From assembly GCA_004144185.1 (NCBI GenBank), contig SEFP01000002.1:744001-808000 (forward strand): DNA of 64,000 nucleotides. Reading direction: 5' to 3'. The DNA comes from Sphingobacteriales bacterium (GTDB taxonomy: Bacteria > Bacteroidota > Bacteroidia > Chitinophagales > Chitinophagaceae). Below the pieces are notes generated by a model that was given only the letters and a program-made list of their open reading frames with translations, did not search any database and was not told the origin of the DNA. Numbering within the stretch: the first letter of the stretch is position 1; each line of letters starts with the position of its first letter. A program made the translations under genes and the position numbers. Positions 1 to 64,000 of the stretch are shown here, piece after piece.

Positions 1-930
1 GAATACCGCAGCGGTACGTGGCGTAGAGGCGGTTCCGGACGCATCGTTGTCGCTTTCAAAGCCATTGGAGGTACCTCCCTGGGCAAAGTCGGCCTGCTGG
101 TTGTCGCGGATGGAAATACCGTACTGTACTTTTCCGGAGAACCCATTATCGGTATCGAAATCGTCATCGGTGCTGTACGCAGAAATCAGGTATTTGGCAT
201 TAACCGTACCACCAAACCACTCAAAACCGTCGTCATTGCTTTTGTACACTTCGATGTGATCGAGGGTCGTACCATTACCGACTGAACCCATGGTCAGACC
301 GTTGATTTCGTTGTCAACCGCGAAGGCAACACCGGCGTACTCGATCCGTACATACTTCATGGTTCCGGAATTGTCGGCATTGTTGGTGCCACCGTGCAGG
401 CCATAGCCTTCTGTAGTGGTATTTACACCCCCTTCGATGGCTTGCAATCCGCTGGTACCGTTGTAATTACCGTTGTTGTTGGCATTTCCAAGCAGGATAA
501 TACCGCCCCAGTCGCCCCGGTTTGGAGTGGCTTCGATAGAGGTAAAGCGGATGGGGTTGGACGCCGTGCCCTGCGCATCGATCTTACCATTACGGGTAAT
601 GATCAGGGATGCTTTGGATCCGGAAACCCCTTTGACAACAACGCCTTCCTCAACTTTGAGGGTTGCACCGTTGCGCACAAACACAAAGCCATCTATCTTA
701 TAGGTCCGGCCTGCTTTCAGCAACGTGTTGGTCGTGATGCTGCCTTTCAGGGTAGCACCATCAGCCAGCTCCACATAAGTGCTGTTGTTGGCAGTACGGG
801 CCAGCGTAGCACTCGTGTAGCTCACGCTGTCGGTAGGAGCAGTTATTGGGTTATTAGTGGTCTCATCTTTCTTACAGCTGGTAGCGAGCAGAGCTGCGAC
901 AAGCGGGAAAAGCAAAAAAGTCTTTTTCAT
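1..930 (-). CDS. Surface lipoprotein, beta-helix-like, partial (C-terminus beyond window)
   Basis: This gene is missing from the ORF track because it runs off the left edge. The start is the ATG whose complement is at 928-930, and 310 codons stay open to base 1. The N-terminus MKKTFLLFPLVAALLATSC is a signal peptide with a lipobox, so an outer-membrane lipoprotein is expected. The body is rich in G, N, D and T and holds repeated hydrophobic turns such as GDWGGIILLG and GTMKYVRIEYAG, typical of Bacteroidota extracellular lipoproteins predicted to form a right-handed beta-helix. It lies 74 bp downstream of the TonB-dependent receptor on the same strand, so the two are probably co-transcribed and may act together, with the lipoprotein as surface ligand binder. 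That role is inferred from context; no substrate can be named. Confidence 0.75.
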   Translation of the reverse strand, partial: MKKTFLLFPLVAALLATSCKKDETTNNPITAPTDSVSYTSATLARTANNSTYVELADGATLKGSITTNTLLKAGRTYKIDGFVFVRNGATLKVEEGVVVKGVSGSKASLIITRNGKIDAQGTASNPIRFTSIEATPNRGDWGGIILLGNANNNGNYNGTSGLQAIEGGVNTTTEGYGLHGGTNNADNSGTMKYVRIEYAGVAFAVDNEINGLTMGSVGNGTTLDHIEVYKSNDDGFEWFGGTVNAKYLISAYSTDDDFDTDNGFSGKVQYGISIRDNQQADFAQGGTSNGFESDNDASGTASTPRTAAVF

Positions 931-1004
931 GACGTTGCTGGGAATAGAAATAGTTTCTGGGTGCAAAAGGACAAAAAGGGTATTACCGGTATCTTACGGA
1001 GCCA

Positions 1005-3854
1005 TTAAGGAATCGTTACTCCTTGGGCCGGACGCTTGCGCTTGTTCGGCAGCTTATACGCCACGCTGATCGAGATGTTGCGGCCATAGCGGCTCCGGAT
1101 GCGCAGCACATCAGTGGTTCCTTCACCGTCATACTTACCGTTGCCGTTAGTGTCTTCGTAAAAATTCTGGTACTGGTTGAGCAGGTCTGAAACGGCCAGC
1201 TTGATTTCACCGTTCTGGGCAAAGCGCTGGGTAATCTGCAGATCCAGCAGGGTACGGGGCGCTTCCCAGATATCGAGCTGGTTGACCTGGTCGCCGATGA
1301 GGAAGATGCGGCGACCAATCCGGTTCAGCATCACTGAAGCGATGGTACCGGTTTTCCGGATCTCCGCCTGCACACCGGCATTCAGGACATAGTTGCTTTG
1401 CCCTTGCATCGGACGGGTTTTCAGCGTGCTGTTGGCACCAAAGTCGACTTCGTTTTTGATATACGCACCATTGGCGAAGGCATATAGGTTAGACAGTACG
1501 TTGTTCTCGGTACGCTTGGATTCGGCCACGAGGAACCCAAGTGATTTCCGGAACTCGGCTTCGACGCCATAGCTGACCGCGCCCAAGGCGTTGGCATACA
1601 GTAATTGTGCAGAGCCGCCGCCGGTGGTATTGTAATAGCGCTCAATCGGATTGTCGAAGTGCTTGTAAAAACCGCCTACGGTTACAAACTCGCCCGGAGC
1701 CGGATACAGTTCCCAGCGCAGATCGGCATTGGTGACTTTGGTACGCTTCAGCGTCGGGTTGCCGCTCTCAACGGCCATCAGGTCGAAGTTGTAGAAGTTG
1801 AACGGTGCGATCTCCCGGAATTCCGGACGAATCACGGTCTGCGAACCCGACAAACGCAGGTTCATCTGATCGTTCAGGGCATATTTAATATTGGCGGATG
1901 GCAGGATATCGACTACCGTCGTGTCGACTTTGAGATCGGCATTGCCGTCATTATACTTTACCTGCTGGTTGTAGCTTTCAATCCGGGCACCCCACGATAC
2001 CGACACGCGCTTCAGGAACTGGTTATCGAGCTGGATGTATCCGGCACCCAGGGCAGACGATGCCTGGTATTTATCGGTCGGGTTGGTGGATTCGTTCAGA
2101 TACAGCTTATCCGCCGCAATGTTTTCCGGATTGAACAGCGTACCGATTGGCTGGTAGACGATCATATCGCGCACTTCCGGATTCGACCGGTTACCGACAT
2201 AACCCAAGGCACGGGGCGTAAAGTCACGGGTCCGGTACTGATACATGCCGCCCACTTTAATGGTCTGGGTAACGCCTTCGATCTTGAACGATTTGCTCAG
2301 GTCGCCGGATCCGCTGTATACATGATCCATCAGATCGGAAAAGAACCGTCCGGAAGAACCCAGTGAAGGCGAGCCCTGTGGAATGTTGGCTACATAATCG
2401 CTGGCACCGATGGCGGAGTTCTGATAGCTGAGACGACGCAGATCAGGTGTGTTCTGAGCGAGGTTGGAATACGAGAGGTTCCACTTGGCACGCAGTCCGG
2501 ATAGGAAATCCAGTACATGTTCCCCGGCCAGCTGCGAGGAGAAAATCCGGTTGGTTACAAAGGCTAACTCGTAGGCGCGGATGTTGAACAATCCGTTGCC
2601 GTATTCTTCCCCTTCCCGGGTGGTTACAGAATTGGTGGAGTTGATGTTGATCAGGTTTTTAAGGCTGATTTTGCTTTTGCCGACAGTGTACGCCAGGTTG
2701 GCGAGTCCGCCCCAGCTCACATCCTGTGAAAACCGCTGATCGTTGTAGTTGCTGAGCAGGTTGTTGGCCGCATCTTCATCCCGGCGCAGGATATCGGTGC
2801 GACGGTTGTTTTTGGCATAGTTGAACGAGCCGATAAAGCCGAACGTACCCCGGCCGATTTTACGGGTGTATCCACCAGTACCCTGAGTACCGAAATTGAT
2901 TGGCGCCGTACTTTCTTTCAGGCCCCAGTTGTTGGCAAATTGCTTGGAGAACTCTGCTTTCTCCGTAGCGTTGGCACCGAGATAGGCCTCGCGACTTGCA
3001 GGGAAGTTACCAGGCAGCGCACGGGAACCGTTGTCAATGCCCAGGAAATCCGTACCGCCTGTATTGTTGCTTTGAAATGGCTTGCCAACAGTCTGGGTGT
3101 TGGCACCGGTTCCCAGCTGTAAGGTGAAAAAGTTTTCGGTTGGGATGTCACGGGTGTTGATCTGCACCAGACCACCGGCAAACTCACCGGGCAATTCCGG
3201 AACCGCTGCTTTGTTGATGACGATGTTGTCGATGATATTGGCCGGAAACAAATCGAACGAAAACGTTTTACGGTCTGGCTCGGTCGAAGTCAGCAGGGCA
3301 CCGTTGAGCGTCGCTGCGTTGTACCGGTCGGCCAAGCCACGTACCACCAGGTACTTTCCTTCCTGAATAGACGCACCAGATACGCGCTTCAACACTTCAC
3401 CGGTGTTGCGGTCGGGCGAGCGGCGGATGGCTTCTGCACTCACCACCTGTGCGACGGTGTTGGTGTTTTTCTGCACCAGGATCATGGAGTTGATGTTCTC
3501 CTTCTTCAGGGTCGCACGGACTACTACCTCACCCAGATCCCGGCTTCTCTTTTGTTCGGCCAGTGTGGCGTTCAGCGTCAGGTTCTGGTCATCTGCCAGT
3601 GCCACATCGCCGATGCTTTTAGTGGTGTACCCAAGGTACTTGATTTCGATCTCGTACGTTCCGGAAGGTACTTTCAGAGTATAATTCCCATCCAGATCGG
3701 TAGCAGTTCCTACCGAGCTGCCTTTAACCGACACCACAACACCGATCAGCGGCTCACTGGTCTTTTCATCTGTCACACGGCCGGTGATGAGGCCATCCGC
3801 AAAAGCCCAGGTGGACAGGCTCATACAGGCGGTTAGAAGTAAGGTATTCTTCAT
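1005..3854 (-). CDS. TonB-dependent outer-membrane receptor with carboxypeptidase-regulatory-like N-terminal domain
   Basis: The protein is 949 aa. I start it at MKNTLLLTACMSLSTWAFA, a good signal peptide, not six codons upstream as in the ORF track. After the signal comes a carboxypeptidase-regulatory-like beta-sandwich (ITGRVTDEKTSEPLIGVVVS, residues about 22-100). A TonB plug follows (SAEAIRRSPDRNTGEVLKRV, about 140-250, with LVVRGLADRYN), then a long beta-barrel region. It should import a large or scarce substrate across the outer membrane using TonB energy. It lacks the features of SusC proteins and no SusD-like partner is seen; the likely partner is the downstream lipoprotein. Three TTCCGGAA palindromes fall within it. 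The substrate is unknown. Confidence 0.9.
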   Translation of the reverse strand: MKNTLLLTACMSLSTWAFADGLITGRVTDEKTSEPLIGVVVSVKGSSVGTATDLDGNYTLKVPSGTYEIEIKYLGYTTKSIGDVALADDQNLTLNATLAEQKRSRDLGEVVVRATLKKENINSMILVQKNTNTVAQVVSAEAIRRSPDRNTGEVLKRVSGASIQEGKYLVVRGLADRYNAATLNGALLTSTEPDRKTFSFDLFPANIIDNIVINKAAVPELPGEFAGGLVQINTRDIPTENFFTLQLGTGANTQTVGKPFQSNNTGGTDFLGIDNGSRALPGNFPASREAYLGANATEKAEFSKQFANNWGLKESTAPINFGTQGTGGYTRKIGRGTFGFIGSFNYAKNNRRTDILRRDEDAANNLLSNYNDQRFSQDVSWGGLANLAYTVGKSKISLKNLININSTNSVTTREGEEYGNGLFNIRAYELAFVTNRIFSSQLAGEHVLDFLSGLRAKWNLSYSNLAQNTPDLRRLSYQNSAIGASDYVANIPQGSPSLGSSGRFFSDLMDHVYSGSGDLSKSFKIEGVTQTIKVGGMYQYRTRDFTPRALGYVGNRSNPEVRDMIVYQPIGTLFNPENIAADKLYLNESTNPTDKYQASSALGAGYIQLDNQFLKRVSVSWGARIESYNQQVKYNDGNADLKVDTTVVDILPSANIKYALNDQMNLRLSGSQTVIRPEFREIAPFNFYNFDLMAVESGNPTLKRTKVTNADLRWELYPAPGEFVTVGGFYKHFDNPIERYYNTTGGGSAQLLYANALGAVSYGVEAEFRKSLGFLVAESKRTENNVLSNLYAFANGAYIKNEVDFGANSTLKTRPMQGQSNYVLNAGVQAEIRKTGTIASVMLNRIGRRIFLIGDQVNQLDIWEAPRTLLDLQITQRFAQNGEIKLAVSDLLNQYQNFYEDTNGNGKYDGEGTTDVLRIRSRYGRNISISVAYKLPNKRKRPAQGVTIP

Positions 3855-3983
3855 GGGTAATATTTGCTGCAAAAGTCACTTACGTGCGTTGCGGCAGTGT
3901 TACGGGATTGTTGCGCCCTTGTTACGCCTGTATTACCGGAATGTTACGTGCCGGATGGGCTTCGTTTCTCACATTTGCATGGT

Positions 3984-5156
3984 ATGAACGCCCGTCAACT
4001 GGCCCAGCAACATTTAGCGCCTACCTCTTTTGCACCTACCGGATTGCACATCGTCCGCGCGTCCGGAAGCTATCTCTACGAAGTCTCCGGAAAACAACTG
4101 CTGGATCTGATCGGTGGCATTTCGGTCTGCAACGTGGGACACAGTCATCCGCGTGTGATTGAAGCCATTCAGCAACAGGCGGCCCAGTTTCTGCACGTTA
4201 TGGTATACGGCGAAGTGGTGCAGACGCCCCAGGCCTCGTATGCGGCGACGTTGGCTGCGCACCTGCCACCGTCACTGGATTGCATTTTCTTTACCACCTC
4301 GGGCGCAGAAGCAGTTGAAGGCGCTATCAAGCTCAGCCGGCGTGTTACTGGTCGGCCCGGCATTATCGGAGCCAGGCGTAGCTATCATGGCGCCACCACC
4401 GGTGCGCTGGCGTTGATGGGGGATGAATACTGGAAAGGCCCATTCCGGCCGCTGCTACCGGGTGTACGGCAATATGCGTACGGCTCGCAGGAGTTGATGA
4501 ACGCGATTGATGCAGATACCGCCTGTGTGGTGCTGGAACCGGTACAGGCCGAAGCGGGTATCAACGGTCCGTTTCCGGAATGGATGCAGGCCGTGGCGCA
4601 GCGCTGTCGCGAAACGGGTACGCTGTTGGTACTCGACGAAATTCAGACGGGCTTTGGTCGCACCGGCACCCTCTGGGCCTTTGAGCAGCTGGGAATCGTT
4701 CCGGATATCTTGATGCTGGGCAAGGCGTTGGGTGGCGGGATGCCTATGGGCGCATTTGTGGCCTCGCAGGTGCTGATGCATCAACTGGCCGACAACCCGG
4801 TTTTGGGCCATCTCACGACGTTTGGTGGACATCCGGTGTGCTGTGCAGCCGGCGAGGCAGCATTTAGGGTGCTCTTGGAAGAAGACATCGTGCCAACTGT
4901 TTTCCGGAAAGAAGCGCTGTTTCGGGAATGGTTACAGCATCCAGCCATTCGGGAGGTGCGCAGTATAGGCTTGCTGATGGCAGTGCAACTGGACAGTGCC
5001 GAAGCGGTGCAGCAATGTCTTCAAAAATGCGCAGCAGCAGGGTTGTTTTCCGACTGGTTTTTATTCGCGGCCGACTGTATCCGCATTGCGCCGCCCCTCA
5101 CCATCTCTGAATCCGAGATCCGGGAAGCCTGCCGCCTTTTGTGCAGATGTCTGTAA
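3984..5156 (+). CDS. Class III PLP-dependent aminotransferase (acetylornithine/ornithine aminotransferase-like)
   Basis: The 390-aa product has the class III aminotransferase pattern. A glycine-rich cofactor region (FFTTSGAEAVEGAIKL) is followed by the conserved aspartate segment LVLDEIQTGFGRTG and the PLP lysine in MLGKALGGGMPMGAF. Such enzymes move an amino group from acetylornithine, ornithine or a similar omega-amino donor to 2-oxoglutarate in the cytosol. The track ORF begins 40 codons earlier, but homology starts at MNARQLAQQHLAP and the upstream codons have no family character, so ATG 3984 is chosen. It is divergent from the TonB receptor and converges on porV, with a shared terminator between. 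No arginine-pathway genes are adjacent, so the exact substrate cannot be assigned. Confidence 0.88.
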   Translation: MNARQLAQQHLAPTSFAPTGLHIVRASGSYLYEVSGKQLLDLIGGISVCNVGHSHPRVIEAIQQQAAQFLHVMVYGEVVQTPQASYAATLAAHLPPSLDCIFFTTSGAEAVEGAIKLSRRVTGRPGIIGARRSYHGATTGALALMGDEYWKGPFRPLLPGVRQYAYGSQELMNAIDADTACVVLEPVQAEAGINGPFPEWMQAVAQRCRETGTLLVLDEIQTGFGRTGTLWAFEQLGIVPDILMLGKALGGGMPMGAFVASQVLMHQLADNPVLGHLTTFGGHPVCCAAGEAAFRVLLEEDIVPTVFRKEALFREWLQHPAIREVRSIGLLMAVQLDSAEAVQQCLQKCAAAGLFSDWFLFAADCIRIAPPLTISESEIREACRLLCRCL

Positions 5157-5195
5157 CATTAGGTTCCGATGCAATCAGACCCTGATCTATTGAAT

Positions 5196-5227
5196 AAAAA
5201 GACCTGCTTTTTGAAGCAGGTCTTTTT
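5196..5227. terminator. Bidirectional intrinsic terminator
   Basis: A 14-bp inverted repeat (AAAAAGACCTGCTT / AAGCAGGTCTTTTT) with a short loop sits between the convergent aminotransferase and porV genes. The A-run and T-run on either side let it serve both strands. Confidence 0.85.
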
Positions 5228-5245
5228 AAATGAGGTTATGGATGC

Positions 5246-6460
5246 TTATTCTGCCGAAGCAGCTTCGTCGCGGTTGCCCCGAACCTTATCAAATTCAAAC
5301 AACAGGCTGAAGCGAAGGGTATTGCTCAGCGGGTTGCGGGTAATTCCGGAATTGGAGGGAACTAGGTATGAGAAGTTGAGGGTAAAAATGTTGTACCGTG
5401 CGCTGCCACCAACGGTGAAGTATTTACGGTCGCCTTTGGTTTTGTCTTCGTAGAAATAACCGGCGCGCAGACCAAACTGGTTTTGATACCAGTACTCGGC
5501 CCCCAGCGACACCTGGAACTCACGCAGTTCTTCGCTAAATCCGCCCGGAGCATCGCCGAAAGAGCTAAAAATACCGGCAACGGTTCCTTTTTCAGAAGGA
5601 ATGTAGCTGGTTATGTTTCCGCTGCTGTCGTAGCTGTATTGGGGCGTAGGCACCATCAGTTTATTGACATCCAGGGCAGCGGTAAACTTGTTGTATTCGT
5701 CGATCTGCCAGGTATTGGCGACCCCGAGACCCAGATTCGCCGGGATAAAGTCGTTCCGGGTGGAGCTGTAAGAAATCTTGGAACCCAGGTTGGAAAGCAC
5801 CAGACCGGCGCTGAACGTACGGGTACGCGGACCATCAATCTCCTTGGTACGGGAGTAATACATTCCCACATCGGCGGCTATGGCGTTACCCGGCTGATAG
5901 TCGGTCCCATTGGTACCCGAAGCCAGGCCATTGGCAATAGCCGAACGGATGTACCGCAGGGAAATACCCGTACTGAAATACGGTGTGAAGCGACGCGAGT
6001 AGCCCAGATCCAAGGAAAACTCACGGGGCTTGCCGGTTCCTAAAGGAGCGCCCTGATTGTCTGTGTAATTGATGTCACCCAGATTGAAGTACCGGAGGGA
6101 ACCGGATACAGCCTGGTTATTTTCACGGCCAAACTTGGCGTAGCCCGAAACGTAGTACAACGCGATATCCGGAACCAGCTCTTTCAGCCAGGGCGTATAC
6201 GTGACTCCGATTCCGTACTGCTTGGGAGCAAACGGCATCTTGCCTATATTCCAGTACTGGGCATTGGCATCGGCTTCGGTTGCAATTCCGACATCACCCA
6301 TTCCGCCCGCACGGGCATCCGGCGAAATCCGCAAAAAGGGAACCGCAGTAGTAATGGTATTTACACGGCCATCAATCTGCCCTGTTTGCTGTGCCAGGAC
6401 CGGGCTACCGGCTGCACAAACAGAAACCAGCAGGATTGATTTAAAAATGGTTGAGGACAT
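5246..6460 (-). CDS. porV: Type IX secretion system outer-membrane protein PorV (LptO)
   Basis: The 404-aa product matches the PorV/LptO family: a signal peptide (ILLVSVCAAGSPVLAQ) followed by the conserved opening TTAVPFLRISPDARAGGMGD and a FadL-like beta-barrel that ends in an aromatic strand. PorV binds the C-terminal domain of T9SS cargo after passage through the outer membrane and delivers it to the PorU sortase complex. ATG 6460 is preferred over the track start 28 codons upstream because the signal peptide begins there. The gene lies 73 bp downstream of porU on the same strand, a common arrangement in Bacteroidota, and the pair is probably one transcription unit ending at the terminator at 5196-5227. 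Confidence 0.93.
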   Translation of the reverse strand: MSSTIFKSILLVSVCAAGSPVLAQQTGQIDGRVNTITTAVPFLRISPDARAGGMGDVGIATEADANAQYWNIGKMPFAPKQYGIGVTYTPWLKELVPDIALYYVSGYAKFGRENNQAVSGSLRYFNLGDINYTDNQGAPLGTGKPREFSLDLGYSRRFTPYFSTGISLRYIRSAIANGLASGTNGTDYQPGNAIAADVGMYYSRTKEIDGPRTRTFSAGLVLSNLGSKISYSSTRNDFIPANLGLGVANTWQIDEYNKFTAALDVNKLMVPTPQYSYDSSGNITSYIPSEKGTVAGIFSSFGDAPGGFSEELREFQVSLGAEYWYQNQFGLRAGYFYEDKTKGDRKYFTVGGSARYNIFTLNFSYLVPSNSGITRNPLSNTLRFSLLFEFDKVRGNRDEAASAE

Positions 6461-6533
6461 TCCAGAGAATTTAGCGCTTCTTACAAAGCGGCGCAAAGGT
6501 ACTAAAGAAAGATTTTTACTAAATGAGTAGACT

Positions 6534-9500
6534 CTAACGGGCAATTACCAGCTTTTGGTATCCGAGTCCTTCAGATTTTTGGGCGGTTGTAATCACCATC
6601 CGGTAAATATAAATTCCGGAAGGTAAAAGCATGCCAGTATCACCGGCACCGTCCCAGACAATCTCGCTGCTGTGAGAACCCGTTGGCGTAAAGGCCTGCC
6701 GGATGGTGCGCACCAGGCTTCCGGCACTACTGAAAATCTGCACTTCGGCCGTCATATTCTCATCCGGATGGTTGTGCTCGAACCGAAAGCGGGTCTGGTC
6801 TTTAAACGGATTGGGATAGTTGAGCAGTTCCTGAACTTCTACCACTTTTCCATCGCCCACCCGAAACTGGATGGTGCCTTCTCCGGAATTGTTGGCCATA
6901 TCCCAGGCTTTAATCCGCAGGGTATGCAGGCCGTTGCTCAGACCGGTAACCGGAAAGCGTACAAATCCTTTTTTATAGGTGTTGGGCGCATTTTCGTAGT
7001 AGTCGTTCAATACATACGGCTCTGATTCTTTCCCGTCGATTACAGCCACCAGATCATGACCGATTGCATTTCCGGACACATTGATACCGGTTTCGTCTTC
7101 CAGAATGCCATAAATCGCGGTATTGGCACCGGTGAGTCCGCCATTACGAAACAGCGAATCCCCAATAAACGGACGCACAACCGGTGGCTGATCATCGGTA
7201 ACCGGAAAACGCGAGGAGCCCCCGATCCGGATGGTTGTATCTACCCCGGCAACGTCTGTGCTGCCATCTTCCGCATAATACTGAATCTGACCGATCCCCA
7301 TTTCATAGTTCAGGTCTTTGGGAGCCACAAACGGAATCGAAAACTGACCATTTACCACATTTGCACGCCCTTTAAACACAATGTTATTCCGGGTTTCGAA
7401 CGTACGCAGGTCATAGACCGTCCGGACCGATGTAGAACGGGCTTTATCGAAGATGGTCACATATACCCGACCACTGAACGCTGCATTCGGATTTCCGGAA
7501 CCGTCGGTTACACTGCCATCGAGTACATAGCGGCCCAGCGCAGCCAGAGAGTCCGTCTTCAATCCGGTGGCAACTTCTACCACGGCATTGGTTTGTACCG
7601 CGTTCAGTTTAGCAGGCAGGTTAGGCGTCAAGGCCGGATCGCCCAGCAAGGCAAACTTCCGGAAGTTGAGCAGGGTACCCCAGGTACCAGCCGGAAAATA
7701 CTGTAACAACCTTTTATACGTCGCATTTTTGCCGTTTCGCAAGGCGTCACCAAACGTGGCCCAGCGACCATCCTGTTGTTTCCGGAACTGCGCCAGGATG
7801 TAATCATTGTTCAGGACACGACTTCCGAATTCATAAACGGCCTGCGTAGTGGTCAGCATGGCAATCATTCCCCCATCGGCCTTCAACATAAGCTGTTCAC
7901 CTGCCGACATAAAATCGGGGCGGTCATATTGGGCGAAGTCACAGGTAGCCGTTACCATAAACGGCAGTTTATCCAGGTTTTTCCAGCGGTTGATATCATC
8001 TACAGTCAGCACCCGCTCCTGCGCCAGTTCCCGGATGCCGCCGTGCCCGGCATAGTTGATGTACTGTGTGCCTTTATAAATCTGATTGCTGATCTGGGCA
8101 TTGACTTCCGGTGCCCGCGGACCGGCCGGCGTGGATACAACCGGATAATTGTCCATGTAGATCTTGCCTTCGTTGAATACCGGACTGACATTCCGGACAA
8201 TATCGCCTACTTCTTCAGCATTGGCCAGGTGTGCACCGGCACCATCTTCCTGATCGGCCACCAAAGTGCCCGTCACCCGCCAGGGTCCAAGCGACGCCGG
8301 CGACTTATAGTGCAAAATTTTATCGACCACCACTTTCGCTTCAGCAGGCGTCTTGACCGGCAGCCGGCCTACGCCAATATCCAGCACGTTATAAACATTA
8401 CTTCCTTCTGCACTTTCTCCGGCATCCAGAAAACCAAAATAGTCATCTGTGGTATAGGCATCGAGGACCACATTGCTTTCGGACGATTCGTACACCGGCA
8501 CGTAGTTGGTATTGGACGGCACCCGGTCTTTGTAATCAAAAGACGCATCGCCAAACAATAACAGGAACCGCGGCATCCGGGTGCTGTCCGTACCGGCGCG
8601 GTCGTAGAAGAACCGGGTATAATCCCGGATGCCTCCGATGTCCTGACCGCCACTTGAAAATTCATTGTAAACCTGCTCGGTGGTAACTACCTGTACCCGA
8701 TAGCCATTGGTGGTCCGGTGCCAGTCGGCCAGACGATTGGCATCCGTCAGGAAGTTTTTATGGGTTACAATCAGATAATCGGCATCCGCTGCGCCCATCA
8801 GATTCTGGTTGTCTACTTTTCCAACACCAACCGGAGTGCTGTAGGCGCTGCCGTCAAAAGCCGCATACTCCCGCAGCTGGTCGGTTTTGTTGATAAACAC
8901 ATAGCTTCCGTTCTGAAGCGTTCCTGCCATGCGAACGGCATTCCACGGCTCCGTGACATCCCAAACCTGAAGGGTTCCGGAAGCATTCTGAATTGTAAAG
9001 CGGGCGGCTGTTCCGGAATCAACACTTTCCATGTCGCGAAAGGTTAGAAAACCGCCATTGAATACCAGGCTGCGGCGGCCAATAACCTCCAGATAATCCA
9101 GGTATCCCCGGCTACCGGCTCCTGCGGGTGAAAATCCGATGGTAACAGAAGCCTGTCCGGCTGCAAACGGCACCTCTGCATCCAGTTGGGCATCAGTACA
9201 GGGAACATCGCTCACACCGCTTCTAAAGGAAAGCACCCGTCTGCCCAGGCTAACGCCATTGAGGCTTATCTGAAACTGCTCGGCGCCCCCATTGTTGCGG
9301 GCGGCTACATTGGTGCGGATCCGCAACGGCGATACGGCATTGGAAAAATCGAACGAATAGGTTTTAGAGCCGCCGGTAAATTCATCGCCGACCCAGCGCT
9401 TGCCCATATTGCCGAGGTTCACCAGATCATCATCAATCACATTCAGGCAATCATACGCGGTTACATCAGTTTGGGCCGTTGCAGGCGCATTGGCGATGGT

Positions 9501-10298
9501 GGAAACGGTTTTACCGCTTCCGCCCTCTGCACTTAAAAAGTAATAGCTTTTGTCTTCATACAGATTCTTACGGTGGGAATACCGCTTCTGGGTCGCGTCT
9601 GCCGTCCAGCTTTGCGGTCCGGGCGACCAGAAAACAACATAATCGCCTGCGTCCAGGGTGCCGTCGCCACCATCCTGAATCCAGAGATTATTTTCCGGAA
9701 TCGCGGTTTTGAGAATCGCTGGATTGGTTTCGTCCAGCATCGCGCCACCGTTTCCGAGCAACCGGATAGACGCTGATGGAACCGGTCCGGAAACGTTAAG
9801 GTTTGCGGTCAGGAATGCATAGTCTACTTTATAAAATCCCGGCGCATTTACAGAAAGCTTGTACCAGTTGCCGGTGGCGAGCGGACTGGTCGTGGCAGCT
9901 GTTTTAGCCTGATTCAGAAGGGACTGCTCCGGAAGGTTGGAAGGCTGTTCTTTAACGACCAGCGTAAACGCATTGAGCGCCTGGCGGCCCTGTGCGGTGC
10001 GGACCGGAACCGCTACCAGGGCAAACGGTTTTTTGCGATCAGTTCCCAAAACAACCTTTAATGCCAGCGAAGCGGTATCCTCCGGTCGCGGCTGGGTGGT
10101 TGTGTAGCGGGCATCCGTTACGGTTACGATCGGCAACACCGCATGGTTCAGCGGAATTTGCCGTACAATAAACGCCTGCTCCTGTTCCGCCGCCGATACC
10201 TGCTGCGGAAGCGTATAAGTAGCCGACTCCTGTGCCTGCACGCCGGACGCACAACCCAGTACCAATGCCGGAAGTAGTTTTTTAAAGCTGCAATCCAT
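6534..10298 (-). CDS. porU: Type IX secretion system sortase PorU (gingipain family C25)
   Basis: The 1254-aa protein has a signal peptide (LLPALVLGCASGVQA) and a C25 peptidase core. The catalytic histidine lies in YINYAGHGG (about residue 751) and the catalytic cysteine in FMVTATCDFAQYD (about 785). The C-terminus holds an Ig-like cargo-type domain with LNYPNPFKDQTRF and ends in LPSGIYIYRMVI. PorU removes the C-terminal signal of T9SS cargo at the cell surface and links the cargo to lipopolysaccharide. The start MDCSFKKLLPALV at 10298 is chosen over the track start because the 42 extra residues would precede the signal peptide. It is upstream of porV and divergent from gldJ. Seven TTCCGGAA sites fall inside it. 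Confidence 0.94.
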   Translation of the reverse strand: MDCSFKKLLPALVLGCASGVQAQESATYTLPQQVSAAEQEQAFIVRQIPLNHAVLPIVTVTDARYTTTQPRPEDTASLALKVVLGTDRKKPFALVAVPVRTAQGRQALNAFTLVVKEQPSNLPEQSLLNQAKTAATTSPLATGNWYKLSVNAPGFYKVDYAFLTANLNVSGPVPSASIRLLGNGGAMLDETNPAILKTAIPENNLWIQDGGDGTLDAGDYVVFWSPGPQSWTADATQKRYSHRKNLYEDKSYYFLSAEGGSGKTVSTIANAPATAQTDVTAYDCLNVIDDDLVNLGNMGKRWVGDEFTGGSKTYSFDFSNAVSPLRIRTNVAARNNGGAEQFQISLNGVSLGRRVLSFRSGVSDVPCTDAQLDAEVPFAAGQASVTIGFSPAGAGSRGYLDYLEVIGRRSLVFNGGFLTFRDMESVDSGTAARFTIQNASGTLQVWDVTEPWNAVRMAGTLQNGSYVFINKTDQLREYAAFDGSAYSTPVGVGKVDNQNLMGAADADYLIVTHKNFLTDANRLADWHRTTNGYRVQVVTTEQVYNEFSSGGQDIGGIRDYTRFFYDRAGTDSTRMPRFLLLFGDASFDYKDRVPSNTNYVPVYESSESNVVLDAYTTDDYFGFLDAGESAEGSNVYNVLDIGVGRLPVKTPAEAKVVVDKILHYKSPASLGPWRVTGTLVADQEDGAGAHLANAEEVGDIVRNVSPVFNEGKIYMDNYPVVSTPAGPRAPEVNAQISNQIYKGTQYINYAGHGGIRELAQERVLTVDDINRWKNLDKLPFMVTATCDFAQYDRPDFMSAGEQLMLKADGGMIAMLTTTQAVYEFGSRVLNNDYILAQFRKQQDGRWATFGDALRNGKNATYKRLLQYFPAGTWGTLLNFRKFALLGDPALTPNLPAKLNAVQTNAVVEVATGLKTDSLAALGRYVLDGSVTDGSGNPNAAFSGRVYVTIFDKARSTSVRTVYDLRTFETRNNIVFKGRANVVNGQFSIPFVAPKDLNYEMGIGQIQYYAEDGSTDVAGVDTTIRIGGSSRFPVTDDQPPVVRPFIGDSLFRNGGLTGANTAIYGILEDETGINVSGNAIGHDLVAVIDGKESEPYVLNDYYENAPNTYKKGFVRFPVTGLSNGLHTLRIKAWDMANNSGEGTIQFRVGDGKVVEVQELLNYPNPFKDQTRFRFEHNHPDENMTAEVQIFSSAGSLVRTIRQAFTPTGSHSSEIVWDGAGDTGMLLPSGIYIYRMVITTAQKSEGLGYQKLVIAR

Positions 10299-10502
10299 GA
10301 TTTGAAAAATCGAATCAGCGTGTTTAGACGCCCTTTTGAGTGAAAGTACGGGTTTGAACCAACCTGCGGATTTGAACCCCCTACAGAATAAGAACGCCTG
10401 AAAACGACGAATCTTATATGACAAGAAAACAATGATAAAGGTTTTGCTAAATTTTTTTTTGGTTTGAGACTTGGAATGCTTGCCTTTTTAGGGAATACAG
10501 CC

Positions 10503-10510
10503 TATCATTG
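10503..10510 (+). promoter_or_regulatory. Candidate gldJ promoter (TTG-N20-TATCATTG)
   Basis: A TATCATTG box (one mismatch to TAnnTTTG) at 10503-10510 follows a TTG at 10480-10482 by exactly 20 bases, matching the Bacteroidota sigma consensus. The gldJ ATG lies 58 bases downstream. Confidence 0.4.
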
Positions 10511-10568
10511 TATCCAATCTACCGGAAATTTCTTTTTACAACAAGAAGCAATCACTGAATTCAGCACA

Positions 10569-12095
10569 ATGAAAAGAACGCTTTTGGGCCTGAGTCTGAT
10601 GAGTCTGGGTGCGGCTACAGGCCTCACCTCCTGTTCATCACAAAAGAACGCCGGCCGCTCTGATAAAACGGGTTGGGAATACAACGATCCCCAACTGGGC
10701 GGCTTTTCGGTTCCTACCAATTATGAAGGGCAACAAACCGGCCCGGGCCTGACGTTTGTAGAAGGAGGCCGCTTCACGATGGGCCAGGTAGCCGAAGATC
10801 TGACGATGGAGCATAACAATGTTCCACGTACGGTTTCAGTTTCTTCGTTCTACATGGACGAAACCGAGGTAGCCAACGTCGATTACCGTGAGTATATCTA
10901 TTGGCTGCGTCGCTCCTACAGCTCCGATTATCCTAACGTGGTTCAAAGCGCTATGCCCGATCAGACGATCTGGCGTGAAGCAATGGCTTACAACGAGCCG
11001 CTGGTCCAGTATTATTTCAACCATGCTTCGTACAATAAGTACCCGGTGGTAGGCGTAAACTGGTATCAGGCCAACGAATACTGCAAATGGCGTTCGGATC
11101 GGGTGAACGAATACATTCTGCAACGGAACGGTGCGCTGAAAAAGAACCCGAATCAGGTTAACGAAGACGTTTTCACTACCGAGACGTACATCAACGGTCA
11201 ATATGAAGGTCTGGCCGGAAAAAGCCGGACCCGCGATCTGGATCCTTCCGGATCGGGCCGTCGGAACAACACCTATGCAGATGGTGTGTTGCTGCCTAAC
11301 TATCGCCTGCCAACCGAAGCGGAGTGGGAATATGCTGCGCTGGGTCTGATCGCTAACAACCCGGAGCCTGCTACCAAGCGTCGCCGGGGTGAAGAAGTTA
11401 TCACCGACCGCAACGTGTATCCATGGGGCGATGCCAACTCAACCCGCTATGGTCTGCGCAACTCGCAGCAGGGTGAGTTCTACGGCAACTTCAAGCGGGG
11501 CCGTGGCGATGTGATGGGTATTGCCGGTGGTCTGAATGACAACGCTGATATCCCGGCACCGGTTATGAGCTTTAAAGCCAATGGCTTTGGTTTGTATAAC
11601 ATGGCCGGTAACGTAAGCGAATGGACGCTCGATACCTATCGTCCGACTTCCTACGGTGATGTAGCGGATTTCCGTCCGTTCCGTGGCAACGTATACGAAA
11701 CCTACCGCCGTGTAGCTGAAGACAACTCCATTGAAGAAAAAGATTCGCTGGGTCATCTGCCACGTCGTCTGCAATCTGCGGATGAGCTGGCTGGCCGCAA
11801 CCGCTACGAAACCCGTACACCAGATGTACGCGACTTCGGTGATGGTGACAGCGTTTCCCGCTATGCTTATCAGTTCGGTTCTACGTCCTTGGTCTCCAAC
11901 GATGCGAAAGTGATCAAAGGTGGTAGCTGGAAAGACCGCGCCTACTGGATGGCTGCCGGAACCCGCCGCTTTATGCAGGCCGGAGAGGCTTCCAATACCC
12001 TCGGATTCCGTTGCGTAATGGATCGGCTGGGTTCTCCTAACGGTATGAACGCAGACAAAGCCGGTAACTATTTCAATGAGCGTCGTCGTCGCTAA
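10569..12095 (+). CDS. gldJ: Gliding motility lipoprotein GldJ
   Basis: The 508-aa product begins MKRTLLGLSLMSLGAATGLTSC, a lipoprotein signal with lipobox cysteine. It carries a formylglycine-generating-enzyme-like (SUMF1) fold: FVEGGRFTMGQ near the start, VVGVNWYQANEYCKW and YRLPTEAEWEYAA in the middle, GNVSEWTLD, and VIKGGSWKDRAYWM with GFRC at the end. GldJ is an outer-membrane lipoprotein needed for gliding and for the stability of other Gld and T9SS proteins. ATG 10569 is used; the track start adds 35 residues before the signal. It is divergent from porU and followed by its own terminator and murF. Codon use looks like that of a highly expressed gene and it contains no TTCCGGAA site. 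Confidence 0.92.
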   Translation: MKRTLLGLSLMSLGAATGLTSCSSQKNAGRSDKTGWEYNDPQLGGFSVPTNYEGQQTGPGLTFVEGGRFTMGQVAEDLTMEHNNVPRTVSVSSFYMDETEVANVDYREYIYWLRRSYSSDYPNVVQSAMPDQTIWREAMAYNEPLVQYYFNHASYNKYPVVGVNWYQANEYCKWRSDRVNEYILQRNGALKKNPNQVNEDVFTTETYINGQYEGLAGKSRTRDLDPSGSGRRNNTYADGVLLPNYRLPTEAEWEYAALGLIANNPEPATKRRRGEEVITDRNVYPWGDANSTRYGLRNSQQGEFYGNFKRGRGDVMGIAGGLNDNADIPAPVMSFKANGFGLYNMAGNVSEWTLDTYRPTSYGDVADFRPFRGNVYETYRRVAEDNSIEEKDSLGHLPRRLQSADELAGRNRYETRTPDVRDFGDGDSVSRYAYQFGSTSLVSNDAKVIKGGSWKDRAYWMAAGTRRFMQAGEASNTLGFRCVMDRLGSPNGMNADKAGNYFNERRRR

Positions 12096-12117
12096 GACTG
12101 CTGACTGCAACTGTTTT

Positions 12118-12152
12118 AAAACCCTTTCCGTTTCCGGAAGGGGTTTATTTTT
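12118..12152 (+). terminator. Intrinsic terminator after gldJ
   Basis: An imperfect inverted repeat (AAACCCTTTCCG / CGGAAGGGGTTT) is followed by a T-rich run. One TTCCGGAA palindrome lies at its tip, overlapping the loop. Confidence 0.75.
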
Positions 12153-12182
12153 ACGCTTTAATTTTTACGTCTTTCTGCTGCT

Positions 12183-13496
12183 ATGCTTCCGGAACAGCTG
12201 TATTCTATTTTTCTGTCTCATCCACAGGTTTTTACCGATACCCGGAAGGTGATCCCCGGTGGTCTTTTTTTCGCGCTTAAAGGCCCGAATTTCAACGGGA
12301 ACGCCTTTGCTGAGGCGGCCTTGCAGCAGGGAGCTGCCTACGCAGTAGTGGATGAGGTCCGTTCCGGAACCGATCCGCGCCTGATCCAGGTACCGGATGT
12401 TCTGCAAACGTTGCAGGAACTGGCCCACCACCACCGGATGCAGTTCGCCATTCCGGTGATCGGCATTACCGGTTCTAACGGTAAAACCACCACCAAAGAA
12501 CTGATGGCAGCGGTGTGCAGTCAGCAGTACGAAACGCTGGCTACGGAAGGCAATCTCAACAATCATATCGGTGTGCCGCTGACTTTACTACGGCTCCGGC
12601 CACAGCATCAGCTGGCCGTCATTGAAATGGGCGCCAACCACCAGGGCGAAATTGCATCGTACTGCGTTATTGCAGCACCTACCCACGGGCTCATTACCAA
12701 CGTAGGCAAAGCACACATCGAAGGGTTTGGCGGCGAAGAAGGGGTCCGGAAAGGCAAAGGTGAACTGTATGCCTACCTACGCCAGCACAACGGAACCGTT
12801 TTCCTGCATTCCGACAGCGAGCATCTGCCTCAAATGGCAGCCGGGATCACCCATCAGATTACTTACGGCAGCGGTGAAGCGGATACCATCAGTGGCCGGA
12901 TACACCCTTCTGAGGAAGGATTATTGCGGTTTGAAGCTACCGTGGCCAATCAGACAGCTAACATCCAAACCCAGTTGGTAGGCGATTACAATTTCCCCAA
13001 CGCACTGGCAGCGATTGCCGTGGGTACTGTCGTTGACATTCCGCTTGCTGTTGCTGCATCTGCCATCCGGCAGTACCAACCCGATAACAGTCGCTCGCAA
13101 CAAATGGCCTGGGGCAGTAACACGCTGATTCTGGATGCTTACAATGCCAACCCGACCAGCATGCGTTCGGCGATCAGTGCTTTTGCCAAGCGTACGTCCG
13201 GAACCGGAATCGTATGGTTGGGCGCCATGAAAGAAATGGGTACAGAAAGCCAGTCCGAGCATCAGTCGCTTCTTCAGTTTCTGCGGCAGTGGCCCTGGGA
13301 ATCAGTCGTGGTGGTAGGCGCTGAATACGAAGACCTGGCCGACGCTACCGAACGTTGGTTTCCGGATGTATCGACTGCATTAGAAACCTTCCGGAACGAA
13401 CCGCTTCCAGCCGAAAAAACGATTTTATTAAAAGGCTCCCGTGGCAGCCGGATGGAAACACTGCTTTCGCTGCTTCCAGAAAGCGGTGAATCCTGA
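12183..13496 (+). CDS. murF: UDP-N-acetylmuramoyl-tripeptide--D-alanyl-D-alanine ligase
   Basis: The 437-aa product has the Mur ligase layout. The N-terminal substrate domain opens with VFTDTRKVIPGGLFFALKG. The central ATPase holds the P-loop GITGSNGKTTTKEL near residue 98, the conserved GNLNNHIGVPLTLL and EMGANHQGEI. The C-terminal domain contains LILDAYNANPTSMRSAI and WLGAMKEMG. MurF adds D-Ala-D-Ala to the UDP-MurNAc tripeptide in the cytosol, the last soluble step of peptidoglycan precursor synthesis. It follows gldJ, separated by a terminator, and converges on lspA. Three TTCCGGAA sites occur in it, one in each codon frame (LPE, RSGT and FRN). Confidence 0.95.
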   Translation: MLPEQLYSIFLSHPQVFTDTRKVIPGGLFFALKGPNFNGNAFAEAALQQGAAYAVVDEVRSGTDPRLIQVPDVLQTLQELAHHHRMQFAIPVIGITGSNGKTTTKELMAAVCSQQYETLATEGNLNNHIGVPLTLLRLRPQHQLAVIEMGANHQGEIASYCVIAAPTHGLITNVGKAHIEGFGGEEGVRKGKGELYAYLRQHNGTVFLHSDSEHLPQMAAGITHQITYGSGEADTISGRIHPSEEGLLRFEATVANQTANIQTQLVGDYNFPNALAAIAVGTVVDIPLAVAASAIRQYQPDNSRSQQMAWGSNTLILDAYNANPTSMRSAISAFAKRTSGTGIVWLGAMKEMGTESQSEHQSLLQFLRQWPWESVVVVGAEYEDLADATERWFPDVSTALETFRNEPLPAEKTILLKGSRGSRMETLLSLLPESGES

Positions 13497-13526
13497 GAAG
13501 GGTACAGGTGCCATTTTGCCGGAAGC

Positions 13527-14174
13527 TTACTCTACTACATCCACCGGAGACGGTGGCGGTGCAGTATTGAAGGTCGACGGCATAAAACGCTTCTGGAATA
13601 ACAGCAGGACAATCACACCGATCGAAATGGCGGCATCTGCTACGTTGAATACGGGCTCAAAAAAGGCAATCCGCTTGCCGCCTACCAAAGGCCAGCCAGC
13701 CGGAATGGACGCATCGACCATCGGGAAGTAAAACATATCCACCACCCGGCCGTACAGAAACTTTCCGTAGCCTTGCCCAAACGGCACCATCCGGGCCACA
13801 TGAAAGGAGCTTTCCGTAAAGATCAGCCCGTAAAACATCGAGTCGATCAGATTGCCCAGCGCACCTGCCAGAATCAAGGCACTGCATACAATCAGCCCTT
13901 TGCTGTAGCCACGCCGCACAAACCGCCGGATCAGCACAAAGCCAAACACCACTGCGGCCAGCCGGAACAAGGTCAGTACCAACTTCCCGATGGGGGTATT
14001 GCTGATTTTAAGACCAAAGGCCATGCCTTCATTCTCCAGAAAATGCAGTCGGGCCCAGGTACCGATGTAGTTCACCTCTTCACCATAGTAGAAGTGCGTT
14101 TTAATATAAATCTTGGTGGCCTGGTCGATCACCAGAACCAGCAGAATCAGTATGAGGGCATAACGGTATTTCAC
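13527..14174 (-). CDS. lspA: Lipoprotein signal peptidase II
   Basis: LspA cleaves lipoprotein signal peptides in the inner membrane. The sequence shows four hydrophobic segments and both aspartate motifs: GALGNLIDSMFYG and PVFNVADAAISIGV. At about 215 aa it is longer than the enterobacterial enzyme, as is usual in Bacteroidota. The track start at 14204 is a TTG that overlaps a TATATTTG promoter box (14202-14209), so it cannot lie within a transcript made from that promoter. The GTG at 14174, which gives VKYRYALILILLVLVIDQATK, matches the usual N-terminus. The gene converges on murF and is the last of a leftward group with the M28 and Omp28 genes upstream. It serves the many lipoproteins in this window. 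Confidence 0.92.
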   Translation of the reverse strand: MKYRYALILILLVLVIDQATKIYIKTHFYYGEEVNYIGTWARLHFLENEGMAFGLKISNTPIGKLVLTLFRLAAVVFGFVLIRRFVRRGYSKGLIVCSALILAGALGNLIDSMFYGLIFTESSFHVARMVPFGQGYGKFLYGRVVDMFYFPMVDASIPAGWPLVGGKRIAFFEPVFNVADAAISIGVIVLLLFQKRFMPSTFNTAPPPSPVDVVE

Positions 14175-14201
14175 GCGGCGCAGAAGATCAGGATAAGGGC
14201 G

Positions 14202-14209
14202 CAAATATA
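14202..14209 (-). promoter_or_regulatory. Candidate lspA promoter box TATATTTG
   Basis: The minus strand reads TATATTTG, an exact TAnnTTTG match, 27 bases upstream of the GTG start chosen for lspA. No clear TTG was found at the -33 position. Confidence 0.4.
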
Positions 14210-14243
14210 GGGCAGACGTCAGGCGGAGTTTCCGGAACAGGAA

Positions 14244-15254
14244 TTACAGTTGCCGTAAAAACAACAGGACCGTATTGCCTACCGCACCCAGAGTCGCGCG
14301 GTCGATCACCGGCATGGCATCATTGTGGGTATGCCAGTGTGCCGGAAAACCCGTTGGCGTGGTCCGCGTCAGGTGGATGATGTCAACGGTTGGAATCCGG
14401 GCGATGTTATTCACAAAGGTATGATCGTCGGTTACGCCGCCGCCGGCTTCAAACGGGAAATAAGAGCCGTATCCGGCCTGGTTGGCGGTTTGCCACAACT
14501 TGTCCTGCAAATCAGGTGCAAAGCTGCGGGACGTTTGTTCCATCGGAAAACGGGCGCCGGTAGCCCCGACCATATCCAGTAAAATGCCGCCTTCGGCTGT
14601 GTAACCGGGCACGTGCTTGTTGGTAGCCCAGTACTGGGTTCCCAAGCCGTAGGAGGCATCGCCCCACTCCGTTTTGCCATAGTCTTCCACATCCACCAAC
14701 AGCAGGTCTACACCGATGTGTTGTGGCAAGGGAGTATTCCGGAATTGGCGGGCCAGCTCAAGCAGCACTGCTACGCCACTGCCACCATCATCGGCAGCAT
14801 CAATGGGCTGGTTCTGGTTTTTGGTATCCATATCCGCCCAAGGACGGCTGTCCCAGTGCGCCAGCAACAAATACCGGCGCTTGGCAGCAGGGTTGAACGT
14901 ACCAACAAGATTAATACAAGGCAATATTTTACCATCGCCGCCTTTCACCGTTACATTTTGGGTGTACACCGTATCGCAGGACTGGCGCAGCATCTGGCCC
15001 ATCCAGGCAGCACAGGATTGCTGGGCTTTAGAGCCCGGCACGCGTGGTCCAAAAGACACCTGTTTGGCTACGTAGTTGTACGCAGTATCCGCGTTAAACG
15101 TAAGTAAGGCAGTCGGTGGTGGCGCAGGTGCTCCCGTTCCGGAATCGGCGGTGGTTTGTTCCAGATTATTTTCTGTTCCGGATTTGCAGGCGGCCAGGGT
15201 CAGCAGGCACAGCGTGACCACCGGCATCCCTTTTTTCAGCAGAGAACTCAACAT
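14244..15254 (-). CDS. M28 family zinc enzyme, glutaminyl-peptide cyclotransferase-like lipoprotein
   Basis: The 336-aa product has a lipoprotein signal (VVTLCLLTLAACKSG). Its M28/glutaminyl cyclase fold shows the expected metal and acid residues: LLLAHWDSRP, DAADDGGSGVAVLLEL, LLVDVEDYGKTEWG, ILLDMVGATG and a late histidine in PAHWHTHNDAMPV. Enzymes of this group convert N-terminal glutamine into pyroglutamate. In Bacteroidota many exported proteins begin with Gln after signal cleavage, so a periplasmic or membrane-anchored cyclase fits. The start codon directly abuts the stop codon of the upstream Omp28 gene, so the two are translationally close and surely co-transcribed. An aminopeptidase role cannot be excluded from sequence alone. 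Confidence 0.85.
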   Translation of the reverse strand: MLSSLLKKGMPVVTLCLLTLAACKSGTENNLEQTTADSGTGAPAPPPTALLTFNADTAYNYVAKQVSFGPRVPGSKAQQSCAAWMGQMLRQSCDTVYTQNVTVKGGDGKILPCINLVGTFNPAAKRRYLLLAHWDSRPWADMDTKNQNQPIDAADDGGSGVAVLLELARQFRNTPLPQHIGVDLLLVDVEDYGKTEWGDASYGLGTQYWATNKHVPGYTAEGGILLDMVGATGARFPMEQTSRSFAPDLQDKLWQTANQAGYGSYFPFEAGGGVTDDHTFVNNIARIPTVDIIHLTRTTPTGFPAHWHTHNDAMPVIDRATLGAVGNTVLLFLRQL

Positions 15255-16121
15255 TTACTTCAAAGACTTTTCGGCTACCTGTAAGAGTTCAATATTGTCA
15301 GTTTCAGCATTGTGCACGTACGCAACGATTACACAGTTTTCAGGCTTCCATTTCGCATCTACGGTGTACGTGAAATAGCGGTCTACCACCCGGCCGGCCG
15401 TTTTGGTTGGATAGTCGTTCAAAAACGCATCGCCCGCCGTAGCCGTGAGGAAATCGCGGAATACGTGCTCATGGTCATACTCGTCGTATATGGTATTGGT
15501 AGATTCCTGGGCGTCTACCACATGATTTTCCACCAGTGCTACCGTCAGGCCGTTTTTGGTAGTCACATCTGCTGTGTACGCCATGTGCACCTTCAACTTC
15601 AGCTCGCGGGTCGTGGAGTCATAGGTGCTGGTGATGTCAATATTCATCGGAGCAGCTATCTTCATCCGGTCGGTTACTTTTAACGTCCATTGACTGGGCT
15701 GGGACAGAAGGGAATTCTGTGCTTTGACACGGTCGATAGACGCACAAGGCAGGAACGGAATGCTCCCGAATGTGGTATTGCTCAAATCGGTTCCTTTCTG
15801 GGTCCGGTTGTCGATGCGGGTTTCTTTGGAGGGATTGGCCTGTGCAATGTTGAAGGGCTGGAAGCCAATGGCTGAGATCCGGCCAGGGTTGCCTTCGATC
15901 AGATTCTTGATGATCAGGTGACCTGCCGGGCAATTGGGGCAGGTCACCCCGGTGAATTCCTCAACCAGTACACGACGAAGGGTAGCTGCCTCTACAGGAG
16001 CCACATAAGTCGTATCTACTGCTGCCGGATTAAAGTTGATGGCCGGGCCAAGTTCTTTTTCACAGGAGGCCAATCCGATAAGGCCAGCCAGCGCGAGGGC
16101 GGCAAAACGCAACGCTTTCAT
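15255..16121 (-). CDS. Omp28-related outer-membrane lipoprotein
   Basis: The 288-aa product has a lipobox (LAGLIGLASCEKE) and the Omp28 pattern: RRVLVEEFTGVTCPNCPAGH followed by ISAIGFQPFN, then a beta-rich C-terminal half. The first part resembles a thioredoxin fold and keeps a CPNC motif, so a thiol-disulfide or adhesin role is conceivable. Omp28 itself is known as a surface protein of Porphyromonas without a firm function. The gene is first in a leftward unit and abuts the M28 gene. Confidence 0.82.
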   Translation of the reverse strand: MKALRFAALALAGLIGLASCEKELGPAINFNPAAVDTTYVAPVEAATLRRVLVEEFTGVTCPNCPAGHLIIKNLIEGNPGRISAIGFQPFNIAQANPSKETRIDNRTQKGTDLSNTTFGSIPFLPCASIDRVKAQNSLLSQPSQWTLKVTDRMKIAAPMNIDITSTYDSTTRELKLKVHMAYTADVTTKNGLTVALVENHVVDAQESTNTIYDEYDHEHVFRDFLTATAGDAFLNDYPTKTAGRVVDRYFTYTVDAKWKPENCVIVAYVHNAETDNIELLQVAEKSLK

Positions 16122-16238
16122 GTATAATAAATGCTTAAGGGCTGCCGAAGATACGGTATTCTAACCCGCCTTTCTTTTTCCGGATGCGTAACTTTAGAGG
16201 CTTTTTCCGGAAAACCGGAAATGCTTTTTTGAACGATT

Positions 16239-16622
16239 ATGGAAGAAACGAAACGACAAAAACAGGTAGGCCAGCTGGTACAGGAAGAATTGAGTGATAT
16301 TTTTCTTCGCGAGGGGCTGACAATGATCAATGGCGGAATGGTATCTATTGCCGGCGTCCAAGTCACCCCCGATCTGATGGAAGCACGGGTGCTGCTTTCT
16401 TTTTTTAAAGTCCCAACACCGGATGAACTGCTGAAAGGCATCCGGGAACGAACCCCTGAACTGCGCAACCAGCTGGGCCGGCGGGTCAAAAATCAGTTGC
16501 GCCGCGTTCCGGAACTTTATTTTCACCTCGACGATTCGCTGGACCGGGCCTTCAAAATGGAATCTCTGTTTGATCAGATTCGGAAAGAGCGCGAGTCGCG
16601 TGAAGATGGTCCTGAAAACTAA
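16239..16622 (+). CDS. rbfA: Ribosome-binding factor A
   Basis: The 127-aa protein matches RbfA, a KH-fold factor that binds the 30S subunit and helps mature the 5' end of 16S rRNA. It shows METKRQ-like basic N-terminal residues, LVQEELSDIFLRE, MVSIAGVQVTPDLMEARVLL and the late RRVKNQLRRVPELYFHLDDSLDRA, all expected in the family. Length is normal. It is divergent from the Omp28 gene and 21 bp upstream of the LolC/E-type permease gene, so the two are likely co-transcribed. Confidence 0.93.
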   Translation: MEETKRQKQVGQLVQEELSDIFLREGLTMINGGMVSIAGVQVTPDLMEARVLLSFFKVPTPDELLKGIRERTPELRNQLGRRVKNQLRRVPELYFHLDDSLDRAFKMESLFDQIRKERESREDGPEN

Positions 16623-16643
16623 CCGTATCCTGCATCCGGCCCT

Positions 16644-17876
16644 ATGAATGCTGCGTTCGCCTTTCGGATTGCCCGGCGCTACCTGCGGGGCAAAGGGTCT
16701 GCCAATGCAGTGCCAATCCTGTCGCGGATCAGTATGGCAGCGATCGCAGTGGGCTGTAGCGCACTGCTGATCCTGTTCTCGGTTTTCAACGGTTTCAACG
16801 CCGTTATTGATCAGTTTTACACCGCCTTCTACACCGATCTGCGCATCCGGCCGGCGGAAGGAAAAACCTTTCACCTAACGCCCGATCAGTGGCAGGTTCT
16901 CCGGAATCAACCGGGCGTACTGGTGGCAGCGCCGGTGCTGGAAGACCGCATGCTGGCATCCGGAACCGGTGATGCCATGGTAGCGACGGTTCGTGGGGTG
17001 GATGAGCGCTACTTCAAGGTGGCGCAGATGCAGCCGTATGTCCGTTATGGGCAGGAGGGCGTTTCGGAAACCCGGGGCGTTGCTACTGCATTGGTGGGCA
17101 TCGGCATTGCCTCCAAACTGGGCTTGTCTACGGAAAATGTGTTCAGCCAGCTGCATTTGTATGCACCCAATCCGGAAGCGCCCGTCAGCGGACTTATCGA
17201 CCCGACCACCGCCTTCCGAAGCGAACTGCTGCAACCAACCGGCATTTTTGCCATTGAAAGCGACTTTGATGAACATTACATTCTGGCGCCGCTTGCTACC
17301 GTTCAACGACTGCTGGGTGCCGGTGACGCACTTTCGCAGGTCGATCTGAAACTGGCACCGGGCGCCGAACCGGCCGTAGCCGGCAATCTGCGAAAGGCAT
17401 TCGGGAACCAGGTTCGTGTTGAAACCCGCCAGCAGCAGAATGCGACCTTTTACAGCATTATGGCCGCCGAAAAATGGACCATGTACCTGATTCTGGTGCT
17501 GGTGTTGCTGATCGCCTCGTTTAATCTGGTAGGCGCCTTGTCTATGCTGGTTCTGGAAAAGCAGAAAGACATCGCCATTTTACAGGCTATGGGTGCCGGT
17601 CAGGCGTCTATCCGCGGTATTTTCCTGCTGGAAAGTTTGTTGTGGAGCAGCCTGGGCGGACTTATTGGAATCGTGCTGGCGATAGGGCTTTGCATGGGGC
17701 AGCAGTATTTTGGATGGATCAAACTTCAGGGCGGATTCCTGATCGATGCCTATCCGGTCGCACTACAGGCCCGGGATGTTCTGGTGGTATTTGTTACGGC
17801 GCTGGGACTCGGGCTGGTGGCGGGCTGGTGGCCGTCCTGGCGGGCGGGCCGGCAGCGTTCCGGCATTCTGAGATAA
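16644..17876 (+). CDS. LolC/LolE-type ABC transporter permease
   Basis: The 410-aa product has the four-helix MacB/LolC layout. An N-terminal transmembrane segment follows ARRYLRGKGSANAVPILSRIS, a characteristic LolC/E opening. A large periplasmic domain comes next (about 55-265), then three C-terminal helices including LILVLVLLIASFNLVGALSMLVLEKQKDIAILQAMGA, the typical coupling-helix region. In Lol systems such proteins extract lipoproteins from the inner membrane for transfer to LolA. No ATPase partner (LolD) is next to it; lolA is elsewhere in the window at 45198. It sits between rbfA and apt in a probable operon. The single-permease form is common in this phylum. Confidence 0.88.
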   Translation: MNAAFAFRIARRYLRGKGSANAVPILSRISMAAIAVGCSALLILFSVFNGFNAVIDQFYTAFYTDLRIRPAEGKTFHLTPDQWQVLRNQPGVLVAAPVLEDRMLASGTGDAMVATVRGVDERYFKVAQMQPYVRYGQEGVSETRGVATALVGIGIASKLGLSTENVFSQLHLYAPNPEAPVSGLIDPTTAFRSELLQPTGIFAIESDFDEHYILAPLATVQRLLGAGDALSQVDLKLAPGAEPAVAGNLRKAFGNQVRVETRQQQNATFYSIMAAEKWTMYLILVLVLLIASFNLVGALSMLVLEKQKDIAILQAMGAGQASIRGIFLLESLLWSSLGGLIGIVLAIGLCMGQQYFGWIKLQGGFLIDAYPVALQARDVLVVFVTALGLGLVAGWWPSWRAGRQRSGILR

Positions 17877-17922
17877 GCGGTTGTGGTACCTTGCCGCACC
17901 GATTCCTTTTTTATTGTACCCA

Positions 17923-18459
17923 ATGGCCTCTGCTGAACTCATCCGTCGATTGGAAGCGACAATCGACACCATTCCGGATTTTCCGATTCCGGATATTCTG
18001 TTTCGGGACATCTCACCTGTTTTCTTACAACCCGATCTGTACCAAGACGTCGTAGCCGATCTGGCACGCTTTAGCCGGGGACAGGTTGACGTGGTCTGTG
18101 GAATCGAAAGCAGAGGGTATTTGTTTGGCATTGCCATCGCTGTGGCCCTCAATCTGCCATTTGTATTGATCCGGAAAGCCGGAAAACTTCCGCCGCCTAC
18201 CATCCGGGAGGATTATGCGCTGGAATACGGTACGGCAGCTATCGAAATGAAAACAAATGCTATCCAGCCCGGTCAGCGGGTACTGATTCATGATGATCTG
18301 CTGGCAACAGGCGGTACTACGGAAGCGGCGGCCCGGTTGGTGGCCCGGCAGGGCGCAAAAGCCGTTCAGTTCAGCTTTCTGATTGGCCTGAGCGCGTTGA
18401 ACGGCCGGGAGCGGCTGCGTCCGTTTAATGCAGACGTGTACGAACTGTTGCAATATTGA
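17923..18459 (+). CDS. apt: Adenine phosphoribosyltransferase
   Basis: The 178-aa enzyme salvages adenine to AMP using PRPP. It shows the family opening (IDTIPDFPIPDILFRDISP), the substrate loop VVCGIESRGYLFG, IRKAGKLPPP and the PRPP-binding motif VLIHDDLLATGGTTEAA. ATG 17923 is used; the track start adds 14 residues with no family match. It lies 46 bp after the permease gene on the same strand and converges on the DUF6122 gene. No clear terminator separates the convergent pair. Confidence 0.95.
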   Translation: MASAELIRRLEATIDTIPDFPIPDILFRDISPVFLQPDLYQDVVADLARFSRGQVDVVCGIESRGYLFGIAIAVALNLPFVLIRKAGKLPPPTIREDYALEYGTAAIEMKTNAIQPGQRVLIHDDLLATGGTTEAAARLVARQGAKAVQFSFLIGLSALNGRERLRPFNADVYELLQY

Positions 18460-18516
18460 GCTAATGATCTCCGGTCAGCCCTACGATCGGAAAGAGGTGC
18501 GTTTACACCGGATTTT

Positions 18517-18909
18517 TTACCCAAAAAGACGTTGAAACAACGGAACAATGCGTTGTCCTTCCAGGCAGGCGGCGCAGGTACGATACATCCAGAGACAGTC
18601 GATAAAATCCGTAAACAGGTGAAATGTTAGTCCGACGGCGATGATGCGTACAGATCCCCTGCCAAAGAGCAGCAGCAGACCGTAGCCAATTAAAGCAGGC
18701 AGAGTATGCAATGGATGAAACCCGATGCTACACCGGCCCGGCATAAAAACCGGGGTTGCCAGTAGGTGATCCAGATCTATCAGCATCGTTGCCAGCAGGA
18801 TCCCGTATGCACGCCAGGGCCGTTTCCGGAAGCAAAGGAACGCCAGGCCCAGCGGTGCGAGCAGGTGCAGTCCGTAATGAACCAGCGTTTGCAGGAAACC
18901 CCCATTCAT
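18517..18909 (-). CDS. DUF6122-like small integral membrane protein
   Basis: The 130-aa protein has about four hydrophobic segments and the pattern ATMLIDLDHLLATPVF with GFHPLHTLPALIGYG and LTFHLFTDFIDCLWM. The arrangement of Asp and His residues in membrane helices resembles YdjM-type membrane-bound metal-dependent hydrolases and the Bacteroidota DUF6122 family; this is from memory, not a search. The track starts at a TTG (18912), but the ATG at 18909 is more likely; it overlaps the stop codon of the HD gene as TGATG, so the two are translationally coupled. Function is unknown. Confidence 0.72.
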   Translation of the reverse strand: MNGGFLQTLVHYGLHLLAPLGLAFLCFRKRPWRAYGILLATMLIDLDHLLATPVFMPGRCSIGFHPLHTLPALIGYGLLLLFGRGSVRIIAVGLTFHLFTDFIDCLWMYRTCAACLEGQRIVPLFQRLFG

Positions 18910-19529
18910 CAATCTACAGAAAATCCGGAAAGATGACGTAATTCCTGTTTCAGATTCCGACGGGCCGCCGCCTCGTAGCGATCCCTGAAAAATGCAGTCT
19001 GAAAAACAGACGGTTTATCCAGAAAGGATCGAAGGACCTGCGCACGCCCGGCCTGGTACACCGCATCAGGATACTGGCTATATTCCATGCGAATCTGTAC
19101 GGTGTAGTCCTGATATTGACGCGGCGGAGCACCCAGAATCGATAAATCCGCATCCAGAAACAGTGCAGCATCGGCCAGGCCGGCAGCTTCGTGCTGACGG
19201 GTAGCTTCAATCAGTTCCACGACACGTTGAACCGCTGCTTCCGGAATTCCGGTTGCAGTAAGCCGCTTCCTGGCCAGCTGTCCACTTTGAAATTCATTGT
19301 CGGTACGGGCCGGATCATAAATGCAATCATGGTAAAAAGCCGCCAGATAAACAGCAGTCCGGTTCTGCAAGAACGGTTCTACGGCCTGTATCTGTTCGAT
19401 CAGGTGCCGGATATGATCCAGGGTATGATAGGCCCGGTGAGGTTCGTTGTAAGCAGCCGTCAGCTCCTGCCAATACGCCTGACACACGTTTGAGGGCGCG
19501 CTCAATAGGTTGTAAAAGAGATTCTGCAT
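18909..19529 (-). CDS. HD-superfamily metal-dependent hydrolase
   Basis: The 206-aa protein matches the COG4339-like group of predicted HD phosphohydrolases. It has RAYHTLDHIRHLIEQI, YLAAFYHDCIYDPARTDNE (the HD pair), and LFLDADLSILG with a late acidic cluster. The substrate is unknown. ATG 19529 is chosen over the track start because homology begins at MQNLFYNLL; a TTCCGGAA palindrome begins at the last base of that start codon and lies over the sequence just upstream. It overlaps the downstream DUF6122 gene by one base. Confidence 0.82.
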   Translation of the reverse strand: MQNLFYNLLSAPSNVCQAYWQELTAAYNEPHRAYHTLDHIRHLIEQIQAVEPFLQNRTAVYLAAFYHDCIYDPARTDNEFQSGQLARKRLTATGIPEAAVQRVVELIEATRQHEAAGLADAALFLDADLSILGAPPRQYQDYTVQIRMEYSQYPDAVYQAGRAQVLRSFLDKPSVFQTAFFRDRYEAAARRNLKQELRHLSGFSVD

Positions 19530-19702
19530 TCCGGAAGAAAAGACCTTACCGGGAGCTACGTACCGGACGGTCCTAAAATCGCAACTATAAACCAGAACAG
19601 GATTTGGAACCAAATTATTTCTGTGTTAAGTTTGTATGAATTCAGGGTTAACAAACGAAAATCGTGAAGTTGCTTTTTGTCATTCTATAAATTTTTTGCA
19701 TT

Positions 19703-19918
19703 ATGAGTCGGACTACTCAAAAAATTCTCATCAGCCGCATTCTGCAGGTTTCGCTGGCGGTTCCTTTTATTCTTCTATTGGCCTACATCCTGATGTCGTC
19801 TGCCCAAACGGCCAGTATGCCTACGTTTGTAGCAGCCTGTTTGTTTACGGTCTTACTGGTGATGTTGATTCTGAAAGCGGTCTACCGCAGTCGGGTGTTC
19901 AACGCTCCCGGCCGCTAA
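19703..19918 (+). CDS. Small two-helix membrane protein
   Basis: The 71-aa product has two clear hydrophobic segments (ILQVSLAVPFILLLAYILM and FVAACLFTVLLVMLILKAV) flanked by basic ends, so it is probably an inner-membrane hairpin. I do not recognise a family. It is followed by a 48-aa membrane ORF on the same strand and a terminator, and upstream DNA is AT-rich, which supports a real small operon. Confidence 0.55.
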   Translation: MSRTTQKILISRILQVSLAVPFILLLAYILMSSAQTASMPTFVAACLFTVLLVMLILKAVYRSRVFNAPGR

Positions 19919-19960
19919 GCATTCCGGAACCGCTGGATTTCACCTTTTAATTCTTTTCCG

Positions 19961-20107
19961 ATGCGCGGTGGTGGCGACTGGTTTCCGTTTATGCTGTTTC
20001 TGCTGTTACTGGCAGCAGGGTTGCACTGGGGCAGCCGATGGATCCGGAAACGACAGGCCCGGCATAAGGTTCCGTTTGAGGACGGGGTCGATTACCACAA
20101 CAACTGA
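19961..20107 (+). CDS. Tiny single-helix membrane protein (48 aa), below the ORF track cut-off
   Basis: Reading from ATG 19961 gives MRGGGDWFPFMLFLLLLAAG, then a basic stretch (WIRKRQARHK) and a polar tail to TGA at 20105-20107. The pattern is one transmembrane helix with a positively charged cytosolic side. It lies 42 bp after the 71-aa membrane ORF and just before a strong terminator. No family is recognised; the case rests on the helix pattern and location. Confidence 0.45.
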   Translation: MRGGGDWFPFMLFLLLLAAGLHWGSRWIRKRQARHKVPFEDGVDYHNN

Positions 20108-20125
20108 TTCCCAGGAGGATACATT

Positions 20126-20160
20126 AAAAAGAGGGCCGCTTTATAAGCAGCCCTCTTTTT
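20126..20160. terminator. Bidirectional intrinsic terminator
   Basis: AAAAAGAGGGC and GCCCTCTTTTT pair around a short loop between the small membrane ORFs and argS, which converge. It can stop transcription from both sides. Confidence 0.85.
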
Positions 20161-20206
20161 AATTTTCAGGATCGGTTCAGTGCGCCTGTTGACGCAGCCG
20201 GAACAG

Positions 20207-22009
20207 TTACATTTTTTCCGGAACCTGAATGCCCAGCAGATTCATGGCGTGTTTGATCACCGTCGCGGTCATGATACACAGCATCAGCCGCAGGTCACGT
20301 TTCTCAGGGGTTTCGGCCTCCGCTACCGAGTGCTGGGCATAAAAGCTATTGAATTTCTGCGCCAGCGCAAAGGCATACTGGCAGATCAGCGACGGGTTGT
20401 ATTCAGCAGCGGCCGCACTGATGGTGTCCGGATATTGCTCCAGTTGCAGCACAAGCTCCTTTTCCAACGGCAGCACCGGTTCGGTGAGATCGAAGGCCTG
20501 GAAATGTGTCCGGTCTACAAATACCGATACGCCGGATTTGCGCAGGATGGAATGAATCCGGGCATGTGCATACTGTACAAACGTAGCGGTATAGCCGTGC
20601 AGGTCAATGCTTTCGGCCGGGTTGAAGATCATCTTCTTTTTCGGCTCTACGCGCAGCAGGTAAAATTTCAACGCACCCGTACCGATCATTTTATACAAGG
20701 CTTCCAGCTCGCTTCCGGAAAAGCCCTCGGTTTTACCCGCAGCCTCGGTTTGCACTTTGGCCAGACCAATCATTTCATGGAGCATGTCATCGGCATCCAC
20801 AACGGTTCCTTCCCGGCTTTTCATTTTTCCGGAAGGCAGTTCCACCATGCCATAGCTCAGGTGATAAATGCCGTTGGCGCAGGGTTCGTTCAGCCGTTTC
20901 AGAATCCGCTTCAGCACTTCCATATGGTAATTCTGCTCATCGGCAATTACGTAGATGCTTTCATCGAGCTTGTAATCGTCGTACTTCAGCCGTGCAGTGC
21001 CGAGGTCCTGCGTCATGTACACAGATGTACCATCGCCGCGGAGCAGGAGTTTCTGGTCGAGGCCTTCATTGGTAAGATCGATCCAGACCGATCCGTCGTC
21101 TTTCCGGAACAGCACGCCTTTCTGCAAGCCTTCTTCTACGAGTTGTTTTCCCAATAGGTAGGTGTCGCTTTCATAATAATATTTATCAAAGTCTACACCC
21201 AACTGCTTGTAGGTCACTTCAAATCCTTTGTACACCCAGCTGTTCATGGTTTCCCACAATGAGTAGATTTCGGGGTCGCCGGCTTCCCAACCGCGCAGCA
21301 TGTCCTGGGCTTCCTTAAAAATAGGCGCTTCGGCTTCAGCTTTTTTGGCGTCCATACCACCGGCGACCAGATCGGCTACTTCTGCCTTGTAGATGTCGTT
21401 GTACTTTACATAGGAGTCGCCAACGAGGTGGTCGCCTTTGATTCCGGAATCTTCCGGTGTGGCGCCGTTGGCGTACCGTTTCCAGGCAATCATGCTCTTG
21501 CAGATATGAATGCCGCGATCGTTGATCAGATTGGCTTTGATCACCTGTTTGCCATCCGCTTTCAGGATTTCGCTGACGGCAAAACCCAAAAAAATATTCC
21601 GCAGGTGACCGAAGTGTAAGGGCTTGTTGGTATTCGGCGACGAGTACTCCACCATAGCGCGGTAGGCCGTTTTTGGCTTCTGGCCCCACAGGCTGTTATT
21701 GAAATGATTCAGCAGAAACGCTTCCCAGTAGGCATCGCGGACGCTCAGGTTCAGAAAGCCACCTACGATTTTAAAGCCCGAAAACAGATTCGTATTTTGA
21801 AGCAGCCAGTCGCCCAGCTGCGCACCCAACGCATCCGGCTTTTGGCGCAGGGTTTTGACGTACGGAAACAGGACTACGGTGTAATCGCCTTCAAACTCGG
21901 GCTTGGTTTCATTGACGGTAACCGTCTGCGCCTCTACCGGTCCCAGTTCCGGAAAGACTGTTTTCAGGGCATCGGCCGTCGCGTTCTTAATCTGAGCAAC
22001 AAGATTCAT
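20207..22009 (-). CDS. argS: Arginyl-tRNA synthetase
   Basis: The 600-aa class I synthetase charges tRNA-Arg. It has the N-terminal Add-1-type domain (about 1-100) and the HIGH-type motif in NTNKPLHFGHLRNIFLG near residue 122. The catalytic core contains VYMTQDLGTARLK and MVELPSGKMKSREGTVVDADD (KMSKS equivalent). A C-terminal anticodon-binding helical domain starts around TATFVQYAHARIHSILRK. ATG 22009 is used; the track adds 19 residues upstream. A TACTTTTG promoter box lies immediately before it. Six TTCCGGAA sites occur inside, read as PE, SG and FR in different frames. It converges on the small membrane gene pair. Confidence 0.95.
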   Translation of the reverse strand: MNLVAQIKNATADALKTVFPELGPVEAQTVTVNETKPEFEGDYTVVLFPYVKTLRQKPDALGAQLGDWLLQNTNLFSGFKIVGGFLNLSVRDAYWEAFLLNHFNNSLWGQKPKTAYRAMVEYSSPNTNKPLHFGHLRNIFLGFAVSEILKADGKQVIKANLINDRGIHICKSMIAWKRYANGATPEDSGIKGDHLVGDSYVKYNDIYKAEVADLVAGGMDAKKAEAEAPIFKEAQDMLRGWEAGDPEIYSLWETMNSWVYKGFEVTYKQLGVDFDKYYYESDTYLLGKQLVEEGLQKGVLFRKDDGSVWIDLTNEGLDQKLLLRGDGTSVYMTQDLGTARLKYDDYKLDESIYVIADEQNYHMEVLKRILKRLNEPCANGIYHLSYGMVELPSGKMKSREGTVVDADDMLHEMIGLAKVQTEAAGKTEGFSGSELEALYKMIGTGALKFYLLRVEPKKKMIFNPAESIDLHGYTATFVQYAHARIHSILRKSGVSVFVDRTHFQAFDLTEPVLPLEKELVLQLEQYPDTISAAAAEYNPSLICQYAFALAQKFNSFYAQHSVAEAETPEKRDLRLMLCIMTATVIKHAMNLLGIQVPEKM

Positions 22010-22013
22010 GCGG

Positions 22014-22021
22014 CAAAAGTA
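22014..22021 (-). promoter_or_regulatory. Candidate argS promoter box TACTTTTG
   Basis: The minus strand reads TACTTTTG, an exact TAnnTTTG match, four bases before the argS ATG. If it is the -7 element, the leader would be nearly absent. Confidence 0.4.
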
Positions 22022-22163
22022 GACCGACAATTGAAAACCGGGCCTTCCGGACCTTTGGGTTGCCACCGTATGGACTCAGTTTTGACCACACTGGCATCCG
22101 GTAGCAACCTGTATCTTCGCAACCCTGCTACGCACGTGTGTACGAAGCAGGCTTTTCGAACCC

Positions 22164-23246
22164 ATGATGCAAAAAACACTTCGCGCACTGCTGCCGGTAC
22201 TGGCCCTGGCCATAGGCGCTTCTTCCTGCTCTGAAGATTTCGACGTACTGGCACCCGCCAAGCCGTATACAGTTGTCTACGGCATTCTGGACGCCAACGA
22301 GCCGGTCAATTATGTGCGTATCCAGCGGGCCTACGGCGATCCCAACAAAAGTGCACTGGACATCGCCAAACTGCCGGACTCCTCTTACTTTGGAGCCTCT
22401 GAGCTTACGGTGACCCTTCAGATTAAGGATGCAACTGGTTCTAACTTTCAGGCTGTGGGCAACCCGCTTGAACGGAAGGATTTAACGGATAAAACCCCGG
22501 GTGTATTTTTCACTGCCAGCAAAGCCTATGAAATCAACACGAAACTGATTCCGGGTCGCACCTACCGCCTGTTGATTAAAAACAACACTACTGGTAATGT
22601 GGATACCGCCCAGACGGCTATTGTTGACCTCACCGGGGTTGCCATTTCCGAACTGGATTCGGTCCTGAGTCCGAACCAGAAGATCGAGCTGGCTCCTACT
22701 AATCCAACCAACCCGAGTGAAGATGGTACGTATACATGGCGGGTCCGCCAGTTTCCGCAAAGTCCTACAGTAAAATTCATGGATGCTACAATACGCTTCA
22801 ATTTCTGGGAGCGTACAGGCAGCGGTCAGGAAACGCCCCGTTCAGTGGATTACACCTTTAGCCGTCCGGTTAATCCGGGTGGTCCAAGCTGGCCGGGGAT
22901 GTTGCTGAGCGATAAATTCAATAATTTTTATCAGGGTCTTATCAACAGCCTGGGTGAAGCCCCTGCCGGCGTCCAGCGCCTGGTCGACAGTGCTGATTTC
23001 ATTGCGTACTTCGGTTCTCCGGAATTGTATACCTACCAGCAAAACCTCAGTCAGACCGGTGGTCTGGGCGGCGATCAGATTCAGTATCGTTATACCAATA
23101 TCCGGGGGAAGGACGTGCTGGGTGTTCTGGGATCGCGTGCACGCCTTCAGCGTACTGGCGTAGACCTCACAGACCGGACCGTAGAGGCGTTGAAAACCAA
23201 CTCCAACACTGCTCGCGCCAACATCACCGGACGGTCCACTCAATAG
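22164..23246 (+). CDS. Uncharacterised Bacteroidota lipoprotein
   Basis: The 360-aa product begins MMQKTLRALLPVLALAIGASSC, a lipoprotein signal. The rest is a beta-rich periplasmic or surface domain with phrases such as YTVVYGILDANEPVNYVRIQ and FTASKAYEINTKLIPGRTYRL. These recall lipoproteins with an Ig-like N-terminal domain often labelled DUF4249 in this phylum; I cannot confirm the family. It is divergent from argS and ends in its own terminator upstream of dnaK, so it is monocistronic. A tandem ATGATG offers two start choices. Confidence 0.7.
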   Translation: MMQKTLRALLPVLALAIGASSCSEDFDVLAPAKPYTVVYGILDANEPVNYVRIQRAYGDPNKSALDIAKLPDSSYFGASELTVTLQIKDATGSNFQAVGNPLERKDLTDKTPGVFFTASKAYEINTKLIPGRTYRLLIKNNTTGNVDTAQTAIVDLTGVAISELDSVLSPNQKIELAPTNPTNPSEDGTYTWRVRQFPQSPTVKFMDATIRFNFWERTGSGQETPRSVDYTFSRPVNPGGPSWPGMLLSDKFNNFYQGLINSLGEAPAGVQRLVDSADFIAYFGSPELYTYQQNLSQTGGLGGDQIQYRYTNIRGKDVLGVLGSRARLQRTGVDLTDRTVEALKTNSNTARANITGRSTQ

Positions 23247-23275
23247 TTCTTTCAAAACCGATTTAGGTTTGATAT

Positions 23276-23305
23276 GCCTTCTGCGTCAGTGCAGAAGGCT
23301 TTTTT
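23276..23305 (+). terminator. Intrinsic terminator
   Basis: GCCTTCTGC and GCAGAAGGC pair perfectly around a six-base loop and are followed by six Ts. It ends the lipoprotein gene. Confidence 0.9.
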
Positions 23306-23371
23306 CTGCCATTATTTCGTTACAGGCTGACATTTTGGAATCTATTTTTTATTGGTGCAGAATTTGAAGGA

Positions 23372-23424
23372 AGAGAATGTCTTTCCGGAAGCAGCCTGAT
23401 TGCAGGTCCGGAAAGACGTTCTCT
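23372..23424 (+). repeat. Long inverted repeat in the dnaK leader
   Basis: An 18-bp arm (AGAGAATGTCTTTCCGGA) pairs with TCCGGAAAGACGTTCTCT across a 17-base loop, with one position that becomes a G-U pair in RNA. It ends 27 bases before the dnaK ATG. No T-run follows, so it is not a standard terminator. Either an RNA element or a protein-binding palindrome is possible. Confidence 0.8.
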
Positions 23425-23450
23425 CATCTTTTAAATCTTACCCCAACTAT

Positions 23451-25355
23451 ATGAGCAAAATCATCGGCATTGACCTTGGCACGACCAACTCCTGTGTGGC
23501 TGTTATGGAAGGCAACGAACCTGTTGTAATTGCCAACGACGAAGGTCGTCGTACTACCCCATCAGTCGTCGCTTTCCTGAAAAACGGCGAGCGTAAAGTG
23601 GGTGATCCGGCCAAGCGCCAGGCTATCACCAACCCGAGTGCCACCATCATGTCTATCAAGCGGTACATGGGTCGTCGCTTCGACGAGGTTGGCAATGAGA
23701 TGGAGCACAACTCCTATAAAATCGTCAAAGGCGATAACAACACGCCGCGTGTAAACATCGAAGACCGCCAGTATACCCCACAGGAAATTTCGGCCATGAT
23801 TCTTCAGAAAATGAAGAAAACCGCTGAAGATTTCCTTGGTCAGGAAGTAAAAGAAGCGGTCATCACTGTTCCGGCCTACTTCAACGATGCGCAGCGTCAG
23901 GCCACGAAAGAAGCCGGTGAAATCGCGGGTCTGAACGTACGCCGGATCATCAACGAGCCAACCGCTGCTGCCCTGGCCTATGGCCTTGACAAGCAACATC
24001 AGGATTCCAAAATTGCCGTGTTTGACCTCGGTGGTGGTACGTTCGACGTTTCCATCCTGGAACTGGGCGACGGGGTGTTTGAAGTGAAATCTACCAACGG
24101 TGATACGCACCTCGGTGGTGATGACTTTGATAAAGTAATCATGGACTGGCTGGCCGATGAGTTTAAGGCCGACGAAGCCATGGACCTGCGCAAAGACCCC
24201 ATGGCCTGGCAGCGTCTGAAAGAAGCCGCCGAGAAAGCTAAAATCGAACTGTCGTCTTCTCAGGAAACCGAAATCAACCTGCCGTACGTAACTGCGGTAG
24301 ACGGTGTGCCGAAGCACCTGGTGAAGAAACTGACCCGTGCCAAATTTGAAAGTCTGGCCGACCGTCTGGTGGAGCGTACACTGGAGCCGTGCCGCAAAGC
24401 GTTGAAAGACGCCGGTATGGATGCATCCCAGATCGACGAAGTAATTCTGGTAGGGGGTTCAACCCGGATTCCGAAGATTCAGGAAGTCGTAGAAAAGTTC
24501 TTTGGCAAGAAGCCGAACCGTTCGGTAAACCCGGATGAAGTGGTAGCGATTGGTGCGGCCATCCAGGGGGGTGTACTGACCGGTGATGTAAAAGATGTTC
24601 TGCTGCTGGACGTAACCCCGCTGAGCCTCGGTATCGAAACGATGGGTGGTGTGATGACCAAGCTGATCGAAAGCAACACTACAATTCCAACCCGGAAAAC
24701 CGAAACCTTCTCGACCGCTGCCGACAACCAGCCGAGCGTAGACCTCGTCGTATTACAAGGGGAGCGTCCGATGGCGAAAGACAACAAGTCGCTGGGTCGG
24801 TTCAACCTGGACGGCATTCCACCAGCTCCGCGGGGCGTACCGCAGATCGAAGTCACGTTTGATATTGACGCCAATGGTATCCTGCATGTAACGGCGAAAG
24901 ACAAAGGCACCGGCAAGCAGCAGAATATCCGCATCGAAGCCGGTTCCGGACTGTCGAAAGAAGACATCGAGCGCATGAAGGATGAAGCCAAAGCCAACGA
25001 AGCAACCGATAAAGAAGTACGGGAGCGCGTCGAGAAGCTAAACATGGCCGACGGTCTGGTGTTCAACTCTGAAAAGCAATTGAAGGAGTACGGCGACAAG
25101 ATTCCGGCCGAGAAGAAGGAAGCTATTGAGAAAGCCGTTGCCGAACTGAAAGAAGCGCATCAGGCAGAAGACATCGCCCGGATCGACAGCGCGGTCGAAA
25201 CGCTGAATGCAGCCTGGCAGTCGGCTTCAGAAGATATGTATAAAGCGTCTGCCGATGGCATGGGCGGTGCAGAAGGCATGAATCCGGAAGGCCAGCCGCA
25301 AGGGGCCGAAGGAGATGGCCCGGTAGCCGATGCCGAGTACGAAGAAGTAAAATAA
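23451..25355 (+). CDS. dnaK: Chaperone DnaK (Hsp70)
   Basis: The 634-aa Hsp70 opens with [20 protein letters not shown], carries the second phosphate loop in [19 protein letters not shown] and the adenosine motif [16 protein letters not shown] substrate-binding beta domain begins near [14 protein letters not shown], with a helical lid and the acidic C-terminus [10 protein letters not shown] that binds co-chaperones. It folds and disaggregates cytosolic proteins with DnaJ and GrpE, neither of which is adjacent. The start is set by homology; the track adds 17 residues that lie in the leader hairpin. Codons look highly optimised and no TTCCGGAA occurs in 1.9 kb, although one lies in the leader and one just after the stop. 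Confidence 0.97.
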
Positions 25356-25393
25356 GTGTTGGCTCCGGAAGGTTTGTTTCCGGAAAGACCATC

Positions 25394-25426
25394 AAAAGGC
25401 CCCACAAAACTGTGGGGCCTTTTTTA
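25394..25426 (+). terminator. Intrinsic terminator of dnaK
   Basis: AAAAGGCCCCACA pairs with TGTGGGGCCTTTT around AAAC, followed by Ts. Confidence 0.9.
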
Positions 25427-25538
25427 GTTCCATTCGATCTTGGTTAATGTCATTCGGACGTATGATCAAGGATTGGAAAGAGGATTTTGGAAGAGCTCCT
25501 ATTATATCTATGCACGGTATCAACAGCTGCTTGCCATT
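25427..25538. other. Intergenic stretch without a recognisable gene
   Basis: Short ORFs here (track 25440 and 25447) have no family features, and no RNA gene was recognised. The stretch lies between the dnaK terminator and the terminator of the decayed gene on the other strand. Confidence 0.4.
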
Positions 25539-25566
25539 AAAAAAGCCCCGCAGTGGCAGGGCTTTC
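25539..25566 (-). terminator. Intrinsic terminator (minus strand)
   Basis: AAAGCCCTGC and GCGGGGCTTT pair with one mismatch on the minus strand and are followed by a T-run. It lies just downstream of the apparent small pseudogene. Confidence 0.7.
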
Positions 25567-25568
25567 CT

Positions 25569-25779
25569 TTATATTTTACCAGTTCCGGACAAATGTTTTC
25601 CGGAAGCCTTTCGGGGTACGGCGATTAGCAACGCTATTATTAAACTGATTCCAATGACAGCCGCCGGTTTGGTCTTTAAGTCAACCCGTGTTCCAGATCG
25701 CCTGTTCCGCCAGATCTATCAGGTACTATAGGCCTACCCCAAGCACAAACGCGATCAAAAACCGGATAATGAAGTTCAT
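25569..25779 (-). pseudogene. Remnant of a small two-helix membrane protein gene
   Basis: On the minus strand ATG 25779 gives MNFIIRFLIAFVLGVGL and then an in-frame TAG. After a +1 frame change the reading continues IWRNRRSGTRVDLKTKPAAV and then ISLIIALLIAVPRKASGKH to a TAA at 25569. The two halves together look like an 65-70 aa protein with two membrane helices, broken by one nonsense change and a short insertion near GATAGATC. A terminator follows directly, as expected for a former gene. This is my reconstruction and could be chance. Confidence 0.35.
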
Positions 25780-25824
25780 AGTTTTAAAAGTAAAACTTAT
25801 TCGCAGACCGTTCCGGAAAGAATC

Positions 25825-26667
25825 CTACCCAAGCTGTCCACTCATCAGCAATGCGAGAATAATTCCGCCGGCGACAATCCGGTACCAGCCCCAAACCTGA
25901 AAGCCATACTTTTTCAAAAATCCGATGAAAAACCGGATGGCCAGCGCAGCTACGATAAACGCCACCACATTACCCAGCAAAAAATGAAACAGGTGCGCGC
26001 TGTCCTGCGTAATTAATTTATATCCCTTCGTCTCCACGCCGCCTACATGCCAGTCTTTCAGGAGAATCGAATAGGCCGTTACCGCCAGCATCGTAGGGAC
26101 CGCCAGGAAAAACGAAAACTCTGCCGCTGCGGCCCGCGTCAGCCGTTGCTGCATCCCACCGATAATCGACGCAGCCGCCCGACTGGTACCCGGCATCATC
26201 GCCAGACATTGCCAAAAGCCGATCGTCACTGCTTTTTTGACGGAGATTTCTTTTTCGTCGGTGATGAGTTGCGTAGGCGCACCGGGCACCGGTTGCGGAA
26301 ACAGTTTATCGATAAATAGCAACACCACACCACCTAAAATAAGCACCACCGCAATCGGCATGGGCTTTTCCAATACGGCTTCAATGGCATCATCAAACAA
26401 TTTGCCCAACACCAGTGCCGGAATGACCGCTGCGGCCAGTTTCAGGTAAAAAGCCGGGTTCCGGAAGTTGAAAAACGTTTTCCAGTACAAGGCTACGACC
26501 GCCAGGATGGCACCGAACTGAATGGAAACGGTGAACAACTTCACGAATTCATCTTCCTGGATACCCATCGCCGTGTTGACGAAAATCATGTGTGCTGTGG
26601 ACGAAATCGGTAAAAACTCGGTCAGTCCTTCGACCACTGCTGTAATAATCGCCTGGAACGTTGTCAT
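25825..26667 (-). CDS. uppP: Undecaprenyl-diphosphatase UppP (BacA family)
   Basis: The 280-aa integral membrane enzyme recycles undecaprenyl pyrophosphate to the lipid carrier used for peptidoglycan and surface polysaccharides. Both active-site motifs are present: EGLTEFLPISSTAH near residue 14 and MPGTSRAAASIIGGM near residue 158, among about eight hydrophobic segments. Length is normal. It is transcribed leftward with a TATTTTCG box near its start, upstream of the decayed small gene. TTCCGGAA sites lie on both sides and inside. Confidence 0.94.
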   Translation of the reverse strand: MTTFQAIITAVVEGLTEFLPISSTAHMIFVNTAMGIQEDEFVKLFTVSIQFGAILAVVALYWKTFFNFRNPAFYLKLAAAVIPALVLGKLFDDAIEAVLEKPMPIAVVLILGGVVLLFIDKLFPQPVPGAPTQLITDEKEISVKKAVTIGFWQCLAMMPGTSRAAASIIGGMQQRLTRAAAAEFSFFLAVPTMLAVTAYSILLKDWHVGGVETKGYKLITQDSAHLFHFLLGNVVAFIVAALAIRFFIGFLKKYGFQVWGWYRIVAGGIILALLMSGQLG

Positions 26668-26743
26668 GGCCGCGAAAATACGCGCTCCGGTTCCGGAAAT
26701 GAAACAGCCCCTTCTCCAACATCATTATCCGGGCTTCGACGCT

Positions 26744-26775
26744 GTCATTCTGCGCTTCGACAGGCTCAGAATGAC
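26744..26775. repeat. REP-like palindromic repeat
   Basis: GTCATTCTG and CAGAATGAC form a perfect 9-bp inverted repeat around CGCTTCGACAGGCT. The core CTTCGACAGGCTCAG resembles a dispersed repeat that I recall from several bacterial phyla. Confidence 0.7.
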
Positions 26776-26823
26776 AATGTCGAAGAACAGCCTGACACGT
26801 TGCTTATATCATTTCCATTCACC

Positions 26824-26861
26824 GTTTCGCTATGCGGTGTCACCCTGAGCCTGTCGAAGGG
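26824..26861. repeat. 38-bp direct repeat, left copy
   Basis: This copy and the one at 27244-27281 match at 35 of 38 positions by hand. Both contain CACCCTGAxCCTGTCGAAGGG preceded by TTTCGCTATGC. They bracket the 20/21-nt tandem array. Confidence 0.8.
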
Positions 26862-26868
26862 CGCCTTT

Positions 26869-27204
26869 ATGGTTACTCCAATGAAGACTCCTATAAGATT
26901 AAGGAGACAGGAAACCGAGCGAGAATCAGGAACAGAAGCTTTGAAGGAACGTTCAAACCATGCAGAAGCCCTCAATGTCATGCAGAAGCCCTCAATGTCA
27001 TGCAGAAGCCCTCAATGGCACGCAGAAATGACTGAACACCGTGCAGAACTGATCGAAGTCCATGCAGAAATGGTTCAAGGGCATGCAGAAGTCACCCAAT
27101 GGCATGCAGAAACCATAGAAGTCCGTGCAGAAACCATCGAAAAGCATGCAGAATTCATTGCAGGCCATGCAGCACTGGTCAAAGGCCCTGCAGAAGTCAA
27201 ATAA
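26869..27204 (+). CDS. Repeat-encoded ORF with a heptapeptide HAExxxx array
   Basis: The open frame encodes about 111 aa from the internal ATG 26869; the track start at 26800 would read through a REP-like repeat. After a charged N-terminal part (MKTPIRLRRQETERESG) the protein is a run of seven-residue units such as HAEMVQG, HAEVTQW, HAETIEV and HAEFIAG. A regular seven-residue period could form an amphipathic helix. The first units are spaced 20 nt and read out of phase (MQKPSMSCRSPQ), with the frame restored after three. The array continues past the stop codon in another frame, which argues that the DNA repeat, not the protein, is the unit of expansion. No family is known to me; whether it is translated is uncertain. 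Confidence 0.35.
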   Translation: MVTPMKTPIRLRRQETERESGTEALKERSNHAEALNVMQKPSMSCRSPQWHAEMTEHRAELIEVHAEMVQGHAEVTQWHAETIEVRAETIEKHAEFIAGHAALVKGPAEVK

Positions 27205-27236
27205 AGCATGCAGAACTGGTTCAATAGCATGCAGAA
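26959..27236 (+). repeat. Tandem array of about 15 units, 20-21 nt, core CATGCAGAA
   Basis: Copies of TGCAGAA (with variants CGCAGAA and TGCAGCA) begin at 26961, 26981, 27001, 27021, 27042, 27063, 27084, 27105, 27126, 27147, 27168, 27189, 27209 and 27230. Spacing is 20 nt for the first units and once near the end, and 21 nt elsewhere. The first two units (CATGCAGAAGCCCTCAATGT) are identical and the third nearly so, while later ones have diverged. Units are contiguous, without spacers. Confidence 0.9.
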
Positions 27237-27243
27237 ACCATAA

Positions 27244-27281
27244 ATTTCGCTATGCATTGTCACCCTGAACCTGTCGAAGGG
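27244..27281. repeat. 38-bp direct repeat, right copy
   Basis: This copy matches 26824-26861 with three differences. It ends the island on the right side of the tandem array. Confidence 0.8.
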
Positions 27282-27298
27282 CTTGTTGAGAGGTAGAA

Positions 27299-27428
27299 TG
27301 CGGGCTTCTACAGGCTCAGCCTGACAAGTCGCTTATACCGCCTAGAAGTAAGCGTGTTATTCTGAGTATGTCGAAAAACAGCCTGATAAGGCTCGTATCG
27401 TTCTCTATGCTTTGAGCGTGTCGAAGGG
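27299..27428. repeat. Further degenerate REP-like units
   Basis: Fragments related to the left-hand repeats follow: CTTCTACAGGCTCAGCCTGACA, then ATTCTGAGTATGTCGAAAAACAGCCTGA, then TTTGAGCGTGTCGAAGGG. They reach the 3' end of queE. No gene is supported between 27205 and 27433. Confidence 0.6.
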
Positions 27429-27433
27429 ACTGC

Positions 27434-28030
27434 CTACGGAATATTCAGGTACTTGTGGGTTTGCAGCGAAAGCGTCCACTGCGGATGTTGATGGATGTAG
27501 TCCAGAATCAATGGCGTCAGCTTTTCATGCTTGCTCCATTCCGGTTGCAGGTACAACCGACAGTCGGGGGATGTCATCGCAGCGTGCTGCTCGGCCCAGT
27601 CAAAATCAGACGGATGAAAAATCACCACCTTCAGCTCGCTTGCATACGGCAGTACCGCCGGCAAGGGGGCTTTGAATTTCTTCGGCGAAAGGGTTACCCA
27701 ATCAATGGCACCGGTGAGCAAGCGCGTGCCGGACGTCTCAATATGAATCTGAAACCCGGCCGCTTTGAGTCCTTTAGTCAACGGCTCCAGATTGTGCATG
27801 GCCGGCTCTCCACCGGTAATCACCGCAATGCGACCCGGATAAGCAGCAGCAGCCGCCACAATTTCATTCACCGTCATTAGTGGATGCGCGTCGATCGGCC
27901 AGCTTTCTTTCACATCGCACCATACGCAGCCCACATCGCATCCGCCCAGCCGGATAAAGTACGCTGCACGACCGCTGTGCGCGCCTTCCCCTTGCAGGGT
28001 ATAGAAATGTTCCATTACCGGATACGACAT
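27434..28030 (-). CDS. queE: 7-carboxy-7-deazaguanine synthase (radical SAM)
   Basis: The 198-aa enzyme matches QueE, which makes 7-carboxy-7-deazaguanine on the way to queuosine in tRNA. It opens with PVMEHFYTLQGEGAHSGRAA, then IRLGGCDVGCVWCDVKESWP, a QueE form of the radical-SAM cysteine cluster, and AVITGGEPAMHN for SAM binding. The C-terminus CRLYLQPEW and SLQTHKYLNIP is also typical. Length is normal for the short Bacteroidota form. No other queuosine gene is nearby. Its 3' end abuts the repeat island, and folD lies upstream on the same strand. Confidence 0.93.
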   Translation of the reverse strand: MSYPVMEHFYTLQGEGAHSGRAAYFIRLGGCDVGCVWCDVKESWPIDAHPLMTVNEIVAAAAAYPGRIAVITGGEPAMHNLEPLTKGLKAAGFQIHIETSGTRLLTGAIDWVTLSPKKFKAPLPAVLPYASELKVVIFHPSDFDWAEQHAAMTSPDCRLYLQPEWSKHEKLTPLILDYIHQHPQWTLSLQTHKYLNIP

Positions 28031-28120
28031 GATACAGACTCCTTACAAACCGTTACAAAATTTACATTCACCGCGACCGATCCGGAATTCAAGCAAACCG
28101 TCAGCGAGCGTTCCGGAACC

Positions 28121-28996
28121 TCAGGCACCAGCTTTCCAGGCTTTTAACGTGTTCATCATCAAACCGCAGATCGTCATCGGGCCCACGCCTTTGGGAACCG
28201 GAGTGATGTAGGAACACTTGGGGAAAACCGCGTCAAAATCGACATCGCCTACCAGCCGGGATCCGGATTTACGGGACGCATCTTCGATCCGGTTAATGCC
28301 TACGTCAATCACGATCGCACCTTCCTTGACCATATCGGCTGTTACAAAACGAGGCTTGCCAATAGCCGCGACAATAATGTCGGCCTGCAAACACAGTTCT
28401 TTGAGATTTTGGGTGCGCGAGTGGGTCAGCGTCACGGTTGCGTTGCCGCCGGTTCCGGAACGGCTCAGCAAAATGCTCATCGGCGTGCCCACAATATTGG
28501 ACCGGCCGATCACCACCGCATGTTTACCGCTGACGTCGATGCCATACTCGGCCAGCAGCAATTGAATGCCAAACGGCGTAGCCGGCAGATACGTAGGTTG
28601 TCCCAGCACCATGTTGCCCTGCGACACCGGATGAAAGCCGTCTACATCTTTCGCCGGATCAATCGCATTAATGATCGCGTTTTCGGAAATGTGTTTCGGT
28701 AGTGGCAGCTGAACCAGAATGCCGTCGATTTCCGGATCGGCATTCAATTCACGAATAATCTGAAGTAGTTCTGCTTCGGACGTATGGGCGTTGCGGCGGA
28801 TCAGCGTAGATCCGAAGCCGAGTGCTTCACAGGTCTTTACTTTAGAGCCTACGTACACCTGTGACGCCGGATCTTCCCCCACCAGTACGGCGGCCAGATG
28901 CGGTGCACGGCCCCGTTGAGGAATCAAAGCGGCCGCTTCTTCACGGATGCGGTCCTGAATGCGCTGCGCCGTTCCGACGCCATCAAGAAGTTGCAT
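28121..28996 (-). CDS. folD: Bifunctional methylenetetrahydrofolate dehydrogenase/cyclohydrolase
   Basis: The 291-aa protein interconverts 5,10-methylene-THF and 10-formyl-THF in the cytosol, feeding purine and formyl-Met synthesis. It shows LAAVLVGEDPASQVYVGSKVKTCE with the catalytic lysine, GILVQLPLPKHI, DPAKDVDGFHP, the Rossmann segment HAVVIGRSNIVGTPMS and GDVDFDAV with ITPVPKGVGPMT at the end. All signature residues are intact. It lies 90 bp upstream of queE with a TTCCGGAA palindrome between. Confidence 0.96.
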   Translation of the reverse strand: MQLLDGVGTAQRIQDRIREEAAALIPQRGRAPHLAAVLVGEDPASQVYVGSKVKTCEALGFGSTLIRRNAHTSEAELLQIIRELNADPEIDGILVQLPLPKHISENAIINAIDPAKDVDGFHPVSQGNMVLGQPTYLPATPFGIQLLLAEYGIDVSGKHAVVIGRSNIVGTPMSILLSRSGTGGNATVTLTHSRTQNLKELCLQADIIVAAIGKPRFVTADMVKEGAIVIDVGINRIEDASRKSGSRLVGDVDFDAVFPKCSYITPVPKGVGPMTICGLMMNTLKAWKAGA

Positions 28997-29066
28997 GGCC
29001 GCGAAGGTACGAAAAGCGGTTGCGGCTTTTCCGGAAACAGAGCCTTCGATACAAGAGTGTCTGAAT

Positions 29067-29384
29067 TTATTTCACGTCTTTGGCACCCCAGTCTTTGAGC
29101 CAGCCAATGCATTTTTCGCGCACATCGCCCTGAATCAGGATTAATCCTTCTTTAGCTGAACCGCCGGTACCAGCTTTGGTTTTCAGGAGTTTGGCCAGTG
29201 CTTCCAGTGCGGCATCCGGTCCTGCAAATCCGGCGATCACTGTTGTAGGCTTCCCGTTGCGCTTTTCCAGCCGGAGGCGCAATTTTTGCGCCTGTGGAGG
29301 CAGCTCGGTTGTTTCTTTGGGTGCTTCCGGACGGAAACCGGGATCGGTGCTATACACCAGTCCTCCGGTTTTAGATTTTGCCAT
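29067..29384 (-). CDS. SUI1/eIF1-like translation factor (YciH family)
   Basis: The 105-aa product has the SUI1 core: LRLRLEKRNGKPTTVIAGFAG, LEALAKLLKTKAGTGGSAKEG and ILIQGDVREKCIGWLKDWG. Members bind the small ribosomal subunit and may proofread initiation; the bacterial role is only partly known. ATG 29384 (MAKSKTGGLVYSTDPGF) is clearly the start, as the family opens this way. A TATCTTTG promoter box lies 13 bp upstream. It is separate from folD. Confidence 0.9.
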   Translation of the reverse strand: MAKSKTGGLVYSTDPGFRPEAPKETTELPPQAQKLRLRLEKRNGKPTTVIAGFAGPDAALEALAKLLKTKAGTGGSAKEGLILIQGDVREKCIGWLKDWGAKDVK

Positions 29385-29397
29385 ACTCGTAAAAAAC

Positions 29398-29405
29398 CAA
29401 AGATA
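29398..29405 (-). promoter_or_regulatory. Candidate promoter box TATCTTTG of the SUI1-like gene
   Basis: The minus strand has an exact TAnnTTTG match 13 bases before the ATG at 29384. Confidence 0.45.
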
Positions 29406-29457
29406 GCAGTGCCCGGTCAACCTCTTTTCCGGAATTTGTAGTCCTTATTCTTCGCTT

Positions 29458-30864
29458 ATGTCCTTTCTGCAAAAATTCTTTCAGCTGCTGGACCCCACCC
29501 CGCTACGGCCCAAACGCCGGGCGCCCATCACCATCCGGAAAACCCAGCCCATGCCTGCGGTACAGGAGACCTTGATAGGCCCTCCACTGGAGGGGCTGGA
29601 ATACATTCAGTTTGGCCACTTCAGCGACAACAACCGTACGCCTGCACAGAAAGAGTACTGGGGAGAAGCACAAACCCTGTTTGAAGCCAAAAAATATACC
29701 GAGTCGTTGCAGGTGTTTCTGCAATATCTGTTTGATAAAAAAGAAGCGGCCGTAGCCTGGCATACGGCCGCCGATGGCATCCTGCATTTCGAGCTTTCAC
29801 AGGGCACCCGGCTGATTACCGGCGCCTTCGATGGCCGGTTTCTGCATGCAGCTGCACCCCTGGCCCGCACCCAGAATGCGGGGACCGCAGTGATGCGCCG
29901 GTTGCTGGAATTGAATTATGAACTGCGCTACACCAGCGTCGGCATGAGCAGTGAAGGCATTTTTTACCTGGTATTTGATACCGATGCCGAAACCGCCAGT
30001 CCGCACAAGCTGTTTGCAGGACTGGAAGAACTCGCTATTAAAGCAGACCGGCAGGACGATAGTCTGCTGACCGATTTTGAAAACCTGGAGCCGGTTGGTG
30101 AAGCCCTTATCGAGCCGCTGTCCGATCAGGAGATCAAAACCAAAGTGCTCGCGTTCCGGAACTGGATTCAGCATGCGTTGCAAATGGCCGATACCTTTGA
30201 CGTAGATACCTATGCCGGGGCCATTGCCGAACTATACCTCACTACTATTTACCGGCTCGACTTCCTGCTGTCGCCCGACGGACGGCTGATGCTGGAAATC
30301 GAACGTATTTCCGGATTGTACTGGCGTCAGAAAGACAAAGCTGTAGTGCTGCGCAACCGCGAGATTAAGGCTGCACTGGAACAACTGCTTCAGTGGACGC
30401 CGGACGAGATCAGCCAGTGTCTACACCGGACCCGCAGTACCTTCTCCCTCACCGATGATCCGCAACCCGACAAAATGCGCGATCACATTCTGGGGTCGCT
30501 GAAGAGTTCAGAAACCTATGAAGCGCGCCACCAGAAACAGCTGGCTGCCTGCCTGCTGGAATACGGACCGCTCTACAATCTGTATCTCTACACGATGCCC
30601 GATGTTATCCGCGATCTTTCGATCGTACTGTTTGCAGTCTGGCATCCCCGCTACTTCAACGATTTGGGACTTCGGAAACCCTTCTACGACATCCAGACCC
30701 ACAAGCTTGCCGAAAGGCACATCAAGGAAACGGTACAGGCACTGATCAAACCGTGGAAAGAAACGTTTCCATCGCTGGCATTTGACCTGTCGAAAGTCAG
30801 CTTCCGGAACCGCTACGAGTTTGGCCGCAGCTATGCTGCGCAGCTGGCACAGGTTGTTATCTAA
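29458..30864 (+). CDS. Unrecognised 468-aa cytosolic protein
   Basis: The frame is long and codon use is like its neighbours, so it is a real gene, but I do not recognise a family. There is no signal peptide or membrane helix. The first 60 residues are basic and proline-rich. Residues about 65-95 (YWGEAQTLFEAKKYTESLQVFLQYLF) look like a single TPR-type helix pair. Residues about 95-190 are mixed alpha/beta (ILHFELSQGTRLITGAFDGRFL), recalling YbjN-type folds. The C-terminal 200 residues are mostly helical, with a conserved-looking ending (FRNRYEFGRSYAAQLAQVV). It is divergent from the SUI1-like gene, and its stop overlaps that of the IS3-derived gene by three bases. Confidence 0.6.
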   Translation: MSFLQKFFQLLDPTPLRPKRRAPITIRKTQPMPAVQETLIGPPLEGLEYIQFGHFSDNNRTPAQKEYWGEAQTLFEAKKYTESLQVFLQYLFDKKEAAVAWHTAADGILHFELSQGTRLITGAFDGRFLHAAAPLARTQNAGTAVMRRLLELNYELRYTSVGMSSEGIFYLVFDTDAETASPHKLFAGLEELAIKADRQDDSLLTDFENLEPVGEALIEPLSDQEIKTKVLAFRNWIQHALQMADTFDVDTYAGAIAELYLTTIYRLDFLLSPDGRLMLEIERISGLYWRQKDKAVVLRNREIKAALEQLLQWTPDEISQCLHRTRSTFSLTDDPQPDKMRDHILGSLKSSETYEARHQKQLAACLLEYGPLYNLYLYTMPDVIRDLSIVLFAVWHPRYFNDLGLRKPFYDIQTHKLAERHIKETVQALIKPWKETFPSLAFDLSKVSFRNRYEFGRSYAAQLAQVVI

Positions 30865-31862
30865 AAAAGCGATTCGCTGGCCCACGCGTCCAAGGAAGCA
30901 CTGGCTGCAATCGAAGCCACTACCGTTCCGGAAAGAGCATTCCACTCGGCTGCGTTTTCTTCTTTACCAAACGTAAACGTCTGAAGACCGACCTGCTGTT
31001 GCATGGCCCAGCGCAGCACTTCGCGGGCGGTAAACGGCGCAATGCCGGGCACCCGCAGTTTTCGGGGCATACCGGCCTGCGCAGCCGTTTCCGTAAGGAA
31101 TTGAATAAGCGTCGTTTCACCGGCAGCACCGTCCGTTTCCAAAATAGGGATCGCCCCCAAACCGGCCTGGTCAACGGTATCAGCGGCATACAGGATGGTT
31201 CCGGAAGCAGTTATGGCAAGACCCAATGTCCAAACGGCATCAGGGCGTTGGCGTCGTAACAGTCCGTCGCGTCCGGCGGGCCGGACAACAGGCGTGGCTT
31301 TTTTACGGGCGCGGCGCTGGTATAACCGGCCTTCCTTGTAGATCCGGCGGATTTGCTTGCGTGGCCATTTGGGAGCAATGCGCCGCAGCAATACGATCAG
31401 TTCTTCAAACTGCCGCGACGGATCTTCTTCCAGCAACCGGCACAGGGTTTCATAGACCTCACGGTCGTCGGCCTCGGGCTTACGTACTTTATGCTCAAAC
31501 GCTTCTACCGAAAGTCCGGCGATGGCACAGGCCTGTGCAATGGAGACCGTATGCTTGCGTACCAGCTGGCGCACGATGGCCTGCCGTACGGAAGTTGCTT
31601 CGTCAACTACCGCGAGCGCATCCTGCAGCATTTGCCACCGGGCCGTGCCACTCCGCTGTGCAGCAATTTCTACGACGACTGGTGCGGCTTCAATTGCTGT
31701 TTCGGTAATGGCTTCCGCTTCCGGAAACTCGGCCAGCCAGTTGTACAGTGTAGCCCGCGAAATACCGGCCTGTTCCATTACCTGCTTTACGCTAAGCGCA
31801 CCGCTACGGCGTTGCTTGACCCATTGCAGCCGTTGTTCCTCGTCGTATCGGTGGACATTCAT
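30861..31862 (-). CDS. IS3-type transposase-derived protein without a recognisable catalytic triad
   Basis: The 333-aa protein combines the parts of an IS3 element in one frame. An OrfA-like helix-turn-helix is at residues 1-60 (VKQVMEQAGISRATLYNWL). A middle region follows (VRKHTVSIAQACAIAGLSVEAF), then an OrfB-like HTH_21 segment (LLRRIAPKWPRKQIRRIYKEGRLYQRRARK), then a region that aligns with the RNase H-like integrase core (DAVWTLGLAITASGTILYAA to FTFGKEENAAEWNAL). At the usual acidic positions I see leucine in VWTLGLAIT where W-x-x-D-I-T is expected, and RVPGIAPFT where HSDNGSQYT is expected, so the DDE triad looks lost. No terminal inverted repeats flank it. It is likely a domesticated DNA-binding protein. 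Confidence 0.7.
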   Translation of the reverse strand: MNVHRYDEEQRLQWVKQRRSGALSVKQVMEQAGISRATLYNWLAEFPEAEAITETAIEAAPVVVEIAAQRSGTARWQMLQDALAVVDEATSVRQAIVRQLVRKHTVSIAQACAIAGLSVEAFEHKVRKPEADDREVYETLCRLLEEDPSRQFEELIVLLRRIAPKWPRKQIRRIYKEGRLYQRRARKKATPVVRPAGRDGLLRRQRPDAVWTLGLAITASGTILYAADTVDQAGLGAIPILETDGAAGETTLIQFLTETAAQAGMPRKLRVPGIAPFTAREVLRWAMQQQVGLQTFTFGKEENAAEWNALSGTVVASIAASASLDAWASESLF

Positions 31863-31897
31863 TTCCGGAAAGTAAAAAGCCTGCGGTTACGTCTGGC

Positions 31898-32884
31898 CTA
31901 AGGTACTTCTACAGCGTTTAGAACGGCATCCAGTACCTGAGACATCTGGATGCCTTCGGCTTCAGCCTCATAGCTGAGTCCCAGCCGGTGACGCAGTACG
32001 TCCGGGAATACCGCCCGTACATCGTCCGGAATCACATAGGCGCGGCGTTTCAGAAAGGCCCGGGCTTTGGCTGCATGCGCCAGTCCGATCGACGCCCGTG
32101 GCGAAGCGCCATAGGAAATGTAAGGCTTCCACTTTTCCAACCGGTTTTCGGCCGGATAGCGGGTTGCAAAAACAAGATTTACAATATAGTTTTCGATCTT
32201 CTCGTCCATGTACAGTTCCCGTATCAGCTGCCGTGCCTGCAGCAGCGTTTGCGGCGATACGACCGGCTGGATCGGTGGCACCCCATTGGGCAACAGTGAC
32301 TGGCGGATAATTTGTTTTTCGTCTTCTTTTTCCGGATACCCGACCAGCACTTTCATCAGAAACCGGTCGGCCTGTGCTTCCGGAAGTTCGTAGGTTCCTT
32401 CCTGCTCAATCGGGTTTTGAGTTGCCAGCACCAGGAAAGGTTCGTCCAGCCGGAAGGTAGTGTCGCCGATGGTGACCTGCCGTTCCTGCATGGCTTCGAG
32501 CAATGCACTCTGCACCTTGGCCGGTGCGCGGTTGATTTCATCGGCCAGAATCAGGTTGGCGAAGATGGGACCTTTGCGCACCGAGAAACTGTGCTCCTGC
32601 GGATTGTAAATGGTGGTGCCCAGCACATCGGCAGGCAACAGATCAGGGGTAAACTGAATTCGCGAAAACCGGGCATCAATGGCGGCTGCCAAGCTTTTCA
32701 CTACCAGCGTTTTAGCCAGTCCGGGAACACCTTCCAGCAATACGTGGCCGCCGGCCAGCAGACTGATCAACAGCCGTTCTACCAGATGCTGCTGCCCGAC
32801 CACCTGTGTAGCCAAGGATTGGGTCAGGGCATCTACAAAAGCAGATTCCCGTTCGATGCGGGCCGAAAGTGCTTGCAAATCCAT
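31898..32884 (-). CDS. MoxR-family AAA+ ATPase
   Basis: The 328-aa protein has the MoxR pattern: VVGQQHLVERLLISLLAGGHVLLEG, the Walker A GVPGLAKT near residue 55, Walker B LILADEINRAP with KVQSALLEAMQERQVT, sensor FLVLATQNPIEQEGTYELPEAQ and the C-terminal lid with SPRASIGLAHAAKARA. MoxR ATPases act as chaperones or metal-insertion helpers, usually beside von Willebrand factor A proteins. Here no such partner is seen; neighbours are a glycosyltransferase (80 bp upstream) and the IS3-derived gene (35 bp downstream). A TAGCTTTG box lies just before the ATG, so it may have its own promoter. Confidence 0.92.
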   Translation of the reverse strand: MDLQALSARIERESAFVDALTQSLATQVVGQQHLVERLLISLLAGGHVLLEGVPGLAKTLVVKSLAAAIDARFSRIQFTPDLLPADVLGTTIYNPQEHSFSVRKGPIFANLILADEINRAPAKVQSALLEAMQERQVTIGDTTFRLDEPFLVLATQNPIEQEGTYELPEAQADRFLMKVLVGYPEKEDEKQIIRQSLLPNGVPPIQPVVSPQTLLQARQLIRELYMDEKIENYIVNLVFATRYPAENRLEKWKPYISYGASPRASIGLAHAAKARAFLKRRAYVIPDDVRAVFPDVLRHRLGLSYEAEAEGIQMSQVLDAVLNAVEVP

Positions 32885-32891
32885 AGGACCA

Positions 32892-32899
32892 CAAAGCTA
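32892..32899 (-). promoter_or_regulatory. Candidate promoter box TAGCTTTG of the MoxR gene
   Basis: The minus strand has an exact TAnnTTTG match seven bases before the ATG at 32884. Confidence 0.4.
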
Positions 32900-32963
32900 A
32901 GGCAAGGGCTCTCATTTCGGCTTCAGGTTCCGAAAGGGTCCGTTGCAGTGCTTCCGGACGTTT

Positions 32964-33713
32964 TTAACGGGCGCGGTGGTACAGCGAACTTTTAACCAGC
33001 CCCCATTTGTGAAGGCGATGCACCAGGCTCACCCGCAGTACACCCAGGCCGTACTTAGAGCTACGCGCAAAGTTGATGGAAGAGGCTTCCTCAAAATATT
33101 TGGTCGGGCAGGTCACTTCACCGATCTCAAAACCGTTCATAAAGATCTGCGAGATCATCTCGTTGTCAAATACGAAATCGTCAGAGTTGTGGGTAAAATC
33201 GATGCTTTGAATGACCTCTTTACTAAACGCCCGGTAACCGGTATGATATTCCGATAGCTTTTCGCCAATCAGGAGGTTTTGGAACATGGTCAGAAACCGG
33301 TTGGCGACATACTTATACATCGGCATCCCACCTTTGAGCGCACCCTTACCTAGAATACGCGATCCGAATGACACCGGATACACGTCGTAAGCGATCATAG
33401 CGGCCATGGAATGAAGCAGGGTCGGCGTATACTGATAATCCGGATGCAGCATCACAACGATATCTGCACCCAGTTCCATTGCTTTGGCATAGCAGCTTTT
33501 CTGGTTGCCACCGTAGCCCCGGTTGACCGGATGCCGCACGATATGCCGGATGCCGATCTGCTCAGCGACTTCCACCGTATTGTCGGGACTGTTATCATCG
33601 ACCAAGACTACATCATCTACAATGTCGAAGGGAATTTCACGGTAGGTACGTTCCAGTGTCAAGGCTGCGCGATACGCCGGTAGGACTACGATTATTTTTT
33701 TGCCGTTGAGCAT
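32964..33713 (-). CDS. Family 2 glycosyltransferase (dolichol-phosphate-mannose-synthase-like)
   Basis: The 249-aa protein has a GT-A fold: KIIVVLPAYRAALTLERTYREIP, VVLVDDNSPDNTVEVAEQIG with the DD nucleotide-sugar motif, NRGYGGNQKSCYAKAMELGADIVVMLHPDYQY and GYRAFSKEVI. It lacks a C-terminal membrane domain, so it is a soluble or peripheral enzyme that probably loads a sugar onto a polyprenyl phosphate. Donor and acceptor are unknown. It is 80 bp upstream of the MoxR gene on the same strand. Confidence 0.9.
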   Translation of the reverse strand: MLNGKKIIVVLPAYRAALTLERTYREIPFDIVDDVVLVDDNSPDNTVEVAEQIGIRHIVRHPVNRGYGGNQKSCYAKAMELGADIVVMLHPDYQYTPTLLHSMAAMIAYDVYPVSFGSRILGKGALKGGMPMYKYVANRFLTMFQNLLIGEKLSEYHTGYRAFSKEVIQSIDFTHNSDDFVFDNEMISQIFMNGFEIGEVTCPTKYFEEASSINFARSSKYGLGVLRVSLVHRLHKWGLVKSSLYHRAR

Positions 33714-33748
33714 AAGTGGGCGAAAATAAGTCAGGAAACGGTGGTTTA

Positions 33749-34234
33749 CTAGGTACGGCTGCCCGCATCAAAGACTTCAGTGGCCGACATCTTCATACCG
33801 GTAACGACCAGATTGCTGGTGGTATGTGCCAGCAGCACGCCCGTTTCGTTGTAAACATGCACTTCGGCGTTGATGATTTTTTTACCTTCCCGGACAATCC
33901 GGCTCCGGGCTTGAATCACTTCCCCGACCCGGGCGGTATAGAGAAAATCCGTGTTCAGATTGACAGTGGTATAATGTTGTTCCAGTCCCAGGCTGATAAT
34001 GGCCCAGCCGATAGCCTCATCGCACAACGTAGCCATCATCCCCCCGTGGATACCGCCATACGGGTTGGCCATTTCGGGCCGCACCGGCATCGACAGCATC
34101 GCCTCACCGCGGGCCACTTCTTCAAGCGTCATTCCCAGCCAGTTGCCGGTCGGAGAACGGGTATCCTGCACTTTTTTATGCAGATAGCGCTCCCGCATCT
34201 GATTGAGAATGACATCGGGGTGGGTAGACGACAT
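33749..34234 (-). CDS. PaaI-family hotdog thioesterase
   Basis: The 161-aa protein has the hotdog-fold signature: NPYGGIHGGMMATLCDEAIGWAI, with the Asn/His-Gly-Gly and Asp or Glu residues used for acyl-CoA hydrolysis, then YTTVNLNTDFLYTARVGEVIQARSRIV and KIINAEVHVYNETGVLLAHTTSNLV. Such enzymes cleave aromatic or medium-chain acyl-CoA. The substrate is not deducible. It is divergent from oxyR with about 120 bp between, and carries a TACTTTTG promoter box. Confidence 0.88.
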   Translation of the reverse strand: MSSTHPDVILNQMRERYLHKKVQDTRSPTGNWLGMTLEEVARGEAMLSMPVRPEMANPYGGIHGGMMATLCDEAIGWAIISLGLEQHYTTVNLNTDFLYTARVGEVIQARSRIVREGKKIINAEVHVYNETGVLLAHTTSNLVVTGMKMSATEVFDAGSRT

Positions 34235-34272
34235 GGCCTGTGCAAAAAAAGTTCCGGAATAAAATAAAGCCG

Positions 34273-34280
34273 CAAAAGTA
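34273..34280 (-). promoter_or_regulatory. Candidate promoter box TACTTTTG of the thioesterase gene
   Basis: An exact TAnnTTTG match on the minus strand, 38 bases before the ATG at 34234. The divergent oxyR has a TATTTTCG variant on the plus strand within the next 45 bases. Confidence 0.45.
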
Positions 34281-34357
34281 CTTCTTCGGATGGGCGGACA
34301 AACCCATCGGCCTTATTTTCGTTCTTTCATCGTCGGTTTTATCCCTTTTCAACAATC

Positions 34358-35323
34358 ATGACCATCACCCAGCTCGAGTATATTGTAGGCGTAGCCACCT
34401 ACCAGAGTTTTGTGGCTGCTGCTGAGAAATGCTTTGTCACCCAGCCCACCCTGAGTATGCAGATCCAGAAGCTGGAGGAAGAGCTGGGGATTAAAATCTT
34501 TGACCGGACCAAACATCCGATTGCAGTAACGGACGCCGGTAAAGCAGTGGTTGCTCAGGCCAAAACGGCCTTGGCTGAAATCCGGAAAATCCATGCAATC
34601 ATTCAGGATCAGGAAGGTTTGATTACAGGCCGGTTCCGGCTGGCGGTGATTCCGACCCTGGCCCCCACCCTGATTCCGCAACTGCTGAGTGCGTTTAACC
34701 AATCGCATCCGGGCGTGCAACTGCTGATCCGGGAAATGGAAACACAGGCGCTGATCAAAGCCCTCCGGGACAATGAAATAGACGTCGGATTGCTGAGTTT
34801 GCCGGTAGAAGCCGCGGGCATCCGGGAACATCCCATTTTTGAAGAGCCGCTGGTCGCGTATTTCTCCGAAACCGGTTGCGAAGCGGCCTTGGCTAAAAAG
34901 CGGATTTCACCAGCCGATGTAGACCTCCGCCGGATCTGGATGCTGAATGAAGGCCATTGCCTGCGCAATCAGGTGCTGGACCTGTGCAGCGATTACCTTG
35001 ATACCCTTCAGGCCGATCAGCCGTTTCGCTATGACAGCAGCAATGTAGAAACCCTGCACCGGATGGTAGATGCCAATCCCGGTACGCTGACCATTCTTCC
35101 GGAACTGTCGCTGCAGTCATTCAATGAGGATATGCTCGACCGCGTCCGGTATTTCGAAGATCCGGAACCGGTGCGGGAAGTAGGACTGGCAACAACCGAG
35201 TATTTTGTGCATAGCAGCCTGCTGGAAAAGCTCAGCGACACCCTGACGAGCCTGATTCCGGAAAAAATGCGGACCCAGAAGAAAGGTCGGAGAGTGCTTC
35301 GGATTCAAAGCGCCCGGCTGTAA
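34358..35323 (+). CDS. oxyR: Hydrogen peroxide-responsive LysR regulator OxyR
   Basis: The 321-aa protein is a LysR regulator: the helix-turn-helix lies in ITQLEYIVGVATYQSFVAAAEKCFVTQPTLSMQIQKLEEEL, followed by the effector domain. Two cysteines nine residues apart in NEGHCLRNQVLDLC (about residues 201 and 210) match the peroxide-sensing pair C199 and C208 of E. coli OxyR, so a disulfide switch is expected. It should activate catalase, alkyl hydroperoxide reductase or dps genes elsewhere; none is in this window. Its 3' end meets the spermidine-synthase-like gene with no gap. Confidence 0.93.
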   Translation: MTITQLEYIVGVATYQSFVAAAEKCFVTQPTLSMQIQKLEEELGIKIFDRTKHPIAVTDAGKAVVAQAKTALAEIRKIHAIIQDQEGLITGRFRLAVIPTLAPTLIPQLLSAFNQSHPGVQLLIREMETQALIKALRDNEIDVGLLSLPVEAAGIREHPIFEEPLVAYFSETGCEAALAKKRISPADVDLRRIWMLNEGHCLRNQVLDLCSDYLDTLQADQPFRYDSSNVETLHRMVDANPGTLTILPELSLQSFNEDMLDRVRYFEDPEPVREVGLATTEYFVHSSLLEKLSDTLTSLIPEKMRTQKKGRRVLRIQSARL

Positions 35324-35989
35324 TCAGGGCTTTTGCCAGAGCACGATGCGGTTGATCCCGTGCGACCGGACCTGATAGCCCGGAAGCACCCGATCCAGGG
35401 TTGCAGAAAGGCGGAGCCACTGTGCATCCTCGTTGATAATGTAATTCATGATAAAGGTTCCTCCGGGACGCAGCCGTTGCAGGCAGTGTTCCAGAAATGG
35501 GCGTTCCAGCGCGAACTCCGGTACCTGCCGCCCCCGGAATACATCCAGAATCAGCGCATCAAACGAATCAGTTTCCTGCGTTACATACAAGCTGGCATCC
35601 TCACAAATCAGTTCCACATGGTGGGCATGCCCGGCGGCCCCCAGCAGCGTTCCGGCCAGTTCCAGAATGGCTTCATCAATATCGACCAGCGTCATGTGGG
35701 GTTGTAACCGGTAGTTCCGGCTCAGCACCTGCACTGCACTTCCCAGACCGGCGCCCAGCACCACTACATCGTTCCAGGACACCAGTACCCGACGCCCCAA
35801 CGCACCAAAGGCTTTGAGCATGGGCGTATACGCCGCACCGTCCGAATAAAAAGCGTCTTCAGTAGCCAGCTGCCACCGGCCGCGGTAGCGGAACAGTTCC
35901 AGCCTTGCGTGTACAGGACTGCTGGTAGTCAGTACCCGGACCGGCACCAGCCAACTCAGGGTTTTTTGAAAAATGGAAAGGGTGAGCAA
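35324..35989 (-). CDS. Spermidine-synthase-like SAM-binding protein
   Basis: The product (up to 221 aa) has a Rossmann methyltransferase fold like polyamine aminopropyltransferases: VVVLGAGLGSAVQVLSRN, MTLVDIDEAILELA, ICEDASLYV and DALILDVFRG. The N-terminal region SSPVHARLELFRYRGRWQL resembles the beta-barrel lid of such proteins. Key polyamine-binding residues cannot be confirmed, so it may be a methyltransferase of unknown substrate. The track start is a TTG at 35989; no in-frame ATG lies near. That TTG is inside the 3' arm of the terminator of the upstream gene, and a TAGCTTTG box lies in the loop, so a start a few codons downstream (for instance GTG near 35947) is also possible. Confidence 0.75.
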   Translation of the reverse strand: MLTLSIFQKTLSWLVPVRVLTTSSPVHARLELFRYRGRWQLATEDAFYSDGAAYTPMLKAFGALGRRVLVSWNDVVVLGAGLGSAVQVLSRNYRLQPHMTLVDIDEAILELAGTLLGAAGHAHHVELICEDASLYVTQETDSFDALILDVFRGRQVPEFALERPFLEHCLQRLRPGGTFIMNYIINEDAQWLRLSATLDRVLPGYQVRSHGINRIVLWQKP

Positions 35990-36015
35990 GTGCCAAAGCT
36001 ACTGCTCACCCTTTC
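35976..36015 (-). terminator. Terminator of the M48 gene that overlaps the next gene's start
   Basis: GAAAGGGTGAGCA (35976-35988) and TGCTCACCCTTTC (36003-36015) form a perfect 13-bp stem with a 14-base loop, followed on the minus strand by CATTTTT. The loop holds TAGCTTTG (35994-36001). Confidence 0.75.
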
Positions 36016-36031
36016 TGTTAGAAGAATCTGC

Positions 36032-36847
36032 TTACTTGCCCTGTGGACGGTAATATTTCATTGCTTCCGGAAGCAGCTGCCGGATATTGTTGATCCGGGT
36101 TTCATCCGAAGGGTGGGTGCTCAAAAATTCCGGTGGCTTGTTACCGCCGCTGGCAGCTGCCATCCGTTGCCAGAATGGAATGGCTTCGTTTGGATTGTAT
36201 CCGGCCAGCGCTGCGAAGATGAGTCCCATCCGGTCGGCTTCAGACTCCTGATTACGGGCAAATTTGAGGGAACCGAGCTGTCCGCCAACGCCTACTGCGG
36301 CATTAAAAATATTGGCAGCCGCCGATGGGCGGCTTGACAGCACACTGGAAAGCGTCTGGCTTCCGAACTGTAACGCCATTTGCTGGCTCATCCGTTCGTT
36401 AGAGTGGTGGGCTATGGCGTGGCCGATTTCATGACCCATTACAATCGCCAGTCCGGCTTCGTTCTGGGTGAGCGGCAAAATGCCACTGTAGACCACTACT
36501 TTCCCGCCGGGCATACACCAGGCATTCGCTTCGTTGTTGTTCACCAGGTTAAATTCCCACTGGTAGCCGTTGATCTCTGCTTGTTGACCAATGCTATTCA
36601 TGTATGTACGAACCCCGTTGGCAATCCGGGTTCCGACCCGTTTGACCATTTCCGCATCGCGGGAAGAGGCACTTACCGGGCGGTTTTCACTTAAAAAGGC
36701 CACGTATTGCTGGTCGGCCATCTGGCGCATTTGCGTTTCGTCTACCAGCGAAAGCCCCCGCCGGCCGGTGACCGGATTGGTATAACAGGAGGAAAAGGTA
36801 AGCGCGGCACTCAGCGACACTAGGGTAAGGGAGAGGTTACGTTTCAT
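36032..36847 (-). CDS. M48-family zinc metallopeptidase lipoprotein
   Basis: The 271-aa protein starts with a lipoprotein signal (LTLVSLSAALTFSSCYTNPVTGRRG) and has the gluzincin motif IVMGHEIGHAIAHHSNERMS (HEIGH) with the third ligand in QESEADRMGLIFAALAGYNP. It resembles LoiP and BepA, which degrade or help fold outer-membrane proteins in the periplasm. The start at 36847 replaces the track start, which adds 13 residues before the signal. It is monocistronic or first in a unit, ending in the hairpin at 35976-36015. Confidence 0.92.
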   Translation of the reverse strand: MKRNLSLTLVSLSAALTFSSCYTNPVTGRRGLSLVDETQMRQMADQQYVAFLSENRPVSASSRDAEMVKRVGTRIANGVRTYMNSIGQQAEINGYQWEFNLVNNNEANAWCMPGGKVVVYSGILPLTQNEAGLAIVMGHEIGHAIAHHSNERMSQQMALQFGSQTLSSVLSSRPSAAANIFNAAVGVGGQLGSLKFARNQESEADRMGLIFAALAGYNPNEAIPFWQRMAAASGGNKPPEFLSTHPSDETRINNIRQLLPEAMKYYRPQGK

Positions 36848-36960
36848 AAGAGGGAGAAAAAAGAAATGATCAGAAGAGGCTTCCACAGCTGTTCCGGAAA
36901 AGACACTTGAGGATTCTTTTGGCTCCGCAACAAAAAGCGTGCACAGACCGTCAGCGAATA

Positions 36961-36990
36961 AAAAAACGCAACCTATTTACGGTTGCGTTT
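36961..36990 (-). terminator. Intrinsic terminator spanning the plsY stop codon
   Basis: On the minus strand AAACGCAACC and GGTTGCGTTT pair around GTAAATA and run into Ts. The left arm encodes the last residues of PlsY (KRNR) and the stop codon lies at the edge of the loop. Confidence 0.8.
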
Positions 36991-37608
36991 CCCCAGCTTT
37001 ACTTTGCTTTCATTGCCTTGCAGCAATCGGTTGATATTCTTATGATGCGTTAGAATCACCATCAGCGCCGTAGCAACTGCGAATATCTTGTAGGTGAGTT
37101 CCGGTTCCCGGTAAATAAAGAAAATCAGAACCGGAAAGGAAATGCTTGCTACAATCGAGGACAGCGAAACATAGCGGGTCAGAAACAACATAAACAGGAA
37201 TACGGCTACCAGGCTCAGCGCTACCGGCGGCTGAATAGCCAGAATCATCCCAAATAAGGTAGCAATTCCTTTACCCCCGCGAAAACCGGCCCAGATCGGA
37301 AAAATGTGTCCCAGAACCGCGACCAGACCTAAAAAAATCTGAAGGTTGGTGATGGCTTCGGTATGCCAGCCATACTGCGACAGCAGCGAAAGCTTTACGG
37401 CTGCAAAGCCTTTCAGCATATCCACGATCATCACCCCCGTACCTGCCTTGGCACCCAAAACCCTGAAGGTATTGGTAGCCCCTGCATTTCCACTACCATG
37501 TTCCCGGATATCGATTCCATAGAATCGTTTGCTGACCCAGACCGCCGTTGGAATAGAGCCAATCAAATATGCAAGAATCAGTAAGGGTGCATTTGGGATA
37601 ACAGGCAT
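36973..37608 (-). CDS. plsY: Acyl-phosphate:glycerol-3-phosphate acyltransferase
   Basis: The 211-aa integral membrane enzyme makes lysophosphatidic acid from acyl-phosphate. Its motifs are intact: LIGSIPTAVWVSKRFYGIDIREHGSGNAGATNTFRVLG, IFPIWAGFRGGKGIATLFG and ILTHHKNINRLLQGNESK. About five membrane helices are seen. A TATATTTG promoter box lies 29 bp before its ATG. The gene ends inside its terminator hairpin. Its partner plsX is not in the window. Confidence 0.95.
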   Translation of the reverse strand: MPVIPNAPLLILAYLIGSIPTAVWVSKRFYGIDIREHGSGNAGATNTFRVLGAKAGTGVMIVDMLKGFAAVKLSLLSQYGWHTEAITNLQIFLGLVAVLGHIFPIWAGFRGGKGIATLFGMILAIQPPVALSLVAVFLFMLFLTRYVSLSSIVASISFPVLIFFIYREPELTYKIFAVATALMVILTHHKNINRLLQGNESKVKLGKRNRK

Positions 37609-37636
37609 TGATGCTATTTAGTATAAACGCGAGGTT

Positions 37637-37644
37637 CAAATATA
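37637..37644 (-). promoter_or_regulatory. Candidate plsY promoter box TATATTTG
   Basis: An exact TAnnTTTG match on the minus strand, 28 bases before the plsY ATG. Confidence 0.45.
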
Positions 37645-37704
37645 GCCTTCACAACTGAAAATCCGTGCCCTCTTGGCAAAGAAATGCCTGCACAACCCTC
37701 ACTT

Positions 37705-38568
37705 TTAAGAAATGGCTGTGTCAAACTTTAAATAAATGTTGTCTTTCTTAAAACGCATACAGGCCCAGTTACCCTCATTCCAAATGGCTTCGGTCCGGAA
37801 TCCCACCTCTTCCATCGCAGTCTGCATCATAGGGACATCTTCATTCAAAATACCGCTGATGATCAATACACCTCCTGCACGTGTTGCAGCAGCCATTCCG
37901 GATGCATACTGAATGAGAATATTGCGGTTGATATTCGCGAGCAGTACGTCAAACGTTTCGTTTTGTGTTTGCTCCAAGGAACCCGTCCGGACTTCTATGT
38001 GGGTACAGGCATTAGCGCCGTTATTTTCCAGCATATTTTCCACAGCACCGGGATCATTTTCGATAGCCAGGATCCGGGTGGCGCCCATCTTTTCTGCCAA
38101 GATCGCCAGTACGCCCGTTCCGGAACCAAAATCCAGCACGGTTTTTTCCGGAACGGAAAGTTCCTGCATCGCCCGGATCATCATTCGGGTGGTTGCATGA
38201 TGGCCGGTTCCAAAAGACATTTTAGGGGTAATGCAGAGCTCATATTCATAGCCGGTTTCCGGAGAATGAAAAGCCGCCCGGATGCGACAGAACGACCCGA
38301 CTGTCACGGGCTCAAAGCTGGCTTCCCATTGTGCATTCCAGTTTTGAGACGGCAGGTCCTGAACGGAAGCGTCCAACCCGTGGTCAGCAAGCAGTTCTTC
38401 CACAGCCTCCGTTTGAATCTGTTCCGGAAGTCCATAGGCTTTTAGCAGGCCATCGCCTTCTTCCAGCCCTTCAAAACCCAGTTCCCACAAGTATGCCGAA
38501 AGCAGTTCCCGAAGCGAAGGGTCTGTACAGGCAATCGTCCATTCCTGATACTGTTGTGAGGGGGTCAT
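37705..38568 (-). CDS. prmA: Ribosomal protein L11 methyltransferase
   Basis: The 287-aa protein has the PrmA layout: an N-terminal L11-binding domain (YQEWTIACTDPSLRELLSAYLWELGFEGLEE), a linker with NWNAQWEASFEPV, then the class I methyltransferase with ITPKMSFGTGHHATTRMMIRA, TVLDFGSGTGVLAILAEKMGA and VLLANINRNIL (N-I-N motif). It trimethylates L11 using SAM. The start MTPSQQYQEW (38568) is chosen; the 61 extra residues in the track read through the upstream terminator. Confidence 0.94.
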   Translation of the reverse strand: MTPSQQYQEWTIACTDPSLRELLSAYLWELGFEGLEEGDGLLKAYGLPEQIQTEAVEELLADHGLDASVQDLPSQNWNAQWEASFEPVTVGSFCRIRAAFHSPETGYEYELCITPKMSFGTGHHATTRMMIRAMQELSVPEKTVLDFGSGTGVLAILAEKMGATRILAIENDPGAVENMLENNGANACTHIEVRTGSLEQTQNETFDVLLANINRNILIQYASGMAAATRAGGVLIISGILNEDVPMMQTAMEEVGFRTEAIWNEGNWACMRFKKDNIYLKFDTAIS

Positions 38569-38599
38569 AGGTTGGGGGTACAAAGGGTCTGTAAAATGC

Positions 38600-38637
38600 A
38601 AAAATGGCCATCTGTCGTTAAACAGACGGCCATTTTT
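38600..38637 (-). terminator. Intrinsic terminator of the PorE-like gene
   Basis: AAAAATGGCCATCTGT and ACAGACGGCCATTTTT pair with one mismatch around a short loop; a T-run follows on the minus strand. Confidence 0.85.
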
Positions 38638-38662
38638 CAAAGGAATTTTAAAAATCCGGTTC

Positions 38663-40849
38663 TTAGTTGTTGTCGCGGTTAACGCGGCTACCCGGACGGC
38701 CTGAATCACTTTCGGAGTCATTTTCCGGAGTATCAGGGTTGTTGGCTTCATTCATCTGCAGGTTTTTCGATTGTGCATCAACAGAACCTGGTTTGGCAGA
38801 ATTGAACTGAACCCGACGGCCGGCCTCATCGCCTACGATCCGGAATTCGGTACGGCGGTTGGCCTGGCGGCCGCGCGGGTTGTCCTGACCGTTGATCTCA
38901 TTCGGAGCAGCGGGGATTTCTTCACCAAAACCACGGGCATTCATGCGGTTGGCTTCGATACCTTTCTCCTTCAGATACGTCATCACGCTTTCGGCACGAC
39001 GGCGGCTGAGGTCTTTGTTGTAGGTACTGTTTCCAACGGCATCTGCGTGACTGTACACATCCACGGCAAGCGATGGGTTGTCGCGCATGAAGGATACCAG
39101 CGAATCGAGTGCTACGATAGATTCTGAGCGCAGGGTGGCCTTATCGTAATCGTAATAGATGTTGTTGACACGGAAGCCCATATCTACGCTGTCCATCAGG
39201 ATGGTTACGGCTACGTCGCCATCCGGATCGGTACGCTTCATAGAAGACGTGCTTACAGTCGCACGGCTGCTGAAGAATCCACGCTTGTCGCCGGTGAGTA
39301 CATAGTTGTGTCCACGGGCCGCGTTAAATGCGAAGTTGCCATCCGTACTGTTGTAGGTACGTTGTGCACCTGCTTCGTCGATCATCTTGATAACCACGTC
39401 GCGTACCGGCTGTCCGGTGCGGCTGTTGATGGCGCGGCCTACGGCACGCAGATGCGGCTCGTACTGAACCCGCCAGATGTCATCGCAGCAGGTTGGGTTT
39501 TTCAGCGCAATCGATCCCAGACGGTTGGATACCAGATAGGCATCCGGCTTTCCAACAGGATCTTTGATGTAGTAGAGTTCATCGGCAGACGTATTCACCG
39601 GATAGCCCAGGTTGGCCAGATTGGTATAGCGTGACGGGCCTCCGTCAGCGCTGAACACGTCGAAACCACCCATAGTGACCCATCCGTTGGATGAGAAATA
39701 CAGCTTACCAACGCGGGAATCGTAGTACGGAGTCACTTCATCACCTTCGGTGTTAATGCTTTTACCGGCGTTTTGCGGCCGACGATAGGTTCCGGTACGG
39801 GGATCAATTACCGAGTACCAGATATCGTATCCACCCCGGCTTTGCAGCTTACGGTTGGATGAGAAGAACAAAATTTCTTTCTTACCTACCAAGGCTACGC
39901 TCGGCTGGGTATTGCTGCCATCATCATTGATGCCTTCGCCCAACAGTTGCGGATTGCTCCAGGCACTGCCTTCGAATTTAGAAACGAAGATCCGGCATTT
40001 AACGCCTAGGGAATCACCGGTTTCATCGCAACGGGTAAAGTAGAACCGCTCGCGGCCGGGTGAGTAGGCACCATTGCCTACGTGGCTGTTTCCGGAATTG
40101 AAGTTGCCATCATTAAAGTTCAGCGGCCATTGGAACGAATCCACCTGAGGCACTTCATCCTGCTTTTTGCTGACCAGGAACCGGCTCAGGTAATTCTCGC
40201 GCTGGCGGGCATCAACCGTTACCGGGCTATTTTGACGCATCGATGAGAACAGCAACGCGCTGTCACCCAATGGCATCGGGCTCAACTCGGTATAGGCCGA
40301 GTTTACGTTCGGACCGGCATTGACTACGGTAACCGGCACCGGATCATTCACAGACGTCTGGGCCATCCGGGCACCATCGATTTCCCGCTGCGCCTGAAGT
40401 TTCAACTTCTTGTACGTCTTTGGGTTGTCGGCAATAAACTGTTCAAAACGAACGACCGCTTCATCATAGTTGCCTTGCATCTTCAGCATCACCCCTTCTT
40501 TATAGATGGCTTCTGGATACAATTTGGGAGCCAGTGCATAGGCATCGTGGAACGACTGTGCCGCAGGCACGTAATCGCGTGTGTACCAGTAGCTTTCGGC
40601 CAGCTGATATACCAGATACGGATTGCGGGGTTGTTCCTGAAGCAGCTGACCATAATAATCAATGGCGCTGAAGTAAGAACCGGCCCGGAACAGCCCATCT
40701 GCCCAACGTAATTTCTTGTAGTAGGGAAGCGCCGCTACCGGATCGTTCGCCTTATTACGATATTTTTCCTTTTGCTGCTGAGCTTGTGCGGGAGCCGCGC
40801 CCGCAACGAAAAAGCCTGCTAAAGCAAAGGCCAGCCCGATTTTCTTCAT
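38663..40849 (-). CDS. PorE-like multidomain OmpA-family T9SS protein
   Basis: The 728-aa protein has a signal peptide (LAFALAGFFVAGAAPAQAQ) and four domains. TPR-like helices cover about residues 30-150 (GLFRAGSYFSAIDYYGQLL). A PD40/WD40-type propeller covers about 190-440 (KKEILFFSSNRKLQSRGGYD). A carboxypeptidase-regulatory-like domain covers about 455-530 (AVGRAINSRTGQPVRDVVIK). A peptidoglycan-binding OmpA domain covers about 560-680 (SLAVDVYSHADAVGNSTYNK, SRRRAESVMTYL). This order equals that of Porphyromonas PorE, a T9SS protein thought to link the complex to peptidoglycan. Unlike PorE it has no clear lipobox. It follows a PorP/SprF gene, which strengthens a T9SS role. The C-terminus is acidic and asparagine-rich. 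Confidence 0.83.
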   Translation of the reverse strand: MKKIGLAFALAGFFVAGAAPAQAQQQKEKYRNKANDPVAALPYYKKLRWADGLFRAGSYFSAIDYYGQLLQEQPRNPYLVYQLAESYWYTRDYVPAAQSFHDAYALAPKLYPEAIYKEGVMLKMQGNYDEAVVRFEQFIADNPKTYKKLKLQAQREIDGARMAQTSVNDPVPVTVVNAGPNVNSAYTELSPMPLGDSALLFSSMRQNSPVTVDARQRENYLSRFLVSKKQDEVPQVDSFQWPLNFNDGNFNSGNSHVGNGAYSPGRERFYFTRCDETGDSLGVKCRIFVSKFEGSAWSNPQLLGEGINDDGSNTQPSVALVGKKEILFFSSNRKLQSRGGYDIWYSVIDPRTGTYRRPQNAGKSINTEGDEVTPYYDSRVGKLYFSSNGWVTMGGFDVFSADGGPSRYTNLANLGYPVNTSADELYYIKDPVGKPDAYLVSNRLGSIALKNPTCCDDIWRVQYEPHLRAVGRAINSRTGQPVRDVVIKMIDEAGAQRTYNSTDGNFAFNAARGHNYVLTGDKRGFFSSRATVSTSSMKRTDPDGDVAVTILMDSVDMGFRVNNIYYDYDKATLRSESIVALDSLVSFMRDNPSLAVDVYSHADAVGNSTYNKDLSRRRAESVMTYLKEKGIEANRMNARGFGEEIPAAPNEINGQDNPRGRQANRRTEFRIVGDEAGRRVQFNSAKPGSVDAQSKNLQMNEANNPDTPENDSESDSGRPGSRVNRDNN

Positions 40850-40906
40850 GTGGGTGTGCATCGTTTGAATGGGTATAAAAGTAGCCGCGGAGATTAAAAA
40901 AAGAAA

Positions 40907-40933
40907 GAGCCGGAAAAGATTTTTTTCCGGCTC
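40907..40933 (-). terminator. Hairpin between the PorP-like and PorE-like genes
   Basis: GAGCCGGAAAA and TTTTCCGGCTC pair perfectly, followed by TTTCTTTTTTT on the minus strand. As both genes point the same way it may be an attenuator that lowers expression of the second. Confidence 0.75.
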
Positions 40934-40958
40934 CTGTTTTGGAACGGTGTGTAATTCT

Positions 40959-42017
40959 TTAGAAACGTGCGCACGGATAGATCAGACGACGGGCAAAATC
41001 GATTGGATCGGCCATGATATAGCGAAGTGAAATCTCGAAACCGCCATTACCATTGGTAGCCGTTTTGAGGGACGATGTGTTGTAATCGTAGCTGGCGCCA
41101 ATGCGCAGGCCTTTAATCTCAACACCGGCAGTGAACATCGCTGCGTCATCTTTGCGCCACCAGCCGCCGGCAAACACTTTTGTAGCGTAGTTCCGGAATT
41201 CCGGATTACCAACAATGTAATTGAATTCAGAACCGGCTACCAGCTCTGTGGCAGAGGCCTGTGATTGGTACAGAACCCCCGGACGGATGGAAAGCCGCTC
41301 GCCGGTGTAAATGATAGCGCCCAACTGACCGGTATAACGGCGGTCGAGACCCACCTGGCTGTTTTCCTGCTTCTGGAAGGATTCGCGGGGCTGATTCAGA
41401 TTATTTGCGCCGAGGCCCAAGGTAATCCCAAAGTTCTCACTGAAGGCATGTGCAGCACTGAGGCCAACGTTCAGTGTAAAGTAATTGACGCGGTTGTTGA
41501 GCTGCAATCCGTTGGTACCCTGCTGAAAAAAGCCGTTCTGGAATTCGTTGCCGAAATACAACTTGCTGATGTCGATGCTTTTCTGGGTGTAACCGCCCTG
41601 CAGGCCTACACTCAAAGCCGTACTGGGACCATTAATACCGTTGCCCAGAAACTTATGATACGCGAGGGAGGCCAGTACACTGTTGTTGGCCAGATTGGCA
41701 GCACCGGCGCGATCGTTATAGAACTGAATCCCTGCAGCCAGGTAGTCATCTACCGAAAGATCCCGTACAATCGGGGCATCAACAGAGGCAGCAACCGTTT
41801 TAAAAGCGGCATCGCCTCCCATAGCATTGCGCCACTGGTCGCGATAAATGGCGGCTACCCGCATCCGGCCGTCAAAAGCGCCTGTAAAAGCCGGATTTAC
41901 CAGCAAAGGCGTCGCGTCAAACTGGGTAAAGTGTACGTCTTGCGCGGTCGCAACAACGGCAGACAGACTCAGCGTAGCTGCAGTTGCAACACGAAGTAGA
42001 AATTTAGTGCGGATCAT
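40959..42017 (-). CDS. PorP/SprF-family type IX secretion membrane protein
   Basis: The 352-aa protein has a signal peptide (LSLSAVVATAQ) and the PorP/SprF pattern DVHFTQFDATPLLVNPAFTG, then YRDQWRNAMGGDAAFKTVAASVDAPI, and a beta-barrel ending FARRLIYPCARF. Members are outer-membrane barrels that work with PorK/N-type rings or with SprB-like adhesins. The gene is first in a leftward unit with the PorE-like gene, separated by a hairpin. As the phylum carries many copies of this family, it may serve a specific cargo, not the core system. Confidence 0.9.
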   Translation of the reverse strand: MIRTKFLLRVATAATLSLSAVVATAQDVHFTQFDATPLLVNPAFTGAFDGRMRVAAIYRDQWRNAMGGDAAFKTVAASVDAPIVRDLSVDDYLAAGIQFYNDRAGAANLANNSVLASLAYHKFLGNGINGPSTALSVGLQGGYTQKSIDISKLYFGNEFQNGFFQQGTNGLQLNNRVNYFTLNVGLSAAHAFSENFGITLGLGANNLNQPRESFQKQENSQVGLDRRYTGQLGAIIYTGERLSIRPGVLYQSQASATELVAGSEFNYIVGNPEFRNYATKVFAGGWWRKDDAAMFTAGVEIKGLRIGASYDYNTSSLKTATNGNGGFEISLRYIMADPIDFARRLIYPCARF

Positions 42018-42462
42018 ATGCTCAGATGACTACGTCCTGGGAATAAAGAAAGGTAAATTAATAACGTTACAGGCGGATTCTTGGACAGAACAGAGAGATC
42101 CTTTTTACACCATCAGAAAGTCCTTTGAGACTGCCTCCGGAATGCCCGGAACGCAGGTTTTAAGGGATCTTTTTGAAGCGCTGTTAAAGGCTTCTCAACG
42201 GTTAAAAATACGCAAGTAATTGAATGATGCAATAGGCAGACAGAAAAACAGGTGACCCGATTCCGGAAGTATGGGTCGATTGGCAGGAATTTTGACCTCT
42301 AAAAAGAAGCCTGAAAGGCTGTTTCTACAGTTCCGGACCGGTGAATCGCTGTCTGCTCCGTAGACAAGACATTGTTTCCGGAAGATTCGTTGGGTAAAAC
42401 ACCCTTACAGGTATAGAAGAAGGCGACCGGATTGGTGTAGCTTCGCCAACCCCTGAAAAGCT
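42018..42462. other. 445-bp divergent intergenic region
   Basis: The region separates the PorP-like gene from ftsK. It holds two TTCCGGAA sites (about 42260 and 42374), a weak hairpin near 42320 (AGCCTGAAAGGCT) and a TAGCTTCG box about 15 bp before ftsK. The ORF at 41848-42219 is mostly antisense to porP and is not supported. Confidence 0.4.
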
Positions 42463-45141
42463 ATGGCTTCTCCTAAGAAAATACCCTCTAAAAAAGCGGC
42501 AACGCCCCCACCCGTTGCGCCTCCCCGCAAAGAATCGGTCGCTCCCCGGCCGGTCTTCCGCCGCCGTCAGGCGCGGCTGCTGCTGGGAACCCTTCTGTTT
42601 ATCGCCGGCGCCTTTACCCTGATGGCGCTTCTGTCGTATTTTTTCACCTGGCAGACCGATCAGGATCTGGTTTCCGGAACCGAAAGTGCAACCGATTATC
42701 TGGTTAAAGACCGTGCAGAAGTTGCCAACTGGGGCGGACGCCTGGGCGCTTCGCTTTCGCATGCACTGGTGTTTCGCGGCGTTGGTATTGCCGCACTGGC
42801 GCTGGCGTTCTGGTTGCTGGCTGCCGGTATCCATGTAATTTATGGTAAGCGGGCATTGCCGGCCATGCGGTATCTGCGCTGGCTGGCTTTGGTGCTGTTG
42901 GTAGCAGCCCCACTCTTTACCTATTTATTTCCTCAAAGTGCTTTTGCCTGGGGCGGGGCGCTGGGAAGCGAATCGGTTCTGTTTCTGAACGGATTGCTGG
43001 GGAAAGCCGGTACCGGTATGGTGCTGCTGGCTGTCACGGCATTTGTAGTATTTGTAGTGTTTGCACTCGATGTGCGTCCTCTGTTGCGCCGGGCCCGCTA
43101 TACCGCCCGTACGGCCTACAATGCGGTTGCACCGACGCCTTCTCCCGATGAGATCAATGTTCCGGAACCCGCTCCTGTTCAGGCAGTAGCACCTCCGGTA
43201 ACACCTACTCCGCTTTCTGCGATGGATACGGTAATAGTCACGGATCCGGTACCCGATATCAAGCCGTTGGATCATCTCCCGGCAGAAGCACCCGCCGAAA
43301 CCCCTTTTCCGGTTCATGTGGCCCCGGCTCCGGAACCGGTTCCCTTTATAGGGCCTGCGGCAGCATCCTCCAGACTTCAGGTAGATCTGGACACCGGTGA
43401 AGTTCTGACGCCTGTTGAGATTCCGGACCCGATCCGTCCCCCCCTGCCGCCACCCATCCTTTCAGTTCCGGTAATGCCGGAAGTAGCTTTGGAGGTTCCG
43501 GAACCGCCGGCACCGCTTCCAAAGAAGAAACCGGTTGAAGAGACTGAACCATCGCTTGAGGTAATCCAGGTTGCAGAAAAGCCGGCTCCTGTGACGGTGC
43601 GTCATGGCGCGCACATCACGGTCGCAGATAACGAGCCCTATGCGCCGGAGCTCGACCTTCCGGACTACCAGTTTCCAACACTCGATTTGCTGGAAGAACG
43701 CAATCAGGGCACAGTTGCCCTCGATACCGAAGAGCTGGAGAAAAACAAAAGCCAGATCATCCAGACCTTGCGTTCGTTCGGCATTGAGATTCAGCAGATT
43801 AAAGCCACGGTAGGCCCTACGGTAACCTTATACGAGATTGTACCGGCCGAAGGCGTGCGGATTTCCAAGATCCGGAATCTGGAAGACGATATCGCGCTGA
43901 ACCTCGCCGCGTTGGGCATCCGGATCATCGCTCCCATCCCCGGAAAAGGCACAATCGGAATTGAAGTACCGAATGCACACAAGCAGATAGTGCCGATGCG
44001 GGCCCTGCTGTCGTCCGAAAAGTTTGTGAATGCTAAAATGAGTTTGCCGGTAGCGCTGGGCAAAACCATTTCCAACGAAAATTATATTATCGACCTCGCC
44101 ACGATGCCCCACTTGTTGATGGCAGGGGCTACCGGTCAGGGTAAATCGGTCGGAATCAATGCCATTCTGGTTTCGCTGCTGTATAAGAAGCATCCGAGCC
44201 AGTTGAAGTTTGTGATGGTCGATCCGAAAAAGGTAGAGCTTTCCATTTACAAGACGATCGAAAAGCACTTCCTGGCAAAATTGCCCAACGAGGAAGACGC
44301 CATTATTACCGATACCAAAAAGGTGATCTACACCCTCAATGCCTTGTGTATTGAAATGGACAACCGCTACGAACTGCTTAAGGAAGCCGGTACGCGGAAT
44401 ATTAAAGAGTACAACGACAAGTTTATGGCCCGCCGCCTGAACCCGGAACGCGGCCATAAATACCTGCCATTTATCGTGCTGGTTGTGGATGAGTTTGCCG
44501 ATCTGATCATGACTGCCGGCAAGGAAGTGGAAATGCCCATTGCGCGACTGGCACAGCTGGCCCGTGCCGTAGGCATCCATCTGATTATTGCTACCCAGCG
44601 TCCGAGTGTCAATGTAATTACCGGTACTATCAAAGCCAACTTCCCGGGCCGGGTTGCCTTCAAGGTTTCCGCCAAAGTCGACAGCCGGACGATTCTGGAT
44701 GCCGGAGGCGCCGAGCAGTTAGTTGGCCGGGGTGATATGCTGGTTTCACACGGTTCGGAGCTGATCCGGTTGCAATGTGCCTTTGTAGACACCCCGGAAG
44801 TAGAAAGCATTGTCGATTTTATTGGCAGCCAGCGGGGCTATCCCAGCGCGTTTGAGCTTCCGGAATACGAAGGTGCCGATGACGATGGCGCGAAGGAAAG
44901 CGTGGACCTGACCAACCGGGATGCGAAGTTTACCGACTGCGCCCGTGTAGTGGTACAGTCGCAAAGCGGTTCTACGTCGATGCTGCAACGTAAGTTTAAT
45001 CTGGGCTACAACCGGGCCGGCCGCATCATGGATCAGCTGGAGGCTGCGGGCATCGTAGGCCCCGCCAGTGGCTCCAAACCGCGGGATGTGCTGTACCATA
45101 CCGAAGCCGAGCTGGAGGAATTTTTACAAAGCCTTGGCTAA
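42463..45141 (+). CDS. ftsK: DNA translocase FtsK
   Basis: The 892-aa protein has four N-terminal membrane helices (about 45-220), a Pro- and Glu-rich linker (about 225-410) and the FtsK motor. The alpha domain begins near LDLLEERNQGTVALDTEELE. The Walker A is MAGATGQGKSVGINAI near residue 555, and Walker B is IVLVVDEFADLIMTAGKEVE. The gamma winged-helix is at the C-terminus (RKFNLGYNRAGRIMDQLEAAGIVGP) and reads polar DNA sequences. FtsK tethers to the septum and moves chromosome ends for XerCD resolution. Four TTCCGGAA sites occur inside. It is followed by lolA at 56 bp, a common Bacteroidota pairing. Confidence 0.95.
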   Translation: MASPKKIPSKKAATPPPVAPPRKESVAPRPVFRRRQARLLLGTLLFIAGAFTLMALLSYFFTWQTDQDLVSGTESATDYLVKDRAEVANWGGRLGASLSHALVFRGVGIAALALAFWLLAAGIHVIYGKRALPAMRYLRWLALVLLVAAPLFTYLFPQSAFAWGGALGSESVLFLNGLLGKAGTGMVLLAVTAFVVFVVFALDVRPLLRRARYTARTAYNAVAPTPSPDEINVPEPAPVQAVAPPVTPTPLSAMDTVIVTDPVPDIKPLDHLPAEAPAETPFPVHVAPAPEPVPFIGPAAASSRLQVDLDTGEVLTPVEIPDPIRPPLPPPILSVPVMPEVALEVPEPPAPLPKKKPVEETEPSLEVIQVAEKPAPVTVRHGAHITVADNEPYAPELDLPDYQFPTLDLLEERNQGTVALDTEELEKNKSQIIQTLRSFGIEIQQIKATVGPTVTLYEIVPAEGVRISKIRNLEDDIALNLAALGIRIIAPIPGKGTIGIEVPNAHKQIVPMRALLSSEKFVNAKMSLPVALGKTISNENYIIDLATMPHLLMAGATGQGKSVGINAILVSLLYKKHPSQLKFVMVDPKKVELSIYKTIEKHFLAKLPNEEDAIITDTKKVIYTLNALCIEMDNRYELLKEAGTRNIKEYNDKFMARRLNPERGHKYLPFIVLVVDEFADLIMTAGKEVEMPIARLAQLARAVGIHLIIATQRPSVNVITGTIKANFPGRVAFKVSAKVDSRTILDAGGAEQLVGRGDMLVSHGSELIRLQCAFVDTPEVESIVDFIGSQRGYPSAFELPEYEGADDDGAKESVDLTNRDAKFTDCARVVVQSQSGSTSMLQRKFNLGYNRAGRIMDQLEAAGIVGPASGSKPRDVLYHTEAELEEFLQSLG

Positions 45142-45197
45142 ACATCCGCTTCCGGAATCTGTCTGAACCGGCACTACCACGCACCTTTGCACCTCTT

Positions 45198-45839
45198 ATG
45201 AAAAAACTGACGTATACGCTCGCGTTCACCTTACTGGCCTCCCCATTATTTGCCCAAGGCGACGCCAAAGCCAAAACGGTTCTGGATAATTTAAGCAAAA
45301 GTGTTTCAGCGCTGAAGTCTCTTAAAACAAACTTTACCCTGTCGCTGGCTTCTGCCAATGGTAAAACCCGCGATAAGAAAACAGGCAGCCTGGAAATGAA
45401 AGGCAATAAGTACCATGTGGTGCTGGGTCCGCAGGAAATTTTCTGCGATGGCCGTACGGTCTGGACCTATCTGAAAGATGCCGGTGAAGTTCAGGTTACC
45501 AACTTCAGTGCTTCGGAACAAACGCTTTCGCCGACCAAGCTGTTCACTAATTTTTACGATAAGGAGTATACTTATCGGTATGCAGGTGCCAAGACGGTGA
45601 ACGGCAAAGCAGCCAATGTGGTAGAACTGTCTCCTAAAACAGTGAAGCAGTTTAAAAAAGTAGAGCTGGCAGTGGATGCCAAAGCCAACAATCTGATTGG
45701 TGGTACCATCACCGAAAAAAACGGCACCGTGTATCAGTATGCAGTTAGTGGCTATACCCCGAACGCACCGGTTTCGGATGCGATGTTCACCTTCGATCCC
45801 AAGAAATACAAAGGTGTAGAGGTGGTAGACCTGCGTTAA
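45198..45839 (+). CDS. lolA: Periplasmic lipoprotein carrier LolA-like protein
   Basis: The 213-aa protein has a signal peptide (MKKLTYTLAFTLLASPLFAQ) and a LolA fold: SALKSLKTNFTLSL, GSLEMKGNKYHVVLGPQEIFCDGRTVWTYLKDAGEVQVTNF and FTFDPKKYKGVEVVDLR at the end. LolA carries lipoproteins from the LolCDE complex across the periplasm. Two-gene order with ftsK is typical. A LolC/E-type permease lies at 16644. A strong terminator follows. Confidence 0.9.
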   Translation: MKKLTYTLAFTLLASPLFAQGDAKAKTVLDNLSKSVSALKSLKTNFTLSLASANGKTRDKKTGSLEMKGNKYHVVLGPQEIFCDGRTVWTYLKDAGEVQVTNFSASEQTLSPTKLFTNFYDKEYTYRYAGAKTVNGKAANVVELSPKTVKQFKKVELAVDAKANNLIGGTITEKNGTVYQYAVSGYTPNAPVSDAMFTFDPKKYKGVEVVDLR

Positions 45840-45857
45840 GTGCACTTTCATCCTCTT

Positions 45858-45897
45858 AAAACAGCCTCGCTTGGATCTAACCAAGCGAGGCTGTTTT
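45858..45897 (+). terminator. Strong intrinsic terminator of ftsK-lolA
   Basis: A perfect 17-bp stem (AAAACAGCCTCGCTTGG / CCAAGCGAGGCTGTTTT) with a six-base loop. Confidence 0.9.
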
Positions 45898-46126
45898 CAC
45901 TCCGGATAATTCTTTTTGCGCCCGACGCCAAAGTAGTTCGCGGGCTATGAACGATCCGGAACGTACTCTCCTTCATACCAGCGCATACAATCCTGTTAAT
46001 AGGATTATCCTATACTAAAAATTTTGTTAAAATCAGTCCCAACACCCTGTCATTCCGGAAAACCGTTTGAATCCGGAGGGTTCTCTTAAATCCGTTCTAC
46101 ATACGACCGATTGCACCCTGAAATTG

Positions 46127-46134
46127 TACCTTTG
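46127..46134 (+). promoter_or_regulatory. Candidate pyrG promoter box TACCTTTG
   Basis: An exact TAnnTTTG match 57 bases before the pyrG ATG, in a gene-free stretch (45898-46191) that otherwise shows only one TTCCGGAA site and a small AATCCT/AGGATT hairpin near 45990. Confidence 0.45.
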
Positions 46135-46191
46135 CCCGACCGCTGGATTTTTGTAAAAAGGCCGGTCGCAGAAAAAGAACACACGCATCTT

Positions 46192-47844
46192 ATGAGCAAG
46201 TTTATTTTCGTAACCGGTGGGGTTACCTCTTCTTTAGGTAAAGGGATTGTAGCGGCCTCGCTGGCCAAGCTCCTTCAGGCACGTGGCTACCGGACGACCA
46301 TCCAGAAATTTGATCCGTATATCAACATTGATCCGGGTACGCTGAATCCGTATGAACATGGGGAGTGCTATGTAACCGAAGATGGTGCCGAAACCGATCT
46401 GGATCTCGGTCACTATGAGCGGTTCCTCAATACACCCACCTCGCAGGCCAACAACGTCACTACCGGCCGCATCTATCAATATGTGATCAGCCGGGAGCGC
46501 GAAGGTGCATTTCTGGGTAAAACGGTACAGGTCGTGCCGCACATTACCGACGAAATCAAGCGCCGGATGACGCTGTTGGGCCAAGACGATACGTACGACG
46601 TGGTCATCACCGAGCTGGGTGGCACCGTAGGCGACATCGAATCCCTGCCGTTTCTGGAAGCCGTACGCCAGTTGAAGTGGGAGCTGGGCGATGAAAACTG
46701 CCTGGTCGTTCACCTGACACTGGTGCCGTACCTCAGAGCTGCCAAAGAACTTAAAACCAAGCCGACCCAGCACTCGGTTAAAATGATGAGCGAAAACGGC
46801 CTCAATCCGGATGTGCTGGTCTGCCGGACTGAAGAGCCGCTTTACAATGAACTGAAGCGCAAGATTGCCTTGTTCTGCAACGTCACTACAAACGCGGTGA
46901 TCGAAGCCCGTGATGCCGATACCATTTATGGGGTGCCGCTGGAAATGATGCGTGAGGGTCTGGATACCATTTGTCTTCAGAAGCTTCAGATGCCTATGGG
47001 ACAGGAACCACAGCTGGACAAGTGGAAAGAGTTTCTGAACAAGCTTCGTTACCCTAAATCCAAGGTGACGATTGGCCTGATCGGTAAATACGTGGAACTT
47101 CAGGATGCCTATAAATCGATCCTGGAAGCGCTGATTCACGCCGGTGCGGTCAATGAATGCAAAGTAGAGGTAGTCAACATCCACTCCGAATACCTGACAC
47201 CGGAAACCAGCGCTGAGAAGCTGCAACATCTGGATGCAGTACTGGTGGCCCCGGGCTTCGGCTCGCGCGGCATTGAAGGCAAGATTGACGCTATCCGGTA
47301 TGCCCGTGAAAGCAACCTGCCGTTTTTGGGCATCTGCCTCGGCATGCAAATGGCCTGTGTAGAATTTGCCCGGAACGTGCTCGGATACGAAGACGCCTTC
47401 TCGACAGAGATGCATGCGGATACCCAACATCCTGTAATCTCGATGATGGAAGATCAGAAGAAAATCAAAAACATGGGTGGCACCATGCGTCTGGGCTCTT
47501 ATGACTGCGAACTGAATCCGGATTCGCGCATTGCTGCCTGCTATGGTACGCCACATATCCGGGAGCGTCACCGTCACCGCTACGAGTTCAACAACGATTA
47601 TCTCGACCGGTTTGAGGACGCCGGATTTTTGCCGGTTGGCCGGAATTCCAAAACCGGACTGGTCGAAGTCATGGAACTGAAAGACCATCCGTTTTACATT
47701 GGGGTGCAGTATCACCCGGAATATAAAAGCACAGTTGAGAATCCACACCCGCTGTTTGTAGGATTTGTAAAAGCTGCGCTGGAAGCACAGGACGTACGTA
47801 AAACCTCTAAAGACCCGGCGGCTGCTTTAGAAGCCGTAAAGTAG
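46192..47844 (+). CDS. pyrG: CTP synthase
   Basis: The 550-aa enzyme makes CTP from UTP, ATP and glutamine. The synthetase domain opens with MSKFIFVTGGVTSSLGKGI (P-loop) and includes GTVGDIESLPFLEA. The glutamine amidotransferase domain has the nucleophile in FLGICLGMQMACVEFA and the His-Glu pair in GVQYHPEYKS. ATG 46192 is set by homology. The gene has no TTCCGGAA in 1.65 kb, unlike its neighbours. It is followed at 32 bp by a membrane protein gene. Confidence 0.97.
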   Translation: MSKFIFVTGGVTSSLGKGIVAASLAKLLQARGYRTTIQKFDPYINIDPGTLNPYEHGECYVTEDGAETDLDLGHYERFLNTPTSQANNVTTGRIYQYVISREREGAFLGKTVQVVPHITDEIKRRMTLLGQDDTYDVVITELGGTVGDIESLPFLEAVRQLKWELGDENCLVVHLTLVPYLRAAKELKTKPTQHSVKMMSENGLNPDVLVCRTEEPLYNELKRKIALFCNVTTNAVIEARDADTIYGVPLEMMREGLDTICLQKLQMPMGQEPQLDKWKEFLNKLRYPKSKVTIGLIGKYVELQDAYKSILEALIHAGAVNECKVEVVNIHSEYLTPETSAEKLQHLDAVLVAPGFGSRGIEGKIDAIRYARESNLPFLGICLGMQMACVEFARNVLGYEDAFSTEMHADTQHPVISMMEDQKKIKNMGGTMRLGSYDCELNPDSRIAACYGTPHIRERHRHRYEFNNDYLDRFEDAGFLPVGRNSKTGLVEVMELKDHPFYIGVQYHPEYKSTVENPHPLFVGFVKAALEAQDVRKTSKDPAAALEAVK

Positions 47845-47876
47845 GTCTTTTAAATTCGTTCCGGAACACACTCAGG

Positions 47877-49445
47877 ATGGGCCGTCTGCAAAAGCATTAC
47901 CAGCTGGTAGTTTTCTTGTTGGCGGCCCATTTGCTGTATGCGCCGGCCTGGGAAGCGGGTCTGGTGCGGGATGTAAGCGGCTGGCTGCAAACCCTGCACC
48001 ACCAGTCGTTTCCGGATTACCTGATGCGACGCGGTTTGCAGGTCGAAAGCCTGTATCCGGTGACGCAGGGAATGTTGTGGGTCTGGTGGAAGCTGTTCGG
48101 CATTCATCCGTTGCCTTGGCATCTTATGATGGTCAGTATCCATGGGGTTTGTGCCTGGGGGTGGATGCGGTTCTACCGTCGCATCTTCCGGAACGATTCG
48201 ATCGGGCTGTTTGCCGGATGGTTTGTACTGGTTTCGCCGTATGCAACCGAGGTCGTTGTCTGGGAAGCCGGGTATCATTACTTGCAAGGGATGCTGCTGT
48301 TGCTGGCAGTCTTGTGGTGTTTGTTTCGCTACTTCGATTCCGGAAAAACAATCTGGCTGGGCTTGGGCGTGCTGCTGTTTATTCCATCGCTGTTTGCGCT
48401 GGAGGTCTTTTACCTGACGCCGGTGTCTGTAGCGGTACTGCTCGTGCATTTCCGGAAGAATCCACTTTCCCCGAAGGCGGTCCGTTGGTTGCTGCTTCCG
48501 ATTTTGGGACTGTGCCTCGCGCAGTATCTCCTGTTCCGAAGCCTGTATCACTATCAGGTGCCTCACATCGAGGCTATTCATCCAAGGCGGGTTGGTGGCT
48601 ATCTGCGCAAACCGGCTAAATACCTGTTTAACCTGTTCCTGATGGGTCGCTACTGGCCGGACACGCTGCGGCAAACAGTGTATGGATTTCTGAACAGCGC
48701 TGGGTTTCTGGCGGGGTTTTACCTGATCGTAGCAGCAGGAGTGTTTCAGTTCCGGAAACGGTTCCGGCTGCTGCTGAACCAGCCGGTCTGGGTTCCGCTG
48801 GCTACCGGGCTCGCTGCGCTGCTCCTGGTTACACCGCTGTATTTTCAGGATGCCGGCCAGGTCGATTTTGACCGCTATACCTATTTTATGCTTCCGGCAG
48901 TGGGGGCGTTGCTCGGCTATTGGATTGCCAACCCAACCGTCCGGATACTTGTGCTGGTAGGTGCGGCTGGGTTGCTTTTGTACACTGTTTTGGGCTGGCG
49001 CAGAAGCGACGCCCTGAACCGGAAGCTGCTGCTGGGCATTCCGGATTTTAAGGATGGCCGGACGACGGTGTTGCTCAATGTTCCCAACACGTATAACGGC
49101 ATTCCTATGACAGGCCAGACGACTGACGGAGAAGTAGGGCTGATGCGCCGGTATGTATTTCAAAAGCCTTTTTCCGGTCTGGTAACAGAACCCTGCGCCT
49201 GCAACATTGCTTCCGAACAGGATCTGGTTGTCACAACCCAGTGGCAGGGGCCACAAACTGTGCGGGTGACTCAACCCAACGGTGGTGGCTGGTGGGTCGG
49301 TGGAGGAGCCAATGTGGACTGGGCCAACGACTGGTTTTCGGTGCAGTTTATTCCGGAACGCAGCGCGTATGACCTTCATTTAAAACAGCCCGTGGCGCAG
49401 TACCACCTCCTGCACTGGCGTAACGACCGCTGGATTGAACTTTAA
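47877..49445 (+). CDS. Polytopic membrane protein, GT-C-like (unassigned)
   Basis: The 522-aa protein has about ten hydrophobic segments, for example LLLLAVLWCLFRYF and FLAGFYLIVAAGVFQF, and a soluble C-terminal domain of about 150 residues. The N-terminal pattern with HHQSFPDYLMRRGLQ, an early short loop, and many aromatic residues recalls GT-C type lipid-linked sugar transferases; I cannot see a decisive DD or ED motif. The mostly beta C-terminus (TQWQGPQTVRVTQPNGGGWW) could be periplasmic. It may add or transport an envelope glycan. It follows pyrG and precedes the metal-receptor gene by six bases. Five TTCCGGAA sites lie within. Confidence 0.65.
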   Translation: MGRLQKHYQLVVFLLAAHLLYAPAWEAGLVRDVSGWLQTLHHQSFPDYLMRRGLQVESLYPVTQGMLWVWWKLFGIHPLPWHLMMVSIHGVCAWGWMRFYRRIFRNDSIGLFAGWFVLVSPYATEVVVWEAGYHYLQGMLLLLAVLWCLFRYFDSGKTIWLGLGVLLFIPSLFALEVFYLTPVSVAVLLVHFRKNPLSPKAVRWLLLPILGLCLAQYLLFRSLYHYQVPHIEAIHPRRVGGYLRKPAKYLFNLFLMGRYWPDTLRQTVYGFLNSAGFLAGFYLIVAAGVFQFRKRFRLLLNQPVWVPLATGLAALLLVTPLYFQDAGQVDFDRYTYFMLPAVGALLGYWIANPTVRILVLVGAAGLLLYTVLGWRRSDALNRKLLLGIPDFKDGRTTVLLNVPNTYNGIPMTGQTTDGEVGLMRRYVFQKPFSGLVTEPCACNIASEQDLVVTTQWQGPQTVRVTQPNGGGWWVGGGANVDWANDWFSVQFIPERSAYDLHLKQPVAQYHLLHWRNDRWIEL

Positions 49446-49451
49446 CCGTGT

Positions 49452-50246
49452 ATGCTTCTTTCTGTTACCGATATGCTGGGCCGCGAACTACAGGTTCCGG
49501 AACAGCCCCTTCGCATCGTGTCGCTGGTGCCTTCGCAGACCGAACTGCTGGCCGATCTGGGGCTGGACGCTGAGGTAGTGGGCATTACTAAGTTTTGTGT
49601 GCATCCGGAATCCTGGTTTCGGACCAAAGCGCGCGTGGGCGGTACCAAAGATGTAAAGCCGGAGCGGGTAGCAGCGCTACATCCGGACTTGATCCTGGCC
49701 AATAAAGAAGAAAATGTACAGGCGCAGGTAGACGCCCTTTCCGGAATTGCGCCCGTTTGGGTCAGCGATATCCATACACTGGCCGATGCCCTGACGATGA
49801 TCCGGCAGGTTGGTGGATTGGTTGGAAGAAAAAACCCAGCGCAGACCCTTGCGCAACGGATTGAAACCGGATTCGCGACCCTGCAAAAAAGTCTGGTGCC
49901 GGAACGGGTGGCGTATGCCATCTGGCGCGATCCCTGGATGTGGGCCGGTGGCGATACGTTTATCCACGATCTGTTGGAACGGTGCGGCTGGGAAAACGTT
50001 TTTTCCGGAACCCCGCGCTATCCGGAAGTATCGCTGGAAGCCCTGGCACTTCTGCAACCCGACCGGGTGCTGCTATCATCCGAGCCGTATCCGTTTCGGG
50101 AAAAGCATCTGACCGAGATCCAGGCGGTAGTACCCAACGCGATCATTCAGCTGGTCGATGGGGAACTGTTTTCCTGGTACGGCAGCCGGTTGCAATACTC
50201 GCCCGCTTATTTCCAACAATTACTGAATGCAGCCGGCGGTCGGTAG
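49452..50246 (+). CDS. Helical-backbone metal receptor protein (BtuF-like, no signal peptide)
   Basis: The 264-aa protein matches periplasmic cobalamin- and iron-binding proteins of the TroA fold: RIVSLVPSQTELLADLGLDAEVVGITKFCVHP, VGGTKDVKPERVAALHPDLILANKEEN, then a long backbone helix (TLAQRIETGFATLQK) and a C-terminal lobe. It begins MLLSVTDMLGRELQVPEQPLRIV with no signal peptide, so it is likely cytosolic; such forms are common in Bacteroidota and their role is not settled. No transporter genes are next to it, only two membrane proteins. Confidence 0.85.
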   Translation: MLLSVTDMLGRELQVPEQPLRIVSLVPSQTELLADLGLDAEVVGITKFCVHPESWFRTKARVGGTKDVKPERVAALHPDLILANKEENVQAQVDALSGIAPVWVSDIHTLADALTMIRQVGGLVGRKNPAQTLAQRIETGFATLQKSLVPERVAYAIWRDPWMWAGGDTFIHDLLERCGWENVFSGTPRYPEVSLEALALLQPDRVLLSSEPYPFREKHLTEIQAVVPNAIIQLVDGELFSWYGSRLQYSPAYFQQLLNAAGGR

Positions 50247-50250
50247 GAAG

Positions 50251-50258
50251 TAGTTTTG
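50251..50258 (+). promoter_or_regulatory. TAnnTTTG match before the second membrane gene
   Basis: TAGTTTTG lies eight bases before ATG 50267. It could be a promoter giving a nearly leaderless transcript, or chance within a tight operon. Confidence 0.25.
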
Positions 50259-50266
50259 CGTTTTCT

Positions 50267-51739
50267 ATGCCTTTTTCCGCGTCGTCGTATTTTACTAAAG
50301 CCTTTGGCTGGACGGCAGGCGCATTGATCCTGGCTATTGCGGTGCTGTATCCGCAGTATTGCGATGGAGTGGATCCCGACGCGACCGCTTATTTCACGCT
50401 GGCACGGCGCTGGGCACGCGGTGATTTCCAGGGCGCGATCAACGGCTACTGGAGTCCGTTTTCGATCTGGCTGACGGCTCTTCTCATGAAAGTCGGTATT
50501 CCGGAAATTGCAGCAGCTTTTATGCAGAATACTCTGGGTGCAGTCGCGTTTCTGGGAGCTTCTATGAGTCTGTTTCGACGGTTTGAATTGTCGAGGTCCT
50601 TTCTGAACATCGTATTGCCGGCACTGGGCTTTTTCTTGCTGCACGCCGTACTGGTGCAGTGGTTCAGCGATCTGTGGGGAGCCGCCTTCGAGCTGCTGGC
50701 CCTGCACCTGTTGTTTAAACCCGGCTTTTTCCGGAAGCCCGTCCATTGGATATTGTATGGACTGATTGGCGCGCTGGCGTATCTCGCTAAAAGTGTGTAT
50801 CTGCCTTTTTTTGTGCTGCAAACGATCGGCGCAGTCCTGCTCCGCAGAAACGAACCCTCCCTGTTCCGGAATCTTATGTTTCTGCTGACGGCCTTACTGG
50901 TTCCGGCATTGGTATGTCTGCCCTGGTGGTGGGCGCTGCGAAATCATTATGGGTTCTGGACCACCGGTGTTGCCGGAGGACTCAATATTTCCTGGGGCCT
51001 GGTAGGCCATCCGGTGTATCGGACCACTGATCTGTTGCTGCCCCCGCTTCATGCCGATGCCAGTTCGTTCTGGGAAGACCCGTGGTGGGTCAACGTACCG
51101 AAGACCCCTTTTTGGGAGACCCCGAATGCGTTCATCCGGCTGCTGCCCCGGCTGTATTACTTCCTGACCCGGCTCCTCGAAAAATCCGTGCTGCTGACCC
51201 TGTTTTTGCCGGTCGCCATTTTTGAATCCATCCGGCAACTGTTCCGGAAGCGGCTTCGGTTACCGGGCGATTTTAAAACCCAGCTGCTGCAATGGGCGCT
51301 GATGTTGTTTCCGGTGCCGTTTCTGCTGATTCACTCCGAAGTGCGGTACCTGTGGGTCTTGGCACCGCTTACCATTATCTGGGTCGGGCATTTGCTGGTC
51401 GACCGGTTTTTCAACCGTACGGTAGTGGTGTTGCTGGCCATCAGTCTGTGCGTTGACGGGCTCCTGTACCTTCCGGGAGGCTGGCAGCTGGGTCGATCTG
51501 AAAAAGCGTTTGCCAGGTCGCTTCAGGCGCAGTCGATCTGGGGTGATTTTATGACAGACACGTCCGTCAGCTATGGACAGGCCCTTCGGATTGCTTATTT
51601 TGCCGGGATGCGGTATTGGGTTGCCAAACAGCCAATAGCTCCCGATACGCTTCGCAACGGGCCGCATCCGGAATGGATTCTGCAATCGGTTCCCACAGTC
51701 AAGGGCGCTTCCGGAACCTACCGCATCCGGAAATTCTAA
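50267..51739 (+). CDS. GT-C-like membrane glycosyltransferase candidate
   Basis: The 490-aa protein has about eleven hydrophobic segments. Early residues YCDGVDPDATAYFTLARRWARGDFQGAING place acidic residues in the first outer loop, like the D/E site of ArnT/PMT-type lipid-linked glycosyltransferases, and GYWSPFSIWLTALLMK follows. The end is a short soluble tail. It probably adds a sugar at the outer face of the inner membrane. The track frame starts at 49940 inside the previous gene; ATG 50267 is the plausible start. It resembles 47877-49445 in general layout, and the two flank the metal-receptor gene. Five TTCCGGAA sites lie inside. Confidence 0.7.
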   Translation: MPFSASSYFTKAFGWTAGALILAIAVLYPQYCDGVDPDATAYFTLARRWARGDFQGAINGYWSPFSIWLTALLMKVGIPEIAAAFMQNTLGAVAFLGASMSLFRRFELSRSFLNIVLPALGFFLLHAVLVQWFSDLWGAAFELLALHLLFKPGFFRKPVHWILYGLIGALAYLAKSVYLPFFVLQTIGAVLLRRNEPSLFRNLMFLLTALLVPALVCLPWWWALRNHYGFWTTGVAGGLNISWGLVGHPVYRTTDLLLPPLHADASSFWEDPWWVNVPKTPFWETPNAFIRLLPRLYYFLTRLLEKSVLLTLFLPVAIFESIRQLFRKRLRLPGDFKTQLLQWALMLFPVPFLLIHSEVRYLWVLAPLTIIWVGHLLVDRFFNRTVVVLLAISLCVDGLLYLPGGWQLGRSEKAFARSLQAQSIWGDFMTDTSVSYGQALRIAYFAGMRYWVAKQPIAPDTLRNGPHPEWILQSVPTVKGASGTYRIRKF

Positions 51740-51792
51740 CCGGATTCCGATCAATCTGAAAATTCCTGCAACTGTACGGCAGTTTTTTGGTA

Positions 51793-51800
51793 TACTTTTG
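51793..51800 (+). promoter_or_regulatory. Candidate promoter box TACTTTTG of the aldolase gene
   Basis: An exact TAnnTTTG match 40 bases upstream of ATG 51841, in an AT-rich leader. Confidence 0.5.
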
Positions 51801-51840
51801 CAGCCGATTTACCGCATTTTTATTTTCCAAACGACTCCTC

Positions 51841-52911
51841 ATGGCAACACTGACGGCGACCTCCCGCATTGAAGACATCCTGGCCGACAAGGCCGAATAT
51901 TACCTCGACCACACCAGCACAGCGATCGACAAATCAGTCCTTCATGCGCCTTCGGCTGATACCGTAGGGACCGTTTGGGTTGATTCAAACCGGAATATCC
52001 AGACCCTGCGCAGCATCCAGGCGCTGTTGGGCCATGGCCGTCTGGCCAACACCGGTTATGTAAGCATCCTTCCGGTAGATCAGGGGATCGAGCACAGCGC
52101 CGGCGCTTCGTTTGCACCAAACCCGATTTATTTCGATCCGGAAAACATCGTGAAACTCGCGATGGAAGGCGGCTGTAATGCTGTTGCATCTACTTACGGC
52201 GTGCTGGGTGCAGTAGCCCGCAAATACGCACACAAGATTCCGTTTATCGTTAAGATCAACCACAACGAGTTTATTTCGTATCCAAACCGCTTCGACCAGA
52301 TCATGTTTGGTTCGATCCGCGACGCCTGGAACATGGGCGCCACAGCGGTAGGTGCGACCATCTATTTCGGTTCAGAAGAAAGCACCCGTCAGATTCAGGA
52401 AGTTGCCAAGGCATTTGAATATGCACACGAACTGGGTATGGCAACGGTACTGTGGTGCTACCTGCGCAACAGCGGTTTCAAAAAAGATGGTATCGATTAT
52501 CACACTGCTGCTGACCTTACCGCACAGGCCAACCACTTGGGCGTGACCATCCAAGCCGATATCATCAAGCAGAAGTTGCCGACCAACAACGGTGGTTACA
52601 ACGCGCTGAACTTCGGCAAGACGCACAAAAATGTGTACGAAAAAATGACCACCGATCACCCGATCGATCTGGCCCGCTATCAGGTGATGAACTGCTACGC
52701 CGGTCGCGTAGGTCTGATCAACTCCGGTGGTGAGTCTAAAGGCGATTCGGATCTGCAGGAAGCTGTGATTACCGCTGTAGTCAACAAGCGCGCCGGTGGT
52801 ATGGGTCTGATTTCCGGACGCAAAGCGTTCCAGAAGGATATGGCCGTAGGTGTAACCCTGCTGAACGCCATTCAGGATGTGTACCTCGACGACAGCATTA
52901 CCCTGGCGTAG
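51841..52911 (+). CDS. fbaB: Class I fructose-bisphosphate aldolase (DhnA/FbaB family)
   Basis: The 356-aa protein matches archaeal-type class I aldolases: [22 protein letters not shown], a substrate-binding [32 protein letters not shown] and VINSGGE-like phosphate-binding elements ([15 protein letters not shown]). A Schiff-base lysine is expected near IVKINHN or ADIIKQKLP. It splits fructose 1,6-bisphosphate in glycolysis and gluconeogenesis. Codon use is highly biased and there is no TTCCGGAA inside. It has its own promoter and terminator. Confidence 0.93.
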
Positions 52912-52954
52912 GTTTTCCGGAAGGAATCTTCCATCGCTTCTTCAGTGAATTTTT

Positions 52955-52983
52955 AAAGAGCGGCCCGGTGGGCCGCTCTTTTT
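52955..52983 (+). terminator. Intrinsic terminator of the aldolase gene
   Basis: AAAGAGCGGCCC and GGGCCGCTCTTT pair around a short loop, followed by Ts. Confidence 0.9.
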
Positions 52984-53028
52984 GCGTCGGTATATAAATT
53001 GTAGCAGCAGGAAAAACATCATCCTGCT

Positions 53029-53655
53029 ATGCGAATCCTCTTTTGGCTTCCGGTGCTGTTATGGAGCTGCACCACAGCTGCTCCAACTCCCGAAACGCTA
53101 TCCGACGCAAGCCACTCTGCAACACAAACGACCGCATCTGCAATGCCAGCGCAAGCGGTACCAACGCCTTCAGCCATTGAATCTGACTGGCTGATTGTAC
53201 CCGGTCAGCGCATCGGTCAGACGGCCCTGGACGACGACCCGCAGCAGCTTATGGACCGGCAGGGACGGCCAGATGCGTCAGATGCGGCGATGGGCAAAGC
53301 CTGGCTGGTCTGGAACGGTCACCGGCAAGGCACTACCCTGGCCGTGTTCACCACCTACGCCGACACCAGCACGACCCGGAAAGCCATCCGTCAGATCCGG
53401 ATCACGGCGGCCCGGTTCCAGACCTCATCCGGCATTCATACCGGTCTGAAACTTCCGGCGATCCGACAGGCCTTTCCCAACCTGACACAGGCAGAGAACA
53501 CCGCTCCAGACGTGGCTATTCGTTATGATGATCCGGCACAGGGCATTTCCTTTGAAGTAGATAAGCCAGGAGCGAAAGCTGTTTGCACAGCTATTCTGGT
53601 GTATCCAGCCGGAAGTTCTCCAACCGCTTATTTACCGCTTCCGGAAGTGAATTGA
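53029..53655 (+). CDS. Uncharacterised lipoprotein
   Basis: The 208-aa product begins MRILFWLPVLLWSCTTAAP, a short lipoprotein signal, then a Thr/Ala/Pro-rich linker (about 20-50) and a globular part. IVPGQRIGQTALDDDPQQLMDRQGRPD and GLKLPAIRQAFPNLTQ look like two related repeats of a fold that tracks conserved G-x-x-x-G turns. No family or function is recognised. It is separated from the aldolase gene by a terminator and precedes the papain-like lipoprotein gene by 88 bp. Confidence 0.65.
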   Translation: MRILFWLPVLLWSCTTAAPTPETLSDASHSATQTTASAMPAQAVPTPSAIESDWLIVPGQRIGQTALDDDPQQLMDRQGRPDASDAAMGKAWLVWNGHRQGTTLAVFTTYADTSTTRKAIRQIRITAARFQTSSGIHTGLKLPAIRQAFPNLTQAENTAPDVAIRYDDPAQGISFEVDKPGAKAVCTAILVYPAGSSPTAYLPLPEVN

Positions 53656-53743
53656 GCTTTTTAATTTCATTCGTACGATCCTTTTCGCGTCTGAGGACGG
53701 AACCGGCTTTCTTTATCAGGACTACGGCTGTAGTTTAGCCGCC

Positions 53744-55111
53744 ATGAGAATACGCTTACACTTGCTGGCGCCTGCCCTGTTACTTTTTGCAGGGTGTCAA
53801 AAAGACGACTCTTCTACGACTGCCATCGGAACTGATCCTAAAACCATCCCGGTGGCCAGTCTGAGCAAAGTAGCAGTGGATTATTGCACCGACCGGGCGG
53901 TCCTGATTGAATGGTACGTAGACCACCCGGTGGCTTTGCAGGCTGCGTTGAATGCCAATGCGCAGAAAACAGACAGCGATACCGGCGAAAACGATCTGGT
54001 TCGCTATTACAATGAGCAGACGATTCTGAGCCCGTCCGGCCAGCCGGAGAATTTCTTTTCGCTTCCGGACGACGCGCGTCATCAGTTGATGCGCGATATG
54101 ATCAAAGTGGATGCCAAGTTGCTCACTGAGAAGTATGCCATGATGGATGCCGCAGCCACCGATGACCGGGAAGAAGCGAACAACCAGATCACGGATCAGT
54201 ATTTTAATGCGGTTTACAGCGACACGCTGAATTTTGATGCGGTACGGGCCTCTATCACGGATGCAAACCCTTATGTCAGCATCCGGAAAAAGCGCAACAC
54301 TGCCATTGTAGAAGCGTACGCTGACCTAGACAATATGGATCCTACGGACAGCACGGCTCCGCCACAGGCGCGGGGTGTTTGGGACTGGATCAAAGATGCA
54401 GCTTCCACGACCTACAACACAACTAAAACAGTTGCCATAAACGTCGCCAATATTTCTCCGGTTACCATTGTAGCCAATTATTTTTTCACCTCCTCACCGG
54501 AACTGACCCCAACGGAGTTTGTGAATAAAATCCGTTCTGAAATGCAACCGGGCCGGATCTTGCTGGCCTTACCGGCGGGTGTCCTCAGCGAAGATGCAAC
54601 GCTGTTTACCAACGGATTTCTGGATGTCGGTCACGTAGCCATCATCAGTAAGAAAGGCAGTGATGTTCCGGCAACTATTGATGAGAACTACAACATTTCG
54701 GTCGGTACCGACAACACGACTACGACTGTCAACCCGACACCGGGGATGCACTATGAACGCATCAAAGAATCCTGGACGCACAAACACAGCAAGGCGGTGG
54801 TGATGCAGGCATTCAATACCGTGTATCGTCGGCAGCCCGATGGCAGCAACCGTGAAGAAAAAGTCGATTATCCCAATGGTCCCATTTACGATAAGATTCT
54901 CACAATACTGAACACACCGTATGCTCCGCTAACGAAGATGCTGACTGCCAATGCGCTAGCGCCCAATTCGTTTATCTGCAGTTCATCGGCCTGGTGGGCG
55001 ATCAAAGCCGCACATGGAAACGAGGCGGATATTACACCCGGCTTTTCAGCTACCTGGCCCAAGGATGTCTTTAAATCGCCTAAAATGCGCGTCGTGGCCA
55101 AAACGTTCTGA
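53744..55111 (+). CDS. Lipoprotein with permuted papain-like (YiiX/NlpC-type) domain
   Basis: The 455-aa protein begins MRIRLHLLAPALLLFAGCQKD, a lipoprotein signal. Residues about 30-240 are helical and unassigned. From about 265 the sequence follows the permuted NlpC/P60 pattern of YiiX/YaeF enzymes: PGRILLALPAG, then DVGHVAIISKKG with a histidine near residue 297, and the nucleophile cysteine in NSFICSSSAWWAIKAAHG near 411. In the circularly permuted fold His comes before Cys, as here. Such enzymes may cut peptide bonds in wall or surface material or hydrolyse lipid-linked substrates. The N-terminal domain has no match that I know. A compact hairpin follows the stop codon. Confidence 0.7.
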   Translation: MRIRLHLLAPALLLFAGCQKDDSSTTAIGTDPKTIPVASLSKVAVDYCTDRAVLIEWYVDHPVALQAALNANAQKTDSDTGENDLVRYYNEQTILSPSGQPENFFSLPDDARHQLMRDMIKVDAKLLTEKYAMMDAAATDDREEANNQITDQYFNAVYSDTLNFDAVRASITDANPYVSIRKKRNTAIVEAYADLDNMDPTDSTAPPQARGVWDWIKDAASTTYNTTKTVAINVANISPVTIVANYFFTSSPELTPTEFVNKIRSEMQPGRILLALPAGVLSEDATLFTNGFLDVGHVAIISKKGSDVPATIDENYNISVGTDNTTTTVNPTPGMHYERIKESWTHKHSKAVVMQAFNTVYRRQPDGSNREEKVDYPNGPIYDKILTILNTPYAPLTKMLTANALAPNSFICSSSAWWAIKAAHGNEADITPGFSATWPKDVFKSPKMRVVAKTF

Positions 55112-55123
55112 TCGTTTCCGGAA

Positions 55124-55214
55124 CCGCTTGCAAGCGGATACTGCCTGAAACCTGTCAAATGGTTTCAGGCAGTATTCTGTCTGACCCCATACTTTTTCTG
55201 CCTGACCCCATACT
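55124..55214. repeat. Palindrome, long hairpin and short direct repeat
   Basis: CCGCTTGCAAGCGG (55124-55137) is a perfect palindrome. It abuts a 15-bp stem, ATACTGCCTGAAACC / GGTTTCAGGCAGTAT (55138-55175), which may terminate the papain-like gene. Then CTGACCCCATACT occurs twice, at 55181 and 55202. Confidence 0.7.
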
Positions 55215-55449
55215 GTATTTAAAGCCGGACTATCCGGAAGCCTATCAGATTCAATACAGCCTGGCAATTGGATTTTACAGTCTCCCAAGTGCTCGTTTGT
55301 AGCCGGGAGAAGCGGGACTGACACCTGCTACAATTGCTTCCTGACAGCACCTCTCTATAGCAGTACAAAAAGACCACTAAAAGGTATCAAAAGGGACTTG
55401 TGTTGCAACCGGGACGTACAATATCTTCACCTCAAACTTCTTTCTTTTT
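55215..55449. other. Gene-free stretch before the DinB gene
   Basis: I see no gene, RNA or clear promoter here. Confidence 0.4.
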
Positions 55450-55947
55450 ATGGACATCACCCTTCAGCAGCTCCGGACCGAATTTGATTCCGAATACCGA
55501 ACTACGCATAGATTTTTCGAGCGGTTTCCGGAAGATCAAAACGACTATGCCCCGCATACCAAAAGCATGAAACTCATGCGGCTGGCTTCGCACATTGCTG
55601 AATTATTTGCCTGGCCCGACCTGATCCTGAACACAGACGGACTGGATTTTGCTACAGGTGCGTACCAGCCGGCCCACCTCCACAGTCGTGAAGAACTGGT
55701 TCAGTTTCTAGAGCAGTCGTATGCAACCGGCAAAGCCGCGCTGGACCAGGCCGTCTCTGTTGAAGGCCGCTGGGTCTTGTCAAACGGAGACTACAAGATC
55801 GCCGACTGGAGCCGGTACGAATCTATGCGTCACGTCCTGAGCCAGATCATTCACCACCGCGCGCAGCTGGGCGTGTATTACCGCCTCAATGACATTGCAG
55901 TGCCAGGATCTTACGGTCCCAGCGCTGATGACCAGGGAGCTGAGTAA
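55450..55947 (+). CDS. DinB-superfamily putative metal-dependent protein
   Basis: The 165-aa four-helix protein has the DinB pattern with three histidines expected to bind a metal: one in LMRLASHIAELFAWPD near residue 47 and two in SQIIHHRAQLGVYYRLN near residue 137. The reaction is unknown; related proteins are thiol-dependent transferases or S-transferases. It lies alone between a repeat cluster and a shared terminator facing hppA. Confidence 0.85.
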   Translation: MDITLQQLRTEFDSEYRTTHRFFERFPEDQNDYAPHTKSMKLMRLASHIAELFAWPDLILNTDGLDFATGAYQPAHLHSREELVQFLEQSYATGKAALDQAVSVEGRWVLSNGDYKIADWSRYESMRHVLSQIIHHRAQLGVYYRLNDIAVPGSYGPSADDQGAE

Positions 55948-55975
55948 TCAGCTAAAAGCAACCACGGTCACCCCT

Positions 55976-56015
55976 AAAAAAGAGGGACGCGGCAACTAAG
56001 CGCGTCCCTCTTTTT
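55976..56015. terminator. Bidirectional intrinsic terminator
   Basis: AAAAAGAGGGACGCG and CGCGTCCCTCTTTTT pair perfectly between the convergent DinB-like and hppA genes. Confidence 0.9.
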
Positions 56016-56034
56016 ATATTCCGGAAAAGCTAGT

Positions 56035-58212
56035 CTACCGAACCACCACGGTTTCAATCGGCACCGTTTTCTGTGCCGTATGTGGCACTCTGGTACCGTG
56101 CATTTTACCGATGGTCGGTGCAATTACCAACGCCACGATACTCATCAGTTTGATCAGGATGTTCATCGACGGACCTGAGGTGTCTTTAAACGGATCGCCT
56201 ACCGTGTCGCCGGTGACAGACGCCTTATGCGGCTCCGATTTTTTGTAGTAGATCTCACCGTTGATTTCAACGCCTTTCTCGAATGATTTTTTGGCGTTAT
56301 CCCAGGCACCACCAGCGTTGTTCTGGAACATACCCATCAGTACGCCGCTTACCGTGGCACCAGCCAGAAACCCGCCCAGTACTTCCGGACCGAATATAAA
56401 TCCAACCAGAATCGGCGCTAGGATAGCAATCGCCCCCGGCAGCATCATTTTCCGGATCGAAGCGTTGGTCGAAATTGCCACGCAACGCTCATACTGGGGC
56501 TTGCCAGTGCCTTCGAGAATGCCCGGAATTTCGCGGAACTGCCGGCGTACTTCTTCCACCATAGCCATCGCGGCCTGCCCTACAGCGGTAATCGCCAGAG
56601 ACGAGAAGATGAACGGAATCATGCCGCCTACAAAGAGGCCGGACAGCACATCCGCTTTGTAAATATCAATGCCACTGATTCCGGAAATACCTACAAACGC
56701 AGCAAATAACGCCAGCGCCGTCAGGGCTGCCGAAGCAATCGCGAACCCTTTTCCGGTAGCCGCTGTGGTGTTGCCTACGGCATCCAGGATATCTGTCTTT
56801 TCACGGATTTCGCTGGGCAGTTCGCTCATCTCGGCAATACCTCCGGCATTATCGGCAATTGGTCCAAACGCATCAATCGCCAGTTGCATCGCTGTAGTTG
56901 CCATCATACCTGCAGCGGCAATAGCAACGCCGTAGAGGCCGGCACAGGCGTACGAGCCGTAGATACCACCTGCCAGTACCAGAATAGGCAGCATAGTAGA
57001 CTCCATGCCTACCGACAGGCCACCAATAATGTTGGTTGCATGGCCGGTCGACGACTGGCGGACGATCGACAGCACCGGGCGCTTGCCCATAGCGGTGTAG
57101 TATTCGGTAATGATGCTCATGAGCGTACCGACCACCAGTCCGATGATGATCGCTCCAAATACGCCGTTGCGGGTAAATTCAAACCCGCGCAATGTCATCT
57201 GTTCCGGAAGGATATACTGAACCAGAAAATAGCAGGCAATCGCCGTCAGAACAATTGATCCCCAGTTGCCGATATTGAGTGCATTCTGCACGGCCGAGAC
57301 GGTGCTTTTAGCAGTATCGGAGATGCGTACAAAGAAGGTTCCGATAATACTCCAGAGAATACCGGTACCAGCAATCAGCATTGGCAGCAGGATGGGTGCA
57401 AAGCCACCGTAATTATCTACAGAAACCGTTTCGCGGCCCAGCACCATCGTAGCCAGTACGGTGGCTACATAGGAACCGAACAGATCGGCGCCCATACCAG
57501 CTACATCGCCTACGTTGTCGCCAACGTTATCGGCGATTGTTGCTGGGTTGCGGGGATCATCTTCCGGAATGCCGGCTTCGACTTTACCCACCAGATCGGC
57601 GCCCACGTCAGCGGCTTTGGTGTAGATGCCGCCGCCTACACGGGCAAACAAGGCAATACTTTCAGCGCCCAGCGAAAAGCCGGTCAGGATTTCGATGGTC
57701 CGTTCCATTTCAATCGAATCCACGCCGGCGCCGGGTGCAAACACCTGACGCAGCAAAATAAACAATCCGCCCAGACCCAATACAGCCAGTCCGGCTACAC
57801 CCATGCCCATAACAGACCCGCCTGTAAAAGACACCTTCAACGCGCGGGAAAGGGACGTTTTAGCGGCTTCCGCCGTGCGCACGTTGGCTTTGGTAGCAAT
57901 ACGCATTCCGATAAACCCGGCCAGTGCCGAGAAGAACGCGCCCATAACAAAGGCCAGTGCAATGCTCCAGTGGCTCGCTTCGTTAGAAGCGCCCATTACG
58001 CCCAGCAGCACTGCAGCAATGATGACGAAATACGTCAGCACTTTGTATTCGGCTTTCAGAAAGGCCATGGCGCCTTCCGAAATGTACCGGGCAATTTCCT
58101 GCATCCGGTCGTTGCCGGCGGCCTGTGCACTCACCCAATTGCCCCGCAGCCAGGTGAACAGCAGTGCTACAATCCCAAATACGGGAACCAGTAGAAAAAG
58201 ATTCATATCCAT
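56035..58212 (-). CDS. hppA: Membrane-bound proton- or sodium-pumping pyrophosphatase
   Basis: The 725-aa protein has about 16 membrane helices and the substrate site [42 protein letters not shown], with more Asp motifs near the end ([17 protein letters not shown]). [10 protein letters not shown] has alanine at the position that marks potassium-dependent enzymes. After DLFGSY there is no glutamate (VATVLATMV), so I cannot decide by eye whether H+, Na+ or both are pumped. It converts the energy of pyrophosphate into an ion gradient. The start is ATG 58212 or the ATG two codons later. Three TTCCGGAA sites fall in it. Confidence 0.95.
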
Positions 58213-58399
58213 AGAAAAGTGAAAGAAGCCTTAAATATAGCAGTGGTATCCGGAAGCTAAAAGCAGTTGGCCAAAGTATTTATCCGGTTCCGGAACCGGC
58301 ACAGACGTAAATTCCGGAATTGCAGGCAAACATCTTCCGGTGCGGTGTAATATTGGCGCAGGGTTTTCCCAAAAGAACTTTTTCAGCCTGTTAAGCACT

Positions 58400-59131
58400 A
58401 TGAATCCTTCTCTGACCGACCGCATTCAGAATCACCTTACACCTGAAGATGCAGGCTATCTGGCTCTCTTGCTGGATGAACCACCCCATGCGATTGAAGA
58501 AGCTTGGAGCGCAGTCGTTCAATTACTGGTTCAGACAGGTCATCATAAAGCCCAGACAGCCGATGGCACCGAAGCGCTGTATCAATGGATGAGCGACTAC
58601 ACCGATCCGATTGAATTTCCACAGGCCGGAACGTTTATGCGCAGCGATGCGTTTCCGGACTGGGTAGTGGAAAACACCACCCTGGCCAGTACCTTTTTAG
58701 GATCGGGTGCTCTGGATTCGATGGAGCGGATCGGCGAATGGGCCGGATTGCGCCCCGATTCTGTAGGCATGCTGATAACCGCCGCTGTTCCGGGATTCCT
58801 GGGAGAGCTGGGTAGACTTGTACGAGCAGAAGACGTGCCACAGACACAGTTCAAAGCCTGGCTGGAGCATCAGGAACCAACCGCGCTTCCAGACGATCTT
58901 GCGCTGGCGGATAGTGATGAACCGGAGGCACCTGTCGCTTCGGAACGCCTGTCTGAACCGGTTGGATTTGCTGCCGAGCGACCCGCTTCTTTCGCTGAAC
59001 CCACTTCGCCCTTTGTTCCGGAAGCAACAGACGCCCCTCCCCGTAGAAAATTGATCGGTTCAGCAATGGGAATTCTGGCGATTGTTGTATTGCTATTGCT
59101 GGCATTCCTGCTCTGGCAGCGGCTCCGATAA
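58400..59131 (+). CDS. DUF937-like protein with C-terminal membrane anchor
   Basis: The 243-aa product has an N-terminal helical domain of about 170 residues (SLTDRIQNHLTPEDAGYLALLL and VGMLITAAVPGFLGELGRLV) that resembles DUF937 proteins, an acidic Pro/Ala/Glu-rich linker, and a single C-terminal helix (AMGILAIVVLLLLAFLLWQRL). Only three residues follow the helix, so it would be tail-anchored with the domain in the cytosol. ATG 58400 replaces the track start. Function is unknown. It is divergent from hppA. Confidence 0.65.
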   Translation: MNPSLTDRIQNHLTPEDAGYLALLLDEPPHAIEEAWSAVVQLLVQTGHHKAQTADGTEALYQWMSDYTDPIEFPQAGTFMRSDAFPDWVVENTTLASTFLGSGALDSMERIGEWAGLRPDSVGMLITAAVPGFLGELGRLVRAEDVPQTQFKAWLEHQEPTALPDDLALADSDEPEAPVASERLSEPVGFAAERPASFAEPTSPFVPEATDAPPRRKLIGSAMGILAIVVLLLLAFLLWQRLR

Positions 59132-59183
59132 CCATTTTTAGGATTTTTACTAACGCCGGAACCAGTTACGATCCATACCTCCA

Positions 59184-59218
59184 AACCCGGAAAGCTGTTT
59201 GAAATAGCTTTCCGGGTT
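59184..59218 (+). terminator. Intrinsic terminator
   Basis: AACCCGGAAAGCT and AGCTTTCCGGGTT pair perfectly around a nine-base loop. The T-run is weak. Confidence 0.7.
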
Positions 59219-59363
59219 CTTGTTTTGGGCGAATCCGTTTTCCGGAAAAGAACGTCTTCTGAGACCAGGCAGCAACTTTCCGGCTAAAAAACCGTTAGCT
59301 GACCAGCCGGTTTTAACGAAACGAAATCAGGGTGTTTTATATAGAAAAACCGTTCATAAATTT

Positions 59364-59371
59364 TATCTTTG
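59364..59371 (+). promoter_or_regulatory. Candidate promoter box TATCTTTG of the PorU2-like gene
   Basis: An exact TAnnTTTG match 18 bases before ATG 59390. Confidence 0.5.
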
Positions 59372-59389
59372 CGACTTATTATTAGTCTT

Positions 59390-62300
59390 ATGCGGAAAGC
59401 ACTACTTCTTTGGGTTCTGTTGGTGGGTTTTATGAATGCTGTTCAGGCACAAACACCCAGTGTGCTGGGGGATGAATGGATTCAGTACCAGCAGCGTTAT
59501 TTTAAAATCCCGGTGAGTGTCAATGGAGTGTACCGGATCTCCCTACAGGCACTTTCCGGAAGCGGCATTCCCGGAACGGTCACCGGCAGCCAGTTTCGCC
59601 TGTACCGGATGGGTAAAGAAGTAGCCCTGACCGTTTCGACGACAGGAGCTTTTTCCGGAACCGATTATCTCGAGTTTGCAGGTATCCGGAATGATGGGCA
59701 GGCAGATGCCGAACTGTATTCAGGGATTCAGAGCAACCCCAGCCGGAGTTTATTTAGCGATACGGCCTGGTACTTTCTGACCTGGGATGCCAGCAGTGCC
59801 GGCCTTCGGAACAGCAATGGAACCGTTTCGATTCCAACCAATCCGGCTTCAGTAGCCAACCGCTGCCGGGCCACCGTTCAAAAAGCCTACGGAAATTTCT
59901 TTCATGAGGGCCGGTCCAATAACAGTCTGTACCAGTTTCCATCCTCTCAGTTTGAGGAAGCCGAAGGCTTTCTGAGCGGCATGTACTCTCCCGGTCACAC
60001 GTTTACCGAAAGTCTGGCTACCCCGGAAGCACTTGTCGGCGATGCCACTTTTACCACCGGCGTAGCCGGGTATGCGCTGGATTATTACCCGACCGGCCAG
60101 GCCGGTGCACCAGCACCACCACACCCGATTAAAATTTTTGCCGATGGCCAGTTGCTGGTCGATACGATGTATGGTTCGCAGCAGTTTTGCCGCTTTCAGC
60201 GTACGCTCACCGGTGGCCCTCAGAATGCAACCGTACCATTGACTTATCAGTCGCGTGTGGTATCAGCGCCCAATTACGATTATTGGGGAGTGGCGTATGC
60301 AGAGATTCAATACTGGCGCAGCCTCAACTATTCCGGACAATCGCTGGCCGAGTTTGAACTGGAACCTGCTGCTACGGATCAGCTGCTGGTGCTGTCCAAT
60401 TTTGCAACGACCGGCGGTATGCCCCGGCTTTATGACCGGACCAACAACCGGTATTATGATGGCGATGGCGCTGTTGCCGGACAGGTCCGGTTTTACCTGC
60501 AACCCGCAGCGACTCCACGGAGTTGCCTGGTTGTAGCGCCTGCTGGCATCGTAGCGGCCACGATCAGTGATGAAGCTCATTTCACAGATTATGCTGCTGC
60601 CGGAAATGCCGGTAACTATGTCATCATCACGCATCCATCGCTGGAAACAGGCAGCGGCGCAGTAACTGCCTACAAAACCTACCGCGCTTCGACCGCGGGT
60701 GGCAGCCATCAACCGCTGGTCGTTTATACACCCGATTTGTATGACCAGTTTGCCGGTGGTATTTCCCAGCATCCGCTGGCAATTAAACATTTCCTGTCCC
60801 GGTTGCAACGATCTGCTGCTGTAAAGCCGGAAAATGTCCTTCTGATCGGACACGGAGTGAGCTACCCCGCCTACCGTTCCGGACGTCCGGTTGCTTACAG
60901 CCGTTCACTGGTGCCTACCTACGGGCAGCCAGGTTCGGACGGGCTGTTTACAGACGGTTCTGTAAATGCGCCTGCGATTGGACGGATCTCGGTGCTGACG
61001 CCGTCAGAACTAACCGGATACCTGAACAAAATTAAATCTTATGAAGCTGCACTGCAACCCGCGAATGCTACGTTCGCTGCCGATGGCTGGCGGAAAAAAA
61101 TCCTGCATATTGCCGGCGCCAGCGATCAGAATATTCAGGCCAGCCTGCTTCAGACGCTGAACACAGCGGCAACCGTTATTACTGATTCCTCGTTCGGAGG
61201 AGAGGTCTATACCATTGCCAAGAACACCACCAATCCGGTTGATCCGTTTACCAATGAGTTTGTAGACTCGATGATGAACGAAGGCATGGGCATCCTGACC
61301 TTCCACGGGCACGCTTATGCGACCGGCTTTGATTACAACATCAACACGCCCGAGATCTATCGCAATTCGCCCAAACTGCCGCTGTTTATCGCGCTGGGTT
61401 GCAATGTGGCCAACATTTTTGATACGGTCGCCCGTACTATTTCGGAGCGGTATGTGCTGTCACCCAACGGCGGCGCCGTATCCATGCTGGCAGCCGATCT
61501 TACCCAGTTTACCGACTTCCACTACGACTACCTTATTGGCCTTTACCGCACTCTGGGCAGAACTTATTATGGGCACAGCATTGGGCAGCAGGTGACGCAC
61601 AACAACGCTTTGTTGTTGCAGCAAAATACGTCCAGTCGCTTCCGGACCAATCTGGAGGCGATGATCTATCAGGGTGACCCGGCGCTCCAACTGTATCAGA
61701 CACCTAAGCCCGACTTCCAGATCGGTGCTGCCGGTATCAAAACGGCACCGGCACAGATCACGACCGCACTGGATTCCTTCCGGATGACCGTGGTTGCCTA
61801 CAACCTGGCCAAAACCTTCCGCGATACCGGATTGAAATTGCGCATCAGCCATATCAACACCGCCGGTGAAAACCAGCTGATCCGGGAACTGACGTTGCCG
61901 CAGCTGCTGTTTTCTGATACGTTCAGCTTCTCAGTAGCGATCGATAAGATTAAAGATCTGGGTCTGAACCAATATGTGATTTCCATCGATCCGGACAACC
62001 GGATTGCTGAAATGAGTGAAACCAACAACACTTTTACCTACGAGCTCTTTATTTCCGGGAACAACCTGATTCCGGTATACCCGTACAAGTACAGCATTGT
62101 CAACAAGGCTCCGACGCTGAAAGCCTCTACGCTGAATCCGTTTGCAGCCGAGGCAGACTACCTGATGCAGATCGACACAACAGAAGCATTCAACAGTCCA
62201 CTGCTGCAAGAAAAACGTCTTTCTGGAAAAGGGGGTTTGGTGAAATGGACCCCAGAACTAACGTATCAGGATAGTGTGGTATATTACTGGCGTGCGGCTT

Positions 62301-64000
62301 ACGTTCCGGCTTTCGGAACCACTCCAACCTGGGCAGATGCTTCGTTTGTATATCTGCCTGATGCCGGCACGGGCTGGAATCAGTCGCATGTTTACCAGTA
62401 CCTGCCCAATACACGGGTCGGACTTGATTATACCGAAGCCAGCCGGGAGTTCCGGTTTGGCCGCATCAGTAGACGAATTGCAGTGCGCTGCAAAACCATG
62501 TATTCAGATGCTGATGTAGACAACAATAAAGTGCAAATCAACGAAGCAGATGTGCAGCGCAGTTCCTGCCGACTGAACTACACAACAATGCAGATTCTGG
62601 TGATCGACTCGGCCACCGGTGAGATGTGGCAGAATACCCCGGACCGGATTGCGGCTTATGGCAGTGCCAGCCGTTGCGGAAACAACCGGAACGTACAGGC
62701 GTTTGAATTTATTCTTAATGACAGCGCCAACCGGAATCTGGGCAGGACGTTTTTAAATGCTATCCCGGCGGGCAAGTTTGTGCTGATCAAAAGCAGCCGA
62801 TACAATCCGTCATACAATCCCACGGATGCCCGTACCTGGCTAGCCGATACAGCCGCTTACGGTTCCGGAAACACGCTCTACCAAACCCTCAAGGACATGG
62901 GCTTTGCCTCGCTGGATTCGTTTTCTGGAAGGCGTCCGTTTGTATTCTGGACTCAGAAACAAACCCCGGGATTTGTGCCGTATCAGCAGGTTGGCAGTAC
63001 CGACACCACTATGATTCTGGCCAATTTTGAAGTGCGTCCATTTGATACCCTGGGGGTTATGAAAAGCACTCTGGTAGGTCCGTCGCAGGCGTGGAAGGAG
63101 CTGCACTGGCAAGCCCATGCGTCTGACGGCATCGATTCGAGTGATCAAAACCGTGTGCTGGTTTACGGCATCCGCCCAAACAACACCGATACCCTGCTGT
63201 TCGGCACCACAGCCCGTGATACGACCATTAGCCAGATTGACGCCGCTGTGTATCCAAATCTGCGTCTTCAGTGGCAAAGTACCGATAATCTTCATCGCAC
63301 GGCGGGCCAGCTTCAGTACTGGCGGGTTAATTACCAGCCGCTTCCGGAACTGGCTTTAAATCCGGCAGCGCATCTGGTCTTCAACGATTCGGCAACCGTT
63401 GGTGAGACCCTTTCCATGAGTGTTGCATTGGAAAACCTGAGCGACCTGCCTATGGATTCGGTTTTGGTACGCTACCGGGTTGTACAGGAGCAGGGAACGA
63501 TTCTTCCGCTTCAAGAGCTCCGGTACCGCCCGCTGGGACCCGCCGATACGCTGCATGCCACCCTCCGGTTCTCATCGATTCCCTATAGCGGCAACAACTT
63601 CCTGTTTATGGAAGCCAACCCGGATTCGGATCAGCCGGAGCTGTACCATCCAAACAACTTGGGGTATCTGGCCTTCCGGGTTTCGCGCGATGTCTTAAAT
63701 CCGCTGCTGGATGTCACCTTCGACAGCATTCATATCAGCGACCGGGATCTGGTGTCTTCGCATCCGGAAATCCGGATTCGCTTCACCGACGAAAACCGGT
63801 TCCGCCGGCTTGATGATACCAGCCTGATCCAGGTGTACCTGCGCTCCCCCAATGATCCGCTCAGCCTAACCAACGGACAGCGGATTGCGTACGACAGCGT
63901 GATCTGCCGCTTTTATCCGGCCAAATACGACAGTACAGGTACGCTCCGGAATGAAGCCTACGTGATTTTCCGTCCTACGCTTACGGCCCGCAGTACGTCC
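59390..64000 (+). CDS. PorU2-like C25 (gingipain-family) protein, partial (C-terminus beyond window)
   Basis: The frame is open from ATG 59390 to the window end, at least 1537 codons, and is missing from the ORF track for that reason. A signal peptide (LLLWVLLVGFMNAVQAQ) is followed by a beta-rich N-terminal region with FKIPVSVNGVYRISLQAL. A C25 peptidase core places the histidine in GILTFHGHAYATGF (about residue 640) and the cysteine in FIALGCNVANIFD (about 671). Several Ig-like domains come next, for instance LRISHINTAGENQLIRELTL and NRIAEMSETNNTFTYELF. Public annotation, as I recall it, uses the name PorU2 for such proteins; whether it acts as a second sortase or as a secreted peptidase is unproven. 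Two TTCCGGAA sites lie near its start and two near the end, with a 3.2-kb gap between. Confidence 0.85.
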   Translation, partial: MRKALLLWVLLVGFMNAVQAQTPSVLGDEWIQYQQRYFKIPVSVNGVYRISLQALSGSGIPGTVTGSQFRLYRMGKEVALTVSTTGAFSGTDYLEFAGIRNDGQADAELYSGIQSNPSRSLFSDTAWYFLTWDASSAGLRNSNGTVSIPTNPASVANRCRATVQKAYGNFFHEGRSNNSLYQFPSSQFEEAEGFLSGMYSPGHTFTESLATPEALVGDATFTTGVAGYALDYYPTGQAGAPAPPHPIKIFADGQLLVDTMYGSQQFCRFQRTLTGGPQNATVPLTYQSRVVSAPNYDYWGVAYAEIQYWRSLNYSGQSLAEFELEPAATDQLLVLSNFATTGGMPRLYDRTNNRYYDGDGAVAGQVRFYLQPAATPRSCLVVAPAGIVAATISDEAHFTDYAAAGNAGNYVIITHPSLETGSGAVTAYKTYRASTAGGSHQPLVVYTPDLYDQFAGGISQHPLAIKHFLSRLQRSAAVKPENVLLIGHGVSYPAYRSGRPVAYSRSLVPTYGQPGSDGLFTDGSVNAPAIGRISVLTPSELTGYLNKIKSYEAALQPANATFAADGWRKKILHIAGASDQNIQASLLQTLNTAATVITDSSFGGEVYTIAKNTTNPVDPFTNEFVDSMMNEGMGILTFHGHAYATGFDYNINTPEIYRNSPKLPLFIALGCNVANIFDTVARTISERYVLSPNGGAVSMLAADLTQFTDFHYDYLIGLYRTLGRTYYGHSIGQQVTHNNALLLQQNTSSRFRTNLEAMIYQGDPALQLYQTPKPDFQIGAAGIKTAPAQITTALDSFRMTVVAYNLAKTFRDTGLKLRISHINTAGENQLIRELTLPQLLFSDTFSFSVAIDKIKDLGLNQYVISIDPDNRIAEMSETNNTFTYELFISGNNLIPVYPYKYSIVNKAPTLKASTLNPFAAEADYLMQIDTTEAFNSPLLQEKRLSGKGGLVKWTPELTYQDSVVYYWRAAYVPAFGTTPTWADASFVYLPDAGTGWNQSHVYQYLPNTRVGLDYTEASREFRFGRISRRIAVRCKTMYSDADVDNNKVQINEADVQRSSCRLNYTTMQILVIDSATGEMWQNTPDRIAAYGSASRCGNNRNVQAFEFILNDSANRNLGRTFLNAIPAGKFVLIKSSRYNPSYNPTDARTWLADTAAYGSGNTLYQTLKDMGFASLDSFSGRRPFVFWTQKQTPGFVPYQQVGSTDTTMILANFEVRPFDTLGVMKSTLVGPSQAWKELHWQAHASDGIDSSDQNRVLVYGIRPNNTDTLLFGTTARDTTISQIDAAVYPNLRLQWQSTDNLHRTAGQLQYWRVNYQPLPELALNPAAHLVFNDSATVGETLSMSVALENLSDLPMDSVLVRYRVVQEQGTILPLQELRYRPLGPADTLHATLRFSSIPYSGNNFLFMEANPDSDQPELYHPNNLGYLAFRVSRDVLNPLLDVTFDSIHISDRDLVSSHPEIRIRFTDENRFRRLDDTSLIQVYLRSPNDPLSLTNGQRIAYDSVICRFYPAKYDSTGTLRNEAYVIFRPTLTARSTS

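Follow-up and report, generated by a model that had tools for sequence, protein, structure and literature searches.

Intergenic tandem arrays with a pitch near two helical turns in a Sphingobacteriales genome

Introduction

Iteron arrays of plasmid origins are direct short repeats set at about two helical turns. BrickBuilt, which was described in Porphyromonas gingivalis, is composed of a 23-nt unit (AGAYCATARTATCCTCTCRTRTG), is present in about 20 copies per genome and is found exclusively in intergenic DNA (PMC4596501). TIGR arrays contain two alternating repeats of 8-12 nt and true spacers of 9 nt, and a Nop-domain protein belongs to the system (PMC12045711).

Here, a window of 64,000 nt (positions 744001-808000 of contig C15) was analyzed from a Sphingobacteriales bacterium, the genome of which (3.3 Mb, 98.5% complete) is represented by a single draft assembly of 47 contigs. 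It contains an array of 20- and 21-nt units for which BrickBuilt is the closest known case. Both are intergenic dispersed tandem arrays of Bacteroidota with a unit near two helical turns, both have units with a conserved first and a variable second half as well as a leader and a tail, and both are absent from most relatives (PMC4596501). However, the 23-nt unit AGAYCATARTATCCTCTCRTRTG is not found in the window array, whose units measure 20 or 21 nt and have an unrelated sequence (CAYGCAGAA...); furthermore, BrickBuilt carries IS5-like terminal inverted repeats, of which none were recognized here, the window array and one paralogue carrying direct REP-like repeats instead, and in the genome studied here the pitch is common to several unit families of unrelated sequence. 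With several paralogous intergenic loci that differ in unit number the array belongs to the dispersed intergenic minisatellites. It shares with iterons direct repeats at about two helical turns, as well as a pitch near whole turns with a tolerance of +-1, but it is chromosomal, one of about 26 arrays of many families, and no Rep gene was seen beside the arrays that were read. REP elements and BIMEs are likewise dispersed, intergenic and GC-rich, and REP-like elements flank the window array, whereas its own units are direct repeats without hairpins. The likeness to cyanobacterial STRR-type heptamer repeats lies in the intergenic tandem arrangement and in periods of 7n, seen at 14, 21, 28 and 35; there the subunit has 7 nt, whereas nearly all arrays here are without a lag-14 signal. 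In TIGR arrays, short repeats also alternate with short variable stretches over 5-15 units (PMC12045711). A TIGR-Tas system was rejected, as PF01798 had no match in the genome (control archaea were matched) and one core is repeated at each step. In the literature search no description of this array class beyond P. gingivalis was found. What is new here is the regularity: one pitch is common to many unrelated arrays, and a neighboring pitch occurs in other Bacteroidota.

Anatomy of the array and of its flanks

The array is located between uppP/bacA, encoding undecaprenyl-diphosphatase (25825..26667, minus strand; Pfam BacA, E 3e-71), and a queE-like radical SAM gene (27434..28030, minus strand; Pfam Radical_SAM, E 8e-10). 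Reading and unit splitting place it at 26959-27248 with 14 units, one fewer than the approximately 15 of a preliminary description that was right about the array itself; the TRF call (26958-27153, periods 20 and 21) is shorter, and the end at 27248 comes from reading and unit splitting. All 14 units start with CAYGCAGAA or a near variant, and their lengths in order are 3 x 20, 8 x 21, 1 x 20 and 2 x 21 nt. The three A units of CATGCAGAAGCCCTCAATGT type (26959..27018, plus strand; reading, TRF, unit splitting) are followed by eight B units (27019..27186, plus strand; reading, unit splitting) of the form CAYGCAGAA followed by N T S R Y Y S A A N N S, from which the HAE heptapeptides originate. 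As had been proposed, the three 20-nt steps at the 5' end amount to 60 nt and restore the frame, so that a mechanical ORF of 134 aa with HAE repeats and a TTG start is open at 26800..27204 (plus strand); it is judged fortuitous. The following 20-nt unit CCTGCAGAAGTCAAATAAAG (27187..27206, plus strand; ORF list, unit splitting) contains the in-frame TAA at 27202-27204 and shifts the remaining units, and the array thus runs past the stop in another frame, again as described. The last two 21-nt units (27207..27248, plus strand; unit splitting) are outside the HAE frame and decay into the flank. A phase-variable locus, suggested earlier, finds no support, as no gene frame crosses this array between uppP and queE.

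REP-like elements were read from the sequence on both sides, the left copy TGTCACCCTGAGCCTGTCGAAGGGC at 26838..26862 and the right copy TGTCACCCTGAACCTGTCGAAGGGC at 27258..27282 (both plus strand). TGTCACCCTGAGCCTGTCGAAGGGC has 25 matches with up to four mismatches in 2.44 Mb of the genome, often as inverted pairs.

Paralogous arrays and absence from relatives

The preliminary description had advised searching for the repeat unit elsewhere in the genome, and this was productive, since five arrays in all carry the core. A two-unit pattern gave 42 matches genome-wide, distributed over these five arrays, compared to one match for the reversed control; the window array is not a chance pattern. The core search located the paralogues P1 (C15:250.5-250.8 kb, minus strand), P2 (C1:903.7-904.0 kb), P3 (C36:168.7-168.9 kb) and P4 (C1:136.3-136.5 kb), and with the window array the family has at least five members. 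All five are intergenic and show the same polarity, with two to four 20-nt units (CAYGCAGAAGCCCNNAATGK; 2, 3, 3, 3 and 4 per array) followed by 21-nt units and then by decay. Unit numbers range from 5 to 14 among the paralogues, and together with the identical neighboring units this indicates past gain or loss of units; of the three options raised initially, the expanding minisatellite is therefore the nearest. The youngest-looking units had been placed at the 5' end, which holds for the window array (its first two units are identical, and the third has a single base change) but is not a rule of the family, because the identical pair of P1 sits in the middle of its array.

In a blastn comparison, the window array and P1 (whole block C15:250.4-251.0 kb) share a composite block of about 500 bp, composed of repeat, leader, array and repeat (26779..27282, plus strand, including the right REP-like copy), with 73% identity over 548 aligned bp and 11 gap openings. 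Its array part (26950-27195), compared between these two closest copies, is 82% identical over 246 bp with zero gaps. Both copies are flanked by direct REP-like repeats, and since they share this REP-flanked block, the element appears to spread as a block. Next to P3 there is an apparent REP-associated (IS200-like) transposase frame, putative, with a TAG inside the frame and GCCGCCCCGATGGGGC repeats on either side.

An assembly artefact of this one genome could be considered because a single draft assembly of 47 contigs is at hand; it is scarcely conceivable, as the five paralogues are diverged (70-82% identical), are distributed over three contigs and have a unique flank each.

The array was looked for in relatives, and no matches were obtained in congeners or same-family genomes: a nucleotide query returned nothing in 60 relatives, and the repeat pattern had no matches in 398 same-family genomes (3 congeners and 395 others). 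The queE orthologues of the three congeners are 67-76% identical, and in two of them the gap between queE and uppP is only 36-67 bp compared to 766 bp here (blast coordinates).

Evidence against a gene

The window array is almost certainly not a gene. The idea of a nascent short protein built of HAE heptapeptide repeats, one of the three early options, could draw on the 134-aa open frame, on the period of 21 nt, which equals seven codons, and on regularly placed hydrophobic residues. However, by our own calculation a random 21-nt unit is stop-free in a given frame about 70% of the time. Arrays of 21-nt units are therefore expected to contain long open frames by chance, and since 21 is divisible by 3, the open HAE frame is a side effect of the unit length. 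In 43 B units of the HAE family, mean entropy outside the core falls from 1.52 at codon position 1 to 1.12 at position 2 and 0.93 at position 3. Third positions are thus the least variable, the opposite of what coding constraint would give, and mismatches at lag 21, counted over 26 arrays, show no preference for any of the three codon phases. Against a protein also stand the 20-nt units, the stop at the end of the window array, two in-frame TAA codons in the B units of P3, the 134-aa frame without a Pfam match above the cut-off, and Prevotella arrays of 22 nt, which carry stops in nearly all frames. Neither codon-like substitutions nor a frame unbroken among the paralogues were found; the coding interpretation is already largely refuted, and we consider it very improbable.

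One pitch for unrelated arrays

The 21-nt pitch is common to unrelated arrays throughout the genome, a point that the preliminary description had missed. In 2.44 Mb of the genome, 751 intergenic stretches (299 kb) were scored at every lag from 10 to 45. Nineteen regions repeat at lag 21, 5 at lag 20, 10 at lag 42 and 3 at lag 40; lags 18, 19, 22, 23 and 24 were found in none and the remaining lags in 0-2, and shuffled intergenic DNA gave 0 arrays at every lag. As detection demands a constant lag over 42 nt, arrays rich in indels are under-counted. An independent TRF census is in agreement, with 24 noncoding rows at 21, 3 at 20 and 2 at 22. About 26 arrays were identified, with units unrelated between families, for example the mutually unrelated AAAAACGC-, GCACTCAAAAA-, TAAAACGTTTTA/CCCC-, GCGAAGC- and GTTCATCAACTTTT-types. 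Across arrays, 104 steps measure 21 nt, 18 measure 20, 5 measure 22, 2 measure 19, one measures 24 and none measures 18. A tolerance of one base, not of three, is a prediction of DNA phasing and not of coding.

Convergent, divergent and tandem gene pairs are all represented among the flanks. In this genome tandem gene pairs have arrays between them less often (4/404 vs. 13/317, Fisher p = 0.011), a depletion not seen in Prevotella. A role as terminator was rejected, since some arrays are flanked by divergent genes and the units of this genome are not palindromic.

A second dispersed family with TAAAACGTTTTA / GTTGACGGACCCCC units is present at C1:1315403-1315708 with a copy at C11:185456-185790; these two long copies are 84% identical over 334 bp, and the family was looked for in the congeners and is absent there.

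Arrays in other Bacteroidota

Samples from other genomes, which are small and in part from records filed as plasmids, show neighboring pitches. In Prevotella sp. oral taxon 299 and one piece of P. nigrescens (500 kb) there are 23 intergenic arrays, all with lag 22 and none with lag 21 or 23. The record NC_022111.1 (Prevotella sp. oral taxon 299) holds at least 22 arrays at exactly 22 bp in 450 kb. Phocaeicola massiliensis (150 kb) has three arrays at 22 and one at 21, and Parabacteroides distasonis (50 kb) has two at 22 and one at 23. Seven non-Bacteroidota replicons (550 kb; E. coli, Listeria, Vibrio, Azospirillum, Cupriavidus, Nonomuraea, Rhizobium) yielded a single array at lag 22 besides scattered ones at other lags. 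In Prevotella the units center on the near-palindrome AAAAGCAATGCTTTT, most with stops in all frames, and no description of these AAAAGCAATGCTTTT arrays was found in the literature search.

This palindromic character (mean palindrome score 4.8 compared to 3.4 for shuffled units) and the short repeats (8-12 nt) with 9-nt spacers of TIGR arrays would fit a processed transcript, i.e., an array of RNA hairpins or of guide-like RNAs. In the genome studied here, by contrast, the units are not palindromic (3.2 vs. 3.0), the predicted folding of the array is not better than that of shuffled sequence (z +1.2 on the plus and -1.3 on the minus strand), and an Rfam search returned no family above threshold, with one sub-threshold hit outside the array (26733-26786); moreover, the genome has no Nop/Tas gene and the array has one repeat type instead of two alternating ones. 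An RNA array is thus improbable.

The data from this genome and from Prevotella, Phocaeicola and Parabacteroides, taken together with BrickBuilt, suggest a phylum trait with a species-specific pitch. A possible extension, which we regard as less likely than not, is a general, as yet unnamed Bacteroidota class of noncoding intergenic arrays whose unit sequences are species-specific and often unlike within one genome, but whose two-turn pitch is constant (21, 22 or 23 bp, depending on the species). Behind it would stand either a conserved DNA-binding factor that forms filaments or platforms or an activity that builds arrays and measures out two turns. Should this pitch prove to be common to the whole phylum, the arrays would be a structural element of Bacteroidota chromosomes, one that gene-centered annotation mistakes for small heptad-repeat proteins.

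A putative protein-binding platform

We favor, with a probability of roughly one half, a noncoding dispersed array that spreads as a block, has its pitch held near two turns and, in the mechanism we consider likeliest, would act as a multivalent protein-binding platform. The element would be propagated as one block, together with REP-like flanks in one pair, with internal duplication altering the number of units. The unit pitch lies at two helical turns (21 bp, with 20 and 22 tolerated), both here and in the unrelated families of the same genome and, at 22-23 bp, in other Bacteroidota. The conserved cores of 9-10 bp would then face one side of the helix, the array offering a platform to which a putative DNA-binding protein could bind cooperatively. 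The analysis demonstrates the noncoding character, the paralogy, the absence from congeners and the sharp pitch; purifying selection on this pitch, binding of a protein and any effect on neighboring genes are inferred. The A+T content within units shows no 10.5-bp rhythm, and intrinsic bending is therefore not the reason for the pitch. As the cores differ between families, one sequence-specific protein cannot serve all of them. In-register unit exchange could be an alternative keeper of the pitch without selection. The array with its 14 units is a ready bait for the putative pitch-fixing factor.

The strongest rival, to which we give a serious chance though below even odds, is a neutral or selfish minisatellite that arose and spread by slippage, recombination and REP-associated mobility, with a period of 21 nt that stems from how the arrays mutate, or from older arrays that were copied, and not from selection or binding. 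It would agree with the species-specific sequences that are absent from congeners, with the embedding in REP-like repeats, with the inconsistent placement relative to genes and with BrickBuilt as a precedent, in which a minisatellite lies inside a MITE (PMC4596501). Taken alone, it leaves unexplained that unrelated units keep to 21 +-1 nt here and to 22 in another genome, and that almost no arrays exist at 16-19 or 24-30 nt.

Minor observations

A short 21-nt tandem repeat of 1.9 copies (TTCTGCCTGACCCCATACTTT) is also found in the window at 55175-55214. GCAGAA arrays are numerous in other phyla in a search that imposed the core and the spacing, and many of these hits are cyanobacterial coding coiled coils; as this search was run without a permuted-core control, no claim is made that the core is conserved across bacteria. 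With the same imposed core and spacing, apparently noncoding arrays of 20-21 nt with a CRYGCAGAA core are found in Bacillota, Spirochaetota, Verrucomicrobiota and Bacteroidota. Hairpin units (YGCAGAA N5-7 TTCTGCR) occur in some of these CRYGCAGAA-core arrays.
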